Shown: positions 1-64,000 of the stretch, one piece after another
Numbering within the stretch: the first letter of the stretch is position 1
Layout of the letters: every line of letters starts with the position of its first letter
Assembly: GCA_028279705.1 (NCBI GenBank)
Contig: JANQNF010000078.1
Coordinates: 1-64,000 of the forward strand
Length of the DNA: 64,000 bases
Direction of reading: 5' to 3'
Source: an archaeon
Lineage (GTDB): Archaea; Aenigmatarchaeota; Aenigmatarchaeia; QMZP01; JAFGSV01
Position numbers and translations under genes: made by a program
Notes under the pieces: generated by a model
What the model was told of the DNA's origin: nothing
Database searches by the model: none
The model's input: only the letters and a program-made list of their open reading frames with translations

Positions 1-865
1 GCAATGAGGTTTCGATGTGCCGTCAGTATTGTAGAAATCATCTTCTGATGGTACCAGTGAGCCGATTAGTCCAATACGGAAGAGGTAGGCGTTGTAGAAT
101 TCCTGGACGTGCTGAGGTTTGTAGTGTTTCAGGACGTAAATGATATCATTGGGATTATCTCTATTTAACTCATACCAAGCGTCGAGCATTCTAATCATCC
201 ATCTACTTTCGGCTTTCATTGGTATGAAATCGAATCTCATTACACTGGTTTCCAAGTCCGTCCAGGATTCAATGTCTTCATCGAAATTGAAGTTGACTTC
301 AGCATCATGACCATCGATAGTGCTCGGAATCTTTAGATCACTAAAGGTATCACGTGCAAGGCATGAACCGAAATTCGCCCAGTTTTCGTCGAGCCCTTCT
401 TCAAGCTGTGCAAATATGCAGACCACCATAAAAACACAATGCGGGTACCCTCAGCTTACTTAAATCTGATCTCTTAGGGCCATAAGGAATGCTCCAGTCA
501 CTCGATACTTTGTGTGAATATTCATGAGTAGCTGATGTAGATCCCCCGTCACTAAGTCTTATATCATCGTACCATATATGGATATCCCCTCCATAGTCTC
601 TGCAGCTTGTTTTGGAAGCGAAACACTCCCAGATATCATTATTTCCGAATTGGATTGATGTGCTAGTTGGTACAAAATCTGCAATTTTATTTTCTTTGAA
701 GTATTCATATGCATCTATCACTGAACTATAAACCTGCCCACCGTTTGCGGAATTAAAAACTAATTCTATTCCCCCATTCGCTGTATTTGAAGCGGTTATG
801 CCTTGGGGCAATAAAGCTAAAGCTACAATCATTGACATCATTAATGATGTTTTTGCTCTTGTCAT
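1..865 (-). pseudogene. Frameshifted secreted HEXXH protein, incomplete at window edge
   Basis: The first frame (865 down to 401) encodes a signal peptide of about 25 residues and then an HEYSH motif (HEXXH type) near residue 114, which suggests a zinc metallopeptidase. It stops at 401. From about 450 a second frame is open, without a stop, to the window edge, continuing with residues such as YPHCVFMVVCIFAQLEEG and an aromatic-rich, charged tail. The simplest reading is one gene broken by a single-base indel near the AGGGTACCC stretch around 452. A separate gene starting at the ATG at 429 is the alternative. Its start overlaps the preceding gene by four bases (ATGA), so it is probably cotranscribed with it. 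The substrate is unknown. Confidence 0.5.
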
Positions 866-1161
866 TTCCTAAACTCCTTTATGTACATCAGCAGACTGGA
901 TGCTGCATAATATAACGCCACATCAATCAAAAAATTGAACATATTAAAAGTCTCCACAAAACCACTCTCGCCTGTCGTTGTATCAAGGTAAAGTTTATTG
1001 GAACTTGTAGAAAATATCAATGGAAATCCTGAAATACCACCACAATCTGCACAACCTATTGACATTACATTCCATATATTAGATGAAACAAAAAGCAAGA
1101 GCAAGAATATGAAAACCTTTCCCTTCGTTGGCATCAAAAAATCCTTCAAATCGAATTTCAT
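862..1161 (-). CDS. Small membrane protein, function unknown
   Basis: A 99-residue protein with a hydrophobic segment at about residues 15-34 and a second at about 74-93, joined by a loop that has a CXXC pair (CADC). The termini are basic, so both ends may face the cytoplasm. A good ribosome binding site (GGAGGTGA) precedes the ATG. The stop overlaps the start of the downstream HEXXH gene, so the pair looks translationally coupled. I recognise no family. Confidence 0.55.
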   Translation of the reverse strand: MKFDLKDFLMPTKGKVFIFLLLLFVSSNIWNVMSIGCADCGGISGFPLIFSTSSNKLYLDTTTGESGFVETFNMFNFLIDVALYYAASSLLMYIKEFRK

Positions 1162-1213
1162 ACTATTTCACCTCCTCTAAATTTCTGCATGATCATAGCA
1201 TAAATTGAATGCA

Positions 1214-4200
1214 TCATACCACATCCACAAATATGCCGTTTTCACTATCCGATTTCTTTTCGTATACGTACACGGCGCCCTTGCCGTCATGCCTGATAAA
1301 GGCGTCACTCGCGCTGACGGCTTCACTGCCATCGATATCGAAAGCGTGGTGAATCATTAAATCCGAATACGTGACAAGGTCTTCCGTGGCTGCGGCCCAT
1401 ATACCGCCGGTAACACCTTGCGATGGATTATCTGGTCTCTGGAAAATCAGGTTTTCTCCGTCATAGTAGTGTAAGCCGTCGTAATCGGATACCGGGAAGT
1501 CCGGGAGCCTCACATGGGAAAACTGGCCATGCTTCAGGTTGTAGACGTAAGTCCCTCTCGTGCCTGCAACGAAGCCTTTCAGGCTCGACATGCCATAATT
1601 GTAGCTGTTGCAGTTGCCCATGTCCGCAACTTTCCTATATGAAGACGGTTCACCGTAAGGAACCGTGAAAACCCTGCCTGACATGGGCAGGCACCCGTAA
1701 GCGTTGAAGCACGGTGAGACCGCAAGGAAGTGAGTCGAGTTGAAGCTTCCGAGTCCCCACATGTCTATCTTTGGATAGCTCCCACATCCAGTGCTGATGT
1801 CAGGGACCGTCCCGACGAGCGACAGTCCTGAAGACTCGTTCCACGCGTATACAGAGTCCTTGACGAACATGTAGTAACGACCAGACAGTTCATCGAAATC
1901 AATCCCGTAAGGCAGCGGGTAGTTTTCATGGAACCCCTCGGCAAAACCTGAGAAGTCCGCTGGTATCACCGCTTTCACTTCCCAGCTTCCGTGGTCATCG
2001 ATGTCGTCAGAAAAGAAGAACTTGACTCCTCTCCATGACTGGAAGTCGTCATATGCCATCAGGGCGCAATCCGACAAGTCGTCACGGCACGATATCCTCG
2101 GTGAATAAATCATAGTTGAATTGAACAGGATGTAGCCTTCTTTGTATTCGTCCCCAGCAGACATTTCGATCGAATGCGGAATTCTGTCATAGCTGTCCCA
2201 CCCGGAGTCATTGTAGAAAGTGAAAAGAATATCGTCCTCATTTCTTGTCGGTGAAAACTCCATGGAAGCCTTTAATGTGTCGCCCGGCTTCCTTGTCCGG
2301 TTGAGTGCCATCGCGAATTCTCCGTCTGCGCCCGTGAAGGTAGTGGCCAGTAGGGCGCCACTCCTTTCATACGCAACTTTCATGAATTTCAGCGGCTCGC
2401 CGTCTGAATTGGCCACCGTCCCCTCAACCGTCCATAGGCCATCGAGTATATCACTGACAGTCTCGACTGTGTAGCCGTTATCACCCTTCTGTATCAAGTA
2501 CGTCTTGATAGCTTCACCAAGAGCACTACTAGTCACTTCAACGCTATCATGACTCATGTCATGCAGAAAATTCTGTCCGGTACCGAGCTTTCCGAGCAGC
2601 AATCTGGCAGCCGAAAGCGTCCCATCAAAGCCGAGCCCGTAGATCAGCACGAAGTTCCTCCCGTACGCAGAGGGTGCATCAGGCCACGCGGCATCTACCT
2701 GTTCTTGCGGTATGGGTCCCACTATACCGTCGAACGTCTCTCCGTAAGCTTTGCCGTCCAGTATTATGGCTTTCTGACCGTAGTCGTATCCCCAGTCCAC
2801 GACTTTTTCCGTGAGTTTGTCCGCCATTTCATTCGCCAAAGGTCCCCCGAGGATTATTGTGGTATCTGAATCCTCCAGTTTGTCTGCAACTTCATATCCA
2901 GACACAGTCAACATTCTTTCGACATAATCTTTCATCAGATTTTCCGGGGATTTATCATCCTGGACATCCACGTAGACGGAAAGCCCTCGAAACTTCTTTA
3001 CAGCATTGTTGTTCGTTTCGTCAGTTTCCTTTATGGCGTTGGAAGGGTCCAGCAGGACGTATACCTCATGGCCGGCTTCCACATCCCAGTCAAAACTGAC
3101 GACATTTTCCTCCCCGCTTTTCATGCTTCCCGTCTGGACGGTCGCGCTCTTTACGACACTTCCGTAGGCGACATCCTCAAATCTCAAAGCGACACTATCA
3201 ACTTCCGGGCCGTCGTTTTGCACAAGCACTTGAATTGAGACATTCCCTGAATTTCCTTTTCCAGAGAATTCCATACCGGAATCATCCACATTTAGGTCGG
3301 GTCTTTCGAGGTAAGCGAAGATGCCACCATCTTCCAGAGAAACCTTATGGAATATGTGCATCGCGTACCCCTTCCAGCCCCTGTGGACGCTCACAGATTC
3401 TATGGATTCATTTGAGGACTGTTCAAAAGCATAGTACGATTCAGGCTGACCATGGTAGTCAAGATCCAGCGTTTCCGTTTTGTATATACCTTCAGCTACA
3501 CCTGACGATTCATCTCCTATTAAGTAAAACAGAATATCTCCGTCGAGATAATAGTAAATGCCACCATAATCGGAAACAGGGAAATTTCTCAGGTCGTCAT
3601 GATAAGACTGACCTCCAGTTGTTGAATATTTTATCTTGTAGATGTAGTTGCCACCTTCGTTTCCGACGAATCCTTTGAGTGCAGAAAAGCCGTTGTAATT
3701 ATACCCTCCTGAACAATATCCTATGTCAGCCAAATGCGTTTTTGACGAGGGATCTGAAAAGGGTATGGCGTAAATCCTTGCCTCGTCCGGAAGATATCCA
3801 CTCCTGTAAAAGCAGTGACTCACTGCAAAGAAATGTGTGGAATTCATTTCATGAAGTCCCCAAACATCGATCCACTGCCCGCTACCGCTTTGTGGATCGT
3901 TAGGGATCTCACCAGTCATGGAAAGTCCAGAAGAAGGTGACCATTCGTATACCTTGTCCGTCATGAAAAGCCTGTACAGATGAGAGACCTGATCGTAAGT
4001 CACGCCGTACGGAAGGCGGTACCTGTCAAAGAAGCCTGTCACGTAAGAAGAGAAGTCCGCAGGAATCGTCTCCTCAATGACCACGTCACTCTGGAATCCG
4101 TCTGCAGTATGGATCAGTTTCAGCCCCCTGCCGATTGATACACTGTCCTCATAAACGAGAGCGAGACAATCCATGGATTCGTCGTCACATGCGACTTTCG

Positions 4201-4387
4201 GGTCAAACGGCTGCGAGGACGAACCGTTAGCCAGAGGGTATATTTTCTTCCCTAGACGAAACTCGTCCCCATCCAGAGCAGAAACGTTGACAGGAGCCAA
4301 CGACATGAATAAAACCATTGTCAGCGCAGTCAATAATACAACAGCATGTTCTTTTCCGGTGAAAAGAAACCCGCTAACAAATCCCAT
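1214..4387 (-). CDS. Large secreted surface protein with internal duplication, CARDB and carboxypeptidase-regulatory-like domains
   Basis: A 1057-residue exported protein with a hydrophobic signal segment at about residues 15-38. Residues about 45-360 and about 745-1057 are two diverged copies of one module. Both contain IPADFS, LPYG, a W-G-L stretch followed by NSTHF, SALKGF or SSLKGF, and FPVSDY; the module is probably beta-rich. Between them lie a CARDB-like adhesion domain (about 375-470, ending in a TDETNN motif), an alpha/beta segment with GGPLANEMADKL resembling S-layer-associated domains, and a carboxypeptidase-regulatory-like beta-sandwich (about 650-720). It is probably a cell-surface or S-layer-associated protein. 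Ligand and role are unknown. Confidence 0.7.
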   Translation of the reverse strand: MGFVSGFLFTGKEHAVVLLTALTMVLFMSLAPVNVSALDGDEFRLGKKIYPLANGSSSQPFDPKVACDDESMDCLALVYEDSVSIGRGLKLIHTADGFQSDVVIEETIPADFSSYVTGFFDRYRLPYGVTYDQVSHLYRLFMTDKVYEWSPSSGLSMTGEIPNDPQSGSGQWIDVWGLHEMNSTHFFAVSHCFYRSGYLPDEARIYAIPFSDPSSKTHLADIGYCSGGYNYNGFSALKGFVGNEGGNYIYKIKYSTTGGQSYHDDLRNFPVSDYGGIYYYLDGDILFYLIGDESSGVAEGIYKTETLDLDYHGQPESYYAFEQSSNESIESVSVHRGWKGYAMHIFHKVSLEDGGIFAYLERPDLNVDDSGMEFSGKGNSGNVSIQVLVQNDGPEVDSVALRFEDVAYGSVVKSATVQTGSMKSGEENVVSFDWDVEAGHEVYVLLDPSNAIKETDETNNNAVKKFRGLSVYVDVQDDKSPENLMKDYVERMLTVSGYEVADKLEDSDTTIILGGPLANEMADKLTEKVVDWGYDYGQKAIILDGKAYGETFDGIVGPIPQEQVDAAWPDAPSAYGRNFVLIYGLGFDGTLSAARLLLGKLGTGQNFLHDMSHDSVEVTSSALGEAIKTYLIQKGDNGYTVETVSDILDGLWTVEGTVANSDGEPLKFMKVAYERSGALLATTFTGADGEFAMALNRTRKPGDTLKASMEFSPTRNEDDILFTFYNDSGWDSYDRIPHSIEMSAGDEYKEGYILFNSTMIYSPRISCRDDLSDCALMAYDDFQSWRGVKFFFSDDIDDHGSWEVKAVIPADFSGFAEGFHENYPLPYGIDFDELSGRYYMFVKDSVYAWNESSGLSLVGTVPDISTGCGSYPKIDMWGLGSFNSTHFLAVSPCFNAYGCLPMSGRVFTVPYGEPSSYRKVADMGNCNSYNYGMSSLKGFVAGTRGTYVYNLKHGQFSHVRLPDFPVSDYDGLHYYDGENLIFQRPDNPSQGVTGGIWAAATEDLVTYSDLMIHHAFDIDGSEAVSASDAFIRHDGKGAVYVYEKKSDSENGIFVDVV

Positions 4388-4488
4388 GAACAGCTTTTGC
4401 CTGCTGGATTTATAATAATATGTTTAAACTCGCTAGTGAATGATTACGGGTCCTCCGAAACAAAATTAGTGTCAGTTTTAGATAGTTT

Positions 4489-5955
4489 TCAGTATTGGGG
4501 CATCTGCCAGTAATTCGGCGCCTCTTCTGTTATCATGATGTCGTGGGGGTGTGACTCTGTAACACCTGCCTTGGTTATCTTCCTAAACTTCGTCTTGGCC
4601 TTCATTTCCTCTATGGTCTTGCAGCCGCAGTATCCCATGGAAGAGCGAAGACCGCCAACAAGCTGGTACACTATCTCACTGATCTTTCCCTTGTACGGAA
4701 CTATGCCTTCGATTCCTTCTGGCACCAACTTCTTCTGGGTTGCCTGCAAGTACCTGTCAGCCGAACCGAGCTTCATGGCCTTTATCGATCCCATTCCCCT
4801 GTAAGTCTTAAACTTTCTTCCCTGCGTGAAGACTACTCTTCCGGGGGATTCATCCGTTCCCGCAAGGAGGGAACCGAGCATGACAGCATTCGCACCAGCT
4901 GCAATGGCTTTTGCTATGTCACCTGAGTATCTTGCACCACCGTCTGATATAAGCGGGATTCCATGCCTTTCAGCGCTCTCGGCGCAGTCCATTACGGCGG
5001 TCATCTGGGGAACGCCTATCCCCGCAACTATCCTGGTCGTGCAGATGGAACCTGCACCTATTCCTATCTTGACAGCGTCGGCACCAGCGCTTATGAGGTC
5101 CTCTGTACCTTCAACCGTGGCAACGTTACCTGCTATGACATCGACATCGAAGTCCTTTTTGATTGCCTTGATGCATTTCAGAACGTTTTCGGAATGTCCA
5201 TGAGCAGAATCGACTAGTATCGCGTCTACTTCGTTTTTTACCAGGGTCTCAACGCGATTGATGTCAAGGGGGCCTATTGCCGCACCGACCATGAGCCTCC
5301 CTTCAGAGTCCTTGCTTGCAAGCGGGTACTGCGTATTCTTTTCTATGTCCGTCATGGTTATCAGGCCCTTTAGGTTTCCCTTGTCGTCTATTATCGGAAG
5401 CTTCTCAACTTTGTGGCTGGACATAATCTCTATTGCCTTATCCATGCTGACACCCTGCGTCGTTATGACTGCGCGCTTTGTCATCATTTCCGAGACTTTT
5501 TTCTCCATATCCTCCTCAAACCTGATGTCACGGTTACACAATATACCCACAAGCTTTCCCTTATCTACGACTGGGAAGCTTGATATCCCAAATTCCTTTT
5601 GGAACTGCTTGACATCACCAAGCGTTGTCGTTGGCTTGAGTGTCAGCGGCTCCTTGACTATCCATGACTCTGACTTCTTGACCTTTTTTACTTCATCTCC
5701 CTGCTTGTCCTTGCTCATGTTCTTGTGGATCATTCCCATGCCGCCCTGCCTTGCGATCGCGATTGCAAGCCCGGACTCTGTAACAGTGTCCATGGCAGCA
5801 CTTATGAGGGGTATGTTGAGCTTGAGTTTCTTTGTAAGATTAGTCGTGGTGTTGACCTGGGATGGAAGTATGTCGGATTTCGACGGCACAAGCAGTACAT
5901 CATCGAACGTCAACGCTTCATCGTCCTGTATCTTTCCTTCCCTGTTCATTTTCAC
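4489..5955 (-). CDS. guaB: Inosine-5'-monophosphate dehydrogenase
   Basis: Oxidises IMP to XMP with NAD+, the committed step of GMP synthesis. The 488-residue protein has the usual length and layout: an N-terminal barrel segment (LTFDDVLLVPS), a CBS pair at about residues 95-210 that begins with VKEPLTLKP, then the second half of the barrel. The catalytic-cysteine loop is seen as GIGAGSICTTR near residue 300, followed by the SDGGARYSGD phosphate-binding segment and the YRGMGS flap. It is monocistronic by appearance. The start at MKMNREGK is accepted because no nearer in-frame start keeps the conserved LTFDD region. Confidence 0.95.
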   Translation of the reverse strand: MKMNREGKIQDDEALTFDDVLLVPSKSDILPSQVNTTTNLTKKLKLNIPLISAAMDTVTESGLAIAIARQGGMGMIHKNMSKDKQGDEVKKVKKSESWIVKEPLTLKPTTTLGDVKQFQKEFGISSFPVVDKGKLVGILCNRDIRFEEDMEKKVSEMMTKRAVITTQGVSMDKAIEIMSSHKVEKLPIIDDKGNLKGLITMTDIEKNTQYPLASKDSEGRLMVGAAIGPLDINRVETLVKNEVDAILVDSAHGHSENVLKCIKAIKKDFDVDVIAGNVATVEGTEDLISAGADAVKIGIGAGSICTTRIVAGIGVPQMTAVMDCAESAERHGIPLISDGGARYSGDIAKAIAAGANAVMLGSLLAGTDESPGRVVFTQGRKFKTYRGMGSIKAMKLGSADRYLQATQKKLVPEGIEGIVPYKGKISEIVYQLVGGLRSSMGYCGCKTIEEMKAKTKFRKITKAGVTESHPHDIMITEEAPNYWQMPQY

Positions 5956-6039
5956 ACCGTTTTTGTATGTTATTTCGATGGATACTTAAAAAAGTTCCCA
6001 TTCCGGCATCTGATGAGAATGAATGTAGAAAAAGGCCAT

Positions 6040-6504
6040 TCAGGCGTCTTCTTTCTTTTCTTCAGGCTGTTCTTTTTTCTCTTCAGCGGATTCTTCCTGC
6101 TTCTCCCCGGCAGGCTGCTCTTCGGAAGGGGCATCCTCAGGCTTTTCTTCCTCTGCTGGTGACTCTTCTGCTGGCTTTTCCTCGGATTCTTCAGAAGGCT
6201 TTTCTTCAGTTTTTGGCTCTTCTTTCGGTGCCTCTTCCTTTACAGGCTCTGCTGGCTTTTCCTCGCTTTTGCTCTCAGACTGAACTGGGCCCTTGTTAAA
6301 CTGCGTAAAACCGCAGCGTCCGCAGTACTGCCTGTTTAAATGCTCAGAAAGCATCGTTCCGGGACCGCACCTTGGGCACGGCTTCCTTTTCCTTTCGACA
6401 CCGCCATCCTTGGAATCATAATACTCCCATATTTTCAGGGATTCGTGCTTCCTACCTGTCCTTTCCTTCTTCTTTCCGCCGCCTTCCTTTTTATCGTCTC
6501 CCAT
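6040..6504 (-). CDS. rps27ae: Small-subunit ribosomal protein S27Ae with long acidic tail
   Basis: Zinc-finger protein of the archaeal/eukaryotic 30S subunit. The core (about the first 70 residues) has the KHESLKIWEYY stretch and two CXXC pairs (CPRC, CGRC) that bind zinc. About 85 residues of Pro-Glu-Ala-Lys low-complexity sequence follow; typical archaeal homologs end soon after the zinc finger. Two ATGs compete. The ribosome binding site GGAGGA touches the first (6510), so the second (6504, MGDDKK) is better spaced and is used here. It overlaps the S24e stop region, so the pair is coupled. Confidence 0.92.
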   Translation of the reverse strand: MGDDKKEGGGKKKERTGRKHESLKIWEYYDSKDGGVERKRKPCPRCGPGTMLSEHLNRQYCGRCGFTQFNKGPVQSESKSEEKPAEPVKEEAPKEEPKTEEKPSEESEEKPAEESPAEEEKPEDAPSEEQPAGEKQEESAEEKKEQPEEKKEDA

Positions 6505-6506
6505 GT

Positions 6507-7109
6507 TCATTCCTCCTTCTTTTCGGCGGACTTGTCATCAGCCTTCTCTTCGTCACCATCAGACTTTTCATCTGCAAGTTTTTCTTCATCAGCATTTGGT
6601 TCTTCCTGCTTCTCCTCGGCAGGCTGCTCTTCGGTCTTTTCTTCATCTGCAGGAGTCTCTTCTGACTGCTTTTCTTCTGTTTCCTCAGCGGGCTGCTCTG
6701 ATGGTGCCTCTTCTGCCGGCTTTTCCTCAGCAGGTGCGTCACTGCCTTCCTTTTCAGATGCGCCTTCTGCTGGAGCTTCTGCTGCAGGCTCTTCGGCAGG
6801 TGCTGCCTCAGCTGCCTGCTTCTTCTCAAGGAACTTCTTCACTTTCCTTTCCTGTCTTTCAAGCTTCTCCTTTGGCACTTCCTTCTTGTCAGAATAAACC
6901 ATAACCTTTACCCGGCTCTTTGAGATCCCCCTCTCGCTGAACACTTTGTCAAGCACGACCAAATCCTCCTTTGCGCCAACCTTCTTTGCAATTTCAGGGA
7001 GCAGGTCGTGCCTCGAAGGCGTCTCCTTTCCTTCATGGCCTGCAAGCAGCCAGTATTCCTTCCTCTTCCTAAGGGGATTGTCCTTTTCGGATAGTGCATC
7101 GAATTTCAT
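6507..7109 (-). CDS. rps24e: Small-subunit ribosomal protein S24e with long acidic tail
   Basis: Residues 1-98 are a normal archaeal S24e: DNPLRKRKEYWLLAGHEG, then a PSRHDLLPEIAKK stretch, ending in a basic helix KVKKFLEKKQ. The following 102 residues are an Ala-Pro-Glu-Asp-Lys tail of the same composition as the tail on the adjacent S27Ae. The tail is likely disordered and strongly negative, and it roughly doubles the family's usual length of about 100 residues. It is followed directly by rps27ae with overlapping stop and start. A TATA element lies about 45 bases upstream. Confidence 0.92.
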   Translation of the reverse strand: MKFDALSEKDNPLRKRKEYWLLAGHEGKETPSRHDLLPEIAKKVGAKEDLVVLDKVFSERGISKSRVKVMVYSDKKEVPKEKLERQERKVKKFLEKKQAAEAAPAEEPAAEAPAEGASEKEGSDAPAEEKPAEEAPSEQPAEETEEKQSEETPADEEKTEEQPAEEKQEEPNADEEKLADEKSDGDEEKADDKSAEKKEE

Positions 7110-7152
7110 TTATATCACAATGATTATTCACTTGGAATATTTTTATAGTGTT

Positions 7153-7163
7153 ACTATATAAAA
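7153..7163 (-). promoter_or_regulatory. TATA box for rps24e-rps27ae
   Basis: On the minus strand this reads CTTTTATATAGTA, a good archaeal TATA element about 45 bases upstream of the S24e start. No other minus-strand gene lies between. Confidence 0.5.
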
Positions 7164-7345
7164 GCTTTGCCGCGTTCCCAGTAGTTGGAAATTGTATCAA
7201 ACTATCATTTCGGTGCAAAAATACCGGAAATTATCGTATTTACTGAAACTGTCACTTTTTCCGTTTTTTTGGTACCAAACGTTAACTTTATTAATATGCT
7301 CCACCTAGTTTAGATAATAACCAAACAACATGGAGATGAGTTTCG
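7164..7345. other. Intergenic region, promoter-bearing, nothing else recognised
   Basis: A/T-rich spacer between the S24e promoter and a small plus-strand reading frame. It contains a TATA-like TTTATTAATA near 7287 and a ribosome binding site (GGAGATGAG) directly before the 45-residue frame. I see no tRNA, convincing C/D box pair or long hairpin. Confidence 0.3.
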
Positions 7346-7483
7346 ATGGTATATGACGAAAGGAACAATAAAGAAGCCACCAGATTCAATTATATCAATG
7401 ACAGAACATCCAGGCTGAATGAGTATACAGCGGGCATAGACACGTTTTCACTCAACAAACGTTGCTACGGGACTTTTATTTAA
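7346..7483 (+). CDS. Candidate 45-residue protein
   Basis: Small reading frame from ATG to TAA that begins MVYDERNNKEATRF and ends KRCYGTFI. Support is the strong ribosome binding site GGAGATGAG five bases upstream of the ATG and a TATA-like element about 50 bases before that. The protein is charged and polar, with no membrane segment and a single cysteine. It has no recognised family. It might instead be part of the leader of the next gene, whose own promoter lies inside its 3' end. Confidence 0.4.
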   Translation: MVYDERNNKEATRFNYINDRTSRLNEYTAGIDTFSLNKRCYGTFI

Positions 7484-7506
7484 ATCCCCGTCTATGATAG
7501 TTAGTT

Positions 7507-7716
7507 ATGGGAATAGAACCTAGTAGAAGATTCAGGCCGGAAGCCTGCCAGAAGTGCGGACTTGTAACACGTGACATCAAGCAGGCGGAAATAGACGGTA
7601 AATGGTACTATGCATGTGCAGAGTGCAGGGGTTTCAAATCTGAAGATTCCAAAGAGTCCAGAAGGGAACAACTCAGGAAGCTTCACGAGAAGGACGCTGC
7701 AAAGATGGGGTACTGA
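7507..7716 (+). CDS. Small zinc-ribbon protein
   Basis: 69 residues with two cysteine pairs, CQKCG (about 15-18) and CAEC (about 37-40), a typical zinc ribbon, followed by a highly charged helix (KESRREQLRKLHEKD). Such proteins often bind nucleic acid or the ribosome. The promoter TTTATTTAAATCC lies about 25 bases upstream, so the mRNA is probably almost leaderless. It converges on RNase Z with four bases between. No specific function can be given. Confidence 0.7.
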   Translation: MGIEPSRRFRPEACQKCGLVTRDIKQAEIDGKWYYACAECRGFKSEDSKESRREQLRKLHEKDAAKMGY

Positions 7717-7720
7717 CTGT

Positions 7721-8617
7721 TCAGATCCTCAGGCTCATGAAGTCCTTTGCTGCAACACTGTTCTTGAATATCTTTTTCGCGTCAGACTCCAGATCTCCGG
7801 TGCTTGCGTAGCGCCTTGAAAAATGGGTCAGAATGAGCTTTTTTACTTTCGCCCTCTTTGCAGCCCTTGCAGCTTCCTTTGCGCCTGAATGCATCCTGTC
7901 CTCGACTTCCTCGGCGAATGTTGCGTCATGAATGAGAAGGTCTGCACCCTCGGCAAGCTTCACGATGCTTGCACAAGGCCTAGTGTCACCCGAATAGGCG
8001 ATCTTGGCTCCGGTTTTTGTATAGCCGACGTCCTTTAGGGTTATCTTCTTTCCCTTAAACTCTATTTCCCCGTGCTTTTTCAGCTTACCTATCATTGGAC
8101 CCTGCTTAAGCCCGTAAAGCTTTTCGGCTTTCTTTATGTCAACGTTTACAGTGTCCAGTTCACTGAAACTGTAGGCTACCGCAGGTACCGTGTGGTCTAC
8201 CGGCACGGACTTTATCTCAAAGTCCTTTGTATTCAGGACTTCAGTTATGTCATCGCCCTCGTAAGGCACGTCTTCTGCTATAAGCTTGAAACCGGTACCC
8301 CAGTAGCCAAGGTCCCTTATATCCCTGACGAACCTGTCAGCCTCGGGTCCGTATATGTACAGGGGTTCCTTCCTGCCCTCAAGATTCATCGTAAGGAGAA
8401 GTCCTATTATACCTGCCCAGTGGTCCGCATGCCAGTGCGTTATGAATATCCTGTTTATCTTCATGAAATTCAGGCCTGACTTGATTATCTGAAGCTGGGT
8501 TCCCTCGCCGCAGTCAAAGAGCATTACATCGCCTTCGTGGCGAAGCCATATGGCAGAATGCCCCCTCTTTGCTGTCGGGACTCCAGAACCTGTCCCAAGG
8601 AATGTGAGCTCGATCAT
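7721..8617 (-). CDS. rnz: Ribonuclease Z (tRNase Z)
   Basis: Metallo-beta-lactamase endonuclease that removes 3' trailers from pre-tRNA. The 298-residue protein carries the HWHADH metal motif at residues 61-66, a GTGSGVPT N-terminal strand, the PVDHTVPAVAYSF segment, a YSGDTRPC strand and a C-terminal LTHFSRRY. All are hallmarks of short-form RNase Z, whose usual length is about 300. The reading frame extends upstream to 8836, but the family start (MIELTFLGTGSG) is the ATG at 8617; the extra 73 residues are not homologous and are excluded. Several tRNAs in this window encode no CCA, so this enzyme and a CCA transferase would be needed. Confidence 0.93.
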   Translation of the reverse strand: MIELTFLGTGSGVPTAKRGHSAIWLRHEGDVMLFDCGEGTQLQIIKSGLNFMKINRIFITHWHADHWAGIIGLLLTMNLEGRKEPLYIYGPEADRFVRDIRDLGYWGTGFKLIAEDVPYEGDDITEVLNTKDFEIKSVPVDHTVPAVAYSFSELDTVNVDIKKAEKLYGLKQGPMIGKLKKHGEIEFKGKKITLKDVGYTKTGAKIAYSGDTRPCASIVKLAEGADLLIHDATFAEEVEDRMHSGAKEAARAAKRAKVKKLILTHFSRRYASTGDLESDAKKIFKNSVAAKDFMSLRI

Positions 8618-8732
8618 GCTAATCTTATTGTATTCACAGTTAAAATCGTTTCCTCCCCGGTACGCACTATCTTGTAGAAAACTACAGAATATAAAATTTG
8701 ACAGACAATTATAGAGTGGGAACGGTGGGATT

Positions 8733-8867
8733 TTGTTCAAAAAATGCAGCGAATGCGGATCATTCGGCTCCACTGTATTATGCCTGAAGATAAAGAAACC
8801 CCTGTGCAGGTCATGTTGTGACACTGACTGTAACAACCGGTATTCCTGCTGGGGAAGGTATTACTGA
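8733..8867 (+). CDS. Candidate small cysteine-rich zinc-binding protein
   Basis: A 44-residue reading frame starting at TTG after a GGTGGG ribosome binding site and ending two bases before the convergent gene. It contains eight cysteines, including CSEC, CRSCC, CDTDC and YSCWGRYY, which is the pattern of a small zinc-binding domain. Coding strand and start are inferred from this cysteine pattern, since a minus-strand frame overlaps it. Function unknown. Confidence 0.45.
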   Translation: MFKKCSECGSFGSTVLCLKIKKPLCRSCCDTDCNNRYSCWGRYY

Positions 8868-8869
8868 AG

Positions 8870-9568
8870 TCATTCCTTGCTTTCTTCAGGCTGTGGCTTC
8901 TCGGCCTTCTTCGCTGGAGATGGTTCCTTGTTACCAGTCTTGTATGCGTCAAGAAGATCCGGGTTCTTTGCCACGACCTGGGCTGCCCTGGCAGAAAGGT
9001 TCACTGCGAAGGACCCAACGGGTTGTACCAATCCGAGATACTTGTAAAGGTAGTACTCGAGGAGTTCCTTTGCCTGGTTGAGGGACTCGGGTGTGACGTC
9101 ACCGCTTATGTCAGCGCTGACAGACCTGAATACCTTGTTTAGGAATGCCGGTTCTTCCGGGGTCGCATAGCTTATGACTGATGCGATGACGGTCGAAAGC
9201 CTCTTTATGAGCTCGTCAAGCTTGTATCGCTTGCCCATGTCCTTTGAGTATCCTTCGACGAGCGTGTCGAAGATGTCTGTTACGGCTATGTCGTTTAAGT
9301 TCTTGTTTATGAGCTTTGATTCGAACTTCTCGGTGAATGCAACAACCTTGTCCGCGCCTGCATCCATTTCCTTTAGTATTCCCATCTCGACGAGGTTTTT
9401 TATGTCACCGTCGGCGTCGGGGAACCTTGGCGTTATTATGTTGTTGGAAACGGAACCGCCCATCCTGAAAACAAACCAGAGAATCTCGGAGAGCTCGTTT
9501 ATCTTTGGAGACAAACGGATGAACTCGCCCAGGAATGCTTTTTCGGTCGTATCTATGATTTTTTCCAT
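8870..9568 (-). CDS. Uncharacterised mostly helical protein
   Basis: 232 residues, soluble, predominantly helical, ending in a Lys-Glu-Pro tail (KKAEKPQPEESKE). The core contains the phrases LSEILWFVFRMGGSVSNN and YYLYKYLGLVQPVG. No signal peptide, membrane segment, cysteine motif or nucleotide-binding loop is visible. A TATA-like TTTATTAACACTATAAAG lies just upstream of the ATG. I do not recognise the family. Confidence 0.6.
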   Translation of the reverse strand: MEKIIDTTEKAFLGEFIRLSPKINELSEILWFVFRMGGSVSNNIITPRFPDADGDIKNLVEMGILKEMDAGADKVVAFTEKFESKLINKNLNDIAVTDIFDTLVEGYSKDMGKRYKLDELIKRLSTVIASVISYATPEEPAFLNKVFRSVSADISGDVTPESLNQAKELLEYYLYKYLGLVQPVGSFAVNLSARAAQVVAKNPDLLDAYKTGNKEPSPAKKAEKPQPEESKE

Positions 9569-9853
9569 GACATCTTTATAGTGTTAATAAATATAAGCAT
9601 TGCGGTGAAAGCAGTAGTTCCGAAGGTAGGTCTGGAAATAGACATTTCCCGACTTTTTCGCATGGTATCTGTTAGCACCTGAAGCGTCAGCAGAGCAAGA
9701 AAGGACCAAATGTTAGTGTAGAGGGCGTCACAAAGTCCGATTTTTCAGCAAAAGGCCAAAACCGTGGCTGAGGAAGTCCGAAAGCCGGAAGACAGAAATC
9801 GCTAGGTATGCTCATTTTCGAGTATCATGTATAGGACGGTACCGAAGAGCTTT
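9569..9853. other. Intergenic region with possible non-coding RNA
   Basis: 285 bases between two minus-strand genes with no credible reading frame. It contains TGGTATCTGTTAGCAC at 9663-9678, repeated with one change at 17275-17290, and a G/A-rich stretch with GAGGAAGTCCG and GACAGAAATCGC that superficially resembles RNase P signatures but has the wrong spacing. It may hold a small RNA; nothing firm. Confidence 0.25.
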
Positions 9854-11077
9854 TCAGACACGATTTATTCCTTTCAGGTTCATCAATATGATTTCCTCCA
9901 CAAGATAATTGAAGGACTCGTCATCTCTTTTTGTCGATCTCTTGGTGAGATTTAGGTACAGATCGAAATAACCTAAAGGAAGGTCAAGGACAGGAATCCC
10001 ATGACCCCTGAGTATGTGCAGCATCAGCAACCTAGATATTCTGCTGTTGCCGTCAGTAAAGGGATGTATCCTCTGAAATTCGTTGTGGAAGAAGGAAGCG
10101 AATCTTATAACATCCTCTACCCGTCTTTTCTCGTTCTCAAATTCCTTATATTTTTCCAGCAAATCGTCAAGCCTTAATGGTACCAGATTCCAGTCGCATG
10201 TCTTGAAATCAGGGTTGAACTTTATTCTCACGTTGTGCTTTCTTATCTTTCCCGCACCAAAGACGTGAGACATCGCGGCCTTATGGTACTCAAGAATCAG
10301 GCCGAGATCCAGCTTCACTTTCTTTTTTGCGTTTCCCATCATGAGATCCACGGCTTTCCTGTAATTCGTCGTTTCCTGTATATGCTCAAGCTTGCGTTTT
10401 TCCGGTAAAATATTCTCGAGTATCAGCTTCTGTGTTTCAGGCAGCGTCAGTGGGTTCCCTTCAAGGTTGAGACTGGAATAAATGTAATCGGCCTCTTTTT
10501 TTTTCTCAATATCCTCGACTGCAGCATACTCGATCCTGAGATTTCTCCTGTATTTCCTCAACTCCTTTTCGATTTCTGGTGTCAGGCTGCGTTTGACTTC
10601 CGTGTAGAACTCTATCTTCTTGCCGAAGAAGCCTGCCAACTCCTTAAAGAAATGGTGCCTCAGTAACTTGCATTTCAGCGGCTTTCTTGACATAACGAAC
10701 AATAAACCGTATTTCGACAGTGCGTTTACATAAAGGCTGAATGTATGGGGGTGGACTCCCACATCATCATTAGTGAAAAATTCCTTTCTTGCAGCTTTGA
10801 GTATGAACTTTATCATGGTCTTCTTGAGCACGAGATTATAATTGATACGGCTCTTTATGCAAAACGATATTAGTTCGAAAAGTTTCTTCGAATTGCTTTT
10901 AGGAACGACTTTCACGGCCCTGTCTCTTCTGACATATCCCTCCTTCTCCAGCTTTATCACATGATTGAAAATAGCCGTATATTCGCTTTCCGGCTTGTTC
11001 ATGGCTTCCGCTATGTCTTTTGGCCTGATCTCCCCCTCGGACGCAATGACATAAAAAACGTCATATTTTGATACCAT
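9854..11077 (-). CDS. fic: Fic-domain AMP transferase with N-terminal winged helix and inhibitory motif
   Basis: Transfers AMP (or a related moiety) to a target hydroxyl. The catalytic motif HPFTDGNSR starts at residue 338. An inhibitory helix motif SLNLEGN at about 202-208 fits the S/T-x3-E-G/N pattern of self-inhibited (class II) Fic proteins. Residues 1-55 form a helix-turn-helix (GEIRPKDIAEAMNKP, then GYVRRD), so the protein may bind its own promoter. A 13-bp inverted repeat lies between the TATA box and the start codon. The target is unknown. The gene stands alone, so it is not obviously a FicT/FicA pair. Confidence 0.88.
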   Translation of the reverse strand: MVSKYDVFYVIASEGEIRPKDIAEAMNKPESEYTAIFNHVIKLEKEGYVRRDRAVKVVPKSNSKKLFELISFCIKSRINYNLVLKKTMIKFILKAARKEFFTNDDVGVHPHTFSLYVNALSKYGLLFVMSRKPLKCKLLRHHFFKELAGFFGKKIEFYTEVKRSLTPEIEKELRKYRRNLRIEYAAVEDIEKKKEADYIYSSLNLEGNPLTLPETQKLILENILPEKRKLEHIQETTNYRKAVDLMMGNAKKKVKLDLGLILEYHKAAMSHVFGAGKIRKHNVRIKFNPDFKTCDWNLVPLRLDDLLEKYKEFENEKRRVEDVIRFASFFHNEFQRIHPFTDGNSRISRLLMLHILRGHGIPVLDLPLGYFDLYLNLTKRSTKRDDESFNYLVEEIILMNLKGINRV

Positions 11078-11086
11078 GATATATTA

Positions 11087-11099
11087 TGCACATCGTGCA
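11087..11099. promoter_or_regulatory. Inverted repeat, candidate operator of fic
   Basis: TGCAC-ATC-GTGCA, a perfect inverted repeat with 5-bp arms, 10 bases upstream of the fic start and abutting the TATA-like ATTTATAAATG on the minus strand. A protein bound here would block transcription initiation. The helix-turn-helix of Fic itself is a candidate ligand (inference). Confidence 0.4.
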
Positions 11100-11110
11100 T
11101 TTATAAATGT

Positions 11111-11374
11111 TTCTATTATTCACTTTTTATGTATATTTTATCCATTTTATATGTCTTTTATCTATAAAAATTCATGAGTCTTCTTGCCAATCTCATCCCA
11201 ACACAGAGAGATTCATAAATGGTGACAAGAGAACATCTTTGGTAGATCGCCGATCCCTAGAAAAACCATAATGCAGATACATCTCAAAAAACAGACTCCC
11301 ATGATACCGTTTCTGAGTCTACTTTGGTAGGAATTTACATTCGGAAGTACTGGAAAGCGAAGAAAACGTTTGTG
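11111..11374. other. Intergenic region, no gene seen
   Basis: About 260 A/T-rich bases between fic and the COG2122 gene with no convincing reading frame or RNA. It includes several TTTTAT tracts near 11120-11165. Confidence 0.3.
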
Positions 11375-12130
11375 CTACTCCCACACGTGGCCGTCGTGGA
11401 CGGTTATCTTGTCCTCGATCTTCCACGCATCATGGGTCTTCAGCATAGCGGTCTCGCCAGCCATCGCGACCTTCTCGCCTTTTGCTGCTATCACTGTCCT
11501 TACATGCGGTGAAGAGTTTCCCCAACCGACAGCCTTCTCAAGATCGGCGACTTCCCTCACCTTGTTACATATGGCTGTTGCAAAGCTGTCAGCAATAGAC
11601 GAATCCTGAGCGACCACGGTCACGAGATCACAGTTTCCAAAAGACATGCTGTGGCCCATCGTCGACGAAGACGAGCACACGGAAACCGGGCCAGTATCCT
11701 TATCGACAACGATGCAAAGGCCGTTTAGAGAATGCTTGCTTCCGGCAAAAAGCGCTATCCTGACGGGATCCACCGAGCTTGCGTATATGTCACCACCGTT
11801 CTCCACGACCGAAACGGACGAACCCTCGCTTTTCATCCTAAGGGAAGCAAACTCCGCTATGACGCCTGCAACAGCTGCCATGGGACCGACGCCCGCAAGC
11901 TTGGAACCTGCAGACATGCGCTGTATGACGGCAGGTGCATCTTCTGGTATGTCGATTGGTTCAAGCGCCATCCGAAACTCCGGGTGGGAACGGATATAAT
12001 CTTCAACTATTTTCCTCTGCGTTCTTATCTCATCGATTGCGCATTTTGCATAAACGGCGTTGTCTGCGATTATCTTTACTTTCGTCTCTTTTTCTGTGAA
12101 TTCCGTCCTGTACAAATGAAAACCCCGCAA
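11375..12130 (-). CDS. UPF0280 / COG2122 ApbE-like protein of homocysteine biosynthesis
   Basis: Member of the COG2122 (UPF0280) family, related to flavin transferase ApbE. In methanogens the family is linked to the COG1900/NIL-ferredoxin route of sulfide assimilation into homocysteine. It has the typical AGSKLAGVGPMAAVAGVIAE, VENGGDIYA and SSSTMGHSMSFGNCDLVTV segments. The frame is open to 12181, but that overlaps the upstream gene by 50 bases; the TTG at 12130, just after the upstream TAG, gives a 251-residue protein that fits the family and is preferred. It is the last gene of the metK-COG1900-NIL-ferredoxin operon. Confidence 0.8.
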   Translation of the reverse strand: MRGFHLYRTEFTEKETKVKIIADNAVYAKCAIDEIRTQRKIVEDYIRSHPEFRMALEPIDIPEDAPAVIQRMSAGSKLAGVGPMAAVAGVIAEFASLRMKSEGSSVSVVENGGDIYASSVDPVRIALFAGSKHSLNGLCIVVDKDTGPVSVCSSSSTMGHSMSFGNCDLVTVVAQDSSIADSFATAICNKVREVADLEKAVGWGNSSPHVRTVIAAKGEKVAMAGETAMLKTHDAWKIEDKITVHDGHVWE

Positions 12131-12131
12131 A

Positions 12132-12530
12132 CTAAACCATGCTGAGTGCACGGAAGGGGCAGGCGTCAACACACTGCCCACATGCTATACATTTGTCAGT
12201 CTCAAGATTTATCTTTAACTGCTTGTCTGCGGAAAATGCAGAAGCGGGACACACCGAAACGCAGGCTCCGCAGTCGGTGCATTTCTTTGCGTCGATTTTT
12301 ATGTGCTTTTCGAGGTCATCGACGTCAACGCCGCTTTTCTTCAGGTATGCGATCGCTTCCTTTATTGTCTCTTCCTTTCCCTCGACTTCTATTCCCATGT
12401 GGCCACCGTCTTCGGCTGTAATGCGGGCACTGAATATGTTGATGATAAGACCGAAATCCTTGACGAGACGGTAGGCTACTGGGTTCATCACCTTGTCGCG
12501 CGGGAAACGCAAAAACATCTTCTTTTTCAT
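12132..12530 (-). CDS. NIL domain plus two [4Fe-4S] ferredoxin protein (MA1822 family)
   Basis: 132 residues. Residues 1-75 are a NIL domain (RFPRDKVMNPVAYRLVKDFG and following). Two ferredoxin clusters follow: CTDCGACVSVCPA and CIACGQCVDACPF. In Methanosarcina the homolog works with the COG1900 protein to convert aspartate semialdehyde to homocysteine, supplying electrons or sulfur through its clusters. The ATG overlaps the stop of the COG1900 gene by one base (TGATG), indicating translational coupling. It acts in the cytoplasm. Confidence 0.9.
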   Translation of the reverse strand: MKKKMFLRFPRDKVMNPVAYRLVKDFGLIINIFSARITAEDGGHMGIEVEGKEETIKEAIAYLKKSGVDVDDLEKHIKIDAKKCTDCGACVSVCPASAFSADKQLKINLETDKCIACGQCVDACPFRALSMV

Positions 12531-13690
12531 CAGCCACCACCTCTCGGCACAGATGGGAGCAGCTCAACCGGCTCCTGGACGAGGAACTTCCCCTTATCTA
12601 TTTCGCTTTTCAGCTTTTCTGCGATAACGACTGCCTTTGAGTAGCTTGAAAGGCTTCCTGTCGGTATCTTCTTTCCGCAAACTTCTATTTCACCGCTTCT
12701 CAGATCAGCGTAACTTATCTTCCCGAGTGTCTTTCCGGTGGCATTTGGATAATCATGACTGTAGTCTACTACCGGAGCGAAGATTTCAGAATCTTTCACA
12801 GAGACGTTTTTTGCTATGTTCTCGTTTAGCATGGGAATGGGAACTCCAAGCCCCACTGCGAGGCTGTTTCCGTATTGGGTGAAGCTCGTCCCGCTTATGA
12901 AATCCGGGTCCATGCATTTCATATCAGCTGAGATACCGAGCGTTCCAGCACCTTCGACAGGAACGCCATTCTTTCCCCTCTCTGCATGTGGACTGTGCTG
13001 GGTACCGCTTGAGAACACATAACCCTTGCTTCCTGCAACCCACACCCTAGTACCTATGCCTATGGTTTCATAGTACGGGTCGTTTAGAAGCGGGCTCAGC
13101 TGGCCAGCGCTGCTGTAGTTGGCATTGGATATTTCTGGAAGGAGCTTTCCCATGTACGTGTATATGGTCTTTTCACTCTTGTTAACGGCGACGTTGTAAT
13201 TCTGGTAGGCGTTCCTTGGATTAACGAGAGCCGCATGGCCGATCTCCTTTATGTTTATCCACTTGTCTATCTCTTCCCTCGGGTAACATGTGGAAGGTTT
13301 AGCTTTTGCCTGGAGGCGCACGTCCTTTCCTGCAACGAGGTCGTGTATGACATGGCCACCGCCATATGAAAAGTCGTTTCGTGTTCCGTTCTGGATTCTA
13401 GCTGTGGCCCCAACGTAAAGGTCGACAGCCGCAAGACCGGCGTAGCATTCTACGTCATTCAGGGTGACGCTTCCGCCACCGAATTTTATCTTGGGCTTTG
13501 TATGCCCGACGTTGAGAAAAGCACCGCTGCTGCACATCGTGCCAAAGGTTGCGGTCGTGACGACGTCTATTTCATCAGCTGCGGTTTTAGTGCCATTGTT
13601 CCTGACGAACTCTATGACTTCTTCTGCAGTCATGACTACGGCTTGCCTGTTTTGTATCTTCTCTTTTATCTCGCCGTACGTCTTTGACAT
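12530..13690 (-). CDS. COG1900 (DUF39) homocysteine biosynthesis protein, aspartate-semialdehyde sulfurtransferase type
   Basis: 386-residue DUF39 protein. The family in anaerobic archaea and bacteria makes homocysteine from aspartate semialdehyde using a cysteine-bound sulfur. The conserved cysteine is seen in GTMCSSGAF at residue 53, and another in DVECYAGLAAVD. The start MSKTYGEIKEKI (13690) is chosen over 13792 because the upstream extension is not family-like and would overlap metK. It lacks the CBS pair found in some homologs. It sits between metK and the NIL-ferredoxin gene, so the operon makes homocysteine and uses methionine for SAM. Confidence 0.9.
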   Translation of the reverse strand: MSKTYGEIKEKIQNRQAVVMTAEEVIEFVRNNGTKTAADEIDVVTTATFGTMCSSGAFLNVGHTKPKIKFGGGSVTLNDVECYAGLAAVDLYVGATARIQNGTRNDFSYGGGHVIHDLVAGKDVRLQAKAKPSTCYPREEIDKWINIKEIGHAALVNPRNAYQNYNVAVNKSEKTIYTYMGKLLPEISNANYSSAGQLSPLLNDPYYETIGIGTRVWVAGSKGYVFSSGTQHSPHAERGKNGVPVEGAGTLGISADMKCMDPDFISGTSFTQYGNSLAVGLGVPIPMLNENIAKNVSVKDSEIFAPVVDYSHDYPNATGKTLGKISYADLRSGEIEVCGKKIPTGSLSSYSKAVVIAEKLKSEIDKGKFLVQEPVELLPSVPRGGG

Positions 13691-13727
13691 GCTAACGCCA
13701 GGACTGGTAAAAATAAATGGAAAGGGC

Positions 13728-14895
13728 CTAAAGGCCCGCTTCCTTTTTGAGTGTTTCTGCCTTGTCAGTCTTCTCCCAGGTGAAGTCTGCATCGTTCCTT
13801 CCGAAGTGGCCGTATGATGCGGTCTTGTTGTACTTGGGCTTCTTCAGGTCAAGGGTTTCCACGATTTCAGCAGGCTTCGTTGGGAAGTGCTTTCTCACAA
13901 GCTCTGTTATCTGCTCTTCTGGTATCTTGTTCGTTCCGAAGGTGTCCACGTGTACTGACACGGGTTCAGCGACACCGATTGCGTATGCAAGCTGCACTTC
14001 ACACTTGTCTGCAAGCCCTGCCTTCACGAGGTTCTTTGCGATGTACCTTGCGGCATATGCAGCAGACCTGTCTACCTTCGACGGGTCCTTTCCTGAGAAA
14101 GCTCCGCCGCCGTGCCTTCCGACACCGCCGTACGTGTCGACGATTATCTTTCGTCCCGTAAGGCCGGCATCCGCGTAGGGGCCGCCCCTTACGAAAGCGC
14201 CAGTCGGGTTGACGTGGAACTTCGTCTTGTCGTCGATCCACTCCTTGCAGACCGGCTTGATGACCTTGTCTATAATCTGCTCCTTTATCTCGGTGTGGGT
14301 GACGTCCTCGTCGTGCTGCGTTGATATGACGACAGTGTCCACCCTCAGGGGCTTCCACACCTCGTCGTACTCGACAGACACCTGGGACTTGCCGTCAGGC
14401 CTGAGCCATTTTATCTCGCCGTTCTTCCTTGCTTCCGAGAGCTTCAGCGTGAGCTTGTGCGCAAGGGTTATTGGAAGCGGCATGAGCTCTTCTGTCTCGT
14501 TGCAGGCATAGCCATACATCATTCCCTGGTCACCTGCACCCTGCTCCTTGTGAAGACCCTTGTCATTGCTGACACCCTGGTCTATGTCCGGGGACTGCTC
14601 GGTTATCTGTGACCACACCGTGCAGGTCTCGTACTCTATCCCGTACTCGGCTTTCGTGTATCCGATATTTTTTATGGTTTCTCTTGCTATCCTCGGGATA
14701 TCTATGTAACCGCCCGTGGTCATCTCACCAAAGACCATCACTCCTCCGTTTTTTGTACCAGTCTCTATTGCGATCCTACTGTTAGGATCTTGTCTTAGTG
14801 CCTCATCTACTACGGCATCACTTATCTGGTCACACAACTTGTCAAGGATGCCCTTCTGTAACAGATTCTGACGAAATTATATGTTTTTCCGTCAT
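13728..14895 (-). CDS. metK: S-adenosylmethionine synthetase, bacterial type, with +1 frameshift at codon 18
   Basis: Makes SAM from methionine and ATP. The protein is of bacterial COG0192 type, not the archaeal COG1812 type: [51 protein letters not shown] and YGHFGR are all present. Initiation at ATG 14895 after GGAGGT gives [17 protein letters not shown], then UGA (14844-14842). The rest, [11 protein letters not shown] onward, continues in the +1 frame to 13728, about 386 residues in all. The split falls inside the catalytic HPDK motif (the His and Asp of EGHPDK). The context GAAGGG-CAT-CCT-TGA-C resembles the RF2 programmed frameshift site. An assembly error or inactivation is also possible. 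Confidence 0.88.
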
Positions 14896-15797
14896 AGGGA
14901 CACGCACCTCCTTTCGGCATCAAGTGCCATTTTATATTTTTTAAATTTTCTGACCAAGAAGAGGTCAGAATCATGATATACCCATTCAGCGAGTTTTTTT
15001 CCTCTACTGCATGAATATTGAAGAGTATAAGTGCTCTTTCCAACTTTCCTAACAGTCGAGTCAACACCGACATGGTCACTTATCACATCTCTCAGAGAAT
15101 CGATGAACCTTTCTGATCCGGATGATATGAGTATTTCGAAGTATGGGCTTTTCTTTCTATCAACATACCTCACAGTACCGTCACCGTCTATGACGCCTCT
15201 GACAAAATGTCGCATTAAACTCTTTGGAACTTCCGGGAACTCGACAGTAAGCGACTTTCTCGGTAATACACCGATTGACATCAATTTCTTGCACATCTGT
15301 CTGCTATTGACGATCAAACGATGCGATCTCGTTTTTTCTGAACGAGTGAGCGGTTTGGTACTCGAAAGTATACCACGTATTTTTTCAAGATGTTCGTGAT
15401 CCTTTTCGGAAGCGGTTATTGTCATTGAATGGTAACTTTTTTCAGGATTCCAACTTACGTTCCCGTCTGCAAAAACATAACCCAGAATATAAGACATTTC
15501 TTCGTTCCATTCATTGAAAAAGTCTTCATTTGCGGTATATTTAACGTGCTCGAATCCCATCTCAGTTGACCATCTATTCACGGTCGTCTTCCCTATTCCG
15601 AGTCTTCTTGATATTTCCCTCTGTGATATAATTCCTAGATTCGACTTCAGAAATGGTGTCATCGCATTCTTCTTCTCTTGTGATATAATTGCTCCCATGT
15701 TGAATGAATCTATACTATTATCACATAAATATGATGGATGTCCTTCATTTTCATAACTTTTGTAAAATTCACATTCCATGAAATCACTTAATAGCAT
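14892..15797 (-). CDS. LAGLIDADG homing endonuclease, free-standing
   Basis: 301-residue protein. It has an N-terminal helix-turn-helix segment (QREISRRLGIGKTTVNRW, about 57-75) and then two LAGLIDADG-type motifs: SYILGYVFADGNVSW (about 99-113) and RHFVRGVIDGDGTVR (about 192-206). It makes a site-specific DNA break that promotes its own spread. It is not inside an intron or intein; its stop overlaps the metK start as ATGA and its 3' end carries the metK ribosome binding site. metK expression therefore probably depends on transcription through this gene. It shares the intergenic region with the divergent HTH-CBS gene. Confidence 0.88.
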   Translation of the reverse strand: MLLSDFMECEFYKSYENEGHPSYLCDNSIDSFNMGAIISQEKKNAMTPFLKSNLGIISQREISRRLGIGKTTVNRWSTEMGFEHVKYTANEDFFNEWNEEMSYILGYVFADGNVSWNPEKSYHSMTITASEKDHEHLEKIRGILSSTKPLTRSEKTRSHRLIVNSRQMCKKLMSIGVLPRKSLTVEFPEVPKSLMRHFVRGVIDGDGTVRYVDRKKSPYFEILISSGSERFIDSLRDVISDHVGVDSTVRKVGKSTYTLQYSCSRGKKLAEWVYHDSDLFLVRKFKKYKMALDAERRCVSL

Positions 15798-15844
15798 AGT
15801 CTACAAACTCCTTTATATATCTTTTTATATATCATAGTCTAATA

Positions 15845-15863
15845 ATATAACCAATGGTTATAT
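15845..15863. promoter_or_regulatory. Perfect palindrome over the HTH-CBS start codon, candidate autoregulatory operator
   Basis: ATATAACCA-A-TGGTTATAT: 9-bp arms around one base, overlapping the ATG of the helix-turn-helix gene at 15862 and lying about 50 bases before the divergent endonuclease-metK transcript. TATA-like TTTATATATC and TTTTATATATC elements sit beside it at 15813-15835. The position suits repression of one or both directions by the encoded regulator (inference). Confidence 0.5.
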
Positions 15864-16392
15864 GATAACTGGAAAGTATCTCAAGGGACTCCGGGAGAAA
15901 GCGGGGATTTCACAGACGGAACTGGCAAGGCTTGCCGACATCTCACAGGCACACATAGCGAAAATAGAAACAGAAAAAGTCAATCCCAGACTTTCTACAG
16001 TCAACACACTTCTTTCAATACTGCAGAAGGCCAAGAAAGAGACCCTCTGCAAAGAAGTCATGTCAAAGAAGATGATACCGATAAAACCAGAAGACAGCGC
16101 AAAGAAGGCCATAACGCTCATGAGGAGCTTTGACATATCGCAGCTGCCGGTCATGGAGAAGGGAACCGTCATAGGAGCGGTGACCGAGACCACCATACTG
16201 AGAAACATGGGAAAGAATCCTGATCACGTAAAAGTAAAGGAGATCATGGACCCACCGTTCCCTATAGTTAGCGAGGAGGACGCAATCAGCGTACTTCCCG
16301 ACCTGCTTGGACTGAGACAGGCTGTACTTGTTTGCAGAAAAGGAAAGATCACAGGCATCATCACAAAGTTCAACCTGCTTGATCGCGGCTAA
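15862..16392 (+). CDS. XRE-type HTH and CBS-pair transcriptional regulator
   Basis: 176 residues. Residues 1-58 are an XRE helix-turn-helix (LREKAGISQTELARLADISQ, then HIAKIETEKVNPRLSTVNTL). Residues 62-175 are a CBS pair (MSKKMIPIKPEDSAKKAITLM, then VKEIMDPPFPIVSEEDAI). CBS pairs commonly sense adenosyl compounds such as SAM or AMP. With the gene divergent from the metK/homocysteine operon, a SAM- or adenylate-responsive regulator of that operon is an attractive but unproven idea. The mRNA looks nearly leaderless. Confidence 0.88.
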   Translation: MITGKYLKGLREKAGISQTELARLADISQAHIAKIETEKVNPRLSTVNTLLSILQKAKKETLCKEVMSKKMIPIKPEDSAKKAITLMRSFDISQLPVMEKGTVIGAVTETTILRNMGKNPDHVKVKEIMDPPFPIVSEEDAISVLPDLLGLRQAVLVCRKGKITGIITKFNLLDRG

Positions 16393-16408
16393 ATTGGTGT
16401 GTTTTCTA

Positions 16409-17116
16409 TTATATATAACCGATCCTGTTGACAAAGTTCTTAAGATCGTCAACGTGAAAACCGCTTCCGTTGACCATCGAGCCTTCACCATTGTAGACAC
16501 TTGAGACGAGTCCTGAATACGCTTCCCAGTAGAACTCGTTTCCGAAATGGGCCGCAGATTCCACATTTCCAAAACCACTAAGGTCCAAGTACACGCAAAA
16601 ACCTTTTTCCTTCGCTCTCGATGCATCTTCCATGGACATTTCCCGTCCGAATTGGACAGGGGTCAGAACGACCTTGTCGTAGAGAACGACGTTTCCCTTA
16701 CAGTCCTTTGGGTAACTGCCTCTTAGCTTCTGGGCATTTCTGATCCAAGATGAAAAATCCTTTCCCTTTTTGATAAGGACCGGATATCCGGAACCGCAGA
16801 TTTCATCGATTGCATCATCCATCCCAGAATCGACGCATAGAATGTTGAGAAACTCATTGCCTTTCTCGATATCCTCCACTGAATGCAGCTGTGCTATGGC
16901 AGGCATGCTGTTTTTGTCGCAGGCGTTCTTGAACTTCTCAGCGAACCTATAGTCGAAGTTGCCCCCGTTCCTCACGTCATACACGTTTGCGCAGAGCATA
17001 TTCATGCCTGCGTCCTTTGTTTTACTTGCCATTTCAAATACACCCTTTTCCGGGTGACCTATGTCCGCGACCAGACCAAACTCATTGGTCACTTCGCCGT
17101 CGATTTTTCCTACCAT
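16409..17116 (-). CDS. Predicted TIM-barrel protein, NeuB/DAHP-synthase-like
   Basis: 235 residues, cytoplasmic. The order of segments resembles sialic-acid-synthase/DAHP-type aldolases: VADIGHPEKGVFEMASKTKDAG, then FKNACDKNSMPAIAQLHSVEDI, then YPVLIKKGKDFSSWIRNAQK, KGNVVLYDKVVLTP and a C-terminal VYLDLSGFGN. The catalytic residues of true NeuB cannot be confirmed, so substrate and reaction are unknown. It is convergent with the HTH-CBS gene, 16 bases apart. Confidence 0.45.
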   Translation of the reverse strand: MVGKIDGEVTNEFGLVADIGHPEKGVFEMASKTKDAGMNMLCANVYDVRNGGNFDYRFAEKFKNACDKNSMPAIAQLHSVEDIEKGNEFLNILCVDSGMDDAIDEICGSGYPVLIKKGKDFSSWIRNAQKLRGSYPKDCKGNVVLYDKVVLTPVQFGREMSMEDASRAKEKGFCVYLDLSGFGNVESAAHFGNEFYWEAYSGLVSSVYNGEGSMVNGSGFHVDDLKNFVNRIGYI

Positions 17117-17359
17117 CTTATTACCTCCAAACTCTATAGCTTCAGCTCACCGACGGAAACAATTTCGAAAACGTAGTACGATTTTATTCAGAGACTGAAG
17201 TTCTCAGAAAGAATCAGAAGGCGAGCTGGTTGGCCAATGCTTAGAGCTTTCGCTCAAAAAAATACCAAAAATACTGGTATCCGTTAGCACTGGTCATGGG
17301 ATATAATTGGACGCAATCATTTTTAAAATGATCGCCACACAGTAGTAGGTCAAGAATGT
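17117..17359. other. Intergenic region with repeated motif
   Basis: 243 bases without a reading frame. It carries TGGTATCCGTTAGCAC (17275-17290), nearly identical to 9663-9678. A TATA-like element GGGATATAATTGG is at about 17299. It may encode a small RNA; not resolved. Confidence 0.25.
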
Positions 17360-18292
17360 TCAGGCTTTCTCGCCGCAAAGCTTGAGAAGGGTTTCCCATT
17401 CATCGTCCACGTGCTTTTGCACGTTCTCAAGCATGTGCTCGTTTCCGGGAACGAAAAGGTGCTTGAACCTTCTCTGCGGCTTCATGAAGTCTATCATGGG
17501 TATTTTCTTTGCCGGCCTGTAGTTTAGCTTGTAAACGCCATTTTCTATCTCGTAAAGCGGCCAGAAGCATGATTCAACGCCAATCTTTGCCATCTCAATC
17601 GTCTTTGCAGGAGGGGTTCCCCAAAGAGTCGGGCATGTAGAAAGGACAACAAGCACTGCGGGTCCCTTTACCTTGAAGGCCTTTTCCGCCTTCATCGTGA
17701 GATCCGCAAGGTTGCTCACCGAAGCCTGCGCAACGTAGGGGATGTTATGGGCAGCTGCAATCTTTGTGAGGTCCTTTTTGAACTCCATCTTTCCAGGCCT
17801 TGCCTTTCCGGCAGGATCCGTCGTGGCTGCAGCACCATATGGCGTTGCGCCCGACCTCTGGCCCCCGGTGTTCATGTAGCCCTCGTTGTTGTAGCACACG
17901 TAAACGAAATCGTGACCCCTCTCAAGTGCACCTGAAAGCGACTGGAGGCCTATGTCGTAGCTGCTTCCGTCGCCGCCGAATGCTATGAACTTGACGTTTT
18001 CCTTCATCTTACCAGTCTTCTTAAGCGCGTTGTAAGCTGCAACGACACCCGATATTGTGGCAGGCGCGTTCTCGAATGCAGAGTGTATCCATGGAATGTC
18101 CCAGCTGGTGTAAGGATAAATGGTAGTCGCCACTTCGAGGCATCCCGTGGCGTTTGCAGCAACTATCGGGTCGTCTGTCGTTGCTAGGATGCTCTTGACT
18201 ATTATGGGAGCAGCGCAGCCGCCGCACAGCCTGTGGCCTGCAGTGAGCTTAGGGTTCTTGGTTACCTTTTCTGCAAGCTCTTTTGGGTTCAC
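17360..18292 (-). CDS. porB: Pyruvate:ferredoxin oxidoreductase, beta (thiamine-binding) subunit
   Basis: Catalyses with the other subunits pyruvate + CoA + oxidised ferredoxin to acetyl-CoA + CO2. The 310-residue protein has the N-terminal LCGGCAAP cluster cysteines, the TPP/Mg motif GGDGSSYDIGLQSL running to CYNNEGYMNTGGQ, and VLSTCPTLWG. It is the last gene of porGDAB; its ATG overlaps the porA stop. The MNTGGQRS-type loop and YPYTSWDIPW fit a pyruvate rather than a 2-oxoglutarate enzyme, but close 2-oxoacid relatives cannot be excluded. Confidence 0.93.
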   Translation of the reverse strand: MNPKELAEKVTKNPKLTAGHRLCGGCAAPIIVKSILATTDDPIVAANATGCLEVATTIYPYTSWDIPWIHSAFENAPATISGVVAAYNALKKTGKMKENVKFIAFGGDGSSYDIGLQSLSGALERGHDFVYVCYNNEGYMNTGGQRSGATPYGAAATTDPAGKARPGKMEFKKDLTKIAAAHNIPYVAQASVSNLADLTMKAEKAFKVKGPAVLVVLSTCPTLWGTPPAKTIEMAKIGVESCFWPLYEIENGVYKLNYRPAKKIPMIDFMKPQRRFKHLFVPGNEHMLENVQKHVDDEWETLLKLCGEKA

Positions 18293-19476
18293 TGGCTCAC
18301 CTCCCTCAGTCCGAGGTACTTTATCTCATCATTTGTCTTCCCTGCAAGCAGTTCTTCGAAAACCTGTTCAACGTGGCTTTCAAGAAGGTCCCTTCCGCCG
18401 AGACCGAAAACGTAACTCTGAAGCGCAGGCTTATCCTTCATTCCATAGACCGCGTTTCTGATCTCGCCGAAAAGCGGTGAGTGCGCGCCAAAAGACATTG
18501 ACCTGTCAAGGACGCCGACGATCTTCTTACCTTCAAGCGCCTTTGCGACAGCCTCGTATGGGAACGGCCTAAACAGCCTCAGCTTGATAAGGCCTACCTT
18601 CTTGCCCTTTGCCCTCATCTTGTCCACGACTGACCTTGCGGTACCCGTAGCGGAGCTCATAGTCAATATGATCGCGTCGGCATCATTTGTCTTGTACTCT
18701 TGGAAGAATCCATAGTCGCTTCCCGTTATCTTTGAAAGCTCCTTTCCGATCTCAAGGTAAGCTGCAGGGACGTTCTCCATTGCTTCCTGCTGCTGCCTCT
18801 TGGTCTCAAAGTAGTAGTCCTGAAGCTCTATTGCGCCGACGGTTATGGGATTCTTCAGGTCAAGGAGTGCAAATTCCGGCTTCCTCGTGCCTATGAACTT
18901 CTTCATTACGGCATCGTCGAATATCTTCACGTTCTGAACGCAGTGGGACGTTATGAACCCGTCCTCGCATACCATCACCGGAAGCTGCACTTTCGGGTGC
19001 TCGGCAAGCCTTAGTGCAAGGAAGACGTTCTCGTATGCCTCCTGTGCAGTCTCGTTATAAATCTGTATCCATCCAAGGTCCCTTGCGCCCATGCTGTCAG
19101 AGTGGTCACAATGAATGTTGATTGGAGCTGAAATTGCCCTGTTTGCAATAGGCATGACGATTGGACACCTCAGTCCAGACGCAACGCCGACTATCTCCCA
19201 CATGAGGGCAAGACCTGCAGAACACGTCGCAGTCATGGTCCTTATGCCTGCCATTGAAGCGCCGACACACGCAGACATTGCTGAATGCTCGGATTCGACC
19301 CTGACCATCTCGGTGTCAACTAGTCCGTTGTTGACGAAGCCTGAAAACTTCTCAACTATTGCAGACTGGGGCGTGATTGGGTATGCTGCGACAACGTCTG
19401 GGTTTATCTGCCGCATCGCTTCTGCTATTGCGTAGTTTCCTGTCAGCGACACTACCTTATGCTTTGCTTCTGCCAT
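18289..19476 (-). CDS. porA: Pyruvate:ferredoxin oxidoreductase, alpha subunit
   Basis: Pyrimidine-domain subunit with GNYAIAEAMRQINPDVVAAY, TPQSAIVEKFSGF and VRVESEHSAMSACVGA, all typical of PorA. The C-terminal part contains the VGVLDRSMSFGAHSPLF transketolase-C-like segment. About 395 residues is normal for the family. The frame is open to 19554, but that overlaps porD. The MAEAKHK start at 19476 follows the porD stop and is used; the ATG three bases upstream is equally possible. Second-last gene of the operon. Confidence 0.93.
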   Translation of the reverse strand: MAEAKHKVVSLTGNYAIAEAMRQINPDVVAAYPITPQSAIVEKFSGFVNNGLVDTEMVRVESEHSAMSACVGASMAGIRTMTATCSAGLALMWEIVGVASGLRCPIVMPIANRAISAPINIHCDHSDSMGARDLGWIQIYNETAQEAYENVFLALRLAEHPKVQLPVMVCEDGFITSHCVQNVKIFDDAVMKKFIGTRKPEFALLDLKNPITVGAIELQDYYFETKRQQQEAMENVPAAYLEIGKELSKITGSDYGFFQEYKTNDADAIILTMSSATGTARSVVDKMRAKGKKVGLIKLRLFRPFPYEAVAKALEGKKIVGVLDRSMSFGAHSPLFGEIRNAVYGMKDKPALQSYVFGLGGRDLLESHVEQVFEELLAGKTNDEIKYLGLREVSQ

Positions 19477-19481
19477 CATGA

Positions 19482-19808
19482 TCACTTCTTGAACTTCGTC
19501 TCCTCTTCCATCTTTATGCACTTCACAGGACATACGGATGCGCATATGCCGCATCCCTTGCAGTACTCAAGGTCTATCTTTCCCCTCTTACCGTCCTTGA
19601 ACGGAACGGCGTTGTCAGGGCAGTTTGTGACGCAGAAGGAACAGTTTATGCACTTTGCTTCTTCTATTACCGGCCTAAAAGCCCTCCACGAACCGGTCTT
19701 GTTGTCAAGTGCTGACGCTGCCCTCGTTATGACACCACCCATTGGTATCTCCTTCCATGAACATTTCTTTGCAAGCTGCGCTTTCGTTGGGTACTTTTCT
19801 GCCGTCAT
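19482..19808 (-). CDS. porD: Pyruvate:ferredoxin oxidoreductase, delta (2x[4Fe-4S]) subunit
   Basis: 108-residue ferredoxin-like subunit that carries electrons from the TPP site to soluble ferredoxin. Two cluster motifs are present: CINCSFCVTNCPD (about 53-65) and CKGCGICASVCPV (about 84-96). The preceding TGSWRAFRPVIEEAKC is the family's lead-in. Its start overlaps the porG stop (ATGA). Confidence 0.94.
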   Translation of the reverse strand: MTAEKYPTKAQLAKKCSWKEIPMGGVITRAASALDNKTGSWRAFRPVIEEAKCINCSFCVTNCPDNAVPFKDGKRGKIDLEYCKGCGICASVCPVKCIKMEEETKFKK

Positions 19809-20389
19809 CCTTTCACCTCGTCGTATGCGGTCTTGATAGCATTGATGTTTGCATCGGTCTTTTCCCTGCCGATCTTTTTTAGGAACATGTCCTCTACCCT
19901 CTGCTCGACGTACTTGACGTCGATTACTCCGGTAATCTTCATGAGCGCGCCTATCATGGGCGTGTTTGGAACATTCCTTCCAAGAAGCTTTATTGATATG
20001 CCTGTTGCATCCACCGTGTATACCCTTCCGGAGAATCCTAATTTCTTCTTCATTTCCTCAGGCGTTTCGGTAGTGTTTACTATCAGCACGCTGTCCTTGT
20101 GCATGCCGCCAGTGACATCGACCTGGCCTATGAGCGTCGGGTCTATAACGAGCACAGTATCAGGTTCCAGTACAGGCTCATACGTGGTTATGGGCTTATC
20201 AGAAATCCTTGCATAAGTCTTCATGGGAGCGCCGGTTCTCTCCGGACCGTATTCCGGGAATGCCTGTATCTGCTTTCCCTGGTCAAGAGCAGCCTCAACA
20301 ATAAGCTGGGAAGCGGATTTTGCACCCTGGCCTCCCCTGCCATGAATCCTTATCTCGAATGCGTCTTTTCCTGCGGCCATGAATAACAC
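19805..20389 (-). CDS. porG: Pyruvate:ferredoxin oxidoreductase, gamma subunit
   Basis: First gene of the operon. The 194 residues contain FEIRIHGRGGQGAKSASQLI, the classic gamma-subunit opening that helps bind CoA and assemble the complex, then YGPERTGAPMKTYARISD and the VDATGISIKLLGRNVPNTPM segment. The start may be MLFMAAG (20389) or MAAGKD (20380). A promoter (GTATTTAAACC) is visible upstream at about 20425, so the order gamma-delta-alpha-beta forms one transcript. Confidence 0.93.
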   Translation of the reverse strand: MLFMAAGKDAFEIRIHGRGGQGAKSASQLIVEAALDQGKQIQAFPEYGPERTGAPMKTYARISDKPITTYEPVLEPDTVLVIDPTLIGQVDVTGGMHKDSVLIVNTTETPEEMKKKLGFSGRVYTVDATGISIKLLGRNVPNTPMIGALMKITGVIDVKYVEQRVEDMFLKKIGREKTDANINAIKTAYDEVKG

Positions 20390-20464
20390 ACTTTATGAAT
20401 AGAATAATTGTTGCGTAATGGTTTAAATACGTTACTTGCTGACACTGGCAATAGCCGATTAATG

Positions 20465-21481
20465 CTAACAGTTCACGGAAGTCTGGGTGCTCCTCGAACC
20501 GAGCATCACCCTGTACTTGCATTTGCCAATGCACGGATGCGTTATCGCCACGTTCTCATTTGGAGAAATATAGACAGAGTTCGACATGATTGCCTGAACT
20601 TCAGCCTGGTCCAGAATGCGGCTGTATATCCTGACGTCATCTACATGACCGCTGAAAACCTGAGAACAGCACTCCCTTTTTGCCACCTGGAGCGGACCCG
20701 TATCCGGTCTTATCGTGCTAGGGCTGTATGAATCGCTGTCAACCAGTACACCGTCAAAATAAAGCTCCTTTAAACCTGAAGTTGCGTTATATGTTCCTGC
20801 GAAATGATGCCACTCTTCAGGATCTGCCACACTATGGCAAGTACCATATGTCCAGCACTGTCCGACGTTACAAGTTATGAAGCACATGTTACGGCTTCCT
20901 GTGCCGCTTGTGCCGAGTATGTAAGCATTATACTTGCTAACGATCTGCCAGACGCCTGGATAGCCGGAGGATGTTGATGATTTGACCCAGGCAGAAACGG
21001 TTATGGCGCCCGTTGGGTTGATGCTTGGCAGATTAATGTAGTCCCCGTTGCCATCGAAATCCAGGCAGGATCCCCTCACACAATCGCTTCCGCTCCTCCA
21101 CGTGGGATTTCCCGCGAGTGTTCCATGCATGCCGTTTCCTGAAGTATCATTTGCGTAATTTCCGTTTCCCTCGTCCAGCTTGAGCTCGAGCTCAAGGTTC
21201 CTCTCTCCTGCATCCTTGGTCCATTTTACTTCATCGTTTAGTACGTTGCCTGTTTCAGTATCTATTACGCTAATGTCTGCGGTGTTTATGCCTGCTGTGC
21301 CGGTGTTCCTTACCAGTATCTTTGCCTGGTTTCCGCCAACGCAGAAGTAGTCGACAACTTCCATCTGGCTGCTGGTCAATCCGCCCACATACTGCTGAAG
21401 ATATGTCCATGCAGAACCTGCGACTGCGACTGTTATTAGAAGAAGGACTATTATTGCTATGATCGGTGTTATACCTTTCAT
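20465..21481 (-). CDS. Pilin-like N-terminus fused to LamG domain, cell-surface protein
   Basis: 338 residues. Residues 1-28 (MKGITPIIAIIVLLLITVAV) are a type IV pilin-like class III signal with the hydrophobic assembly helix. Residues about 45-90 form a small beta domain with the NTG motif common in archaeal pilins. Residues about 95-290 form a LamG/concanavalin-like jelly roll (DTSGNGMHGTL, NPTGAITVSAWVKS, EWHHFAGTYN, GHVDDVRIYSR). Several cysteine pairs suggest disulfides outside the cell. Probably a pilus-tip or surface adhesin, perhaps glycan-binding (inference). Confidence 0.75.
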   Translation of the reverse strand: MKGITPIIAIIVLLLITVAVAGSAWTYLQQYVGGLTSSQMEVVDYFCVGGNQAKILVRNTGTAGINTADISVIDTETGNVLNDEVKWTKDAGERNLELELKLDEGNGNYANDTSGNGMHGTLAGNPTWRSGSDCVRGSCLDFDGNGDYINLPSINPTGAITVSAWVKSSTSSGYPGVWQIVSKYNAYILGTSGTGSRNMCFITCNVGQCWTYGTCHSVADPEEWHHFAGTYNATSGLKELYFDGVLVDSDSYSPSTIRPDTGPLQVAKRECCSQVFSGHVDDVRIYSRILDQAEVQAIMSNSVYISPNENVAITHPCIGKCKYRVMLGSRSTQTSVNC

Positions 21482-21540
21482 GTTACCGTATTTTATTTAA
21501 TATCACAGACCCTTATATTTCTAACAAACGGTGTTGTGCC

Positions 21541-21936
21541 ATGATCGATGATGAAAGCCGGAAAAAGGTCAAGGAAGGGCTTAACGTGCTTCTTTTGCTT
21601 CAGAAGAAGTTCCAGGAGGAAAACGGCTTTGACTTCTGGAAGGAGAGTCCTGAGAAGAAGAGGGACATGTTCGTCAGGGTACTGTTCGCAGCAATAGACG
21701 AGCTTGCTGAGGCTGGAGACGAGGTGAACAGGTGGTGGAAGAAGGGTTACAAGGAGCCCGAAGCGCTCGAAAATAAACGTGAAGATATCCTTGAAGAGAT
21801 GATAGACGCGCTCCATTTCTACCTGGGCGCGCTTCTGATACTTGGCGTTGACGGCGGGGATGTAGTTGACGCCTACCTTAAGAAGAACAAGGTCAACTTC
21901 GACAGGCAGAAAGACAAAAGTCTTGGTTATGTCTGA
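21541..21936 (+). CDS. Dimeric dUTPase / MazG-like all-alpha NTP pyrophosphatase
   Basis: 131 residues of the all-alpha NTP-PPase fold. Metal-binding acid residues are visible in AAIDELAEAGDEVNRWW (about 51-67) and EDILEEMIDALHFYLGALL (about 84-102). This arrangement matches dimeric dUTPase-type enzymes that hydrolyse dUTP to dUMP. That suits its place near the ThyX gene, which consumes dUMP. The frame is open from 21466, but the extension overlaps the divergent pilin promoter; MIDDESRKK (21541) is taken as the start. Confidence 0.75.
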   Translation: MIDDESRKKVKEGLNVLLLLQKKFQEENGFDFWKESPEKKRDMFVRVLFAAIDELAEAGDEVNRWWKKGYKEPEALENKREDILEEMIDALHFYLGALLILGVDGGDVVDAYLKKNKVNFDRQKDKSLGYV

Positions 21937-21959
21937 CCGTTCAACACGAAGGTGATTAT

Positions 21960-22250
21960 TTGGACGAAAATTACATAAAAAGGGTCGAGGCATGGGCATC
22001 TAATGTACACAAACTCGTGGACCTCATATACTCTTCCATAACACCAGACATCAAGAAAAAGGCTATTGATCTTGCAGAAGAAGGACGTGAACTCGAAATG
22101 CAAGCAAGGCCAAAAGAAAACGTTTCCATATACCCGGAATCGAGAATAGCAACAGATGAAGAGGTGTACTTCAGTGACATGACACTGGATAGCCACAAAG
22201 AATGGAGATTCCTGGACTATCTGGGAAAACTCTTCAGGAAATATAAGTAA
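21960..22250 (+). CDS. Uncharacterised 96-residue protein
   Basis: Starts at TTG after a good ribosome binding site (GAAGGTGAT) and follows the dUTPase-like gene by 23 bases, so it is probably cotranscribed. The protein is charged and helical (YIKRVEAWASNVHKLVDLIY, then KEWRFLDYLGKLFRKYK) with no cysteines and no membrane segment. It is convergent with thyX and ends one base from it. Family unknown. Confidence 0.6.
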   Translation: MDENYIKRVEAWASNVHKLVDLIYSSITPDIKKKAIDLAEEGRELEMQARPKENVSIYPESRIATDEEVYFSDMTLDSHKEWRFLDYLGKLFRKYK

Positions 22251-23762
22251 CTATCTCGACGGCCCATCGCTTCTGTCAACGCGTATGTATTTTGCGAGAG
22301 TGGGATGAATCTTTGCTATCTCGTCGTGCATGAGCCATGCAATCTTCCTGTAAGATATATGACCTTCCCTGCCTGACCTGAGGCTTACCATGTGATTGAG
22401 AGCTCTCAGGTTTATTGTGAAAAGCACGCGCTTCCTGTATGCAAGCGGTACAACGTATTGTGCCTCTTTTGGGAACTCCTTTCTTATCTCCTCGTATGCA
22501 TCAGACGCCTTGGTCATGAGTGACATGAAGTCTTCCCTGAGGCCCACTTCCTTCAGTTCCTCCGGAACGTCGTAGCCATGCTTCGTCGTTACGTCCTGGT
22601 TTGTCTGGGTGCATATCCTGTGGCGCTGTATGTCCCTGAATGCACCGTAATCGACGAGTACGTCAAAGGTATATGAGGTGTGCTCGATCTCCCTCAGAGG
22701 GTCGTCGTGCTTACCGCGCCTATTTAGGAACTCGTCCAGAATGGCTTCTCTTTCTGCGGTCTTCATGCTTTTCACTTTTTCTATGGTCGTCTCATATGAC
22801 ATATCCGAATACCGATAAAGTATACCAGCAACCACCCTTGTCTCAGCGTCACTGTCATACTGCACGAGATTTACTGGTTCATCCTTCACTGAAACATTGA
22901 GTGTGTTCTTTTTGGCAAGTTCGTCCAGGGCCTTGTCGGTCTCTGACATGTATTCGTTTCCGTCAGCGTACTTGACAAGAGTTGGAATGAGCTTCCTTAC
23001 TTCGTCCTTGGTTTTGGTACCAATGTCCTTCATCTCTGAAAGCGGGTTTGATAGAAGCTTTGTTATCATGCGCTCTATGACCCTGGCATTTGCCGTCATG
23101 CCGATGCTTGTGAAAGTCGATGCAGGGAGCGCATATCTCAGGACGTCACATGCACGTGCCTTTGTCACGGATTCATAAAGAGTGTCAGGCATGTCATCAG
23201 GCTTTGGGTGCCTCTTCTTCATGTACTCTATCATCTTTGGGAAGCTTTCTGTGTAGAAGTCGAACAGGGCGTCACATGCTTCTTTATAGACTTCTCCGAG
23301 CTTTGAATCCATCAGGTTCTCCGGCTTGTAGTACCTTCCCTTGTCAAATATCTGGTATCTCGTGGACTTCTCAGTGTATGACGCCAGGCGGTTGTCTTCT
23401 ATTACCTTACTTGCCAGTATAGAGACGTCTTCTAGTGCGATGTGGGCAACTGCATGTTCTGCAACGCTTGAGTGACCGTAGCCTACCACCCACCGCTCGT
23501 GGAACTTCTTTGCCTTCTCCTTCGCAGCGCCATAGTCGAGCCCCTTTCCGGAATACGACTGCATAATGTCTTCCATGTCAAGGTCCTTACTCTTTGTCAG
23601 CTTTAGGAGATTGTCACGAAAGCTTGCAGGACTCCTTGAAACATAGGCAAAAAGAACGGCCACAACTTCCGGTGGCAGGTTGAATATTGTGTAAATGTTT
23701 TTGTCCACGTTTGACACGTGATTTTTCAGTATCTTCTCATCGTCATTTCCCATATCAGACAT
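22251..23762 (-). CDS. thyX: Tandem ThyX-like flavin-dependent thymidylate synthase
   Basis: About 503 residues, twice the length of classical ThyX, made of two ThyX-like halves. The first contains YGHSSVAEHA and NRLASYTEKSTRYQ, keeping the S-x-x-x-S-x-R-Y end of the ThyX signature but not the RHR. The second contains FRDIQRHRICTQTN and the late NLRALNHMVSLRSGREGH segment, keeping RHR but lacking the serine-RY end. The two halves may share one active site (inference). Expected reaction: dUMP + methylene-THF + NADPH to dTMP. The start MSDMGND at 23762 is preferred over 23813. Confidence 0.8.
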   Translation of the reverse strand: MSDMGNDDEKILKNHVSNVDKNIYTIFNLPPEVVAVLFAYVSRSPASFRDNLLKLTKSKDLDMEDIMQSYSGKGLDYGAAKEKAKKFHERWVVGYGHSSVAEHAVAHIALEDVSILASKVIEDNRLASYTEKSTRYQIFDKGRYYKPENLMDSKLGEVYKEACDALFDFYTESFPKMIEYMKKRHPKPDDMPDTLYESVTKARACDVLRYALPASTFTSIGMTANARVIERMITKLLSNPLSEMKDIGTKTKDEVRKLIPTLVKYADGNEYMSETDKALDELAKKNTLNVSVKDEPVNLVQYDSDAETRVVAGILYRYSDMSYETTIEKVKSMKTAEREAILDEFLNRRGKHDDPLREIEHTSYTFDVLVDYGAFRDIQRHRICTQTNQDVTTKHGYDVPEELKEVGLREDFMSLMTKASDAYEEIRKEFPKEAQYVVPLAYRKRVLFTINLRALNHMVSLRSGREGHISYRKIAWLMHDEIAKIHPTLAKYIRVDRSDGPSR

Positions 23763-23829
23763 ATTCACAACACCATGATGTATCCATGTCTTGTATGGAT
23801 AAATTAAAAACATTTAGAGACTGGAGTGT

Positions 23830-24246
23830 TCACTTCAGTCCCTCTGCGAATTTCCTCGCATTGGACAGGTCTTCTGCAGACGGGCGTCCCCTCTGCACGA
23901 CGTAAAACGTTTTCCCAGGGCAAACGAATTTGTCAGTAACCTTGACTCCTTTCTTTTCCAGCCACCATGCCATCTGTTCTCCTGCAACGACCTTCTTTCC
24001 ATCACCTGATGTCTCAAAGACCGCGGCTTTTTTGCATTTACCCTTTGGAATATTCTCAAGGAAAGATGTCATGCCTTTTCCAGGCTTACTTGAGTAAACG
24101 CCTGACCCTGCCACCAGAATGGAACACTCGGGGATGGTCTTGACGTCATTGACGTTTTTTGCCTCGACTCCGAGGACTTCTGCAATGACATCTGCGACTT
24201 TTTTTGTGTTCCCCGTCTTGGTAGAATATACGACAAAAGGCTTCAT
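23830..24246 (-). CDS. Flavodoxin-like protein
   Basis: 138 residues opening with MKPFVVYSTKTGNTKKVADVIAE. The STKTGNTKK loop is the FMN-phosphate site of flavodoxins. The conserved ILVAGSGVYSSKPGKGMTSFL strand-loop follows near residue 50. An FMN-binding electron carrier in the cytoplasm, with pyruvate oxidoreductase or ThyX as possible partners (inference). The frame is open to 24306, but the family start is the ATG at 24246, divergent from pyrF with a shared 51-bp promoter. Confidence 0.85.
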   Translation of the reverse strand: MKPFVVYSTKTGNTKKVADVIAEVLGVEAKNVNDVKTIPECSILVAGSGVYSSKPGKGMTSFLENIPKGKCKKAAVFETSGDGKKVVAGEQMAWWLEKKGVKVTDKFVCPGKTFYVVQRGRPSAEDLSNARKFAEGLK

Positions 24247-24297
24247 GTTACATATTGCATGGACTTGTTTTATATTATATTTACACAATTGAAAAGT

Positions 24298-25188
24298 ATG
24301 GAACATTTCGCGGACAGGCTGATAGAGGCTGTAAACAGGAAGCAGAACCCGTCCATAGTCGGCCTCGACTCGGATTTCAGCAAGCTCCCTGATTCGCTGA
24401 AGGGCAGCATCGTCGAGAGCCCGGAGGCTTGTTCAGAAGCAATCATGAAGTTCAACAAGTCCGTAATTGACAGCATAAAAGACACTGTCCCTGCAGTGAA
24501 ACTGCAATCTGCATTTTATGAGATATACGGCCCTTCTGGCGTAAAGACGTTTTGGAAGACCGCAGAATATGCAAAATCCAAGGGTCTTGTGACAGTGGCA
24601 GACGTTAAGAGAAACGACATAGGAAACACGAGCAAGGCATATTCAAGGGCGTACCTTGGAAAGGATTCACCGATCGACTGCATAACGGTAAACCCGTATC
24701 TTGGAAGTGACGGGATAAGGCCGTTTATCGATGACGTTGACGCCAACGGAAAGGGCATTTTCATACTCGTCAAGACTTCCAACCCGTCATCAAGCGAGAT
24801 ACAGGATCTCACGTGCGATGGTGAGAAAGTGTATGAGAAGGTTGCAGGGCTCGTGAACGGATGGGGACAGGGTTCTACAGGCACAAGCGGCTATTCGTCA
24901 GTGGGCGCAGTCGTCGGTGCCACATACCCAGAAGAAGCAAAGAGGCTGCGGGAGATCATGCCAAGGTCCATATTCCTGGTTCCCGGCTATGGTGCACAGG
25001 GAGGCGGCGCAGCTGATGTCATGAGCTGCTTCAACAAAGACGGCCACGGTGCGCTCATACATTCCGGAAGGGGCATCATATTTGCATCTGGCGGTAACGA
25101 CTTCAGCGAGGCTGCAGGACAGGCTGCAATGAAGATGAAATCCGACGTCACGAAAGCCCTGAAAGAAAAGGGAATCTGTCCGTGGTAA
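24298..25188 (+). CDS. pyrF: Orotidine 5'-phosphate decarboxylase, type 2
   Basis: Decarboxylates OMP to UMP, the last step of pyrimidine synthesis. The 296 residues match the longer type 2 family: IVGLDSDFSKLP near the start, the catalytic DVKRNDIGNTSKAY (Lys/Asp) at about residues 102-115, and the phosphate-binding FLVPGYGAQGGG. The start at 24298 (MEHFADRL) gives the usual length; the in-frame upstream ATG lies in the promoter. Confidence 0.9.
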   Translation: MEHFADRLIEAVNRKQNPSIVGLDSDFSKLPDSLKGSIVESPEACSEAIMKFNKSVIDSIKDTVPAVKLQSAFYEIYGPSGVKTFWKTAEYAKSKGLVTVADVKRNDIGNTSKAYSRAYLGKDSPIDCITVNPYLGSDGIRPFIDDVDANGKGIFILVKTSNPSSSEIQDLTCDGEKVYEKVAGLVNGWGQGSTGTSGYSSVGAVVGATYPEEAKRLREIMPRSIFLVPGYGAQGGGAADVMSCFNKDGHGALIHSGRGIIFASGGNDFSEAAGQAAMKMKSDVTKALKEKGICPW

Positions 25189-25240
25189 GTTGTTATTGTT
25201 TTTTATATATGACAATCAAATTAGTCTTGAGGCGACATCT

Positions 25241-25651
25241 ATGACAGACTATGAAAAACTCCTGAACAGGTGCATGGAAAAGATTCCGGAAGACTGTAAG
25301 GACGGCGGAAGGTTCACCATGCCCAAGGCTGACGTCCTCATACAGGGGCAAAGGACAATGGTCACCAATTTCTACGACGTCGCGAACACTCTTCGCAGGG
25401 ACCCAAAGCACCTGCTGAAATTCTTCCTAAAGGAACTTGCGACATCATACGAGGAGAAGGACAAGAAGGTGACGTTTCAGGGAAGGTTCCCAGGACCGCT
25501 TATGAACAAGAAGCTGGAACTATATGCAAAGAACTACGTTTTGTGCCCCAATTGCTGCAAGCCCGACACCAAGATTCTAAAAGCCGACAGGGTAGAGATG
25601 CTCAAATGCGAGGCATGCGGTGCAAAGCAGGCTGTGAAGAAAATCAAGTAA
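25241..25651 (+). CDS. eif2b: Translation initiation factor aIF2 beta subunit
   Basis: 136 residues with the archaeal aIF2-beta layout: a helical N-terminus (MTDYEKLLNRCMEKIPED), the central RTMVTNFYDVANTLRRDPKH fold, and a C-terminal zinc ribbon with CPNCCKPDT and CEACGA. It is part of the heterotrimer that delivers initiator tRNA to the 30S subunit. The extra upstream codons of the open frame are excluded because the ATG at 25241 gives the standard start. A TATA-like TTTTTTATATATG lies just upstream. Confidence 0.93.
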   Translation: MTDYEKLLNRCMEKIPEDCKDGGRFTMPKADVLIQGQRTMVTNFYDVANTLRRDPKHLLKFFLKELATSYEEKDKKVTFQGRFPGPLMNKKLELYAKNYVLCPNCCKPDTKILKADRVEMLKCEACGAKQAVKKIK

Positions 25652-25679
25652 TTAATACACCGGAAACCAAACATTCTAC

Positions 25680-26072
25680 ATGGTTTCAAGAAAAGCCCAG
25701 ATGTTTGTCGTTACCGCCGTGTTTCTTGCGACAATGCTTTTCACTGTGCAGGAGATGTTCATAACCTATGCAGCAATCGATACGGCATCACCATTTAAGA
25801 CAAAAGAACTATTCATCATGCGGGGCATAATAGAAAGCGTCAACGAGACTTTGAGAACGTCTGCTACATGCGACGATCTCAGGGACAACCTTGAAGTTCT
25901 CATGGTAAAGATAAGAGACGACGTGAGTTCCGAGGGCTTCCTTTTGCAGACAGGAAATGTCATGGACTGTGACAACTGGGGTTCCCCGTCAAGCGGACCG
26001 GTACTCTCGATGAACATAAGGCTTTCGGAGACGTACGACATAAGCGGAAACGTTATACACTTCTATAAGTAG
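25680..26072 (+). CDS. Membrane-anchored pseudopilin-like protein
   Basis: 130 residues. A hydrophobic helix at about 7-28 follows MVSRKAQMF, resembling the processing site and helix of archaeal type IV pilin-like proteins, and the remainder is a small extracellular domain with two cysteines. It lies 28 bases after the aIF2-beta gene. No clear family. A secreted protein anchored by its N-terminal helix is the safest description. Confidence 0.55.
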   Translation: MVSRKAQMFVVTAVFLATMLFTVQEMFITYAAIDTASPFKTKELFIMRGIIESVNETLRTSATCDDLRDNLEVLMVKIRDDVSSEGFLLQTGNVMDCDNWGSPSSGPVLSMNIRLSETYDISGNVIHFYK

Positions 26073-26075
26073 CAG

Positions 26076-26680
26076 ATGATGATACAAAACCTCAAAGATA
26101 TTATGAAAGACGAAGAAAAGCTTGCCGAAATCTGCGGTATACACGCAGGCGACGGGTGGCTCAGTTCATATAACAATGAGGTCGGTTATGGAACGTCTAT
26201 AAAGGAGGGATCGTACTTCAATTACGTCTTCTCAATTGCATCCAGAATAAGATCATGTCATTCGGTTTCCCGAGAGGGAGGAAAAATGACTTCCTAGATA
26301 TTCCTGATTTCATAAAAGGTGATAAAAGATTATTGAAAAGATTCATTCGAGGACTAGCAGACACTGACGGTAGTGCTCATTGGAGAAGAAGTGCTAGAAA
26401 TCATTACTTGTCAATAACATGGAATTGTACATCGAAAAAGTTCGCCGAGTCCATAAAGTCTGCCCTCATTACTTTGGGGTTCAAACCAAACATCTATCAA
26501 CACAAAAATAGAAAGGAACGCAACAGGAAAACTGTGTGGAAAGTCCAGCTCCAGAGAATTTCCGATGTTTCATGCTACGTAAGGGATATAGGATTCGGTA
26601 ATGAAAAACGTTTTAAAGACATATACTCGAGAAATGAATGGAAAAGGTATATGGGCCCGGCCGGATTTCCAAATGAATGA
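26076..26680 (+). pseudogene. Decayed LAGLIDADG homing endonuclease overlapping tRNA-Val
   Basis: Two frames together make a degraded LAGLIDADG protein. Frame one (26076-26297) has LAEICGIHAGDGWL (motif 1). Frame two, from about 26255, has SFGFPRGRKNDFLDIPDFI and LLKRFIRGLADTDGSAH (motif 2) and ends ...MGPAGFPNE. The joint lies near 26245-26255, and the spacing between motifs is shorter than in intact relatives, so a deletion plus frameshift is likely. Its last codons run through the 3' exon of the opposite-strand tRNA-Val, and its stop (26678-26680) falls inside the T-loop intron of that tRNA. Confidence 0.7.
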
Positions 26681-26792
26681 CAGTTAAACTGTCACAATTT
26701 TTTTGAACCGGCGATATTCACCGTTCTCACCTAGTGGTTGTGAGGGTTCCGCGCACGAATGCTTGACGTCATAGCCACTAGACCACGGGCCC
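26652..26792 (-). tRNA. tRNA-Val(CAC) with three predicted introns
   Basis: Acceptor GGGCCCG pairs with CGGGCCC, with discriminator A and no CCA. The A box TGGTCTAGTGG is clear. Removing three segments gives a perfect 73-nt tRNA: 17 nt in the anticodon stem (26747-26763, position 29/30, or one base earlier), 15 nt at the canonical 37/38 site (26724-26738), and 36 nt in the T-loop (26667-26702), which contains the perfect hairpin TGACAG-TTTAA-CTGTCA. The mature anticodon stem is TCACC/GGTGA with loop CTCACAC (anticodon CAC), and the T-arm is GCCGG-TTCAAAT-CCGGC. The intron borders are inferred from restoring the cloverleaf. Confidence 0.75.
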
Positions 26793-26828
26793 GTGTACGA
26801 CTATTTGTGACACAGGAATAAAAGTCTT

Positions 26829-27125
26829 TCACACGGGCGGTGGAAGGAACCGTAAGAAGTTGGCGTAACCAAACAGCACCCAGGCCGCAATGAAGGTCAC
26901 TCCCATGACCGTCTTTCTTACAAGTGATATATTGTAATGGCCGTGTGGGTTTGCGTACTGGTGGTAAACGCTTTTGGAAAGGAACGGAACGTATATGAAG
27001 CCGATGACCATCACGAGTATGTAAGTCCCGGGGTTATCCATAAACCTCAGTCCTACTGTGTCTGCAAGGAAATAGTAAACTGTATTTATGGCCGTTATCA
27101 CGATCTGCAAAAGGTTTTCCAGCAT
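26829..27125 (-). CDS. Small integral membrane protein
   Basis: 98 residues with three probable membrane helices (about 5-24, 34-53 and 71-92). The hydrophilic loop LSKSVYHQYANPHGHYN lies between the second and third. No family recognised. It is 16 bases downstream of the Mth938-like gene on the same strand, so the two may be cotranscribed. Confidence 0.6.
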   Translation of the reverse strand: MLENLLQIVITAINTVYYFLADTVGLRFMDNPGTYILVMVIGFIYVPFLSKSVYHQYANPHGHYNISLVRKTVMGVTFIAAWVLFGYANFLRFLPPPV

Positions 27126-27141
27126 GGAACCTCCATTGGAA

Positions 27142-27489
27142 TCAACATGTCACATGGAAAATGCCGACGACTTTCTTTCCCTGATCAGCGAAAGCGTTGA
27201 ACATCTCGACAGCCTTTGGCGTCTTCTCCGCATATACCGTTATGCCCTTGTCCTGTGCCCACTGGTTGACTTCCGGCTGTATCCTGACGACACCGTCCTG
27301 GCCCGCGCCAACTATTATCATCTCAGGACCCTGGCGGAGAACCTTTATGAATTCGCCCATCTCTATCGTATGGTCCTTTGTCCGGTATTCGATCTTGCCA
27401 TTCCAGTACACAGTCATGTCAGAATCGTAGGGCTTCCCGTTTATGGTTATCTCGCCAAATTTCGTGCCGTCGATTTTTACAGTTGTCAT
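27142..27489 (-). CDS. Mth938-like domain protein (DUF498)
   Basis: 115 residues of the Mth938/NDUFAF3-like fold: MTTVKIDGTKFGEITINGK at the start, WNGKIEYRTKDH, then GPEMIIVGAGQDGVVRIQPE and a C-terminal TPKAVEMFNAF. The family is widespread in archaea and has an assembly-factor homolog in mitochondria, but its archaeal function is not established. A cytoplasmic protein. Confidence 0.8.
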   Translation of the reverse strand: MTTVKIDGTKFGEITINGKPYDSDMTVYWNGKIEYRTKDHTIEMGEFIKVLRQGPEMIIVGAGQDGVVRIQPEVNQWAQDKGITVYAEKTPKAVEMFNAFADQGKKVVGIFHVTC

Positions 27490-27612
27490 AAGAATTAATT
27501 GTTGCCACCTGAATAAAAATCACAGCTTTTCTTTGGATCGATACCTGACCACGTAAAAGAGTGGAATGATAATACTGTCTGCGGTGGTTCGTCACATGAC
27601 GCTGAAAACGTG

Positions 27613-27622
27613 CTTATAAAAC
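27613..27622 (+). promoter_or_regulatory. TATA box for secreted protein gene
   Basis: CTTATAAAAC, about 25 bases before the ATG at 27642, so the transcript would be almost leaderless. Confidence 0.5.
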
Positions 27623-27641
27623 TTTTTTCTGATGTTTCTAC

Positions 27642-28646
27642 ATGAAATTGCGTAATTATCTAGCAGGGATGCTCGTCGCCCTGGCGATGACGTCATTTTT
27701 CTCAAAGGACGCACTGTCACAGGACACGTCAAACGTTTATACCGATGTCAATGAATACCGCAGTGCCATGAAAGATTACAACAAGGCTTCAAGTGAGGTA
27801 GACGAACTCAACAAAAAAGTAGCGAGTTACGCCGGCCCTGATTATGACAAACTTGCGAATAAGTATGGGACAGGCACCCTAGAAGACATAGATCGGTATA
27901 TTAACATCCGTTTGCCTGATTCCCCATGCGAAAGACTCGGTGCATCCACGGACAGATTTTTAAACCCAACCGGAAAACCTATGATTCTCAATTTCTTTGG
28001 AGGAAAGTTCACAGACGGGAGTGGAAACTATATCAGAGAAATCAAAAAGGGTGATCTTGAAGACGGCACGATGAGAAATTACATGCTCACAAGCGACGAT
28101 CTCGAAGGCTGCGATAAAGATGAACTAATCGGCCGCGTCATCCGCGAGTTCCAAAATGTTTTCAGGGAGTTTGAGATCGAGCATGGACACGAGGTCGAAT
28201 TCGTGTACATGATTGACAAATTCCAAGATTATGATTATGAATACAAACCACATTTTGGGAAACCACTATCTCCGGAATATCTGGAAAGCCTCAAAAGAAG
28301 AAACCGGTCAGGAAATGTCTCGGTATGGAATGACGCACGGTCGAACAAAGGAACAGAAACTACTGAGAATCTGAATCTTCACAAGGACAGCTATTTCATG
28401 CTGAGGCCTAGGGTGAGTGATATGGACAACGTTTTGGGCATTATTCTTCCATACGATCCTTATATGTTCAGTTTCCATTCCTTCGACCCATACATTTACG
28501 GCGGCAAGGAACCCATGATGGACGGATTCGAAATAGTTACAAAATGTGACTATAAGAACATGAATGAAGACCGTCAGGAAGAGCTTGTAGGCGATGAGAA
28601 ACTTGCAGAGGTTCTCAGGAACATATGCAATGCTCAATGTGAATAG
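27642..28646 (+). CDS. Secreted protein of unknown function
   Basis: 334 residues with a signal peptide at about 1-27 (MKLRNYLAGMLVALAMTSFF, cleavage near ALSQ). The mature part begins with a short coiled-coil stretch (DYNKASSEVDELNKKVASY), and a globular region rich in Asp, Tyr and Pro follows, with four scattered cysteines. No domain recognised. A strong TATA box is present. It has no obvious operon partners. Confidence 0.6.
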   Translation: MKLRNYLAGMLVALAMTSFFSKDALSQDTSNVYTDVNEYRSAMKDYNKASSEVDELNKKVASYAGPDYDKLANKYGTGTLEDIDRYINIRLPDSPCERLGASTDRFLNPTGKPMILNFFGGKFTDGSGNYIREIKKGDLEDGTMRNYMLTSDDLEGCDKDELIGRVIREFQNVFREFEIEHGHEVEFVYMIDKFQDYDYEYKPHFGKPLSPEYLESLKRRNRSGNVSVWNDARSNKGTETTENLNLHKDSYFMLRPRVSDMDNVLGIILPYDPYMFSFHSFDPYIYGGKEPMMDGFEIVTKCDYKNMNEDRQEELVGDEKLAEVLRNICNAQCE

Positions 28647-28693
28647 CAAGTCGACTGTATCCAGAATAAAAAGAATAATATACAATAATAATT

Positions 28694-30121
28694 ATGGTTG
28701 TTCTTTCTGATGATGAAAGGAAAAGATCCCTCGATTCTTCAGTAAGAGATGCTATGTTCTCGGCAATGATGTTCTCGCTTACTTCCAGCTTTTTTGGCGC
28801 TTTCGCGGTAGCGCTTGGGGCTGACAACTTCTTCGTTGGACTACTGGCATCTGTACCGCTTCTTTTCTGGACGATTGCACAGATCCCGTCGGCAAAGGTC
28901 GTTGAATCCATAGGCAGGAGGAAAAAACTGACCATCAGTTCGCTTCTGGTTTCCAGGCTGATGTTCATACCGATAATCCTCATACCCACTGCGCTTTTTT
29001 CAGGCGACCCGCTCTTCCTAATCATCTTCGTTTCCATATCGTCATTCTTCGCCGCATTCTCAAACCCAGCGTGGGCATCGTGGATGGGCGACCTTGTACC
29101 AAGCAGTGTACGCGGCAGGTATTTTGGCAGGAGGATGAGGATGCACAACATATTCCTGATGACCGGGCTCATCGCCGCCGCACTTGTATTCACGGCATTC
29201 CCGACCGCGACTGGATTTGCTGGCTTCCAGATAATATTTGCAACAGGCCTTGCGTGCGGCATGATCTCGCTTATCTTCCTTAGGAGGATGTCAGAGCCAA
29301 AATTCGTGCCAACTGAAGATCTTGACATACCAGAAGAGCATGTGTCCATACGAAAGAACAGGAGGATGAAAAAGTTCATCGCCGCGTTCTTCATCTGGCA
29401 TTTCGGCGTGATGCTTTCCGCACCCTTTTATGTCGTGAGGCTCTTGAAATACCTCAATGCCGACTACACATGGGTGTCGATACAGGCGCTTCTGATGGGA
29501 ATCTCCATGGCAGCGTTTCAGACTGCATGGGGAAGGTCCACAGACAAGTTCGGGGGAAGGGTAATACTTTCACTGTGTGCGATCGGTGCTGCCTTCTACC
29601 CGCTTTTGTGGCTGTTTCCAACGGAACCATTCCACATAATACCAATAGAAATACTTGGTGGCATAGCGTGGAGCGGTGTCAACGTAGCGTACTTCAACTA
29701 CCTGCTTGAGATAAGCCCGTCGCAGAAGAGGACGTTCTTCCTTGCGATGTTCTTTGTGGTTTTCGGCATGGCAGGTACACTGGGCCCGCTTGCGGGAGGC
29801 ATGATATCGGAATACTTCACAGAAACATCATTCTTCTCATTCACCGGACTTGAAGTGGTATTCCTCTTCTCATGGATGATAAGGCTTGCCGGTGCGCTGC
29901 TCTTCATCAAGATGCTTGAGGAACTTCCCATACGAACGAAGGTTAAGACAAGCTACGTCTTCGGCGAGATGGTCAGGTACGGCCAGAAGAAAGCAGTGTC
30001 TTCGATATACCTGACGGGAAGAAAAGGTGTCAGTGCCATATCAAAGGGCAGGAAAATAAGAGGGCGCATAAGGCTGAAAAAGAGAAATCAATCTAGTTCA
30101 AAGACCGCTACGTCTTCGTAA
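28694..30121 (+). CDS. Major facilitator superfamily transporter
   Basis: 475 residues with about 12 hydrophobic helices. An MFS-type intracellular loop is seen as ESIGRRKKLT near residue 80 and a second as STDKFGGRVIL near 285. A basic C-terminal tail (GRKIRGRIRLKKRNQSS) lies in the cytoplasm. The first 20 residues are charged and soluble. The substrate cannot be inferred. The 3' end overlaps the convergent thpR gene by 34 bases. Confidence 0.85.
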   Translation: MVVLSDDERKRSLDSSVRDAMFSAMMFSLTSSFFGAFAVALGADNFFVGLLASVPLLFWTIAQIPSAKVVESIGRRKKLTISSLLVSRLMFIPIILIPTALFSGDPLFLIIFVSISSFFAAFSNPAWASWMGDLVPSSVRGRYFGRRMRMHNIFLMTGLIAAALVFTAFPTATGFAGFQIIFATGLACGMISLIFLRRMSEPKFVPTEDLDIPEEHVSIRKNRRMKKFIAAFFIWHFGVMLSAPFYVVRLLKYLNADYTWVSIQALLMGISMAAFQTAWGRSTDKFGGRVILSLCAIGAAFYPLLWLFPTEPFHIIPIEILGGIAWSGVNVAYFNYLLEISPSQKRTFFLAMFFVVFGMAGTLGPLAGGMISEYFTETSFFSFTGLEVVFLFSWMIRLAGALLFIKMLEELPIRTKVKTSYVFGEMVRYGQKKAVSSIYLTGRKGVSAISKGRKIRGRIRLKKRNQSSSKTATSS

Positions 30122-30630
30122 ACCGGTCCCTCAGGAGTGAGCGTACTCTTCTTCAGTGTGAATTTTTCAACAGGGAATTCCCCTATTTTCCCGACAGCCT
30201 TCAACCTGGAGATGCCCTCACCAAGAGTGTCCATATCCTTGACGAATCTCACCCTGCCAAGCGTGACATGCGGATGGAATTTACTGTCCTTTGCAAAGCC
30301 TAGATGTGAAAGCGATTCTTCTATACTCTTCTGGAGGCAACAGATCGTTTTCTCGGGCCTCGCGCCTGCCCATATGACCCTTACACGGTTCTCGTTTGGG
30401 AACGCACCTGTCCCTGATATCGACATCGTAAACTTTTCTGCACTTATTTTATCAAGGTTTTCCTTTATCTCATCAACAACGTCTGTCTCGCCTAGAAACT
30501 TCAAAGTCAAATGGATGTTACCGGTTTCAACCCATTTTATCTTTGCACAGTCCTTGTTCACATCATCTTTCAAATCGGCTAGTTTCTTCCTCACATCCTC
30601 CGGTATGCCCAGCGCTACGAAAAGTCTCAT
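30088..30630 (-). CDS. thpR: RNA 2',3'-cyclic phosphodiesterase (2'-5' RNA ligase family)
   Basis: 180 residues with the two HXTX motifs of the 2H phosphoesterase superfamily: IHLTLKFLGE (about 41-50) and HPHVTLGRV (about 129-137). It starts with MRLFVALGIPEDVRKKLADL, typical of ThpR. It opens 2',3'-cyclic phosphate ends of RNA; archaeal members were first described by their ligase activity on tRNA halves. That is relevant here because several local tRNAs must be spliced. Confidence 0.92.
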   Translation of the reverse strand: MRLFVALGIPEDVRKKLADLKDDVNKDCAKIKWVETGNIHLTLKFLGETDVVDEIKENLDKISAEKFTMSISGTGAFPNENRVRVIWAGARPEKTICCLQKSIEESLSHLGFAKDSKFHPHVTLGRVRFVKDMDTLGEGISRLKAVGKIGEFPVEKFTLKKSTLTPEGPVYEDVAVFELD

Positions 30631-30680
30631 GATTAGTTTAAGGTTGGCGGCTTTTTATAGAACGGATACAGTCATATCTC

Positions 30681-31190
30681 ATGACAGACGAGATGCTTGA
30701 CGTGTTCGACGAAAATGGTATGCTCATCAGGCAGGAAAAGAGAAGTGTCATACACAAGAAGGGTCTGATACACAAGACGGTAGTGTTCTTCATATTCGAC
30801 CGGGATGGAAGAGTATTTGTCAACCAGAGAACTGCAAACAAAGAATTTTATCCAGAATACTGGAGCATTGTCCTTGGAGGTCACGTCACTGCAGGTGACA
30901 TCCATGACAATGCAGTGATCAAGGAAGCGCATGAAGAAGCCGGGATAAAGGGCGTACCTTCTATATTCATCAAGCGCTTTGAGAAAATGCACGACAAAGA
31001 AGATAGGGAGATAGTGAAGGTATACGCGTTCGTCGTTGATGATATGCCAAAGCTTGATCCAAATGAGATCAAGACCGGGAGATTCATGACGATGGAGGAG
31101 CTCGAGGAAAAGATCAAGAAAGAGAAGTTTCTCCCCGAAACCGATATCCTCTATAAGATTCTAAAGGAGTACAAAGGGAAGGGACGATAA
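30681..31190 (+). CDS. Nudix hydrolase
   Basis: 169 residues. The Nudix box GGHVTAGDIHDNAVIKEAHEEAGI departs from the consensus in having Asp where the first Glu is expected, while the REXXEE part is IKEAHEEAGI. The N-terminus (MLDVFDENGMLIRQEKRSVIHKKG) and the FFIFDRDGRVFVNQR strand are like the IPP-isomerase/YfcD branch of Nudix proteins. The substrate is unknown. It is followed by dph6 with one base between, so they form one transcript. Confidence 0.85.
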   Translation: MTDEMLDVFDENGMLIRQEKRSVIHKKGLIHKTVVFFIFDRDGRVFVNQRTANKEFYPEYWSIVLGGHVTAGDIHDNAVIKEAHEEAGIKGVPSIFIKRFEKMHDKEDREIVKVYAFVVDDMPKLDPNEIKTGRFMTMEELEEKIKKEKFLPETDILYKILKEYKGKGR

Positions 31191-31191
31191 C

Positions 31192-31869
31192 ATGAAATTG
31201 GCTGTACTTTTTTCAGGAGGCAAGGATTCATGCTATGCCATGTACAAGAGCATGAAGGAAAACGACATCGTCTGTCTTATTTCTATCATCTCTAAGAACA
31301 AGGAAAGCTACATGTTCCACACGCCGAACATAGAGTTAACGAAGATGCAGGCAGAATGCATAGGCCTTCCACTGATACAGAAGGAAACTGAGGGTGAGAA
31401 GGAAACGGAGCTTTCTGATTTGAAAGACGCAATAGAAGATGCCAGGGATAAGTTCTCGATAGAGGGTATAGTCACAGGAGCCGTGAAGTCCGTTTACCAG
31501 ACAGAAAGGATACAAAAGATTTGCGACAATGTCGGACTGAAATGCCTGAATCCACTTTGGCACATAGACGAGGAGAAGTTCCTAAAAGACCTCGTAAGCG
31601 GGGGGTTCAAGGTCATGATATCGGGGGTGTTTGCATACCCGCTAGACAGGAAATGGCTAGGAAAGATCATAGACGATGAAGTCATAGCCGACCTCCTGAA
31701 GCTCAGGGAAAAATACAAAGTGAGTCCCGCAGGGGAAGGCGGCGAGATAGAGACCACCGTAATGGATGCGCCATTCTTCAAAAAGAGACTGGAGATTATC
31801 GATTCCAAAATCCACTGGAAGGGAGATTCCGGTTTCATGAATATCAAAGCGGTGCCAGAAGAGAAGTGA
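31192..31869 (+). CDS. dph6: Diphthine-ammonia ligase
   Basis: Last enzyme of diphthamide formation on elongation factor 2, amidating diphthine with ATP and ammonia. The PP-loop SGGKDS is at residues 8-13, followed by the family markers IISKNKESYMFHTPN and EGIVTGAVKSVYQTERIQKIC, and the typical LNPLWH phrase. 225 residues is the usual archaeal length. It is convergent with proC with no spacer. Confidence 0.92.
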   Translation: MKLAVLFSGGKDSCYAMYKSMKENDIVCLISIISKNKESYMFHTPNIELTKMQAECIGLPLIQKETEGEKETELSDLKDAIEDARDKFSIEGIVTGAVKSVYQTERIQKICDNVGLKCLNPLWHIDEEKFLKDLVSGGFKVMISGVFAYPLDRKWLGKIIDDEVIADLLKLREKYKVSPAGEGGEIETTVMDAPFFKKRLEIIDSKIHWKGDSGFMNIKAVPEEK

Positions 31870-32658
31870 TCATTTTTCAAACTTCTTTTGCATTTCAAGT
31901 GATTTTTCAAGAGAAGCACTGACGACAGAGCTGAATATTTCTTTTGCATTTTCCGAGTTCAATACACCGATCCCCTCTGCAGTTATTCCACCAGGCGTTG
32001 AGCAGAATTCTGCTATTTGCCTGCATTCATCAAGGCCTTTTCCTTTGACAGAACTCATAGTCGTTTCGATAACATCCGTTACTATTTTCTTACAGAAATC
32101 CTTATCATCACAAGGTAACTTATCCAGGATGTTCACAAGGGCTGCAGAGATGAAAGCGCTTCCAGAGGACGAAAGGATCGTATACAGGTGCATATCCTTT
32201 TCTTCCACTTTATGGAATTTCTTTGACCAGCCGGATATGATAGATGAGTATTTTTCAGGAATGTCGCCTGCGATTATACCTACTCCCCCATTCTCGGTTA
32301 TCAGCGGTGAGGGTATATATCTTGATATCACGTTTTCATTGAAAAATTTCCTCATGTATTCTATACTGATTGCTGCAGCAGTGCTGATCAGAAACTGGCC
32401 CGCATTGACATATTCACTTATCTCTTCCATTACACCTGCCATGTCAGACGGTCTCACTGTAAGAAATATGACATCCACTCCCCTGACTGCCTCTTTGTTG
32501 TCTCTGAAATAGGAAGCGTTATACTTGGCTGCAATCTCTCTTCCTTTTTTCTCGTTTCTTCTCGTTATCCTTACAACAGAGCCCGGAATGCTTGTGAGAT
32601 TTCTCAGTATTTCCCCGCCTATTTCACCGCATCCGATGATAGCAAACTTTAATGCCAT
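31870..32658 (-). CDS. proC: Pyrroline-5-carboxylate reductase
   Basis: Reduces P5C to proline with NAD(P)H. The Rossmann motif FAIIGCGEIGGEIL opens the 262-residue protein. RPSDMAGVMEEIS and the helical dimerisation domain with SSSGSAFISAALVNIL and the catalytic-region CSTPGGITAEGIGVL (a TPGG-T motif) follow. The start MALKF at 32658 is preferred to the upstream 32679. Confidence 0.92.
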   Translation of the reverse strand: MALKFAIIGCGEIGGEILRNLTSIPGSVVRITRRNEKKGREIAAKYNASYFRDNKEAVRGVDVIFLTVRPSDMAGVMEEISEYVNAGQFLISTAAAISIEYMRKFFNENVISRYIPSPLITENGGVGIIAGDIPEKYSSIISGWSKKFHKVEEKDMHLYTILSSSGSAFISAALVNILDKLPCDDKDFCKKIVTDVIETTMSSVKGKGLDECRQIAEFCSTPGGITAEGIGVLNSENAKEIFSSVVSASLEKSLEMQKKFEK

Positions 32659-32706
32659 GAACTTTGTTTTGAATAACAATTTAAAAGCTCGTTATAATCC
32701 TATTCT

Positions 32707-33876
32707 ATGGAGAGCTTTACGTTACATCTTCTGACAAAAATAATCTTCGGAAGGGGCGCTGAAGAAAGGGTCGGTGAAGAGGTAAAGAAGTATTCAGAGA
32801 AGGTTCTTCTCCACTACGGCGGCGGGAGCATAAAGAAGTCAGGACTTTATGACCGCGTGGTCAAATCACTCAGGGAAGCAGGCGTGGAATTCGTCGAGCT
32901 CGGCGGTGTCGTTCCGAATCCAAGACTCGGCCTCGTAAGAAAAGGCATCGATATTTGCAGGAAGGGCGGCATCGACTTCATTCTCGCCGTGGGTGGAGGC
33001 AGTGTCATAGATTCGGCAAAAGCCATAGCATCGGGAGTGATGTACGATGGCGATGTGTGGGATTTTTTTGAAAAACGGGGAACCGTGAACGTAGAAAAAG
33101 CACTTCCGATCGGAACAATTCTCACCATATCTGCCGCAGGAAGCGAGATGAGCCCAAACATGGTCATAACAAACGAAGAGAATGGAAGGAAGCTTTCTGC
33201 AGGCAAGCATGATTCCACCAGGCCAGTATTCTCGATGCTCAACCCGGAACTGACGATGACGCTTCCAAAATTCCAGATAGCATGCGGTGCAGTGGACATG
33301 TTCGCCCACATAGTCGAGAGATATTTCACGAATACTGAAAATGTCAGTGTCACGGACGAGATGTGTGAAGGGATCTTCAGGGCGATAATAAAAAATGCGA
33401 TCAAAGCTGTCACGGATCCCAAAGACTACGAAGCAATGGCAGATCTAATGTGGGCCGGAACCATCGCACACAACGGGATCCTCGGAACTGGAAGGGAAGA
33501 AGACTGGTCGTCACACTACATAGAACATGAACTGAGCGCGATCTACGACATAGCGCACGGGGCAGGACTTGCTGCAATAGTTCCCGCATGGATGAAGTAT
33601 GTTTACAAACAAGACGTTAAACGATTCGCGCAGTATGCAAGGAATGTTTTTCACATAATAGAACAGGATGTTGAAAAGGCGGCAAACCGCGGCATAGAAG
33701 AGACGGAGAAATTCTTCAAATCACTTGGACTTGAAACAACCCTTGAAGGCCTGAAGATAGGTGATGAGGATTTCAAAAAGATGTCCCAACTCGCAGTAAA
33801 GTCGAATACTATCGGTAATTTTGTCAAGCTGAAATCTGAAGATATCGAGAAGATATACAGGCTGGCGCTGAAGTAG
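32707..33876 (+). CDS. Iron-containing alcohol dehydrogenase (BdhA/YqhD type)
   Basis: 389-residue group III alcohol dehydrogenase. The dinucleotide site is GGGSVIDSAKAIASG (about 97-111). Metal ligands lie in VDMFAHIVERYF and the late SHYIEHELSAIYDIAHGAGLAA. It opens with MESFTLHLLTKIIFGRGAEE, as in NADPH-dependent butanol/aldehyde reductases. Probably interconverts an aldehyde and an alcohol in the cytoplasm to dispose of reductant; the substrate is not determinable. Confidence 0.9.
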   Translation: MESFTLHLLTKIIFGRGAEERVGEEVKKYSEKVLLHYGGGSIKKSGLYDRVVKSLREAGVEFVELGGVVPNPRLGLVRKGIDICRKGGIDFILAVGGGSVIDSAKAIASGVMYDGDVWDFFEKRGTVNVEKALPIGTILTISAAGSEMSPNMVITNEENGRKLSAGKHDSTRPVFSMLNPELTMTLPKFQIACGAVDMFAHIVERYFTNTENVSVTDEMCEGIFRAIIKNAIKAVTDPKDYEAMADLMWAGTIAHNGILGTGREEDWSSHYIEHELSAIYDIAHGAGLAAIVPAWMKYVYKQDVKRFAQYARNVFHIIEQDVEKAANRGIEETEKFFKSLGLETTLEGLKIGDEDFKKMSQLAVKSNTIGNFVKLKSEDIEKIYRLALK

Positions 33877-33877
33877 C

Positions 33878-34138
33878 TTACCTCTTTCCGCGGTAGTGCT
33901 TTCTTGCAGCATCCCTGTTCTTTAGTATCCTTCTTCTGTATTCCTTTTCCCGCTGTATCCTTTCCTCTCTTCGCGCCCTTGCGGAGTCTTCCTGCTTCTT
34001 TTTCTTTTCAGCTGCCCTTTCTTCCCTGCTCAGATTGATTATGTCGTCACTGTAACACGACCTGCAGAATGCAGTGCCTTTGTTTTCTTCCACCCATCGA
34101 TTCCTGCACTTCCTGCAGAGAAATTCGTCATTCTCCAT
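33878..34138 (-). CDS. Zinc-ribbon protein with basic coiled-coil tail
   Basis: 86 residues. An N-terminal zinc ribbon (CRKC and CRSC) is followed by a long Arg/Lys/Glu helix (EERAAEKKKKQEDSARARRE and onward). Very basic, so probably binds RNA or the ribosome. Function unknown. It is convergent with the alcohol dehydrogenase gene, one base apart, and downstream of the lipid reductase gene on the same strand. Confidence 0.65.
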   Translation of the reverse strand: MENDEFLCRKCRNRWVEENKGTAFCRSCYSDDIINLSREERAAEKKKKQEDSARARREERIQREKEYRRRILKNRDAARKHYRGKR

Positions 34139-34178
34139 TTACAAATATTGAAAAGAGTGTGATAAATAATACAGCAGT

Positions 34179-35360
34179 TCATCTTCCTGTCAGATAGCTA
34201 TATGCAAGCGAGACCATCTCCCTTGCTATCTTCTGATCAATCTTCATCTTTCCTGTGTTCATGGACTTCATCATGTTATGATGACCGTCCCTTAGCATGG
34301 TTTCCATCAGCCTCGGATAATTGAACTTCTTCAGCACGTTTATCATGTTCTTCTCTTTTCTTATGGCGTTTTTGACGCGCAGAATTCTTGCGTTATAAGG
34401 CCTGAGGTTTTTCCCGGTCGGCTTTTTTTCCTCACCGAAAACGTCAGCTATCGTCTTCGCAGCCCACATGCCGGATTCTATGGCGTATTCTATACCTCCT
34501 CCGGTAACCGGCTTTACCAGCCCGCCGGCATCGCCTATGAGAACAGTCCTGTCCCCGACAAGCCTGTCTGCAATCTTCACCGGTATGAGGGAGCTTTCAT
34601 ACTGCATTTTCCGGGTATCAATCCTACAGCCTCTCATGAGGAAATGCCTAAACGTCAGGTAGTCGAGTTCTTTTTTCATCTGCAAGCCGCTGACAGGTAC
34701 CGGAACGTACGATCCTATGGTCAGGAAATGCTTCTTTATGAATATTCCCGAATAACCTGTCCCGTATTTCCTGTCAACGAGGAAATAACATTTATTTTTG
34801 TCCAGATGCAGGTTCCTGATCGAATTCAGCGGAATCTGGTACTGGACACATGCAAGGTAATCTTCCTTCCTGTTCCTGCCCGGATTCAATTTGTTTCTCA
34901 CCTTTGATGCAAAGCCGTCTGCACCGACGATCACCCTGGACTTTATTATCTTCTCACTACCATTCTTCATGTCCCGGGCTTTGATCTTCACGCCACTGTC
35001 GCCCACTGTGTAATCAAGCATCATGTGACTGTGCATTATCTTTGCGCCACGCTTAATTGCATTTTCGCTCAGTTTCCTGTCAAAAAAAGCCCTCTGGAAT
35101 CCGTAACGGCACTCGTCGTGCTCAAAGAAATGATCTTTGCAGTATATCCTTGCCTTCGGTATCCTGCATTCTGTTGCGTATTTCAATCCGTACCTTTCCA
35201 CTGCCTGCTCGTTCAGTACGCCGCCGCAGACGTTCTTCTCGCCGCAGAATTTGTCCTTCTCAAGAACTATTACCCTTATGCCGGATCTGGCGAGTTCCCT
35301 GGCGCAGGTGCTCCCGGCAGGCCCCCCGCCCACCACTGCAACATCTGTTTCAAGCACCAT
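34179..35360 (-). CDS. Geranylgeranyl reductase family protein
   Basis: 393-residue FAD-dependent reductase of the digeranylgeranylglycerophospholipid reductase family, which saturates archaeal lipid chains. FAD-binding VAVVGGGPAGSTCARELA is at 7-24, EKDKFCGEKNVCGG follows, then the conserved VIVGADGFASKVR and VLIGDAGGLVKPVTGGGIEY. Supports an ether-lipid membrane. The exact substrate (lipid or chlorophyll/menaquinone side chain) is inferred from family only. Confidence 0.88.
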   Translation of the reverse strand: MVLETDVAVVGGGPAGSTCARELARSGIRVIVLEKDKFCGEKNVCGGVLNEQAVERYGLKYATECRIPKARIYCKDHFFEHDECRYGFQRAFFDRKLSENAIKRGAKIMHSHMMLDYTVGDSGVKIKARDMKNGSEKIIKSRVIVGADGFASKVRNKLNPGRNRKEDYLACVQYQIPLNSIRNLHLDKNKCYFLVDRKYGTGYSGIFIKKHFLTIGSYVPVPVSGLQMKKELDYLTFRHFLMRGCRIDTRKMQYESSLIPVKIADRLVGDRTVLIGDAGGLVKPVTGGGIEYAIESGMWAAKTIADVFGEEKKPTGKNLRPYNARILRVKNAIRKEKNMINVLKKFNYPRLMETMLRDGHHNMMKSMNTGKMKIDQKIAREMVSLAYSYLTGR

Positions 35361-35562
35361 TAATATTATTATACAGGGAACACTTTTAGTACTTGTCCTT
35401 CATAGCTTCAACTTTTTACAAAACAGTGAGCTGACCCAAAAGGGCTATCGAGCCGCACAGGATTCTCAGCAGGATGTAAAGAAAGTCCGCTATAAATCGC
35501 TATCCATATTGGATGACGAAGAAAGTCGTACTGGAAAGGAAATCCTAATCTGTTTCTTTATC

Positions 35563-36591
35563 TTATTTATCATTATTCACATCACTTTCCGCTTTCGCTT
35601 CAAGAGACCTCATTTTCTTTTTCATTTCGACCATCTTGAGTTCTCTGCCGACTGCAAGCTTGTTGAACCTCTCGAGTTCTTTGTTGGCTTTCTCGATTTC
35701 CTGCTTTTTGACTTCGATCTCCTTGGTCCTTTCCTTTACTTTTTTTTCGAGTGTCCTGTTGTATTCTTCTATATCCTTTCTCGATTTCTCAAGCATCTCC
35801 ACCATCTTGTTGAATGTCGCAGAAAGGATACCTAGTTCGTTTCTGGATTTCACTTCGACGTTGACCTTCATATTCCCACTGTAAATCTCGCGCGCACCTT
35901 TGGTAAGCGCCGTTATAGGACCAGTGATCCTTCTTATAAGAAGCGTTGTCAGCAGGACGCTGACAAGTATGGAAAGGCCGAAAATGGTGATGAAGAAAAT
36001 CTCAACGGCCCTCGTTTCAGAATAAAGTTCGTCAAGGCCGTAAAGTATCTCTACAGCGGACTTGTGAACGCCGTATCTGTCGATATAAGGCGCGATTATC
36101 CTCAGCGTCCGTCTCCCATCGTAGGTCACAAAGTCCTGATATACGCCTGTACTTTTCACGTTCTTCAACAGCTTTTCATCAGTGACGAACCTCTCTGTGG
36201 TTCCGTTGTACTTTCCTTCTGCCAGTTCTTCGGAATCGAAGAGTATCTTTCCTTCGGTGTTTATAATCCTTATGTGGACGATGTCATCGTATTCGTCGAA
36301 TTTCGCGTTCACGACCTCCGTGAACCGGTCGAACTGGAAGTAATAGAATCCGGCGAGGTGTTCGTTAAGCTCGTCTGAAATCTTGGAACTTATCACTTTG
36401 TTCCTCACCACGAGGTCATTTTCTATGATTACGGTATTATAGCTTATTATGAACGCCGCTATCACTAAAAGAATTACGGAAATCATTAAAAGAAAATACA
36501 GTGAAAACCTGAATCCCAGTTTATTGCCAAGACTCACTGCTTCTACTACTTCTTTTTCATGCAGGCTGTCAGCTTTCCCATCATTTACCAT
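35563..36591 (-). CDS. Membrane sensor with HAMP and coiled coil, no output kinase
   Basis: 342 residues. Membrane helices lie at about 29-52 and 196-220 around an extracellular sensor domain (dCACHE/sCACHE-like). A HAMP domain (RRITGPITALTKGAREIYSG) and a long coiled coil to residue about 330 follow. No histidine-kinase or methyl-accepting domain follows; the protein ends about 80 residues after the HAMP. It lies 75 bases downstream of the sugar-binding lipoprotein, possibly in one transcript. It may act through a separate kinase or be a truncated receptor. Confidence 0.75.
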   Translation of the reverse strand: MVNDGKADSLHEKEVVEAVSLGNKLGFRFSLYFLLMISVILLVIAAFIISYNTVIIENDLVVRNKVISSKISDELNEHLAGFYYFQFDRFTEVVNAKFDEYDDIVHIRIINTEGKILFDSEELAEGKYNGTTERFVTDEKLLKNVKSTGVYQDFVTYDGRRTLRIIAPYIDRYGVHKSAVEILYGLDELYSETRAVEIFFITIFGLSILVSVLLTTLLIRRITGPITALTKGAREIYSGNMKVNVEVKSRNELGILSATFNKMVEMLEKSRKDIEEYNRTLEKKVKERTKEIEVKKQEIEKANKELERFNKLAVGRELKMVEMKKKMRSLEAKAESDVNNDK

Positions 36592-36666
36592 AAACTACCT
36601 CCATATGCAGGCAGTTCATATTCACGAGAAGACATGACCGCACGCGTCTCACATTTGTTATTATGT

Positions 36667-37995
36667 CTACGAAGCTAATATAACATTGACCCTTTCTTCC
36701 ACATCTTCAAGCATCTCTTCTGCGGTCTTTTCTCCGCTCAGGAATGTACTTATCTCCGTGTCAAGAATGTGCCCTATGTCGGTGTGCTCTGCAGAATAAA
36801 TCCAGTTTGGTGGCAGCTTCTCCTGCGTCTCGACGAACATGGACCTCGTAGCCTGGTCTCCATAGAACTCCTCACTTTCCTCGAAAAGTTCGTCGGTGTA
36901 CGTACTCTTCAGTGCCGGGAATGTGTTGTGTTCCTTGTACATCTTGAGCTGGGAGCTTGCCTTTGTAGTCAGGAACTCTATCAGTTTCCATGACTCTTCC
37001 GGATGTTCCGTCTGGCTAGTCACTGCAAAATTAGAACCGCCGTTAGTTGAAGATCGCGCACCTCCTTCCTCGAAAGCAGGCATCGGGAACACTCCCCAAA
37101 GCCCGGTCGTGTCCGGGGCTATGGACTTTATCAGGCCGCCAAACCACACAGCCTGGACGTATACGGCTACATTGTCCCTCTTCAGCTCATCGTAGAACTC
37201 GGGCGTGAAATATCCCAGATTCACTGTTATCCCATCATCCTTCATCCTCTTCATGAGATTCAGCGCATTAATCGATATGTCATTGTTGAGTGTTGCCTCT
37301 CCATTAGAATTAACAAAACTTCCCCCCTGCTGCTGGACCAGCATCTCAAACAGGTCGACTGCATCGTTCTTTGAGGAGAGCGTTATCATGTATTGGTCCA
37401 CTTCACCGTCCCCGTCTGTGTCTTTTGTTATCTGCTTTCCTACTTCTATGAAATCATCCCATGTCTCTATAGTGGCCGGGTCTATCTCCTCCCTTTCGAA
37501 GACGTCCCTTCTGTAGAACACACCGACCGGGCCGGCATCCCACGGAAGGCCGTATATCCTGTCGTTGTCGCTCACTTCCGGCCATTTGTACTCAACGAAA
37601 TCATCATAGTACGGCAGTGCCTTTTCCGTTATGTCGAGAAGTCCACCCATCACAATGTACTGCTTTGCTATCGTTCCCTCTGCAGCGATCACGTCAGGCA
37701 TCTCGCCGCCGGTTGTGATTGCATGTATCATCTTGTCCTGGACCTCATTTACCGGATACTGCTCAACCACGACCTTTATGTCCGGATATTCCTTGTTGAA
37801 CTCAGGTATCATCGTATTGAGGGAATCTGCAACTATGTTCCATGCCCATACGGTAATGACGGTTTCTTCAGAAGTAACCGCACCGGTCTCACCAGTGGTT
37901 GTTTCTTCGTACTGTGCCGTATCCTGAACGGACGTACACCCTGAACCCAGTAGGACCGCGATCAGGAGCGCAGCAAGCACCGCTTTTTCGTTCAT
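36667..37995 (-). CDS. Extracellular sugar-binding lipoprotein of an ABC transporter
   Basis: 442 residues. The lipobox LLGSGC ends at Cys20, followed by a Thr/Glu-rich linker (about 22-46) and a family 1 solute-binding fold (VWAWNIVADSLNTMIPEFNK, WDAGPVGVFYRRDVFE, GSNFAVTSQTEHPEESWKLI). No permease or ATPase gene is adjacent, so it is an orphan. Together with the neighbouring HAMP sensor it might serve sensing rather than transport (inference). A TATA-like TTATATAGA lies upstream. Confidence 0.85.
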   Translation of the reverse strand: MNEKAVLAALLIAVLLGSGCTSVQDTAQYEETTTGETGAVTSEETVITVWAWNIVADSLNTMIPEFNKEYPDIKVVVEQYPVNEVQDKMIHAITTGGEMPDVIAAEGTIAKQYIVMGGLLDITEKALPYYDDFVEYKWPEVSDNDRIYGLPWDAGPVGVFYRRDVFEREEIDPATIETWDDFIEVGKQITKDTDGDGEVDQYMITLSSKNDAVDLFEMLVQQQGGSFVNSNGEATLNNDISINALNLMKRMKDDGITVNLGYFTPEFYDELKRDNVAVYVQAVWFGGLIKSIAPDTTGLWGVFPMPAFEEGGARSSTNGGSNFAVTSQTEHPEESWKLIEFLTTKASSQLKMYKEHNTFPALKSTYTDELFEESEEFYGDQATRSMFVETQEKLPPNWIYSAEHTDIGHILDTEISTFLSGEKTAEEMLEDVEERVNVILAS

Positions 37996-38101
37996 TATTT
38001 AATGTTTTATCTAAAGTCGCTTATATAGATTTGTTTAGACGCGCCCTGAGTCCGCGTTTAAACAAAGATTTCGATAATTCTTGAAAGAAAATATCATATC
38101 C

Positions 38102-38200
38102 TAAAGCATAAAGCGGTATCAATAAGGCATAGTAGTCCCGTCAGAATTAGTACCTTTTTTTGTCATAGACACGGTAAGTAGAATATCGTTAGATTTAATA
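38102..38200 (+). repeat. Degenerate copy of the tRNA-Gln-3'-end repeat (copy 4)
   Basis: Contains AAGCGGTATCAATAAGG, then AGTAGTCCCGTCAG and GGTAAGTAGAATATCG, which align with the repeat at 44693-44783 with many changes. It marks the left edge of the accessory island. Confidence 0.5.
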
Positions 38201-38221
38201 ATTTGACGCCAATTTAATTTT

Positions 38222-38854
38222 ATGTCACTTATTCACAAGATATCTGTTGGACAACCAATTCCCGTGGAGAAGAGAGACGGCTTACTGATACCACGGAAAC
38301 TCATAAGACCAGAATGTTATAATGTAATTCCCACGGATTCTGTAGCAGAATGGGCTGATTCACTTTTCAAGCCATATGACGACATCCGTTTTGATGCGAA
38401 CGATTTCGAGATGGCGGAGTCTGACGGTGGGGCACATACACATTTCACGGTGCATCTAAATCATGCAAAAAAGATTGAAGAATACATCATAAGTTACGGT
38501 ATCACAAAAGAGAAGTTTCATCTGATACCTGACGAACTGTTCGATTATGCTTCTATCGAAGATCTGTTTGAGGTAGTGGAAACTTTACTCTATTATTCTG
38601 CTCAAAGTGAGGCGATTTTTCACCGACACAAAAGAGGCCTTGCTGATGATCATTTGGTGTGTTATGAATCTCGCCTAGTGAGTGATACAGAACATGGTGT
38701 GAGGCACCTGAAAAATTTCCCCTATCGCCTTGACTTGTCCGTCTATTTATCCAAGGACCCAAATGCATATTTGAAATACAAGCTAAGCGACGAAAACCTC
38801 AAAGGCGATTTTTTCGTTCAGCTACTGCTTGACAGTGGACCCGGAAAGAATTAG
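38222..38854 (+). CDS. Uncharacterised island protein
   Basis: 210 residues, soluble. It is acidic in the middle (DDIRFDANDFEMAESDGG) with several histidines (HTHFTVHLNHAKK, FHRHKRG). No domain recognised. It lies between two tRNA-Gln-derived repeats, so it is a single-gene cassette of the island. A plausible A/T-rich promoter precedes the ATG. Confidence 0.5.
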   Translation: MSLIHKISVGQPIPVEKRDGLLIPRKLIRPECYNVIPTDSVAEWADSLFKPYDDIRFDANDFEMAESDGGAHTHFTVHLNHAKKIEEYIISYGITKEKFHLIPDELFDYASIEDLFEVVETLLYYSAQSEAIFHRHKRGLADDHLVCYESRLVSDTEHGVRHLKNFPYRLDLSVYLSKDPNAYLKYKLSDENLKGDFFVQLLLDSGPGKN

Positions 38855-38894
38855 CAGGTGAATTTCAATACATTGTCATAATGCAGGGATTTGT

Positions 38895-39030
38895 TTGTAG
38901 CCTCCGCGCCAAAACCAAAAAACGATATCAATAGTGCCCAGATAGCCCCGCCAGGGTTTGAACGTTTTTGGTTATAGCCCCGGTAAGAGAATTATCGTAA
39001 GATATTATAAAGAAAGCGGTAGGGGCAGTG
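38895..39030 (+). repeat. tRNA-Gln-3'-end repeat, copy 3
   Basis: About 136 bp. It contains ATAGCCCCGCCAGGGTTTGA, matching the 3' end of tRNA-Gln with two changes, and the flank AACGATATCAATAGTGC that also follows the real tRNA. The non-tRNA part TTATCGTAAGATATTATAAA and AGAAAGCGGTA is also present. On the minus strand CCGGGG can pair with CCCTGG, and TTTATAA lies upstream of the tRNA part. Confidence 0.75.
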
Positions 39031-39044
39031 CATTATTTAGCATT

Positions 39045-39410
39045 TCAGGATGCAATTGCCGGACTTGGATTTGTGATTCTCGGGACTGTGAGATTTACGG
39101 GAATCTGCTTTTCTTCCTTCATTACAAGCATTATTTTGATTACCAAGAAATTGTTAATCATTTTTGATTCCACCTGACATGACAAAAGATTTGCAAGAGC
39201 ACTTTTGCTAACTTTATATCCGGAAATCAGTGCTGAAAGATATTTTGTTGCATTCATGATTTCTATTCCGGAAAGAGACTTTTTACTATCGAAATCGAAA
39301 ACTATGTCTCCGAGTTCGACGCTTGCGGTCGATTTCCTTTTACCGCTGTAAATAAACAGATCGTTGTTCTCTTTATCGTAATCGAATTTAAACTCTTGCA
39401 TATTTTTCAA
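39045..39410 (-). CDS. DUF2283 protein, probable antitoxin
   Basis: 121 residues. Residues 5-65 are DUF2283 (YDKENNDLFIYSGKR, VELGDIVFDFD, LSGIEIMNATKYL). It overlaps the start of its partner: the DUF4258 gene lies upstream on the same strand and ends 23 bases inside this gene. This family commonly sits next to DUF4258 in toxin-antitoxin-like pairs. The C-terminal extension after about residue 85 is not typical and runs toward the repeat at 39030. Confidence 0.7.
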   Translation of the reverse strand: MKNMQEFKFDYDKENNDLFIYSGKRKSTASVELGDIVFDFDSKKSLSGIEIMNATKYLSALISGYKVSKSALANLLSCQVESKMINNFLVIKIMLVMKEEKQIPVNLTVPRITNPSPAIAS

Positions 39411-39717
39411 CTCTCCTTTGCCATCTTCTGTTGATTTTTATCACTGTGCATATTATAATTTTCTTGTTAAGTATTAAAACATACCTATGGCACAAATTTC
39501 CGCTGTATATGAAGTAGCAATCAAATTTCTCCTCGCTAGTCCTGTCCGCTTTCTGCCTAATTACAGTGGCTAATTTGCCTGGATTCATTATATTGTCGAC
39601 AATCTCTTCAAGGTCAATACCTCTTTGAATAGCACGTATCCTTGCGTGTGTTGTAAATACAATTTGCTCACGTGAATAACCCTTCAGTTTTCCTTTCACT
39701 TCATCTACCAAGCTCAT
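39388..39717 (-). CDS. DUF4258 protein, probable RelE/BrnT-like toxin
   Basis: 109 residues with the DUF4258 signature: FTTHARIRAIQRGI near residue 21, then CYFIYSGNLCHRYVLIL and a basic C-terminus (KINRRWQRRVEKYARV). Members resemble RelE-fold mRNA interferases. Paired with DUF2283 by gene overlap. A ribosome binding site is weak; the promoter is probably the A/T stretch at 39720-39750. Confidence 0.7.
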   Translation of the reverse strand: MSLVDEVKGKLKGYSREQIVFTTHARIRAIQRGIDLEEIVDNIMNPGKLATVIRQKADRTSEEKFDCYFIYSGNLCHRYVLILNKKIIICTVIKINRRWQRRVEKYARV

Positions 39718-39754
39718 AAGATTATTTCGTCACGTGTTTTATAATGTTATTTTT

Positions 39755-40123
39755 TCATTTTTCAATACAAAATTCGATAAGATTATCAGGACTCGATATG
39801 TTTTTAATGAGTACATTTGCTGACATTTCTTCAATCTCATGAGATGATATTATTATTTTATTCCTAGCATATGCGTAAGCTATCTCCATTGCAACGGTCT
39901 TTCCAACGTAACCGTCTTTTGAGAAAACATACACAATATCAAATTCATCAATCTTCTTGAAAGCATTTAACAAAGCATTCTTTTCACTTTCCGGGGTGTC
40001 TTCTTGTCCTTTATTCCATTTTCCAGCAGCTGCCACCTTGATATTTTTATTTTCTAATTTCTGAACTAGGTTCTCAATTTCAATATAGAACTTCCTACTC
40101 CCAGCAATAAAGACTGATTTCAT
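39755..40123 (-). CDS. Nucleoside 2-deoxyribosyltransferase-like protein
   Basis: 122 residues of a Rossmann-like fold: MKSVFIAGSRKF at the start, FDIVYVFSKDGYVGKTVAMEIAYAYARNK in the second half, resembling the nucleoside 2-deoxyribosyltransferase/DUF4406 group. The catalytic glutamate may be in VAMEIAYA. In accessory regions this fold also appears in defence or NAD-linked systems, but no such role can be shown. It is in the same cassette as the toxin-antitoxin pair. Confidence 0.5.
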   Translation of the reverse strand: MKSVFIAGSRKFYIEIENLVQKLENKNIKVAAAGKWNKGQEDTPESEKNALLNAFKKIDEFDIVYVFSKDGYVGKTVAMEIAYAYARNKIIISSHEIEEMSANVLIKNISSPDNLIEFCIEK

Positions 40124-40162
40124 GTTGTCTTATTTATTCTAAGTTTTTATATTTCCAGAAAA

Positions 40163-40294
40163 ATTTATAGCCCTCACAAAAAGGCAAAAAACGATATCAA
40201 GCGTGCTTGGATAGCCCCCGCCAGGTTCATACCTTTTTGGTTATAGCCCTGGTAAGTAGATTATCGTAAGGTTTTAAGAAGGAAGCGGTAGCAT
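40163..40294 (+). repeat. tRNA-Gln-3'-end repeat, copy 2
   Basis: About 132 bp with AACGATATCAAGCGTGCTTG, then ATAGCCCCCGCCAGGTTCAT (tRNA-Gln 3' end with an extra C and changes), GGTTATAGCCCTGGTAAGTA and AAGGAAGCGGTAGCATG. The left part, including TATAGCCCTCACAAAAAGGC, matches the real flank of tRNA-Gln at 47517-47560. Confidence 0.75.
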
Positions 40295-40396
40295 GTGACA
40301 TTAATCTACTCTAAATCTAACTATTTTTTGTAAATTTCTAAAATAGTTATAACTATTTTATTAATATTTAAATAATAGTTAAGCTATTAGATAATT

Positions 40397-41593
40397 ATGA
40401 AAAGAAAACTGTACAAAAAACTCGTTGAAGAAAAGGACTCGAAGAAGATTTCAATAATTATTGGACCAAGACAGGTAGGTAAAACAACACTTCTAAAGCA
40501 GTTACATAAAGAACTTGGTGGTATGTACGTTGATTTCGATATTCTTGAAAACGTGGAAAAATTCGATACTTATTCGAAGTTCATTAGCACATTGGAACTT
40601 GAAGGGTATGATGAGAAAAAATGGTTTTATCTATTCATTGACGAGTTTCAAAAATACACAGATCTCACAAAGATATTGAAAAACGTATATGATAATCATC
40701 CAAACATCAAGATATATGCAACAGGTTCGTCATCAATAACCATAAAAAATAAAATCCAGGAATCTCTTGCCGGAAGAAAATTCATGCATAATTTATATCC
40801 ATTGGATTTTGAAGAATTCCTACAATTCAAGGGGATAAATGCAGAAAAGATGAAAAGATTGGCCGGTTTTAAGGGAGTACTGCCAATAGCAGAATACAAA
40901 AAAGATATCGAAGATTATATGCGATTTGGCGGTTATCCGGAAGTCGTTTTATCAAAAAACAAAAAAGAGATTTTAGCGAGTATTTTTGACACTTTCATAA
41001 AAAAAGATTTGGTCGACTATCTGAACATAAAGGAAATACTCGGAGTAAAAAAGCTGATACAATATCTAGCAATAAACAACGGTGGAAAATTGAATATTAA
41101 AGACATATCCCAGCAGCTAAATCTGAAAAGAGAGCAAATAGAGAACTATCTTGAAGTACTGGAAGAAACATTCATTTTGAAAAGAATAATCCCTTTTTTC
41201 ACAAACAAGAATAAAGAGATAGTGAAGGCGTATAAAGAGTATTTTATAGATCCAGGAGTCAGGAATTATTTCTGTAACAATTTCAATGAGATGAGCAAAA
41301 GAAATGATACTGGATTCTTATTCGAAACGTTTATCTTGGGGGAAATATTAAAGAGCTCCGCATACGAGATAAAATTCTGGCAGGACAAGCAAAATCACGA
41401 AGTTGACTTCATAGTCGACAAAGTAAACGAACAGATAGGAATTGAAGTTAAATTCAAGGAAAAACTAAAATCTGAAGACTACAAGGGATTAAAGCACATA
41501 AAAGGTAAAGTGAAGAGCTGCCTTATCGTCAATTTGATGCAACAAGATAAAAAACACATATTACCTTTTTCTATAAAAAATGCATTAGAGTAA
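40397..41593 (+). CDS. AAA+ ATPase with DUF4143 C-terminal domain
   Basis: 398 residues. Walker A GPRQVGKT is at 23-30, Walker B LFIDEFQKY at about 82-90, and sensor-like ATGSSS at about 112-117. The C-terminal DUF4143 region contains GFLFETFILGEIL, FWQDKQNHEVDFIVDK and GIEVKFKEK, which looks like an endonuclease-fold remnant (E-D-ExK pattern). Such ATPases are common in archaeal accessory DNA, with unproven roles in DNA transactions or defence. The gene is A/T-rich compared with the neighbours, suggesting transfer. Confidence 0.8.
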   Translation: MKRKLYKKLVEEKDSKKISIIIGPRQVGKTTLLKQLHKELGGMYVDFDILENVEKFDTYSKFISTLELEGYDEKKWFYLFIDEFQKYTDLTKILKNVYDNHPNIKIYATGSSSITIKNKIQESLAGRKFMHNLYPLDFEEFLQFKGINAEKMKRLAGFKGVLPIAEYKKDIEDYMRFGGYPEVVLSKNKKEILASIFDTFIKKDLVDYLNIKEILGVKKLIQYLAINNGGKLNIKDISQQLNLKREQIENYLEVLEETFILKRIIPFFTNKNKEIVKAYKEYFIDPGVRNYFCNNFNEMSKRNDTGFLFETFILGEILKSSAYEIKFWQDKQNHEVDFIVDKVNEQIGIEVKFKEKLKSEDYKGLKHIKGKVKSCLIVNLMQQDKKHILPFSIKNALE

Positions 41594-41622
41594 GATTATA
41601 TAAAGAAAGCGGTAGCATGAGA
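41594..41622 (+). repeat. Partial tRNA-Gln-3'-end repeat (copy 5, right end only)
   Basis: TTATATAAAGAAAGCGGTAG directly after the ATPase stop matches the right end of copies 1-3. The tRNA part is missing. Confidence 0.45.
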
Positions 41623-41651
41623 ATTAACGTAACCATATGTATTCACGGTAT

Positions 41652-44627
41652 CTATTTTTTCAACTTAAAATGTCGGATTTTAAGTATTAATAAAAAAGCC
41701 GCCATGAATATGAATGCTACAAAGGTAATATACAACACGGCATTGTAATCAATGATGTCATCTTCATCGCCTTTTTCAATTCCCGTTATGATGTCCAGTG
41801 CATTCTGTGACAGGTTCCGTGCTAGCAGGAAATTGCCTTCTTCGAATGCTATATTTGCATCTCCCAGTAATCTTCTTGCCTCTTCAAGAGCCACATTACC
41901 ACTTTCGTCAGAATTTTCAAGCAGGCCTTCGACGTAATCGATGAACTCCTTTGTCTCGTTTAATGAACCATCATCTTTTTCAGCGTGTACGCAGGCATTG
42001 TCGATGCATGTCTGATTTTCCAAGCATTGGGTTTTGCTACAACATTCGTATTGTACACACGAATGATTGCTGATAGTACCGCAAATGCATATTATTTCAA
42101 TGCACTCACCCTCCATGCACTGAGAGGATGTGTTACAGTCATCATCCGTCACGCATCCGGGCACTGCAGCAGCCGAAGTGCTGGAACTTCGCGTACTGCT
42201 GCCCCCGTTGTTGTCCTGCGTAACTGCGCCTGTCACGAGTGCTATTGGAAGGCTGTCGATGTTGCCTTCACCAATGCTGTATGGAGAATCGCATATGCCA
42301 TTACTGTTTGCGTCTTCACACCCTTCAGAAGGCTGGTCATATGACTTCCACCGGTTGCCGACAGAGCCGTTGTCCCAGGTTATCACGATGTCCAGCTCTA
42401 CTAAGTCTCTGCTCGTGAAGACGTTATCAAACACAGTCACATTCGTGGCGTTCCCGTCAATAAAGAACTCTTCATTGGTTATACCTGAAAAAGAATTTCC
42501 CGCGACAACAGTTCCTGTGGAGTTCTGTATCATTATACCGTTTTCGCATCCATCCACGGTATTGCCGGTTGCGTTACTGTAATCCGCATATACGAAATTG
42601 ACACCAGCTTGGCAGGATTCAATGGTATTGCCCGCTATCAGGTTCATTGTGGAGTTTGGGTCAAGACGAATGGCCTCCGAAGGAGTGTCCAAAATGTAAT
42701 TGTCCTCGATGACATTGCAACTGGAATTGTCAATATTTATTCCCTGGTTATCTGTACCGTTTATGACGTTTCCTCGAATGGTATTGTTGTGAGTATCCGG
42801 GCTGAGCTTTATGCCGGTATATGTGTTGTTGTTCACTATGTTGTTGATGAAGTAGTTGTGATGCGCGCCGTTTTCAATTTCCATCCCATGATCCATGTTA
42901 CCGGCAGCGGTATTATTGATGAACCAGTTGTAAGCGGAAGTGTTCTCTATAGGTATAAATCCCGCCAGGTAGTTGTCAAACGCGGTGTTGCCCCTCACAG
43001 TATTGTTGGAGGAGCCATGGGACATGACTATGCCATGACCCGTACTGCTGTTGAAGACATTACAGTTTTCAACAGTTCCGAAACTGGAATTGAAATAGTA
43101 AATGCCGGCAGGTCCGAACCTGTACACGTTGCAGTTTCTGACAGTGATATTATCGACATCATACGCGTTTATGCCATCATTGGTATCGTTACCGGTTATG
43201 TTGAAGCCCTTACAGTCTAGCGTCACGTTGTGTCCGTCTATCTGTATTCCCACTCCGGTGCAGTTGAGATTCTGGTTGAGCGCCGTACTGTTCGTTATGG
43301 TCTGTCCACAGGATCCAAGAAACTGGAGTAACTGGAAATTCAGGGCCGCGTTTTCAGTCATATTAATTGTCTGTGTCTCATTGGAAAACGCAGGCTTTGA
43401 CACGTTTATCGTGTGCGGCGTTGAGTATATCCTCATAGTCGCATTCTGCCAGTATTCCACGAGCTCAAATCTCACCGATCCGCTGCTATCTGTTAACTGG
43501 GAACCCGAAGCGTCGCCTTCGTCGTTGTATACGGAGACGTTAGCTCCACTGGATAGAGAATTGTCCGGGTCCCTTACAGTGACATCAGCGTACCACTGCA
43601 GGATGACAGTCCCGGTGAACGGGCTTTCGAATTCTATTTCGTCAACATCGAATGTCACATTAAGAAAAATATTATTTTCCCCAGCATCATCAAGGACCAC
43701 ATCATTAAAATCAGGAACGTTGAAAACGCTGTCCCTTATCACGTTTTCGTAAGACTCGTGGGATATCTCAAGTCCTATGTTATCATTTAGTGCTGTCACA
43801 ATATTGTCTGAAAAAGTGTTGTTCGTCGCGACCTCGGCAACTTCGAGAGCCGGGCTATCAGAACCCAGAAGGGTTACAATGTTTCCGGCTATTACGTTGT
43901 GGGATGAATTATAAACTATGTGTATCCCCCCACCGCTATAATGAACAGTCACGTTGTTGTAATCGAAGTGGTTCCAGAACGAGCTCGGTGAGTCTATGCC
44001 GTCGCAATCGTCGCCGTAAACCGTTATGGTGTTGTAGCTTATGTTATTGTAATAAGAAAGTGACGGGAAAATGCCGAATGAGCTGTTACCATAAGTGGTG
44101 ACTGCGTTGTATGCGACGAGGCTGCTGTTAATCCCGGGATTGAAGCCTATTGCATGGGACTGGTTGCCCCATGTCGTGACGGTGTTATTGGTTATGCTGG
44201 CGTTTACAGCGCTCACGATCTGTATCCCGTCTCCGTAATCCAGAGAACCATGCGTAGAGATGTTTATCGTGTTGTTCATTATCACGATATTGTAAGTGAC
44301 ACTATAGTCCACCTTTCCTATACCAGTGTAAAAATCATATATCATGCAGTTCTTCACCGTGATGTTGTCGACCTCAGTTATGTTGACTGCATAACCGGAA
44401 TGATTTCCTGTGAGATTGTATCCAGCACAGTCAAGTGTTATATTATCCGCTGTGATGGAAAAGCAGGTCCCGTTGACATTCACACTCTTGTTGAGAGAAT
44501 AGTAAGTGTCAGCTGAAGACAGCACCTGGCACGAATCGGTTTCAAGCGAATGGGCGGAAGGAAGGCATGTGATAAAAAGCGCTACGGTGAGCAAAAGAAA
44601 GAAACAGACGGGATGGACAGTGCCCAT
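41652..44627 (-). CDS. NosD-like parallel beta-helix surface protein
   Basis: 991 residues. A signal peptide (about 1-27) is followed by two blocks of right-handed beta-helix repeats (about 35-330 and 435-770) with many N-x-I/V-x-x-N turns such as NNITVKNC and GNTIESCQAGVNF. A short beta-sandwich lies between the blocks (about 345-420). A cysteine-rich segment (about 832-890) comes after, then a coiled-coil-like region and a C-terminal membrane helix (about 960-982) with a basic end. A surface-anchored protein, perhaps binding or cleaving glycans. Located between repeat copies 5 and 1 of the island. Confidence 0.8.
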   Translation of the reverse strand: MGTVHPVCFFLLLTVALFITCLPSAHSLETDSCQVLSSADTYYSLNKSVNVNGTCFSITADNITLDCAGYNLTGNHSGYAVNITEVDNITVKNCMIYDFYTGIGKVDYSVTYNIVIMNNTINISTHGSLDYGDGIQIVSAVNASITNNTVTTWGNQSHAIGFNPGINSSLVAYNAVTTYGNSSFGIFPSLSYYNNISYNTITVYGDDCDGIDSPSSFWNHFDYNNVTVHYSGGGIHIVYNSSHNVIAGNIVTLLGSDSPALEVAEVATNNTFSDNIVTALNDNIGLEISHESYENVIRDSVFNVPDFNDVVLDDAGENNIFLNVTFDVDEIEFESPFTGTVILQWYADVTVRDPDNSLSSGANVSVYNDEGDASGSQLTDSSGSVRFELVEYWQNATMRIYSTPHTINVSKPAFSNETQTINMTENAALNFQLLQFLGSCGQTITNSTALNQNLNCTGVGIQIDGHNVTLDCKGFNITGNDTNDGINAYDVDNITVRNCNVYRFGPAGIYYFNSSFGTVENCNVFNSSTGHGIVMSHGSSNNTVRGNTAFDNYLAGFIPIENTSAYNWFINNTAAGNMDHGMEIENGAHHNYFINNIVNNNTYTGIKLSPDTHNNTIRGNVINGTDNQGINIDNSSCNVIEDNYILDTPSEAIRLDPNSTMNLIAGNTIESCQAGVNFVYADYSNATGNTVDGCENGIMIQNSTGTVVAGNSFSGITNEEFFIDGNATNVTVFDNVFTSRDLVELDIVITWDNGSVGNRWKSYDQPSEGCEDANSNGICDSPYSIGEGNIDSLPIALVTGAVTQDNNGGSSTRSSSTSAAAVPGCVTDDDCNTSSQCMEGECIEIICICGTISNHSCVQYECCSKTQCLENQTCIDNACVHAEKDDGSLNETKEFIDYVEGLLENSDESGNVALEEARRLLGDANIAFEEGNFLLARNLSQNALDIITGIEKGDEDDIIDYNAVLYITFVAFIFMAAFLLILKIRHFKLKK

Positions 44628-44692
44628 ACATAATATTCATGGAAGTCAACTAAAATAGTATGTTTAAACTTGCCGATTTGTTTTTCATTGCA

Positions 44693-44783
44693 GTAATAGC
44701 CCCGCCAGGGTTTGAACGTTTTTGGTTATAGCCCTGGTAAGTAGATTATCGTAAGTTTTTATAAAGAAAGCGGTATCAAGAGT
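44693..44783 (+). repeat. tRNA-Gln-3'-end repeat, copy 1
   Basis: ATAGCCCCGCCAGGGTTTGA matches the 3' end of tRNA-Gln. GGTTATAGCCCTGGTAAGTA, GATTATCGTAAG, TATAAAGAAAGCGGTATCAA and GAGTGC follow. On the minus strand CCAGGG and CCCTGG form a 6-bp stem around a loop ending TTCAAA, so the copy resembles a T-arm with a 16-nt insert plus the acceptor 3' strand. A TATA-like TTTATAAAAAC lies about 35 bases upstream of that stem. Confidence 0.75.
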
Positions 44784-44804
44784 GCAAATTTTCTGTTAAA
44801 AATG

Positions 44805-46223
44805 CTATTTTCTTTCTATCTTAACCTTAATCGACGGCGACAGTTCTCCTATCACTTCAACCGTCCTCTTACGGATCTTGTATGTATCTCCCTGCATTGC
44901 ATATCCCATCCAGCTCTGAAAGCTTTTTGTTATATCCTCAAAAGAAATCTCACCTCTTTCATATCTGGATTTCAAAACGGAAAGTCGCTTTTCCATCTTC
45001 CTGATATTGGATTTCCTTGGGATCTTGTAGTGATAGAAAATTCTGAAGCCGAGAAACCTTACACCATTGCACAAAGAATAAACATTTGATTTTTCAGGAT
45101 GTAGGTCAAGTTTAAGCGATTTACCGAGAAATCCTGTAATTTTAGTCTTATAATCACGCAGCATTTCTTCAGAATTGCCGAGAATGACAAAATCATCCAC
45201 ATATCTTATGTAATTACTTGCCTTCAGTTTATGCTTCACGAAATGGTCAAGATCGTTGAGATAAAGGTTTGCAAAGAATTGGCTCGTGAGGTTTCCTATG
45301 GGCATACCCTTTCCTTTATGCTTTGTTGTATGATTCTCAAGTATTAATCTTATCAGGCGGATAACTTTTCTGTCGGATATCTTTCTTTTTATTATACTTA
45401 TCAGATTATCGTGGTCGATTGTATCGAAGTAGTGCCTGATGTCTGCCTTCAGAATGTAACCTATCACCATGTTCCCGTCTTTTGCATGGTTCAATGTTCT
45501 TCCGTTATGTGTAACCTTCCTCTTGAAACCATCATATCTCTCAAGTGCTTTACTGGAGCCTTTCTTCAGCCTATTTGCATAGGAATCGTGTATGAAAGAC
45601 TTTTCAAAGACGGGCTGTATTATGTTGCATACAGCATGGTGGACGACCCTGTCCCTGAAATCAGAAGCTGAGATGAGCCGTGTCTTTGGGTCTCTTATGA
45701 CGAAACGCTTGAGAGGGGAAGGTATGTAAGAAAAGAACCGAAGCTCGCTGCCAAGCTGAAGCAGATTACTTTCAAGGTTAAGCTCGAACTTCTGGACATC
45801 CTTCCTGTTTCTCTTGTTCCTTCTTGCTTTTCTGAATGCAAGCTCCAGATTTCTGAAAGAACATAATTCATCATACAAACTTGTGCAGTCCATCGCCAGA
45901 ATCCCCCCCCCCCAATCTGCAATTATCTGGGAAATTTCATTCAATAAAGAACTTGCATGCTCGTATCTTTTGAAGCTAAGATAAGAAAGGTCCTTACAAA
46001 TCCTGAAAAGGATCTGAAGTTTGTGTATCTCATTTGATATCTTACGCCTGTTTGTTTCTGTCTTCCTCTTTTCAAAATCTATGACAAGCTCGAGAATCCT
46101 TATTGATGTCACTTCTATCCTCTGGGAAAGAATAAGCCTCTGACTCCTCGGGAATCTGTTTACAGTCGGGTATACCCATTTAACCAAGTCATAGGTTTTC
46201 TGGAACAGATGATTGTACGACAT
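44805..46223 (-). CDS. Avd-reverse transcriptase fusion of a diversity-generating retroelement
   Basis: 472 residues. Residues 1-105 are an accessory variability determinant (Avd) four-helix protein: LFQKTYDLVKWVYPTVNRFP, SQRIEVTSIRILELVI, ILFRICKDLSYLSFKRYEHA. From Met111 the DGR-type reverse transcriptase begins: LYDELCSFRNLELAFRKAR, FVIRDPKTRLISASDFRDR, MPIGNLTSQFFANLYL (the DGR form of motif 4) and the catalytic YVDD. Avd and RT are normally separate. Here they are joined in frame by an 11-G run at 45903-45913 (residues 104-107). One G fewer gives a long wrong tail on Avd; one more ends Avd within about 12 codons, leaving RT to its own ATG at 45893. Confidence 0.93.
   Translation of the reverse strand: MSYNHLFQKTYDLVKWVYPTVNRFPRSQRLILSQRIEVTSIRILELVIDFEKRKTETNRRKISNEIHKLQILFRICKDLSYLSFKRYEHASSLLNEISQIIADWGGGILAMDCTSLYDELCSFRNLELAFRKARRNKRNRKDVQKFELNLESNLLQLGSELRFFSYIPSPLKRFVIRDPKTRLISASDFRDRVVHHAVCNIIQPVFEKSFIHDSYANRLKKGSSKALERYDGFKRKVTHNGRTLNHAKDGNMVIGYILKADIRHYFDTIDHDNLISIIKRKISDRKVIRLIRLILENHTTKHKGKGMPIGNLTSQFFANLYLNDLDHFVKHKLKASNYIRYVDDFVILGNSEEMLRDYKTKITGFLGKSLKLDLHPEKSNVYSLCNGVRFLGFRIFYHYKIPRKSNIRKMEKRLSVLKSRYERGEISFEDITKSFQSWMGYAMQGDTYKIRKRTVEVIGELSPSIKVKIERK
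45903..45913 (-). repeat. G11 homopolymer at the Avd-RT junction
   Basis: Eleven consecutive G on the coding strand. Slippage or miscount by one base would separate or fuse the two proteins. It is a possible phase-variation tract or an assembly artefact. Confidence 0.8.
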
Positions 46224-46257
46224 AGTGAATCCTGAATTCCCGGACAGCCTGAACTAT

Positions 46258-46387
46258 TCACAGGCAACGAACCGATATTCGAGTTCAGGCCAAATTCTGT
46301 TTTGGTTTCCTGTTGTCAGGCTCGTTGTTGGCGTTAACGTTGAAACGTCCGTTGTCATCGTTGTTGTACCAACGGTCAACGGAAGCC
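46258..46387 (-). repeat. DGR template repeat (TR)
   Basis: 130 bp, aligned with the variable repeat at 46737-46843. Outside a 23-nt insertion (46284-46306) the two differ at 17 positions; 16 are A in the TR (coding strand) and changed in the VR, and one is C to T. The first 21 bases on the plus side (46258-46278) are identical. The TR reads through a YNNDDNG- and NVNANN-type AAC-rich stretch, as usual for templates. The insertion contains the hairpin CCAAA-TTCTGT-TTTGG. It lies between the target gene and Avd-RT, with the RT start 35 bases away. Confidence 0.92.
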
Positions 46388-46605
46388 AACTTATAGCTCC
46401 GCTGCCAAATGGGCATTTGCCCGCACCACAGCTTCAGCATCGCTGTCGCTGTTGAATTTCATGGTGCACTTCTGCACGCTACAGCGGAGCGTGTAGTTCA
46501 AGCATGCTCCAGGCGTATCCTTGGATAACGCCTGCACTGATGCACAGCTGTCCGGGACAGCTAACCCCTAATAAAGGGGATAAGAAAATTAGTACAAGAA
46601 GAAAT
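46388..46605 (-). ncRNA. Structured non-coding region upstream of the TR
   Basis: 218 bases without a credible reading frame but with several strong hairpins: the perfect palindrome AGCTGTCC-G-GGACAGCT at 46544-46560, GGCGTATCC-TT-GGATAACGCC, CTACA-CGCTCCGC-TGTAG and CCCCT-AATA-AAGGGG. Position between target gene and TR suggests a structured leader of the TR RNA, possibly used for priming or Avd-RT binding (inference; in the Bordetella phage DGR the known structured part is on the other side of the TR). Confidence 0.45.
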
Positions 46606-47475
46606 TTATCCTTTGAGTGCGTTTTCAACTGCTTTTAATCTTTCAGCGGCAGCTTCAAAGCCTCTGTATTCATCCACTGTTATTACCTTGATGCCCCTAT
46701 CCTCAGGGCTTGCCTCGCTCCGCTCGGCTGTCCTACTCACAGGCAACGAACCGATATACAAGTTCCAGAAGCCAGGCCCGTCGTCGGCGCTAACGTTGAA
46801 ACGACCGCCGCCATCGTCGTTGCACCAACGGCCAACGGAAGCCGTTCCTTGACCTTCTTCCCTGCTCCAGAATCTTGACACGGCCTTTCTTGCAAATTCG
46901 GGATCAAATCCTCTTTTAGTCCATGACTTCTCAGCTTCTTTTCTTGTGCTTACTGTAGAGAACGGTGTTCCTGTGTCAGGCCTGTATGGGCCGTCTACTG
47001 TGAGTTCTACGTATCCTGTCTCCGGAATAGTGATGTAGCGGATGTTGGAATTCTCGCCGAGTTTCGCAGACCATCTATTTTCTCCTTTCTCAAAACCCTC
47101 AGGTCTGATAATCCATCTGACTGACCTGTCTGTGTCCTTGACTTTCTTTAGACCTTTTTGACCACCGTCATAGTCACAGGCATCGTCTGTCACGTTTCCG
47201 TATCCGATTTTGTCAAAAAGCATGTAAACGGTATCTTTTACGTCCTCTGGCATCTCGGGTGCCTCACCGAGTTCAGAAGCAAGATACCAGTTGAAGAGTG
47301 CTGCCTGCTCACCCAGTGTTATTGAGCCTTTGTGAAGCTCACGAAACTCTTTACCATAGCTTCCAATCTGGTCTGCAACTTCGCCGTCGAAACTGAATGG
47401 CATTATCCTATTAAGATCTCCTGCACCGTAAACTTTCAGCTTAGGTACATGTATCACGGAATTTCCTTGAGTCAT
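46606..47475 (-). CDS. DGR target protein with C-type-lectin-like variable domain
   Basis: 289 residues, no signal peptide. Residues about 190-247 have the C-type-lectin-like DGR fold: AVSRFWSREEGQG, GRWCNDDGGGRFNVSADDG, PGFWNLYIGSLPVS. The variable repeat covers about 211-247. Residues that differ from the template are 215, 218, 220, 222, 223, 229, 231-233, 235-237 and one or two more. The N-terminal 185 residues are of unknown family. A tail of about 40 residues follows the VR (SRTAERSEASPEDRG onward), whereas in many targets the VR ends the protein. It probably displays a changing binding surface; partner and location are unknown. Confidence 0.9.
   Translation of the reverse strand: MTQGNSVIHVPKLKVYGAGDLNRIMPFSFDGEVADQIGSYGKEFRELHKGSITLGEQAALFNWYLASELGEAPEMPEDVKDTVYMLFDKIGYGNVTDDACDYDGGQKGLKKVKDTDRSVRWIIRPEGFEKGENRWSAKLGENSNIRYITIPETGYVELTVDGPYRPDTGTPFSTVSTRKEAEKSWTKRGFDPEFARKAVSRFWSREEGQGTASVGRWCNDDGGGRFNVSADDGPGFWNLYIGSLPVSRTAERSEASPEDRGIKVITVDEYRGFEAAAERLKAVENALKG
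46737..46843 (-). repeat. DGR variable repeat (VR)
   Basis: 107 bp inside the target gene, the recipient of adenine-mutagenised cDNA. Nearly all differences from the TR fall at TR adenines: twelve A-to-G and four A-to-T changes, plus one C-to-T. It lacks the 23-nt insertion of the TR, so it was written before that insertion arose or by another template. Confidence 0.92.
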
Positions 47476-47516
47476 TGTTAGAATATGATGGAAAGTTTTT
47501 TAAAGAGTGATGTAGT

Positions 47517-47563
47517 TATAGCCCTCCCAAAAAAGGCCAAAACCGATAGAAAGCGTGCTTAGA
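47517..47563 (+). repeat. tRNA-Gln downstream flank shared with island repeats
   Basis: TATAGCCCTCCCAAAAAAGG, then ACCGATAGAAAGCGTGCTTA, matches the left parts of repeat copies 2 and 3 (for example ACGATATCAAGCGTGCTTGG). The homology therefore extends at least 45 bases beyond the tRNA itself. Confidence 0.65.
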
Positions 47564-47667
47564 TAGCCCCGCCAGGATTCGAATTCCCAGCGAAAGACCT
47601 TACAGTCAACCGCTCCTGGGTCTGCGGTTCCAGAGACCGCTATCCTTGACCACTAGACTACGGGGCT
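47564..47667 (-). tRNA. tRNA-Gln(CTG) with a T-arm intron
   Basis: Acceptor AGCCCCG/CGGGGCT, discriminator A, no CCA. A box TAGTCTAGTGG. Anticodon arm GCGGT-CTCTGGA-ACCGC (anticodon CTG). The T-stem CCAGG/CCTGG and loop TTCGAAT are separated by 31 extra bases (47584-47614) at position 53/54; removing them gives 73 nt. The 20-nt 3' exon and downstream flank are repeated through the island to its left, so this gene is the likely integration target. Confidence 0.85.
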
Positions 47668-47711
47668 ATATTTGTTGTTTGATTGTGTCTTGGAATAATA
47701 TAATGGATTTT

Positions 47712-47722
47712 ATTTATAAAAC
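47712..47722 (+). promoter_or_regulatory. TATA box for thrS
   Basis: ATTTATAAAAC about 75-80 bases upstream of the thrS ATG, leaving room for a short leader. No riboswitch-like structure was recognised in the leader. Confidence 0.4.
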
Positions 47723-47795
47723 TGTTAACGGTACTATATTGTATAAGAACCGCTGTAAAGCAGCTGTTGTAAGGCTGCCGGTGAGTTGATTAACA

Positions 47796-49700
47796 ATGAA
47801 GTTGCTGCTGATACACTCGGATTTCATAGAATACGAGGCCAAGAAGAAGGCGCTCAAAAGCGCTGAGGATATTGATTCTAAAGAACCCGTGAGAGTCGAA
47901 GAAGTACTCGTGGCTTTCTGCAGCGTGGAGAAGAAGGACGAGAAAGCCAAGAAAGGGATAATTTCAAACTCTGTGGAAGAGATTCTCAAGGTTTATGACC
48001 AGGTGAAGGCGAAGAACATCGTCATCTATCCATTCGTCCACCTGTCACACGAACCGTCATCGCCTGCAGCTGGACTTGAGGTTGTCAAGGGTATAGAAGA
48101 GTCGCTTGCCAAGAAGGGCCACAAGGTCAAGAGGTCACCATTCGGGTGGTACAAGGCATTCGACATCAAATGTAAGGGACACCCGCTTGCCGAGCTTTCC
48201 AGAGAAGTGTCTGCGGAAGGTACCAAAGAAGGTGAAGACGATGAAGTCTCCGAAGCTCTCAAGAAAGAGGCTGAACTGAAATCGCAATGGTTCATCGTGG
48301 ACACAAAGGGTGTCTTCCACAAGGTGTCAATGAAGAACGGGAAGGTTTCCGGTTTCGACCTTTCGAAGCATCCGAAACTCGAAAAGCTTGCAATGTACGA
48401 GATGGAGAAAAGCAGGGAAGTAAAAGAGCAGCCTCCTCACATAAAGCTCATGAGAAAGCTTGAGCTCGTTGATTACGAGGAAGGAAGCGACCCAGGCCAT
48501 TTCAGGTACTTCCCAAAGGGCAAGATGGTCAAGAGCCTTCTTGAGGACTGGGTGACCGCAAACATGCTCAAGTACGGAGCAATGGAAGTGGAAACCCCGA
48601 TAATGTATGATTTCGAGCATCCCGCACTCAAGGATTACATCAACAGGTTCCCAGCAAGGCAGTACTCAATACAGACGCCAAACAAGAGGACGTTTCTTAG
48701 GTTTGCCGCATGCTTTGGGCAGTTCCTGATGACGCACGACTCTAGCGTATCGTATCGGAACCTGCCGCTGAGGCTTTACGAGATGACGAGGTATTCATTC
48801 AGGGTGGAGCAGAGAGGAGAACTTGCAGGCCTTCGAAGGCTTCGCGCGTTCACCATGCCAGATTGCCATGCTGTCTGCAAGGATGTACCGCAGGCCAAAA
48901 AAGAGATGATGAGGAGGTTCGACGTTTCAAGGGACATACAAAACGGAATCGGCCTTAACGTCGATGACATGGAACTTTCCGTAAGGATTCTTGAAAGCTT
49001 CAACAAGGAGCACCCAGAGCATCTTAAGGATACTGTAAAGAGGTGGGGAAAGCCGGCGCTCGTTGAGATGTGGAACAAGCAGTTCTTCTATTTCATATTC
49101 AAGCAGGAGTGGAACTTCATAGACGCACTCGACAAGGCAGCGTGCCTTACGACGGACCAGATAGACGTTGAGAATGCCAGCAGGTACGGACTGAAGTACA
49201 CTGACACTGACAACACAAGAAAGGAGCCTCTAATACTACACCTTTCGCCGAGCGGCTCCATAGAAAGGGTGATGTATGCGCTTCTTGAGAAAGCCCACAT
49301 GCAGCAGGTGTCGGGAAAGCATCCTGTGTTCCCGCTGTGGCTTGCACCGACGCAGGTGAGGCTGTGTCCTGTTTCTGACAAGTTCATGAAGGACGTCGAG
49401 AAGGTCGCAGACGAATTCGAAAGGGAGAACATAAGAGTTGACATAGACGACCGGATGGAATCCATAGGAAAGAAGATCAGGGACGCCGAGACCGAGTGGG
49501 TCAACATGATAGCGGTCATCGGAGAGAAGGAACTGAAAAGCGGTAAGATCGCGGTCAGGTTCAGAAAGGACAACGGGAAGGTAAGTGAGATGACGAAGTC
49601 CGGAATAGTGAAACTCGTCAAGAAAGAGACGGAAGGCTTCCCCCTCAGGCCACTTCCCGTCCCGAGGCTACTTACTAAAAGGCCCGTATTCTTCGGCTGA
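47796..49700 (+). CDS. thrS: Threonyl-tRNA synthetase, archaeal type
   Basis: 634 residues. Residues 1-140 are the archaeal editing domain related to D-aminoacyl-tRNA deacylase (MKLLLIHSDFIEYEAKKKAL, then YPFVHLSHEPSSPAAG), which removes mis-attached serine. The class II catalytic core follows, with motif 2 at FRVEQRGELAGLRRLRAFTM and motif 3 at HLSPSGSIERVMYALLE. The C-terminal anticodon domain contains FPLWLAPTQVRLCPV. Length and order are standard for archaea. Confidence 0.95.
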   Translation: MKLLLIHSDFIEYEAKKKALKSAEDIDSKEPVRVEEVLVAFCSVEKKDEKAKKGIISNSVEEILKVYDQVKAKNIVIYPFVHLSHEPSSPAAGLEVVKGIEESLAKKGHKVKRSPFGWYKAFDIKCKGHPLAELSREVSAEGTKEGEDDEVSEALKKEAELKSQWFIVDTKGVFHKVSMKNGKVSGFDLSKHPKLEKLAMYEMEKSREVKEQPPHIKLMRKLELVDYEEGSDPGHFRYFPKGKMVKSLLEDWVTANMLKYGAMEVETPIMYDFEHPALKDYINRFPARQYSIQTPNKRTFLRFAACFGQFLMTHDSSVSYRNLPLRLYEMTRYSFRVEQRGELAGLRRLRAFTMPDCHAVCKDVPQAKKEMMRRFDVSRDIQNGIGLNVDDMELSVRILESFNKEHPEHLKDTVKRWGKPALVEMWNKQFFYFIFKQEWNFIDALDKAACLTTDQIDVENASRYGLKYTDTDNTRKEPLILHLSPSGSIERVMYALLEKAHMQQVSGKHPVFPLWLAPTQVRLCPVSDKFMKDVEKVADEFERENIRVDIDDRMESIGKKIRDAETEWVNMIAVIGEKELKSGKIAVRFRKDNGKVSEMTKSGIVKLVKKETEGFPLRPLPVPRLLTKRPVFFG

Positions 49701-49722
49701 TAAGATCACCGCTGCATGGAAT

Positions 49723-50022
49723 TCAGATAGAGTTATAGAATTCCGTTACCCTTTCCCATGTATCATTTTTTCCATTTACAGGTGGATGCAATCCTGCACG
49801 ATTACGGTATTTCTCTACCCTTCTCTTACACTGCTCTATGAGCACTTGATCATTCGTACCTAGATGACCTTCGTCATTAATCAAAGTTTCGCAATAAGCA
49901 ACGAAACTCCTAGCTATACTGACACGCCTTTTGGGATCATTTTCGGTATTATATTTACGCAAGAATATCGTTTCTTTCAGATACAGCTCCCCGCATTTCC
50001 CATGTCTTCCTACACCTATCAT
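49723..50022 (-). CDS. Uncharacterised 99-residue protein
   Basis: A basic helical protein beginning MIGVGRHGKCGELYLKET, with two cysteines in the N-terminal half and CKRRVEKYRNRAG later. No family recognised. It is convergent with thrS and downstream of serS on the same strand with a 48-base gap. The coding call rests on an open frame and a plausible start. Confidence 0.45.
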   Translation of the reverse strand: MIGVGRHGKCGELYLKETIFLRKYNTENDPKRRVSIARSFVAYCETLINDEGHLGTNDQVLIEQCKRRVEKYRNRAGLHPPVNGKNDTWERVTEFYNSI

Positions 50023-50069
50023 TCTTCATGAAAGATGCTAAATTTTATAAAGAGAGAATAAACCAAGTG

Positions 50070-51350
50070 TTATTTCTTCCCGATGACCTTGACGCCGTTC
50101 ATGTACGGCTGGAGGGCTGCTGGGACTTTCACCGTGCCGTCCTTCTGCTGGTTGTTTTCAAGTATCGCTATCAGGGTGCGCTCTGTAGCAACGAGTGTGC
50201 TGTTTAACGTATGCGGGTACTGGGTGGGATCGTTTGTCCTGTCCCTGAAACGGATGCCAGCGCGCCTAGACTGGTAGTCGGTGCAGTTTGAGCATGAGAC
50301 GAGTTCCCTGTATTTACCCTGGCCGGGAAGCCATGCCTCGAGGTCGTATTTCTTTGATGCCACTGTACCAAGATCACCAGTGCATATGTTCATCACCCTG
50401 TAAGGGATTTTAAGCTCCTTGAATAATTCCTCTGCGTTTCTTATGAGCTCTTCATGGAACTTCCAGGACTCGTCGGGCCTGCAGAATATGAACTGTTCCA
50501 CCTTCTCGAACTGGTGTATGCGGAATATGCCTTTTGTGTCCCTGCCGTGTGAGCCAGCTTCCTTTCTGAAGCATGGTGATATGGCAGCGTATTTCAGAGG
50601 CAGGCCGCCTTCGATTATCTCGTCCATGTGGTATGCAAGCATCGGGTGTTCTGAAGTTCCTATGAGATGGAGGTCCTCGCCCTCGATCTTGTATATGACA
50701 TCCTCGAAATCGGAAAGGTCCACGGCGCCGGAAAGCGGCTTTCTCTTGAGCATGTAAGGTGGCTGGAGCAGGCTGAATTCCCGCTTAGATATAAAGTCCA
50801 GTGCGAATTTTATGAGTGCCTGATTCAGCATGACGAGGTCGTTTTTGAGGTAATAGAATCTTGAACCCGAGACGCTTGCGGCCTTTTCGGTGTCGAGAAG
50901 GTCAAGCTTTTCGCATATGTCTATGTGGTCCAGCGGCTTGAAATCGAACTTCGGTAGCTTTCCCCACTGCCTCACCAGCGTGTTGCCCCCCTCGCCGTCA
51001 CCCACCGGAACGGACTCGTGCATTGTGTTTGGGAGCCTCATTAAGTACCAGTCGATCTTTTCCTTTAGCTTTTCGACCTTGGCATCGTTTGATTCTATCT
51101 TCTTTGGTATGTCCTTCATCTCTTTTAGAAGCTTCGCTGCGTCCTTTCCCTTCCTCTTTGCGTTTGCGATCTCCTTTCCGGTCTCGTTTCTCTTCTGCTT
51201 TAGCTTCTGAGACTCGTATACGAGCTTTCCGTACTCGCCGTACTTCTTGACAAGTTCGTCGACCCACTTCAGCTTCTCATCGTCTTTTCGTTTCCTAAGG
51301 TCTTTTTTCACTATGGACGGGTCCTGCGCGATAAGCTTTATGTCGAGCAT
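50070..51350 (-). CDS. serS: Seryl-tRNA synthetase, common (bacterial-type) form
   Basis: 426 residues. The N-terminal long coiled-coil arm (about 28-110: KLVYESQKLKQKRNETGKEI and following) binds the long variable arm of tRNA-Ser. The class II core has motif 2 FRKEAGSHGRDTKGIFRIHQF and motif 3 TLNSTLVATERTLIAILENN. It is the common form, not the rare methanogen type. The start MLDIKLIAQDPSIVKKDL is the family start. Confidence 0.95.
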   Translation of the reverse strand: MLDIKLIAQDPSIVKKDLRKRKDDEKLKWVDELVKKYGEYGKLVYESQKLKQKRNETGKEIANAKRKGKDAAKLLKEMKDIPKKIESNDAKVEKLKEKIDWYLMRLPNTMHESVPVGDGEGGNTLVRQWGKLPKFDFKPLDHIDICEKLDLLDTEKAASVSGSRFYYLKNDLVMLNQALIKFALDFISKREFSLLQPPYMLKRKPLSGAVDLSDFEDVIYKIEGEDLHLIGTSEHPMLAYHMDEIIEGGLPLKYAAISPCFRKEAGSHGRDTKGIFRIHQFEKVEQFIFCRPDESWKFHEELIRNAEELFKELKIPYRVMNICTGDLGTVASKKYDLEAWLPGQGKYRELVSCSNCTDYQSRRAGIRFRDRTNDPTQYPHTLNSTLVATERTLIAILENNQQKDGTVKVPAALQPYMNGVKVIGKK

Positions 51351-51383
51351 ACTAATGGATTCCTATTTTGATATAAAAATGGA

Positions 51384-52595
51384 TTACCCAGGAAGCATCG
51401 TCGAGAACATGGTGTTGACAAGGAAGTTTGCACCGAAAAATACAAGCAGCGCAATTATTGCCAGTATGGGAGCGTATTTGAGGCCGTCCTTCTCCTTGCC
51501 CGAGTTTATGAGGCCGAGTATGAGGCCTCCAAAGATTGTCGTGATGAGTATTGCTGCTATTGAGAACTGGAAGAGGAAGGCTTCGGATATCTCTATGCCG
51601 CCCATCTGTATGAACGCCATCTTGCTGGTCAGCTCCGTACTCATGGTTGAGTCCGGGCTGAGGCTTGAGGTCGTCGTCGTGAGATAACCTGAAAGTGCGT
51701 AAAGGCCGGGAGCACCAAGGCAGCCAGCAAAGGCTATGAATATTGCATACATCATGATGTTTGCCTTGATTTCATTCTGGATTGCCTGCCTCCTCCTTAT
51801 GTCTGTTGCGTTCTCCTCAAGAAGCGTGACTATCTGGCCTCCACCCCGTATTCCTTCTATTATGAGCTTTATGGTCCTTGTGAGATCCTTGGACTTTATC
51901 CTTTTCGGTATATCGAGCATTCCCTCCTCAAGCGATGCGCCGGTCATTATCTCCTTTCCGGCCTTTCTTATCGCTACAGAAAGCGGGCCGAACTCCTTTC
52001 TTGCGGAAAGTATGAGTGCCCTGCTTGGAATGTACCCTGCCCTTATATTAGCTGAAAGCAGGAGAAGTGCATCCGGCAGTATCTCGTCGACAAACCTTCC
52101 CCTCCTGTCAACCGAGAGTATTATCAGTGCGTTCATGAAACCGAAAATGGAAAAGAAAACTCCCAGCCACCCGTAGAGCATGTAGGGCCTGAAAAGAGGT
52201 GCCGTCACCGAAGCTGCGATGACCCCTATTATTGCCATGGTCCATATGAGCCTTGAGGGGCTCTTTTCGGAACCTGAGAACCACAGCTGCTTTTTCACCC
52301 AATCATAGTAGAACCTCGGTATGAGGTTCATGCGCGGCATGAATGCAGGGAGCTTTGGTTTCTTTTTTCCCGTCTTCTTCTCAGCTGCTTTCTTTGCGTG
52401 ACCGCCACTTCTTCTGAATATTGCAGGGAACCGCATCTTCATCCTGCGTCCCTTGTGCGCCTTTCTTGGCTTTTTTTCATCTTTCACCGGAACTGCCAAT
52501 GGAGGCTTCTCTTTTACAGTCACCTCTTCCCCCGGCAGGGCCTTTGCTGCTTCAGGTACTCCATCTTTTTTCTTTTCCCTTCCGAGCAGCTTCAT
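51384..52595 (-). CDS. Type II/IV secretion system F-domain membrane protein (TadC-like)
   Basis: 403 residues. A basic, Pro-rich cytoplasmic N-terminus (about 1-95) is followed by membrane helices (about 118-165) and an F domain with DEILPDALLLLSANIRAGY and GGQIVTLLEENATDIRRRQ, then three C-terminal helices. It is a platform protein of a pilus-type machine. It overlaps the upstream paralog by four bases (ATGA), so the two act as a pair. No ATPase gene is adjacent; the KaiC-like gene at 62.9 kb is not such an ATPase. Confidence 0.85.
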   Translation of the reverse strand: MKLLGREKKKDGVPEAAKALPGEEVTVKEKPPLAVPVKDEKKPRKAHKGRRMKMRFPAIFRRSGGHAKKAAEKKTGKKKPKLPAFMPRMNLIPRFYYDWVKKQLWFSGSEKSPSRLIWTMAIIGVIAASVTAPLFRPYMLYGWLGVFFSIFGFMNALIILSVDRRGRFVDEILPDALLLLSANIRAGYIPSRALILSARKEFGPLSVAIRKAGKEIMTGASLEEGMLDIPKRIKSKDLTRTIKLIIEGIRGGGQIVTLLEENATDIRRRQAIQNEIKANIMMYAIFIAFAGCLGAPGLYALSGYLTTTTSSLSPDSTMSTELTSKMAFIQMGGIEISEAFLFQFSIAAILITTIFGGLILGLINSGKEKDGLKYAPILAIIALLVFFGANFLVNTMFSTMLPG

Positions 52596-53479
52596 ATTCC
52601 CACCGGCCTCTTGGATTTAATCATGCCTATGAGCATGAACTGGAAGAACACGAGAAATCCCAGTATGCCCAGAAGAACATATTCCATCTGTATGCTGAGT
52701 CCTATGAAAGATCCCAGCACCAGCAGAAAAGTTATGCCAAGCGTTGGCATTATGACACAGAAGACCATGTAAAGCATGGCTATCGGGTTTAGCTGTGCAC
52801 CGTATTTCTTTATGGACATCCTCTGCTCGACTGCGAGGTTTTCCACTATCTCCTTTATGGTCGAGCCTATGTCAGCTCCCGACTTCAGTGCATTGACCAG
52901 CTGCCACATGACTCTTCTGAAGTACAGCGAAGGGTTTTCCCTTGCAAGCAGTTCCATTGTCTCCACTTCCGACTTGCCTGTGTTGATCTCGTTTACGGCG
53001 TGCTCGAATTCCTTGCTCAGCTGACCGTATCCCGACTTGGATATGGATACGAGGCAGTTGAAAAGAGGTACGCCCGAACGTATCTGTATGAGAAGGTGGT
53101 GCAGTGCATGCGGGAGGTTCTCGTCAAGGTTTCTTATCTTTTTCTTTGCTACAAGTTTCGGGTACATGCTTATGTAAAAGAAACTGGCAGTGCCTATTGA
53201 GAATCCCACGAGGAAGGAGACTCCAATTGCCTGGGGACCTATCATGCCGACGGTGGAAAGTACGGTCATCATGAGTCCGAAAAGCATTATGAAATAGAAA
53301 AGTCCCGAAAACAGCGCTATCGACACCCACTGCCTTGGTTCCTTTTTCATGCCAGACTGCTCGAGGTCCCATCCAAGGGACGGGAAGAATGCCGAGAAGG
53401 TGTCACCGAATCCTATCAGGAGCCTTGAGACTTTTTCTATCTTCTCAAGCGGGAAAGGGACAAGAGGCACTCTCTTCAT
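52592..53479 (-). CDS. Type II/IV secretion system F-domain membrane protein (TadB-like)
   Basis: 295 residues from the ATG at 53479 (MKRVPLVPFPLEKIEKVSR). Membrane helices are at about 55-100 and 235-285. The F-domain hallmark is NLPHALHHLLIQIRSGVPLF plus SGADIGSTIKEIVENLAVEQ. It is first in a two-gene operon with the TadC-like protein. The pair probably forms the inner-membrane platform for a pilus that could use the pilin-like proteins encoded at 20.5 and 25.7 kb (inference). Confidence 0.85.
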   Translation of the reverse strand: MKRVPLVPFPLEKIEKVSRLLIGFGDTFSAFFPSLGWDLEQSGMKKEPRQWVSIALFSGLFYFIMLFGLMMTVLSTVGMIGPQAIGVSFLVGFSIGTASFFYISMYPKLVAKKKIRNLDENLPHALHHLLIQIRSGVPLFNCLVSISKSGYGQLSKEFEHAVNEINTGKSEVETMELLARENPSLYFRRVMWQLVNALKSGADIGSTIKEIVENLAVEQRMSIKKYGAQLNPIAMLYMVFCVIMPTLGITFLLVLGSFIGLSIQMEYVLLGILGFLVFFQFMLIGMIKSKRPVGI

Positions 53480-53548
53480 ATTATTAACTATCCTTTTGAT
53501 CGAATATAAATTAAAGGCAGGAATACCAAAATTACACAAAAAGGAGGT

Positions 53549-53872
53549 ATGAAAATGTTAATGTCAACTACCGGATACATCGAAGGTGCCAAAATTGAAA
53601 AAACGCTCGGACTCGTCAAAGGCAACACAATAAGGGCAAGGAACATCGGAAGGGACTTCATAGCAGGCCTCAGGACGATCGTAGGCGGAGAGATAACCGG
53701 TTACACTGTCATGCTCAACGAAGCGAGGGAAGAAGCTGTAAAAAGGATGCAGGGCGATGCAAAGAAGCTCGGCGCTGATGGTATAGTCTCTGTGAGGTTC
53801 ACGACATCTACCGTCATGAAAGGTGCTGCAGAGCTTCTCGCTTACGGCACTGCAGTCAAGCTGAAGAAGTAA
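53549..53872 (+). CDS. YbjQ/UPF0145 family protein
   Basis: 107 residues of the YbjQ family: STTGYIEGAKIEKTLGLVKG, then FIAGLRTIVGGEITGYTVML, and GADGIVSVRFTTS at the C-terminus. It forms pentameric rings in structural studies; the function is not established and the older name is putative heavy-metal-binding. A strong ribosome binding site (AAGGAGGT) precedes MKMLMS. Confidence 0.9.
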   Translation: MKMLMSTTGYIEGAKIEKTLGLVKGNTIRARNIGRDFIAGLRTIVGGEITGYTVMLNEAREEAVKRMQGDAKKLGADGIVSVRFTTSTVMKGAAELLAYGTAVKLKK

Positions 53873-53876
53873 GCTA

Positions 53877-53960
53877 TGCGGAGGGCAGGATTCGAACCTG
53901 CGAAGGCACTAAGCCAATAGGCCCTGAACCTATCCCCTTAGACCGCTCGGGTACCCCCGC
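53877..53960 (-). tRNA. tRNA-Leu(CAG)
   Basis: 84 nt, class II. Acceptor GCGGGGG/CCTCCGC, anticodon arm ATAGG-TTCAGGG-CCTAT (anticodon CAG), long variable arm TGGCTTAGTGCCTTC, T-arm GCAGG-TTCGAAT-CCTGC, discriminator A. No intron and no CCA. Confidence 0.93.
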
Positions 53961-54012
53961 TTGGTATAGGTATATTATCATACCACTTTAAAAAAATAAA
54001 ATCAAAAAATGT

Positions 54013-55389
54013 GTGAGGTTCATGGAAAACATTACCACAGCTACACTATTGGTCGTAGCTTTTTCGGTCCTTAGCATTTCAACCATGATGATTATAAAAA
54101 CACCGGAAATGGTCACCGGGTCTGTTTTTGCCGAAGAAGACGATAAAGACTATAACGTGATACTGTTATCCATCGACACGCTCAGGGCCGACCATCTGCA
54201 ATGTTATGGCTATGGGAGAGAAACTGCGGCAAGCATATGTGAACTTGCAGAGGACGGGGTACTGTTCGAAACGTGCATAACCAATTCTCCATGGACGATG
54301 CCTGCGGTGATGTCGATGATCACGGGTTTGTATCCTTTAAACCATAATGTCATACGCCGTCCTGATTCAGAAGTCGGATCACTCAGTCATTCCAAAAAGA
54401 CACTTGCAGAATTATTGAAAGGGGACGACTACGCACCCGCATCGTTTGTCGCCAACAAACTACTGGCAAAAGATATTGGTTACAATAGAGGATTCGATAC
54501 ATATATTATATTGGACGATGAAAAGGCCGAAAACCTCACCAATCTCGCATTGGAGTGGCTGGAAGAAAACCGCGATGAAAAATTCTTCCTGTGGCTGCAC
54601 TACATGGACCCGCACTGGCATTACGGTGCGCCGTATCCTTTCAGTGAAATATTTACAGCGATCCCGCATTGTTCTCAATTAGATGATAGGCTAAAACATA
54701 ATGCGGAAAGGGTCAAGAGTGAAAAATGCGTCGATTCGTTGATAGCCAGGCACGATAACGAGATAGTGTACACTGATTATGCGATAGGAAAGATGATAAG
54801 ATACCTCAAGGATGAGGGCCTGTATGACAATACAATAATAATCGTAACAGCCGACCACGGGGAGGGTTTCCTTGAGCATGACCACCTGGGACACGGAAAT
54901 ATATATTACGATGAAGCGCTTCGTATCCCGCTGATAATAATTCATCCGGACTATGGCAAGGGAGAACGCATAGAAGACCAAGTCAGCCTGATTGACATAA
55001 TGCCGACTGTTCTCGAATTCCTCGACATCGAGGCTGAAAACCTTGACGGAGAAAGCCTGGTCCCGTTGATGGAAAATGAGACGGTCGATAAAAGGCCGGT
55101 GATAAGCCAGGGACATTTGCGAAGAATTTCTGTCAGGACGGATGAGTGGAAATTTGTGGATAAAACTTGGGAAAATGGCACGCACAGAAAAGAATTGTAC
55201 GACCTTGTAAATGATAGCAGTGAAAAGACCAACCTGTATGATGAAATGGTGGACGTTTCAGAATATTTTGAAGGAATTTTCAGAGAGCATTTTGAAATGT
55301 ACCATCACAACAGGACTGAAGACGATACGAACAGTATCGACATGGAAAAGTTCAACGAGATGCTGAGAAGCCTCGGATACATGACATGA
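54013..55389 (+). CDS. Sulfatase-fold membrane-anchored hydrolase or transferase
   Basis: 458 residues with an N-terminal membrane helix (about 7-30) and an outward alkaline-phosphatase-like domain. Metal sites are LLSIDTLRADHL (about 52-63) and VTADHGEGFLEHDHLGHG (about 280-297). At the nucleophile position, where sulfatases have C/S-x-P-x-R, the sequence is SPWTMPAVMSMITG, so threonine replaces the formylglycine cysteine. That is more like phosphate- or phosphoglycerol-transferring members than true sulfatases. It sits between two tRNA-Leu genes. Confidence 0.8.
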   Translation: MRFMENITTATLLVVAFSVLSISTMMIIKTPEMVTGSVFAEEDDKDYNVILLSIDTLRADHLQCYGYGRETAASICELAEDGVLFETCITNSPWTMPAVMSMITGLYPLNHNVIRRPDSEVGSLSHSKKTLAELLKGDDYAPASFVANKLLAKDIGYNRGFDTYIILDDEKAENLTNLALEWLEENRDEKFFLWLHYMDPHWHYGAPYPFSEIFTAIPHCSQLDDRLKHNAERVKSEKCVDSLIARHDNEIVYTDYAIGKMIRYLKDEGLYDNTIIIVTADHGEGFLEHDHLGHGNIYYDEALRIPLIIIHPDYGKGERIEDQVSLIDIMPTVLEFLDIEAENLDGESLVPLMENETVDKRPVISQGHLRRISVRTDEWKFVDKTWENGTHRKELYDLVNDSSEKTNLYDEMVDVSEYFEGIFREHFEMYHHNRTEDDTNSIDMEKFNEMLRSLGYMT

Positions 55390-55398
55390 CTTCAGGGA

Positions 55399-55512
55399 TG
55401 CGGGAGGCAGGATTCGAACCTGCGAAGGCACTAAGCCACACGGTCCTAAGCTTAGCATTGTTGATTCAAACGAATCACAATCATGCCCCTTTGACCGCTT
55501 GGGTACCCCCGC
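55399..55512 (-). tRNA. tRNA-Leu(TAG) with a 30/31 intron
   Basis: Acceptor GCGGGGG/CTCCCGC, discriminator A. The 3' part shares the variable arm and T-arm of the neighbouring tRNA-Leu. The anticodon stem CATGG/CCGTG and loop CTTAGGA (anticodon TAG) form only after removal of 30 bases (55452-55481) between positions 30 and 31. The removed piece folds as ATTGTGATTC-GTTT-GAATCAACAAT. The mature length is 84 nt, the same as tRNA-Leu(CAG). Confidence 0.88.
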
Positions 55513-56119
55513 TTATAGGATTCTTGAAAAAGAGTCCATAATATCTTTTGTCGTATTTCTTATTTAACCATTCATCCTTCTTAACATCGATTCCAAATTC
55601 CATTAACATTTCAGTGACATCATCTCTAAAAACAACTGAGGCTGACGACAAACCGAATCCCCCTCTCCTCTTCCCGCCATCGGTATCAAAAACGCCTTCT
55701 ATAAAGGCTCTTCTTATGCTCATATTAGATTTTTTTATTAGTTCTGGTATTTTGATTATATCTGATTTTTTTCCTCTCGGAATCTCAAAGAAATCACGAA
55801 GAAACAAAACAATGGGCTTGCTATTAACGTATGCTCTGTGGAGCACTTTTCTTCCCCCTCTTTTATCGATTCTCGTATTATATCTGAACTTTACATCAAA
55901 AACCGAAGAAAAGTTTCTGATAAACTTCATTACAATATCTTTACTGACAAGTTCAAACCCTACCCGATAATTATCTTTTTTCAAGTGACCATCACACAAT
56001 ATTGCAGCAACTATGTAAGCCAACTCTTCTGACAAAAAGCACGGTATTGTGGCTATATTATTTGAACCACGTGTCATCTGAATTTTTACATTTTTTCCGT
56101 CATCTTCTATTATTTTCAC
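55481..56119 (-). CDS. LAGLIDADG homing endonuclease overlapping tRNA-Leu(TAG)
   Basis: 212 residues with LAYIVAAILCDGHLKKDN (about 30-47) and RRAFIEGVFDTDGGKRRGG (about 134-152), the two LAGLIDADG helices. It lies upstream of the tRNA on the same strand. Its last ten codons (GGTQAVKGA and stop) are the 5' exon of tRNA-Leu(TAG), and its TGA straddles the exon-intron junction (TG exon, A first intron base). Probably the endonuclease that spreads this tRNA intron (inference). Confidence 0.85.
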   Translation of the reverse strand: MKIIEDDGKNVKIQMTRGSNNIATIPCFLSEELAYIVAAILCDGHLKKDNYRVGFELVSKDIVMKFIRNFSSVFDVKFRYNTRIDKRGGRKVLHRAYVNSKPIVLFLRDFFEIPRGKKSDIIKIPELIKKSNMSIRRAFIEGVFDTDGGKRRGGFGLSSASVVFRDDVTEMLMEFGIDVKKDEWLNKKYDKRYYGLFFKNPISGGTQAVKGA

Positions 56120-56228
56120 ATTCGGGATTTGTCTAATAAAACTGGGAACTTTCGGGATTTTTTTTCATTGCACTTGTATTGTTTTAGATTCTCTTAAATG
56201 TTCTACTGCCCGGCATCTTAAAAGTATT

Positions 56229-58718
56229 TCATGCATCGCTTGTGGGCTGTTCCTCAGAAGCCGATTCTTCCGGAAGTTCCGTGATGCCCTCTTCATCGCC
56301 GTTTTCGGTGATGAGCGCTATGTCCTCAAGCTTGTCGTTTTCCTTGAGTCTCATGACACGCACACCCTGAGTGGAGCGCCCTATGAGCGACAATGCGTCT
56401 GCTTCAACCCTTATTGCGGTTCCCTTGTTACTGATGAGCATGAGGTGCTCGCCACCGGAAACCTTCTTTATGGCCTTGACGGGACCAGTCTTGTCCGTAA
56501 CCTTCATGTTGGTGATTCCCTTTCCTGCCCTTCTCTGCACCTTGTAGAATCCTGATTCCGTGCGCTTGCCGTAGCCGTTCTCGGATACCGTCAATATGGT
56601 CTCACCATCTTCAAGTATCTCCATGCCTATGACCTCGTCGCCCTTCCTCATCGACATACCCTTCACGCCTGAGGCGGAACGGCCCGTCCTTCTCACATCG
56701 TTTTCGTTGAACTTTATGGAACGCCCGCCTTTCGTGCCAAGGAATATGTTCCTCTTGCCATCGGTTACCTTGACGTCGATCAACTTGTCGCCGTCCCTTA
56801 GCGTTATTGCTATGATGCCGCCTTTCCTGGGCCTGCTGTAGGCATCCAGCTCGGTCTTCTTGACGACGCCGTTTTTCGTTGAGAATATGAGATACTTTCC
56901 ATGGTCGAAGCTCTTGACAGGTATTGCCGTTGATATCTTCTCGTCCTCGTCGAGGCGTATGAAGTTGACTATGGCTTTTCCCATAGAGTAACGGCTTCCA
57001 GAAGGCAGCTGGAACGTCCTTAGCCAGTGCACCCTGCCCTTGTTTGAGAACAGGAGAAGGTAGTCGTGGCTGTTAGTGACGAACATGTCTTTTACGAATC
57101 CGTCCTCTCCGATGCCCGTTGCGGTGATACCTTTTCCACCCCTTCTCTGCATCCTGTACTCGTCCACGGGAACGCGCTTGACGTAGCCCCTGTTTGTCAT
57201 GGTGACGACGACATCCTCCTTTGTTATCAGGTCCTCGTCGCAGAGTTCAGACGTGTCGTCAGAAAGTACGGTCTTTCTCTCGTCGCCGTACCGCTCCTTT
57301 ATCTCAAGCGTTTCCTTCCTGATTATTGCAAGGACCTCGCTTTCAGAACCGAGTATCTTCTCGTAAAGCGCTATGTCCTGCATGAGCTTGTCATACTCTT
57401 CCTTTATCTTGCCCTGTTCCAGGCCGGTGAGCGTCTGGAGGCGCATCTGCAGTATCGCATCGGCCTGCTTTCCGGTAAGCTTGAACTTGTGCATGAGCCC
57501 CTTTTTGGCAACTGCTGGATCCTTGCTCTTCTTTATCAGCGAAACGACCGCATCAATGTTATCGAGCGCTATCTTCAGGCCTTCGAGTATGTGCGCCCTG
57601 TCTTTTGCTTTCTTTAGTAGGAACTGCGTCCTTCGTGTTATTATCTCCTTTCTATGCCTTATGAAATTCTCAAGTATGTCCTTTAGTGAAAGTATCTTTG
57701 GCATGTTGTCTACAAGTGCCAGGTTTATGATGCCAAAGCTGGTCTCAAGCTGCGTGTGCTGGTAGAGCTTGTTTACTATGAGTTCCTGGCTTATGCCGCG
57801 GTTCAGCTCTATGACGACCCTTATGCCGTCCTTGTCGGATTCGTCCCTTAATGCGCGTATGCCTTCTATCTTCTTGTCCTTTACGAGGTTTGCTATGCTT
57901 TCTATGAGCCTTGACTTGTTGACCATGTATGGTATTTCCCTTATTATTATCGTGTCCTCCCCTTCCATCTCAGCCTTTCCCCTGAGGCGAAGAGAGCCCC
58001 TTCCTGTCTTGTAGGCGTTCATTATGCCGGCGCGCCCGCATATCACGCCGCCTGTCGGGAAGTCCGGTCCCTTGACAGCCGTGAACAGCTCATCGACGCC
58101 TGCGTCCGGGTTGTCTATGAGCATGACTATTCCGTCACAAACCTCTGAAATGTTGTGCGGGGGCATGTTAGTCGACATGCCGACAGCAATGCCGCTACTA
58201 CCGTTTATGAGGAGATTTGGTATTCTGTTTGGAAGGACAACCGGCTCCTGTGTGCTTCCGTCAAAGTTTGGCACGAAGTCTACTGTCTCCATGTCGATGT
58301 CCTTTAGCATGTCTTCTGTTATCCTGGCCATCCTAGATTCAGTGTAACGCATTGCCGCCGCAGAGTCACCATCAAGCGATCCGAAATTACCTTGGCCGTC
58401 AACCAGCATGTAACGAAGGGAAAACCACTGAGCCAGCCTGACAAGCGTGTCGTACACTGCCTGGTCACCATGAGGATGGTACTTACCGAGTACATCGCCG
58501 ACTATCCTTGCGCACTTCCTGTAAGACCTCGTATGCGACAGTCCCAGTTCATGCATGGAAAAAAGAACCCTTCTGTGGACCGGCTTGAGACCGTCCCTGA
58601 CGTCTGGCAATGCCCTTCCGATTATGACAGACATCGCATAATCCATGTAGTCCTCCTTCATCTCGTCGACTATGGGCCTGTCCATCATCCTTTCATCTGC
58701 TTTCTTTTCGTCTGCCAT
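56229..58718 (-). CDS. gyrA: DNA gyrase subunit A
   Basis: About 829 residues, bacterial-type. The winged-helix/tower region opens with [20 protein letters not shown], and the catalytic tyrosine is in [11 protein letters not shown] (Tyr127 counting from the upstream ATG). The C-terminal beta-pinwheel carries the GyrA box QRRGGKG, which marks gyrase rather than topoisomerase IV and implies negative supercoiling. The start at 58718 ([11 protein letters not shown]) is better spaced from the ribosome binding site GAGGT than the ATG at 58724. Second gene of a gyrB-gyrA operon acquired from bacteria. Confidence 0.94.
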
Positions 58719-58729
58719 CACCATCTACC

Positions 58730-60631
58730 TCATATGTCCAGATTCTTCACCTTTCCTGAATGCTTCACTATGAACTCCTTTCTTGGCGGTACCTCGTCGC
58801 CCATCAGGGTCGAAAATATCTCGTCTGCAAGTATCGCATCTTCTACCGTTATCTTCTTCAGCCGCCTTTTCTCAGGGTCCAGTGTCGTTTCCCAAAGCTG
58901 ATCAGGATTCATCTCACCAAGACCCTTGAATCGCTGGACAAGAACACCCTTCTCTTCACCGATCTGCCTCAGAAGTGCATTCTTCTCCTTGTCATTGAAA
59001 ACGTAATGAACCTTGCCCTTGTATTTTATCCTGTAAAGTGGCGCGTTTGCAACGTATATCTTTCCAGTGTCTATCATCGGCTTCATGTACCTGTAGAAGA
59101 AAGTGAGAATGAGTGTGACTATGTGGTTTCCGTCAACATCGCTGTCAGCCATTATCATGACCTTTCCGTAACGGCTCTTCGTGGGGTCACATTCGTCACC
59201 TATTCCTGTACCTATCGCAGTCATCATGGCGGATATCTCGTTGTTTTCGTATATCTTGTCTATCCTGGCCTTCTCTGTGTTGAGAATCTTTCCTCTAAGG
59301 GGCAGTATGGCCTGCGTGCGCCTGTCACGTCCCTGACGGCTGCTACCGCCTGCGGAATCGCCTTCCACAATGAACAGTTCAGCCTTATCCGGGTCACGAA
59401 CTTGGCAATCTGAAAGCTTCCCGGGAAGCGAGCCTGTACTAAAAGCGCTCTTTCTCCTCACAAGATCCTTTGCCTTCCTTGCAGCTTCCCTTGCCTTTGC
59501 AGCCTCGAGGACCTTCGTTGTTATTATGTTCCTTACCTGGGGATTCTCCTCTAGAAACGAAGTGAGCTTATCGTAAGTCGCACTGGAAACGAGGCCTTTC
59601 ACTTCGGTGTTTCCAAGCTTTGTCTTGGTCTGGCCCTCAAACTGCGGGTCGGTAAGCCTTATGGATATGACCGCTGTCAGGCCTTCCCTGACATCGTCAC
59701 CCTTAAGCTGGAGCGTCTCCTTTTCTCCAAGGTACTTGTTCAGAGCCCTCGTGAGCGCAGTCCTCCAGCCTTCTTCGTGGGTACCGCCCTCTATTGTGTT
59801 TATACCGTTGACGAAAGAATAAACGGTCTTCACATAGCCGTCAGTGTACTGCATTGCAACTTCAAGCTCATGCTTGTCGTTTTTGTCAGTGAAGTATATG
59901 GGCTCGGGGTGTATTGGGTTCTTGGTCTTGTTAAGATCCTTGACATAGGACTTTATTCCGCCCTCGTGCAGGAACGTGTCACTCTTCCCGTCGCGCTCGT
60001 CGACCATGTCTATCTGCAGCCCTGCGTTGAGGAAAGAAAGCTCTTCCATCCTGCTTGCAAGGAGTTCGTAATCGAATTCGAGCTCAGAAAACATCTTGCG
60101 GTCCGGCTTGAACGTTATTTTGGTGCCGGTTTCGTCAGTTTTTCCAACAGTCTTCATCTCGGATACCGGAGCGCCCCTTTTGTATTTCTGGGTGTATTTC
60201 TGGCCGTCTCGCTTCACTTCCGCAACAGCCCACTCGGAAAGCGCGTTTGTGACCGAAACGCCAACGCCGTGAAGGCCGCCAGAAATGCGGTAGGACTTGG
60301 AATCGAACTTGCCCCCTGCGTGGAGTGTCGTGAGGACGATCTCAAGCGCGGGCTTCTTCATGTCCGGATGTATGTCGACTGGTATGCCCCTGCCGTCATC
60401 CTCAACAGTAGCAGAATTGTCCTTGTGTATGGTGACGACTACCCTCTTACAATGACCTGCGAGATGCTCGTCAATGGCGTTGTCCACCACTTCTTCGAGT
60501 ATGTGATGGAGACCACGCTTGCCTGTGTCGCCTATGTACATCGCAGGCCTTTTTCTCACACCTTCAAGTCCCTTCAGCACACGTATGGACTTGGCATCGT
60601 AATCGGATTTCGGCTTCTCTTCAGTCGTCAT
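58730..60631 (-). CDS. gyrB: DNA gyrase subunit B
   Basis: 633 residues. GHKL ATPase domain with LEGVRKRPAMYIGDTG, EVVDNAIDEH, EDDGRGIPVD and SGGLHGVGVSVTNALS. Transducer domain, then the TOPRIM domain with FIVEGDSAGGSSRQGRDR and IMADSDVDGNHIVTL, and a short C-terminus with QRFKGLGEMNPDQLWETT. ATP-driven partner of GyrA, which starts 12 bases after its stop. The length is that of small gyrases without the enterobacterial insertion. Confidence 0.95.
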   Translation of the reverse strand: MTTEEKPKSDYDAKSIRVLKGLEGVRKRPAMYIGDTGKRGLHHILEEVVDNAIDEHLAGHCKRVVVTIHKDNSATVEDDGRGIPVDIHPDMKKPALEIVLTTLHAGGKFDSKSYRISGGLHGVGVSVTNALSEWAVAEVKRDGQKYTQKYKRGAPVSEMKTVGKTDETGTKITFKPDRKMFSELEFDYELLASRMEELSFLNAGLQIDMVDERDGKSDTFLHEGGIKSYVKDLNKTKNPIHPEPIYFTDKNDKHELEVAMQYTDGYVKTVYSFVNGINTIEGGTHEEGWRTALTRALNKYLGEKETLQLKGDDVREGLTAVISIRLTDPQFEGQTKTKLGNTEVKGLVSSATYDKLTSFLEENPQVRNIITTKVLEAAKAREAARKAKDLVRRKSAFSTGSLPGKLSDCQVRDPDKAELFIVEGDSAGGSSRQGRDRRTQAILPLRGKILNTEKARIDKIYENNEISAMMTAIGTGIGDECDPTKSRYGKVMIMADSDVDGNHIVTLILTFFYRYMKPMIDTGKIYVANAPLYRIKYKGKVHYVFNDKEKNALLRQIGEEKGVLVQRFKGLGEMNPDQLWETTLDPEKRRLKKITVEDAILADEIFSTLMGDEVPPRKEFIVKHSGKVKNLDI

Positions 60632-60743
60632 AAAAAAACCATATTATAGTTATACAGTCAAACAGTTAGAGTTTAACAGTTAATAATTAGAAAAAGACCT
60701 TTAAATAGCTTTCAGAGGCCCATTTTGGGTCAAAAAAGAGAAC

Positions 60744-62825
60744 TTAGCTGAAAACCAGTTCTTTGAGCTCTTCCAGGTCATCAAGCGCGTTCAGCTTCAA
60801 TTTTGAGGCAGAAAGGGTGTAAAGGACGTCGCCTATGTAAAGGTTCCTCTTGACCGAATACTGACCCCCTGCATAGTAGTAGCCGCTCTTTAGGAACAGC
60901 TCCTCGTCATCAACATGCGTCACCCTTCCCTTCAATTGGAAGCCGTCCTCAAGCGTGAGGTCGTAGACGTAGGCGCCCTGGTAGACGTAATCGCCGTATG
61001 ACCAGTCCTCGATGTTCTCCTTGTCGGCTATCTCTGCAAGGAGTATAGGTATGACAAGGAGGTTCTTTTCCCTGTCGAACAGGAATGCCTTGTGGTCGTG
61101 CAGAGCGTCAGAATCAGTCCCCCTGTCGCCTATTATGATCTTGTGCAGTTCCGTTGGGTTCGACACGTCGGTGACGTCAAATATCGCCATCTTCAGCCCC
61201 TGATACCATGCAAAGTCCCCACGCTCTTCCTCAGCTTCAACTGTTTCCTTTCCTATCCCTATTATGTGGTCATCGTCGTATGGGTGCAGGTAGTCCGAAT
61301 ATCCCGGTATTTTTAGCTTGCCAAGTATTTCCGGGTTTTCAGGGTCGCTTAAGTCTATTACGAAGAACGGGTCTATCTTCTTGAAGGTAACGAGGTAACC
61401 GCGGTCTCCCATGAACCTTGCCGAGTATATGCTTTCACCGGGCGCTATGTCTTCTATCTCACCGACCTGGACCAGGCCTGAATCAAGCACGTAAACGTTA
61501 TTTGATGAAAGCGATTCTCCGCTCCTTGAAGTCCTGCCCGTCGTCGTTGCTATCCTGAAATATCCGTTGTGCTCGTCCATGGAGAACTGGTTGAGTACAT
61601 GACCTGGAACCTTGCCGTGATTATCATAGGTTATCTTGCCACCATCTAGCGAGAACTTGTGTATGACCGTCTCTTCGGTGTTCGCCGCGGCCTCTAACTC
61701 TTCTGCCGACATTGTCCTGAACACGGGCCAGTAAGGCCAGCTAGTTTCAACTACGTAGAGATTTTCAGGCGAGGCGTAAACGCTCTGTCCCGAACCGAGT
61801 ATGACTTCCCTCACGACTTCGGCATCGTCGTCTGCCATGGACATTGAGGCTAGAGTCACGAACCTCTCAGGTATTACATCATCGAAATATCCCACGTCGT
61901 CGCAGCCGCATGAAGGCACGAGCTCTTCTTCGCCGGACTCACTGTCCCTGTAAAGAGGTATGATGTCACCGGCATCGCCGCTTCCCGATGCAGCCTCCAG
62001 GAATAATTGATACCTCGGGTATGAATTCACCACGAAGTAAACATCGCTTTCGATTTTCCTTGATGTAAGATAAGACCCCTCAAGGTCCACTGTCCTTATA
62101 AGCTCCGGATTTTTCCTGTCGGATATGTCCCATAGCTGGACGGTAACTATTGAAATACCGGTAGGGTAGATGGGCGCTATCATAGACCTTGACACACCTG
62201 AATCGCTGGCCACTTTGGCTGCAGGAGTACCCATCGTTATTTCCTCGTAAGTGCTGCCGAATATCAGCAGCCTATCCTTTTCTATGAAGATTTCCGTCGG
62301 CTGGAATTCCCCAAGGTCCGTCTCGCTCAGTATTGAGGCGTCCTCGGCAGGATAAGCGTCCACGATCACGAATGAAGGGTTCCTTGACCTGCTCTCTGAA
62401 TCTGCATCTTCATCATCAACCGCCACTTCATCGAATCCGTAGAAGCCGTAATCGTATCCCTGCGTTACAGTGTATATGTAATTACCGTCTGTCTTGATTA
62501 TGTCAGCTTCATCAACGCCTGCCACCTGGACGTTAGTATCCGAGTAGTCGCCGGATTCGTCACTACCCTCGGCAACTGCCATCGTCGCGGCCATGGGGAC
62601 AGCTGAACCTGCGACCATGTCGAACGTTTTCAGTCCACCGCCTCTCCACGCATTCTGCCTGCTTTCAATCATCTTGTTAAAACTTGACGCCATCTCGTCA
62701 CAGCTTCCGAAAGTGCCCATGGGCTTTGGCGCAGTGGAACTGAGATAGGCTACGCTTATGGTACCGACTATTGCAGCGATTACAAAAATCTCCACAAATC
62801 CCAGCAGACCTTTTGACTTTCTCAT
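60744..62825 (-). CDS. Membrane-anchored beta-propeller domain protein
   Basis: 693 residues. An N-terminal membrane helix (about 9-28) is followed by a long extracellular beta-propeller of the archaeal/bacterial secreted beta-propeller family: TNVQVAGVDEADIIKTDGNYIY near residue 97, then IVTVQLWDISDRKNPELIRTV and KIDPFFVIDLSDPENPEILG blades. Asp-rich loops suggest calcium. No enzymatic motif. The function is unknown; a surface binding or protease-regulating role is possible. Confidence 0.85.
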   Translation of the reverse strand: MRKSKGLLGFVEIFVIAAIVGTISVAYLSSTAPKPMGTFGSCDEMASSFNKMIESRQNAWRGGGLKTFDMVAGSAVPMAATMAVAEGSDESGDYSDTNVQVAGVDEADIIKTDGNYIYTVTQGYDYGFYGFDEVAVDDEDADSESRSRNPSFVIVDAYPAEDASILSETDLGEFQPTEIFIEKDRLLIFGSTYEEITMGTPAAKVASDSGVSRSMIAPIYPTGISIVTVQLWDISDRKNPELIRTVDLEGSYLTSRKIESDVYFVVNSYPRYQLFLEAASGSGDAGDIIPLYRDSESGEEELVPSCGCDDVGYFDDVIPERFVTLASMSMADDDAEVVREVILGSGQSVYASPENLYVVETSWPYWPVFRTMSAEELEAAANTEETVIHKFSLDGGKITYDNHGKVPGHVLNQFSMDEHNGYFRIATTTGRTSRSGESLSSNNVYVLDSGLVQVGEIEDIAPGESIYSARFMGDRGYLVTFKKIDPFFVIDLSDPENPEILGKLKIPGYSDYLHPYDDDHIIGIGKETVEAEEERGDFAWYQGLKMAIFDVTDVSNPTELHKIIIGDRGTDSDALHDHKAFLFDREKNLLVIPILLAEIADKENIEDWSYGDYVYQGAYVYDLTLEDGFQLKGRVTHVDDEELFLKSGYYYAGGQYSVKRNLYIGDVLYTLSASKLKLNALDDLEELKELVFS

Positions 62826-62897
62826 AACATTAATTCACCTGCATACTTAATAGGAGTTTCCATTTTGTTCGGTTTTTACCTAAACGCTTCCGCGCAT

Positions 62898-63566
62898 CTA
62901 CAGCGGGGGGCCCGTGAGATGGAGACCCTTCCCGGTAATCTCGTAAATGTGTGAGTCCTTGTTTATCTTGCTGGATCTCATCTTCTCCACCCTCATAAGG
63001 TTCTTATTCTCCCCGTCCTTCTCCACGCTGTGCAATATTATCAGGCCGTCACCTACAAACTCGGAGATGCCGTCCCTTGTGAAACCATCCTGACCGGAAA
63101 GCATTTCCGATACCAGTATGGCCGTGAGGTTTGTGTCTTTCAGCTTTTCCACCATCTTGTGGAAGGCTTCCCTGTTGTCCCTCATCGTATACGTTATCGA
63201 CGTTATGGAATCTACTACCAGCCTCTTTGGCTTGTAGTAAAGGCACTTGAATATCTTTGCCATTATTTCGTCAAAGGAGCTTGGCCACATAGAGAATATC
63301 CTTATCATGTCCTTCTTTTCCAGAGCCTCGAAATCCCAGCCAAACTGCGCGGCCTGCCTGAATATGTCGTCTTTTTCCTGCTCAAAAGAAATGTATATTC
63401 CCATCTCCCCGTTCTTTGCGCCTTCATGGAGGAACTGCAGTCCCATTATGGTCTTTCCCGTGCCGGGAGTCCCGGAAACGACGACTATGCTGTCCTCTGG
63501 AAAGCCGCCGCCGATGATGGGATCAAGGCCTTTGACGCCGCTCTTTACGCGCTTTATTTCCTTCAT
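62898..63566 (-). CDS. KaiC-like RecA-superfamily ATPase
   Basis: 222 residues, a single KaiC domain. GVKGLDPIIGGGFPEDSIVVVSG precedes Walker A GTPGTGKT (32-39), and Walker B is seen as RLVVDSITSITYTM near 115. The family is abundant in archaea and includes ArlH and RadA-like regulators, but here no archaellum genes are near. A regulatory ATPase or kinase is the best general description. Downstream on the same strand from the 130-residue protein, 40 bases away. Confidence 0.88.
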   Translation of the reverse strand: MKEIKRVKSGVKGLDPIIGGGFPEDSIVVVSGTPGTGKTIMGLQFLHEGAKNGEMGIYISFEQEKDDIFRQAAQFGWDFEALEKKDMIRIFSMWPSSFDEIMAKIFKCLYYKPKRLVVDSITSITYTMRDNREAFHKMVEKLKDTNLTAILVSEMLSGQDGFTRDGISEFVGDGLIILHSVEKDGENKNLMRVEKMRSSKINKDSHIYEITGKGLHLTGPPL

Positions 63567-63605
63567 ATTTTAACTAACCCAGCTGACTTAAATAATCTGC
63601 AAAAA

Positions 63606-63998
63606 CTAACTGACGATCTGGTCGTAGATCTCCTGGTATCCCTTTTCTGCAAGCTCTTCATAAGGCTTTACCATTTCCATATGAATGTTGCCCTCATCCC
63701 TTAACTTCTTCACCTCGCTGAAGAAATCGTCTGCAGAAAGCAGCCTGGAAACAGCGTCCCTTCCGACCGTGAACCTGACGTCAGGATTTTCCGCCCTGCC
63801 GTCCATGGTAGTCGGTGTCCTCACATCGACGACGACTGTGAAGTAGCTGTTATCGGGCGTGACCAGAAACTCCATCTCGAGCCTTTCGTCAGTCAGGTAG
63901 TTGGCGCGTATGTCACTTGTAACCAGCTGCTGAACGACCTGGTTTACGTGCTGCACCGTGACGGGCTCTTCCGTATTAAGCGTCTGCTTGGAACCCAT
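63606..63998 (-). CDS. Uncharacterised protein, possibly SCP2-like
   Basis: 130 residues; the ATG is two bases from the window edge, so an upstream start cannot be excluded. The second half (NPDVRFTVGRDAVSRLLSAD, then GNIHMEMVKPYEELAEKG) resembles the SCP2 sterol-carrier fold, but weakly. Likely cotranscribed with the KaiC-like gene. Confidence 0.5.
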   Translation of the reverse strand: MGSKQTLNTEEPVTVQHVNQVVQQLVTSDIRANYLTDERLEMEFLVTPDNSYFTVVVDVRTPTTMDGRAENPDVRFTVGRDAVSRLLSADDFFSEVKKLRDEGNIHMEMVKPYEELAEKGYQEIYDQIVS

Positions 63999-64000
63999 CA

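Follow-up and report, generated by a model that had tools for sequence, protein, structure and literature searches.

The 64,000-nucleotide stretch of archaeal DNA analysed here (the window) very probably holds a functional Aenigmatarchaeota gene for tRNA-Val(CAC), the three introns of which would be removed by an epsilon2 splicing endonuclease (EndA). The analysis shows the anatomy of the gene, its junction motifs, its uniqueness, its orthologues and the enzyme type encoded in the same genome; splicing, its order and the acting enzyme are inferred. The host, a tiny and uncultured archaeon, is represented by a DPANN genome bin (G000) of the Aenigmatarchaeota, 91.8% complete. Archaeal genes in the window include those for an IF2B/IF5-type domain, diphthamide synthase and the archaeal ThrRS editing domain, and the named relatives of the host EndA are nearly all Aenigmatarchaeota MAGs.

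Structure of the tRNA-Val(CAC) gene

The gene occupies 141 nt of the minus strand (26652-26792; Table 1). Exact removal of the three introns restores a tRNA, as found with the solver, by folding and from intron-free orthologues; the product is a 73-nt cloverleaf, which unconstrained energy folding of the spliced 73-mer also returns (-34.2 kcal/mol). The solver knows only the tRNA template and the bulge-helix-bulge (BHB) motif; it proposes BHB introns and scores the spliced product. Run blind, it gave the same three introns as the top solution (score 46.5). The original prediction had proposed three introns of 17, 15 and 36 nt, two of them at non-canonical sites, and a 73-nt product. Sequence and solver confirm the lengths and the product exactly and place the introns at 29/30 and 59/60 (non-canonical) and 37/38 (canonical); the strand had not been given. 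The accompanying statement that all stems are paired holds for every stem pair except 13-22 of the D stem, which is U-U. Group I introns, recognized here by a catalytic core of at least about 200 nt and an Rfam match, do not fit, the introns being only 15-36 nt long and without a match in the Rfam search. Both ARAGORN and the Rfam tRNA model missed the gene, so it is easily overlooked.

Table 1. Coordinates of features at the tRNA-Val(CAC) locus (positions in the window)
Feature	Position	Strand	Basis or remark
LAGLIDADG endonuclease gene, opposite strand to tRNA-Val(CAC)	26076..26680	+	two frames, 26076-26297 and 26255-26680
Exon 4, tRNA positions 60-73	26652..26665	-	solver
Intron 3, 36 nt, site 59/60, T loop	26666..26701	-	sequence, solver, folding
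Exon 3, tRNA positions 38-59	26702..26723	-	solver; spliced-query search
Intron 2, 15 nt, ACCACTAGGTGAGAA, canonical site 37/38	26724..26738	-	sequence and solver
Exon 2, tRNA positions 30-37, holds anticodon CAC	26739..26746	-	solver
Intron 1, 17 nt, AGCATTCGTGCGCGGAA, site 29/30, anticodon stem	26747..26763	-	sequence and solver
Exon 1, tRNA positions 1-29	26764..26792	-	solver; exact match to spliced query
98-aa membrane protein gene, upstream of tRNA-Val(CAC)	26829..27125	-	marks the orthologous locus in G001-G005

Splicing motifs and predicted order of excision

Introns 2 and 3 each have a BHB motif with a 4-bp central helix and 3-nt bulges. For intron 2 the central helix is CUCA(32-35)/UGAG, the bulges are CA^A and AA^C, and helix B is CC/GG. 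For intron 3 the T stem forms helix A, followed by the central helix UUCA(54-57)/UGGA and the bulges AA^A and AA^U; this intron has a 7-bp hairpin of its own (UGACAGU-UUA-ACUGUCA). The motif of intron 1 is a relaxed version with helix A UGA(22-24)/UCA(33-35), central helix CGU(25-27)/GCG, a 3-nt bulge CA^A, a 3' bulge GAA^CCC and helix B GCA/UGC. Its weak points are the three central pairs only and the loose 3' bulge. The same plan was found in G004 (helix B ACCC/GGGU), G029 (CUGC/GCAG) and G023 (AUU/AAU), and one central pair changes from U-G to U-A in G029. Comparison with these three other genera supports the putative relaxed motif through covariation. Intron 2 has counterparts of 16 nt in G004 and 15 nt in G029.

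The G000 sequence alone would allow the boundaries of introns 1 and 3 to shift by one to several bases. The intron-free genes of G003 (L155) and G005 (L152), with loops CTCACAC and TTC(A/G)AAT, fix the 37/38 boundary and the content of the T loop. Intron 1 is placed at 29/30 by the G004 sequence TCA^...GAT^CC, and intron 3 at 59/60 by its BHB helix. A complementarity between the D arm and intron 2 in the precursor fold (CUAGUGG/CCACUAG) is absent from G004 and G029 and was taken as chance.

In the proposed pathway, the precursor would fold so that every exon-intron junction lies in a BHB, strict or relaxed; the three-unit epsilon2 EndA, encoded on contig C35, would cut within the bulges, and the exons would then be joined by a ligase, expected to be RtcB, three times. 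The product would be a 73-nt tRNA decoding GUG. According to folding calculations, formation of the BHB in the full precursor costs about 2 kcal/mol for intron 3 or intron 1, and about 10 kcal/mol for intron 2. Once intron 1 has been removed, intron 2 costs about 2 kcal/mol; if intron 2 is removed first, intron 1 costs about 7 kcal/mol. These calculated costs suggest that intron 3 could be excised at any stage, and intron 1 ahead of intron 2. Intron 1 is found without intron 2 in G023, so the predicted order is no requirement.

Intron gain and loss at the orthologous locus

Six genomes of the family retain a Val(CAC) gene at this locus. The gene is intron-free in G003 and G005; G001 and G002 carry a 59/60 intron only (about 150 nt and about 70-85 nt, respectively), with sequences unrelated to intron 3 of G000; G004 has two introns, at 29/30 and 37/38; and the host bin has all three. 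A near-identical 29/30 intron was detected in an apparent tRNA-Gly(GCC) of G021, so that introns also move between tRNAs. Judged from these sequence comparisons, the introns of tRNA-Val(CAC) are recent, unstable gains, and intron turnover is rapid. A single syntenic locus with zero, one, two or three introns within one family is a clear natural record of how introns are gained and lost.

Mobile elements and a possible origin of the introns

The mechanism of archaeal tRNA intron gain was called unknown in a 2014 review (PMC4090602). It is possible, and we propose it tentatively, that tRNA introns of Aenigmatarchaeota are kept moving by a family of hairpin repeats, which would become BHB introns in tRNA genes and, it seems, in rRNA genes, and by co-homing free-standing LAGLIDADG genes next to tRNA genes, with intron 3 as a product of the latter.

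The hairpin repeat (N1N2ACCCTTTT...AAAAGCGTN2'N1'ACGGAAAA) occurs order-wide and shows strong enrichment in many related genomes, among them G001 (36 against 2), G011 (27 against 0) and G019 (33 against 0). Its outer pairs covary, with eight dinucleotides represented, in 56 of 67 loosely matched copies. With a strict detector, 12 of the 52 sampled copies lie in tRNA introns; read from their flanks, copies are apparently present in rRNA genes as well. The Val(CAC) introns of G001 and G002 belong to this family, and degenerate copies were identified in two tRNA introns of G000 (C35:258264 and C70:42143). The three introns of the G000 tRNA-Val(CAC) gene are outside the family. Repeat loci were recorded as L256-L295 (G001, G003, G011, G021, G023). 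The distribution of Y1 transposases did not follow that of the repeat.

The LAGLIDADG gene facing the tRNA has its first motif in one frame and its second in the other. The gene ends within intron 3, where its stop codon lies, and its final codons run antisense to the 3' end of the tRNA gene. It is not an intron-encoded homing endonuclease: the ORF is antisense and mostly outside the intron, and only its end overlaps intron 3. Among the 11 free-standing LAGLIDADG_3 genes of G000, seven, this one included, abut or overlap tRNA genes, and the stop codons of several fall within tRNA sequence. In relatives, a detectable tRNA lies within 150 bp of nine of 40 LAGLIDADG genes, in eight cases at the 3' end of the gene; others are in or near rRNA genes. 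No tRNA is present in 81 kb of control loci, where the LAGLIDADG domains belong to long, mostly intein-like frames. Contacts are of two kinds, with the 5' end of a tRNA in the same direction or with the 3' end of a tRNA in antisense, and the last codons and stop are often tRNA sequence. Such loci were seen in G000 (window 26076-26680; L134, L135, L136, L141, L142, L144) and in relatives (L189, L190, L212, L214, L217, L218, L223, L224). The surroundings of the LAGLIDADG genes were searched for duplicated pieces of tRNA that would mark integration; there were none, bar one match to another tRNA near L142.

A free-standing LAGLIDADG gene of this kind would co-home with an intron that destroys its own target site: the enzyme would cut an intron-free tRNA gene, and repair would copy both gene and intron. 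For intron 3 this origin agrees with the position of the endonuclease stop, with the seven tRNA contacts in G000, and with the joint presence of gene and intron in G000. However, the LAGLIDADG frame is broken, there is no known cleavage site, and a tRNA-His that adjoins another such gene is yet intron-free. Neither element occurs at the locus in G003, G004 and G005, but G001 and G002 have 59/60 introns there with no LAGLIDADG gene noted beside them (their flanks were not scanned separately), so co-homing is only a possible source of intron 3 and a rather doubtful one. It concerns origin and is compatible with the splicing model.

Splicing endonucleases

The host bin encodes, in the same genome as the interrupted tRNA, a single-chain, three-unit epsilon2 EndA of 400 aa (P0001, contig C35). 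It is a full-length match to the ARMAN-2 enzyme (4fz2; E 1e-92), with residues 19-400 aligned to 19-387. Residues Y160/K161 of the ARMAN-specific loop and the catalytic Y236/H251/K282 are conserved in P0001 and 26 relatives. It has been reported that the ARMAN-2 EndA cleaves non-canonical introns (PMC4033280, PMC12397907), and by analogy P0001 is predicted to have broad cleavage specificity. It had been argued from the gene alone that an endonuclease of broad specificity would be needed, and inspection of the endonuclease type was proposed as a check; that inspection found such a type in epsilon2 EndA, its specificity being predicted from ARMAN-2. The (alpha-beta)2 EndA of Thermoproteales was not found in G000, where the only chains are one epsilon and one alpha, encoded on separate contigs.

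The alpha chain is a second EndA (P0002, L031:1237-1800, contig C3). It has Ala at the position of the catalytic Lys156, keeps Tyr and His and, in G000, has no adjacent basic residue. We considered P0002 a dead paralogue within this order on account of the Lys156-to-Ala change; this claim was dropped because the replacement is class-wide in alpha-type EndA, also in genomes where alpha is the only EndA match, and is often accompanied by an adjacent Lys/Arg. P0002-type chains were detected in 18 of the 41 genomes searched and also across the class, and in this order often stand beside epsilon2. Their wide occurrence, together with an excess of 59/60-type matches over control, if less strong, in alpha-only members of the class, would fit excision of the introns by P0002, either by itself or jointly with epsilon2, instead of by epsilon2 only. 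We regard this as unlikely, since alpha4 enzymes cut only the canonical BHB (PMC4033280), P0002 has the Ala described above, and epsilon2 keeps all required residues.

The 59/60 pattern was counted at 3.6 matches per genome in the epsilon2 order (control 0.7) and at 1.4 outside it (control 0.6). It is enriched in this order but not confined to it, and a strict link of enzyme type to T-loop introns is therefore not supported. EndA architecture varies in the class, with fused chains of 364-372 aa in some genomes and two adjacent alpha-like genes in others (G060, G076, G085, G095 and G042, G048, G062, G075, G084, G096, G097). In G062 the T-loop-intron pattern was matched 12 times and the control never.

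Gene function and other tRNAs of the host

Another intact tRNA-Val(CAC) gene, which the original prediction had named, together with a lack of spliced reads from this one, as grounds for its rejection, was looked for in the bin with the tRNA model, by DNA search with the gene and by search with the spliced sequence, and none was found. A stretch of 18 nt on C35 is identical to part of the spliced sequence but is not a second CAC gene; it lies inside a coding gene that is glutamyl-tRNA-synthetase-like, as read from its translation. The valine tRNAs that these searches did detect elsewhere have the anticodons GAC (C35) and UAC (C3). The bin is incomplete and has at least one doubtful contig (C74), so another CAC gene could be missing from it. 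That contig, probably of bacterial or phage origin, carries 32 tRNA genes within 3.5 kb, among them a bacterial-type Arg(ACG) (G000:C74:144400-148200; L058). The size of the bin is 1.9 Mb, about twice that of bins of the same genus. Elsewhere in the window, positions 46388-46536 of the minus strand match the Rfam RT-16 RNA (60 bits).

An approximate hand count gives about 41 archaeal tRNA genes in the bin, about 25 of them interrupted. The solver finds three introns (26, 21 and 24 nt) in tRNA-Met(CAT) on C80, and two each in Ala(UGC) (contig C3) and Met(CAT) (contig C35). In tRNA-Phe (L031:1111-1213, C3; 28 nt) and tRNA-Asp (C35:46292; 32 nt) an intron interrupts the D arm. A probable tRNA-Trp(CCA) at C4:108.5 kb (L086) has a long intron with C/D-box-like stretches and a disrupted D arm; the solver gave no solution for it.

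In principle tRNA-Val(UAC) could also decode GUG through wobble, so the CAC gene need not be essential. The gene might then be a decaying pseudogene with insertions, as its three interruptions, its escape from ARAGORN and Rfam, and the broken LAGLIDADG frame over its 3' end would allow. We consider this very improbable: all stems pair except for U13-U22, the insertions are confined to BHB-compatible sites, the Val(CAC) locus is conserved in the six genomes of the family, no replacement CAC gene was found in the bin, and the same mode of interruption is seen in further essential tRNAs of G000, for instance Met(CAT). Chance, in the sense that three free cuts among the 803 candidate BHB introns within 141 nt would let almost any sequence yield a tRNA, is practically negligible, as the best score among 15 dinucleotide shuffles that retained the acceptor stem was 27.5 (mean 20) against 46.5, and it is refuted by orthologues with fewer introns that show the predicted features of the mature sequence.

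Relation to known systems and significance

Multiple introns in one tRNA are a known phenomenon. The view that such tRNAs are found mainly in Thermoproteales, taken in the original prediction, is dated, as they have been recorded in several other lineages, including ARMAN-1/2, Nanoarchaeum, Korarchaeum, Methanopyrus, Methanothermobacter and Caldiarchaeum (PMC4033280, PMC3293823). Many non-canonical introns have also been counted in Thaumarchaeota with tRNAscan-SE 2.0 (PMC8450103), and 29/30 and 59/60 are already listed archaeal intron sites (PMC4090602). The further statement that such genes are rare elsewhere fails for the Aenigmatarchaeota lineage, where tRNA-Met(CAT) on C80 of the same genome has three introns and 59/60 introns recur across the order.

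A close likeness described in the cited accounts is to ARMAN-1/2 (Micrarchaeota; Fujishima 2011, via PMC4033280 and PMC12397907), which are also DPANN and share several non-canonical introns per tRNA, relaxed BHB motifs and a three-unit epsilon2 EndA with the ARMAN-specific loop. As far as those accounts go, G000 differs in its phylum, in an extra alpha-type EndA gene and in having three introns in one tRNA. Thermoproteales (Sugahara 2008, via PMC4033280 and PMC8450103) have up to three introns per tRNA, introns at non-canonical positions and similar introns shared between tRNAs; their EndA is described there as (alpha-beta)2, whereas that of G000 is epsilon2. In tRNA-Thr(GGU) of Caldiarchaeum subterraneum one locus has one or two introns in close relatives, and intron gain has likewise been tied to mobile DNA (PMC3293823). 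An integrative element was proposed in that case, whereas in G000 the tRNA is abutted by a LAGLIDADG gene, and relatives contain a family of intron repeats.

No report of tRNA introns in Aenigmatarchaeota was found in the limited literature set searched, and within that set Aenigmatarchaeota is a new phylum for three-intron tRNAs. It is thus added to the lineages with such genes, here paired with an epsilon2 EndA. The adjacency of LAGLIDADG and tRNA genes and the hairpin repeat family may be more important than the three-intron gene. If the mobile-DNA reading is true, it would explain the gain of archaeal tRNA introns; the LAGLIDADG neighbours and the family of intron repeats make the spread of these introns testable at the bench.

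Follow-up and report, generated by a model that had tools for sequence, protein, structure and literature searches.

A diversity-generating retroelement of an archaeon with a predicted BHB intron in its template repeat and a poly-G tract at the Avd/RT junction

Introduction

In a diversity-generating retroelement (DGR), sequence passes from a template repeat (TR) to a variable repeat (VR) in a target gene. The locus studied here raises the question of how a TR can serve this transfer when it is longer than its VR, and what a long run of G is doing at the junction between the Avd and the reverse transcriptase (RT) of the same element. The locus lies in a stretch of 64 kb from an archaeon, which we call the window and to which all coordinates refer. 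An earlier note, made from the letters of the window, had described a complete DGR with a target gene, a structured region, a TR and a fused Avd-RT gene inside a repeat-bounded island. It had passed over the difference in length between TR and VR (130 versus 107 nt, i.e., 23 nt) as well as the G tract. We re-examined the element and compared it with related DGRs from genomes that are most if not all metagenome assemblies, with one genome per species.

Results

The window contains a complete DGR

A-specific TR/VR changes, a DGR-type RT, an Avd and an RT-16 RNA were all found, which bears out the view that this archaeon possesses a complete DGR; the parts lie where the earlier note had placed them and share one direction on the minus strand (Table 1). 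Our recount of the substitutions between TR and VR returned the 17 that had been claimed, 16 of them at adenines of the TR strand (11 A>G and 5 A>T; Fisher p ~1e-9). Over the entire aligned stretch, where A occupies 33 of 116 positions, 17 of the 20 substitutions fall on A (Fisher p ~8e-9). The last 21 nt of the TR (46258-46278) are identical to the end of the VR and are IMH-like. The structured region is real as well: it matches the Rfam family of the RT-16 RNA with 60.1 bits (threshold 50), and RT-16 RNAs are also present in the related DGRs L045, L046, and L047.

Table 1. Features of the DGR and of its surroundings in the 64-kb window. Vertical bars mark predicted cut sites.
Feature	Position	Strand	Basis or remark
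DGR target gene, 289 aa	46606-47475	-	ORF; homologues in L045, L046, L047
VR	46737-46843	-	TR/VR alignment
GCCGAGCGGAGCGAGGC, possible trinucleotide-loop hairpin shortly after VR	46712-46728	-	Sequence
RT-16 structured RNA (Rfam RF03019), immediately 5' of TR	46388-46536	-	Rfam match
TR	46258-46387	-	TR/VR alignment
TR-only 23-nt segment, predicted BHB-type intron	46284-46306	-	CAGG-AA|A-CCAAA-ACAGAA-TTTGG-CCTG-AA|C
Avd-RT ORF, 472 aa	44805-46223	-	ORF, domain matches, model
G11 homopolymer, Avd/RT junction	45903-45913	-	
Candidate internal RT start codon ATG	45893-45891	-	Inside Avd-RT ORF
tRNA-Gln(CUG) gene anchoring island	47564-47667	-	With intron
31-nt T-arm BHB intron of tRNA-Gln	47584-47614	-	CCCA/TGGG, GG|A, AA|T
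Left end repeat of DGR cassette (tRNA 3' end + flank)	47538-47583	-	Copies at 40165-40234, 38918-38962
Right end repeat of DGR cassette (tRNA 3'-end copy + ~60 bp)	44686-44790	+	Copies at 38942-39021 (92.5%), 40211-40293 (87%), 38130-38201 (75%)

The product of the Avd-RT ORF consists of an Avd four-helix bundle (residues 1-104) and an RT (residues 115-453), and its AlphaFold model has a pLDDT of 86.7. bAvd (57.8 bits, cut-off 40) and RVT_1 both scored above their Pfam thresholds, DivGenRetAVD matched with an E-value of 5.6e-22 at 78 bits, slightly under its cut-off of 80, and PHROG returned "Avd protein of DGR" for the Avd and an RT for the RT part. The best sequence relative of the RT in the PDB is the DGR RT of the Bordetella phage BPP-1 (8ub7; E 2.8e-47), which was also ranked first by Foldseek for the predicted Avd-RT fold; chains of the BPP-1 DGR ribonucleoprotein thus come out on top by sequence and by fold. 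The GxxxSQ motif of DGR-type RTs is present as GNLTSQ. A search of IMG/VR recovered distant RTs only. The host is archaeal, as judged from a ThrRS with the archaea-specific editing domain and from related RTs and a genome of the same order that stem from Ca. Aenigmatarchaeota. These data support the assignment of the element, from its sequence, as a DGR in an archaeon with adenine-specific transfer from TR to VR. That the class as such is already known in DPANN archaea had been acknowledged correctly.

The VR is located close to the C-terminal end of the target protein, beyond which a tail of about 50 amino acids remains. The target had no match in Pfam, NCBIfam, or PHROG, a profile search of the PDB found no sequence relative, and its AlphaFold model (pLDDT 38.8) is too poor to judge the C-type-lectin fold that had been claimed for it. 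The peptide AERSEA, encoded at the candidate hairpin shortly after the VR, is conserved in L045 and L047. DNA folding gave no stable structure at this site, and we rejected the DNA hairpin.

The DGR is part of a tRNA-anchored array

The repeat-bounded island is likewise real, since the 3' end of the tRNA-Gln gene occurs again at 44696-44716. Further end copies at 38.1, 38.9, and 40.2 kb bound other cassettes, whose cargo comprises a DUF4258/DUF2283 pair, an AAA_14-DUF4143 ATPase, and a NosD-like surface protein. In the sister genus G004, a single cassette is found at the tRNA-Gln gene; it shares 87% identity with the DUF4258/DUF2283 cassette described here, and the DGR of this genome sits elsewhere. 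The end repeat was absent from the other 59 related genomes searched. No integrase was found in the array, and none of the seven tyrosine recombinase matches elsewhere in the genome is linked to it. In this arrangement, the DGR is one recombinase-less cassette of a tRNA-anchored array, and the cassette may be mobile.

The additional segment of the TR resembles a BHB intron

The 23 nt by which the TR exceeds the VR belong to a segment with the geometry of archaeal bulge-helix-bulge (BHB) introns: CAGG pairs with CCTG in a central helix of 4 bp, this helix is flanked by two bulges of 3 nt (AAA and AAC), and an inner stem is present. The cut sites correspond to BHB positions, between nucleotides 2 and 3 of each bulge (2|1), and excision at these sites takes out exactly 23 nt. 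The resulting junction, CAGGAA-CTCG, matches the VR (CTGGAA-CTTG) except for an A change and a C>T. The BHB core is the minimum-energy structure of this piece of the TR (RNAfold, z -2.75). Because the outer exon-exon helix is weak, with a 3x3 internal loop followed by 3 bp, the motif in the window is, as predicted from its sequence, a relaxed BHB. Some archaeal enzymes cut relaxed BHB motifs (PMC12397907), and the splicing endonuclease PF01974 is encoded at two places in the genome (G000:C3 and G000:C35).

The tRNA-Gln gene served as a positive control. This gene lies 1.2 kb upstream of the TR, and its intron obeys the same BHB rule that we used for the TR segments; there are 5 differences between the spliced tRNA-Gln and its counterpart in G004, which lacks an intron. 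Phage DGRs (n = 7, including those of BPP-1 and ANMV-1) possess ungapped TR/VR blocks of 115-149 nt. A clean internal TR-only segment was absent from six of the seven under the strict filter applied to these controls, and ACA1 is the exception, with a single 20-nt segment by the same filter; looser alignment gave spurious segments around repeats.

TR-only segments of related DGRs share the BHB geometry

DGRs from two archaeal classes repeatedly contain TR-only segments, which are 15-58 nt long and number at most three to a TR; no long VR-only segments were seen among the TR/VR pairs of the relatives. For a systematic test, we took all TR-only segments that had clean flanks and scored how well the tetranucleotide preceding the 5' bulge pairs with the one preceding the 3' bulge. 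All VR-compatible placements were listed; since an A in the TR is compatible with whatever base stands in the VR, a gap can be shifted over as many as 11 positions, an ambiguity handled by controls in which the 3' strand was slid. In the first set, 18 of 27 segments have a perfect central helix (4/4) at the canonical offset and 26 of 27 score at least 3/4, one of the 27 (the 31-nt segment of L103) being probably an alignment artefact outside the TR. When the 3' strand was slid by 1-8 nt, 0-5 perfect helices were obtained, and random placement (2000 trials) averaged 2.1 and reached 8 at most. A second set of 25 segments, mostly from new loci including the second archaeal class and with three re-used, gave 17 perfect helices, as opposed to 0-3 when the strand was slid by no more than 5 nt.

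The 45 distinct segments show 25 different central helices. Segment counts are not independent, since introns that share a site have a common origin. The first two pairs of the inner stem, which had not been used for placement, form in 38 of the 45 segments, compared to 16.6 after shuffling (maximum 25 in 2000 shuffles). Homologous segments retain CAGG-AAA/CCTG-AAC and their stems covary (CCAAA/TTTGG, TCAGAT/ATCTGA, TTAAGCAA/TTTGCTTGA); covariation at homologous sites was also seen as CACG/CGTG versus CGTG/CGCG. Segment length varies at homologous sites as well, e.g., from 30 to 58 nt at ACGTCA|A, and leaves the VR unaffected. Since the BHB geometry recurs, the neighboring tRNA-Gln gene contains a BHB intron, and the endonuclease is encoded, the template RNA is probably spliced ahead of retrohoming.

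The lengths of 21 of 26 and of 12 of 16 segments are divisible by three; the 23 nt of the window are not. Splicing alone does not need such an excess of multiples of three. At some loci, e.g., L053, the TR lies in one ORF with the RT, so that these lengths may keep the TR in frame.

G tracts occupy frame-critical positions in related DGRs

The earlier description of a fused Avd-RT holds insofar as both domains occupy one open ORF in the window; the fusion, however, hinges on the present length of the G tract, and Avd and RT are out of frame in most relatives. The tract encodes the start of a disordered linker (model residues 106-114, pLDDT < 50). Runs of at least nine G are rare (~112 in 156 genomes), three genomes of the same genus that are devoid of a DGR contain zero such runs, and the other poly-G runs of G000 (C12 and C35) lie away from DGR parts. 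In the order to which the window belongs, every DGR found with Avd next to RT possesses a junction tract of G9-G11 (the window, L045, L046, L047, L048, and L052). Further tracts were detected in L105 and L121 and, in L050, after an Avd without RT; the contig of L054 begins with G11. In the more distant families L111, L118, and L120, Avd adjoins RT and there is no tract.

The window and L052 have Avd and RT in one frame. In L045, L046, L105, and L121, Avd closes with a conserved tail (G-L-x-K/R-F-V/I) and the ATG of the RT follows right after the tract, and L047 and L048 show the third frame; hence, all three reading phases occur at the junction. Other Aenigmatarchaeia carry a tract between target and RNA (L049, with G13, L053, L112, L113, L114, and L119) or inside the RT (L109 and L116). 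In the second archaeal class, 107 of 378 genomes encode such an RT, and the in-RT tracts are mostly found at residues 298-304, directly before GMPLGNLTSQ, where they reach up to G27; in some loci of this class, (GA)7-13 replaces poly-G at the same spot. Altogether, in-RT tracts occupy four sites (~245, 298-304, 350-362, and 422) that appear as loops in the AlphaFold model of the Avd-RT of the window. Of the RTs with such tracts, 9 have an open frame and 22 a broken one with both halves conserved, which is compatible with one third; this ratio is partly selected, as a run or a split was the reason for fetching some of these loci.

Scans of whole genomes, whose sizes were approximate, gave 18 runs of at least nine G on the DGR coding strand versus ~0.05 expected in the class of the window, and 17 inside RTs versus ~0.09 expected in the second class. 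As a pattern across sequences, this fits a phase-variation signature; transcription slippage would fit as well. A role of poly-G solely as a ribosome-binding site was rejected, since tracts also occur inside RTs. Homopolymer lengths in metagenome assemblies may be off by one, which blurs the on/off states.

Discussion

Taking the sequence data together, we consider it likely that the window carries a working or recently working DGR that diversifies the C-terminal part of its target, with a spliced TR RNA and a G-tract slippage switch. The TR-only segments could instead be skipped if the RT jumped over these hairpins during cDNA synthesis on an unspliced RNA. They are indeed hairpins, and slippage by multiples of three, which would suit most segment lengths, has been proposed for a DGR RT (PMC12875486). 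Jumping, however, should leave junctions at direct repeats or at the base of the hairpin, whereas the 4-bp helix between 3-nt bulges with 2|1 cuts, found in both sets (18/27 and 17/25), is the signature of the splicing endonuclease; junctions often lack microhomology (e.g., GG|A...AT|A), and phage DGRs are largely free of such segments. We regard jumping of the RT as improbable. An old insertion into the TR or a deletion from the VR, with no mechanism behind it, is what a single locus viewed alone would suggest, and 23 nt is not a multiple of three. Such a history would hardly account for one-sided segments that many DGRs carry in the TR alone, as many as three of them in a single TR and with BHB geometry, nor for lengths of 30-58 nt at the homologous sites (ACGTCA|A) with an untouched VR; the slid-offset control disfavors it strongly, and we give it almost no weight.

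Rather unlikely, in our judgment, is a G tract that does not vary in phase, i.e., a ribosome-binding run for the RT or a site of transcription slippage or frameshifting at which some RT is always made. G runs can pair with CCUCC of the 16S rRNA, an ATG or GTG is positioned close behind the tract at Avd/RT junctions, and slippage on RNA would give the same mixture of frames. Yet ribosome binding does not require an uninterrupted G9-G11, and it leaves unexplained the tracts in RT loops, those between target and RNA, and the (GA)n at the same loops; no single programmed frameshift fits because all three frame relations occur. Errors of sequencing or assembly must be considered for genomes that are mostly if not all metagenomic, given that homopolymers are error-prone and that one contig (L054) starts exactly at a G tract. 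The same sites, however, appear in independent assemblies and different lineages, always on the coding strand and several of them in frame, and sequencing errors cannot create the TR/BHB geometry; an artefact is thus very improbable.

If the TR RNA is spliced, its transcript would fold into the BHB hairpin, the tRNA-splicing endonuclease of the host would excise the segment (23 nt here), and a ligase would join the ends. cDNA made on the spliced RNA would then provide the VR with an intron-less copy. The TR DNA would mismatch its own cDNA and, speculatively, could be spared from overwriting. Outside the segment, TR and VR agree fully at their 3' ends over 21 nt. The poly-G at the junction may act as a slippage switch whose length sets the reading of Avd and RT: Avd would be read into the RT as a fusion (the present state, G11), Avd would end with its ancestral tail and the RT would start at its own ATG, or Avd would enter the third frame. 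G or GA tracts in the RT loops of related DGRs would turn that enzyme on or off. Our reading of splicing in vivo, of switching by slippage, and of protection of the TR comes from comparative sequence. For DPANN DGRs at large, we lean toward the view that the host endonuclease splices their template RNA, which can hold as many as three BHB introns per TR, and that they are phase-switched by G/GA slippage (RT on, off, or fused to Avd), so that hypermutation would be a contingency trait.

With the BPP-1 DGR (8ub7 and others), the element shares a homologous RT and Avd, A-specific transfer from TR to VR, and a nearly invariant VR end. Unlike here, the TR and VR of BPP-1 align ungapped in a 136-nt block without the extra 23 nt of our TR, and its avd-brt contains no G tract where G11 is found here. 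Avd is fused to RT in the window, and the RT-16 RNA lies 5' of the TR; the structured RNA of BPP-1 lies 3' of it. The classic test for an RNA intermediate in BPP-1 reportedly relied on an artificial intron placed in the TR, and these archaea seem to perform this experiment naturally. The DGRs of DPANN archaea (Nanoarchaeota DUSEL4, Woesearchaeota) and AvpA are likewise DGRs of cellular archaea with orphan targets and a tail after the VR, but TR introns, a G-tract switch, and a tRNA-anchored cassette are not described in the parts of these reports consulted (PMC4372165, PMC5006420).

Archaeal BHB introns of tRNAs, rRNAs, and rare mRNAs (cbf5 and the 5' UTR of HVO_1309; PMC7714728) resemble the segment in their 4-bp helix with two 3-nt bulges and in an endonuclease encoded by the genome; the host RNA here, however, is the template of a retroelement, and cbf5 and HVO_1309 are the only archaeal mRNA substrates named in that report. 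The tracts resemble those of homopolymeric phase variation in Neisseria, Campylobacter, and Bordetella (PMC1891110), where poly-G/C of about 9-12 or dinucleotide tracts occupy frame-critical positions and about one third of the alleles are in frame. In contrast to these bacterial systems, the tracts are archaeal and the gene that would be switched encodes a hypermutation enzyme instead of a surface protein; the differences in frame are those observed among relatives. Our literature search, which had partial coverage, found no report of BHB splicing of DGR TR introns or of a poly-G phase switch on an archaeal hypermutation enzyme.

If this reading is true, these DGRs would be natural retroelements whose template is processed by the tRNA-intron pathway, a class of substrates far beyond the two archaeal mRNA introns named before (PMC7714728), and the intron-less VR would be a genomic archive of the RNA intermediate. 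DGR searches that require an ungapped TR/VR pair or an intact RT may overlook archaeal DGRs or label them broken. tRNA splicing would be tied to targeted hypermutation, with a possible explanation for the escape of the TR from overwriting, and the slippage tracts would hint at mutator bet-hedging in archaea.

Cassette Array and Tyrosine Recombinases

In the window, small cassettes with common end repeats are arranged in tandem and anchored at a tRNA-Gln gene; one of them is the diversity-generating retroelement (DGR). No recombinase is present within this array. The sister genus G004 carries one cassette at the same tRNA, with an identity of 87%. Elsewhere in the genome from which the window derives, six of the seven matches to tyrosine recombinases fall on a single contig (C44), which is perhaps a replicon rich in mobile elements.

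Coordinates of the cassette array and of related features
Feature	Location	Content
Cassette array	window 38130-47583	DGR; NosD-like protein; AAA_14-DUF4143 ATPase; DUF4258/DUF2283 pair
Cassette in G004	L061:3855-4666	
DGR of locus L050	L050:2663-4435	target, TR, Avd, G9 tract
Poly-G run in an RT gene	L217:2317-2343	27 G

Predicted Template Repeat Introns, Reverse Transcriptase and G Tracts

Among the predicted introns of the template repeat (TR), 21 of 26 in one set and 12 of 16 in another have a length that is a multiple of three, which is far above chance expectation, and 40 of 45 predicted introns begin with A. In the DGR of the related locus L050, the reverse transcriptase (RT) gene is missing downstream; since RTs are present on other contigs of the same genome, this element may be driven in trans.

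In DGRs lacking an adjacent Avd gene (L049, L053, L112, L113, L114, and L119), the G tract lies between the stop codon of the target and the RNA. The run in locus L217 is situated within an RT gene, at the loop preceding NLTSQ. Runs of at least nine G residues are also numerous away from DGRs in some DPANN genomes (11 in G029; six each in G328, G389, and G364), and these genomes may possess additional phase-variable genes.
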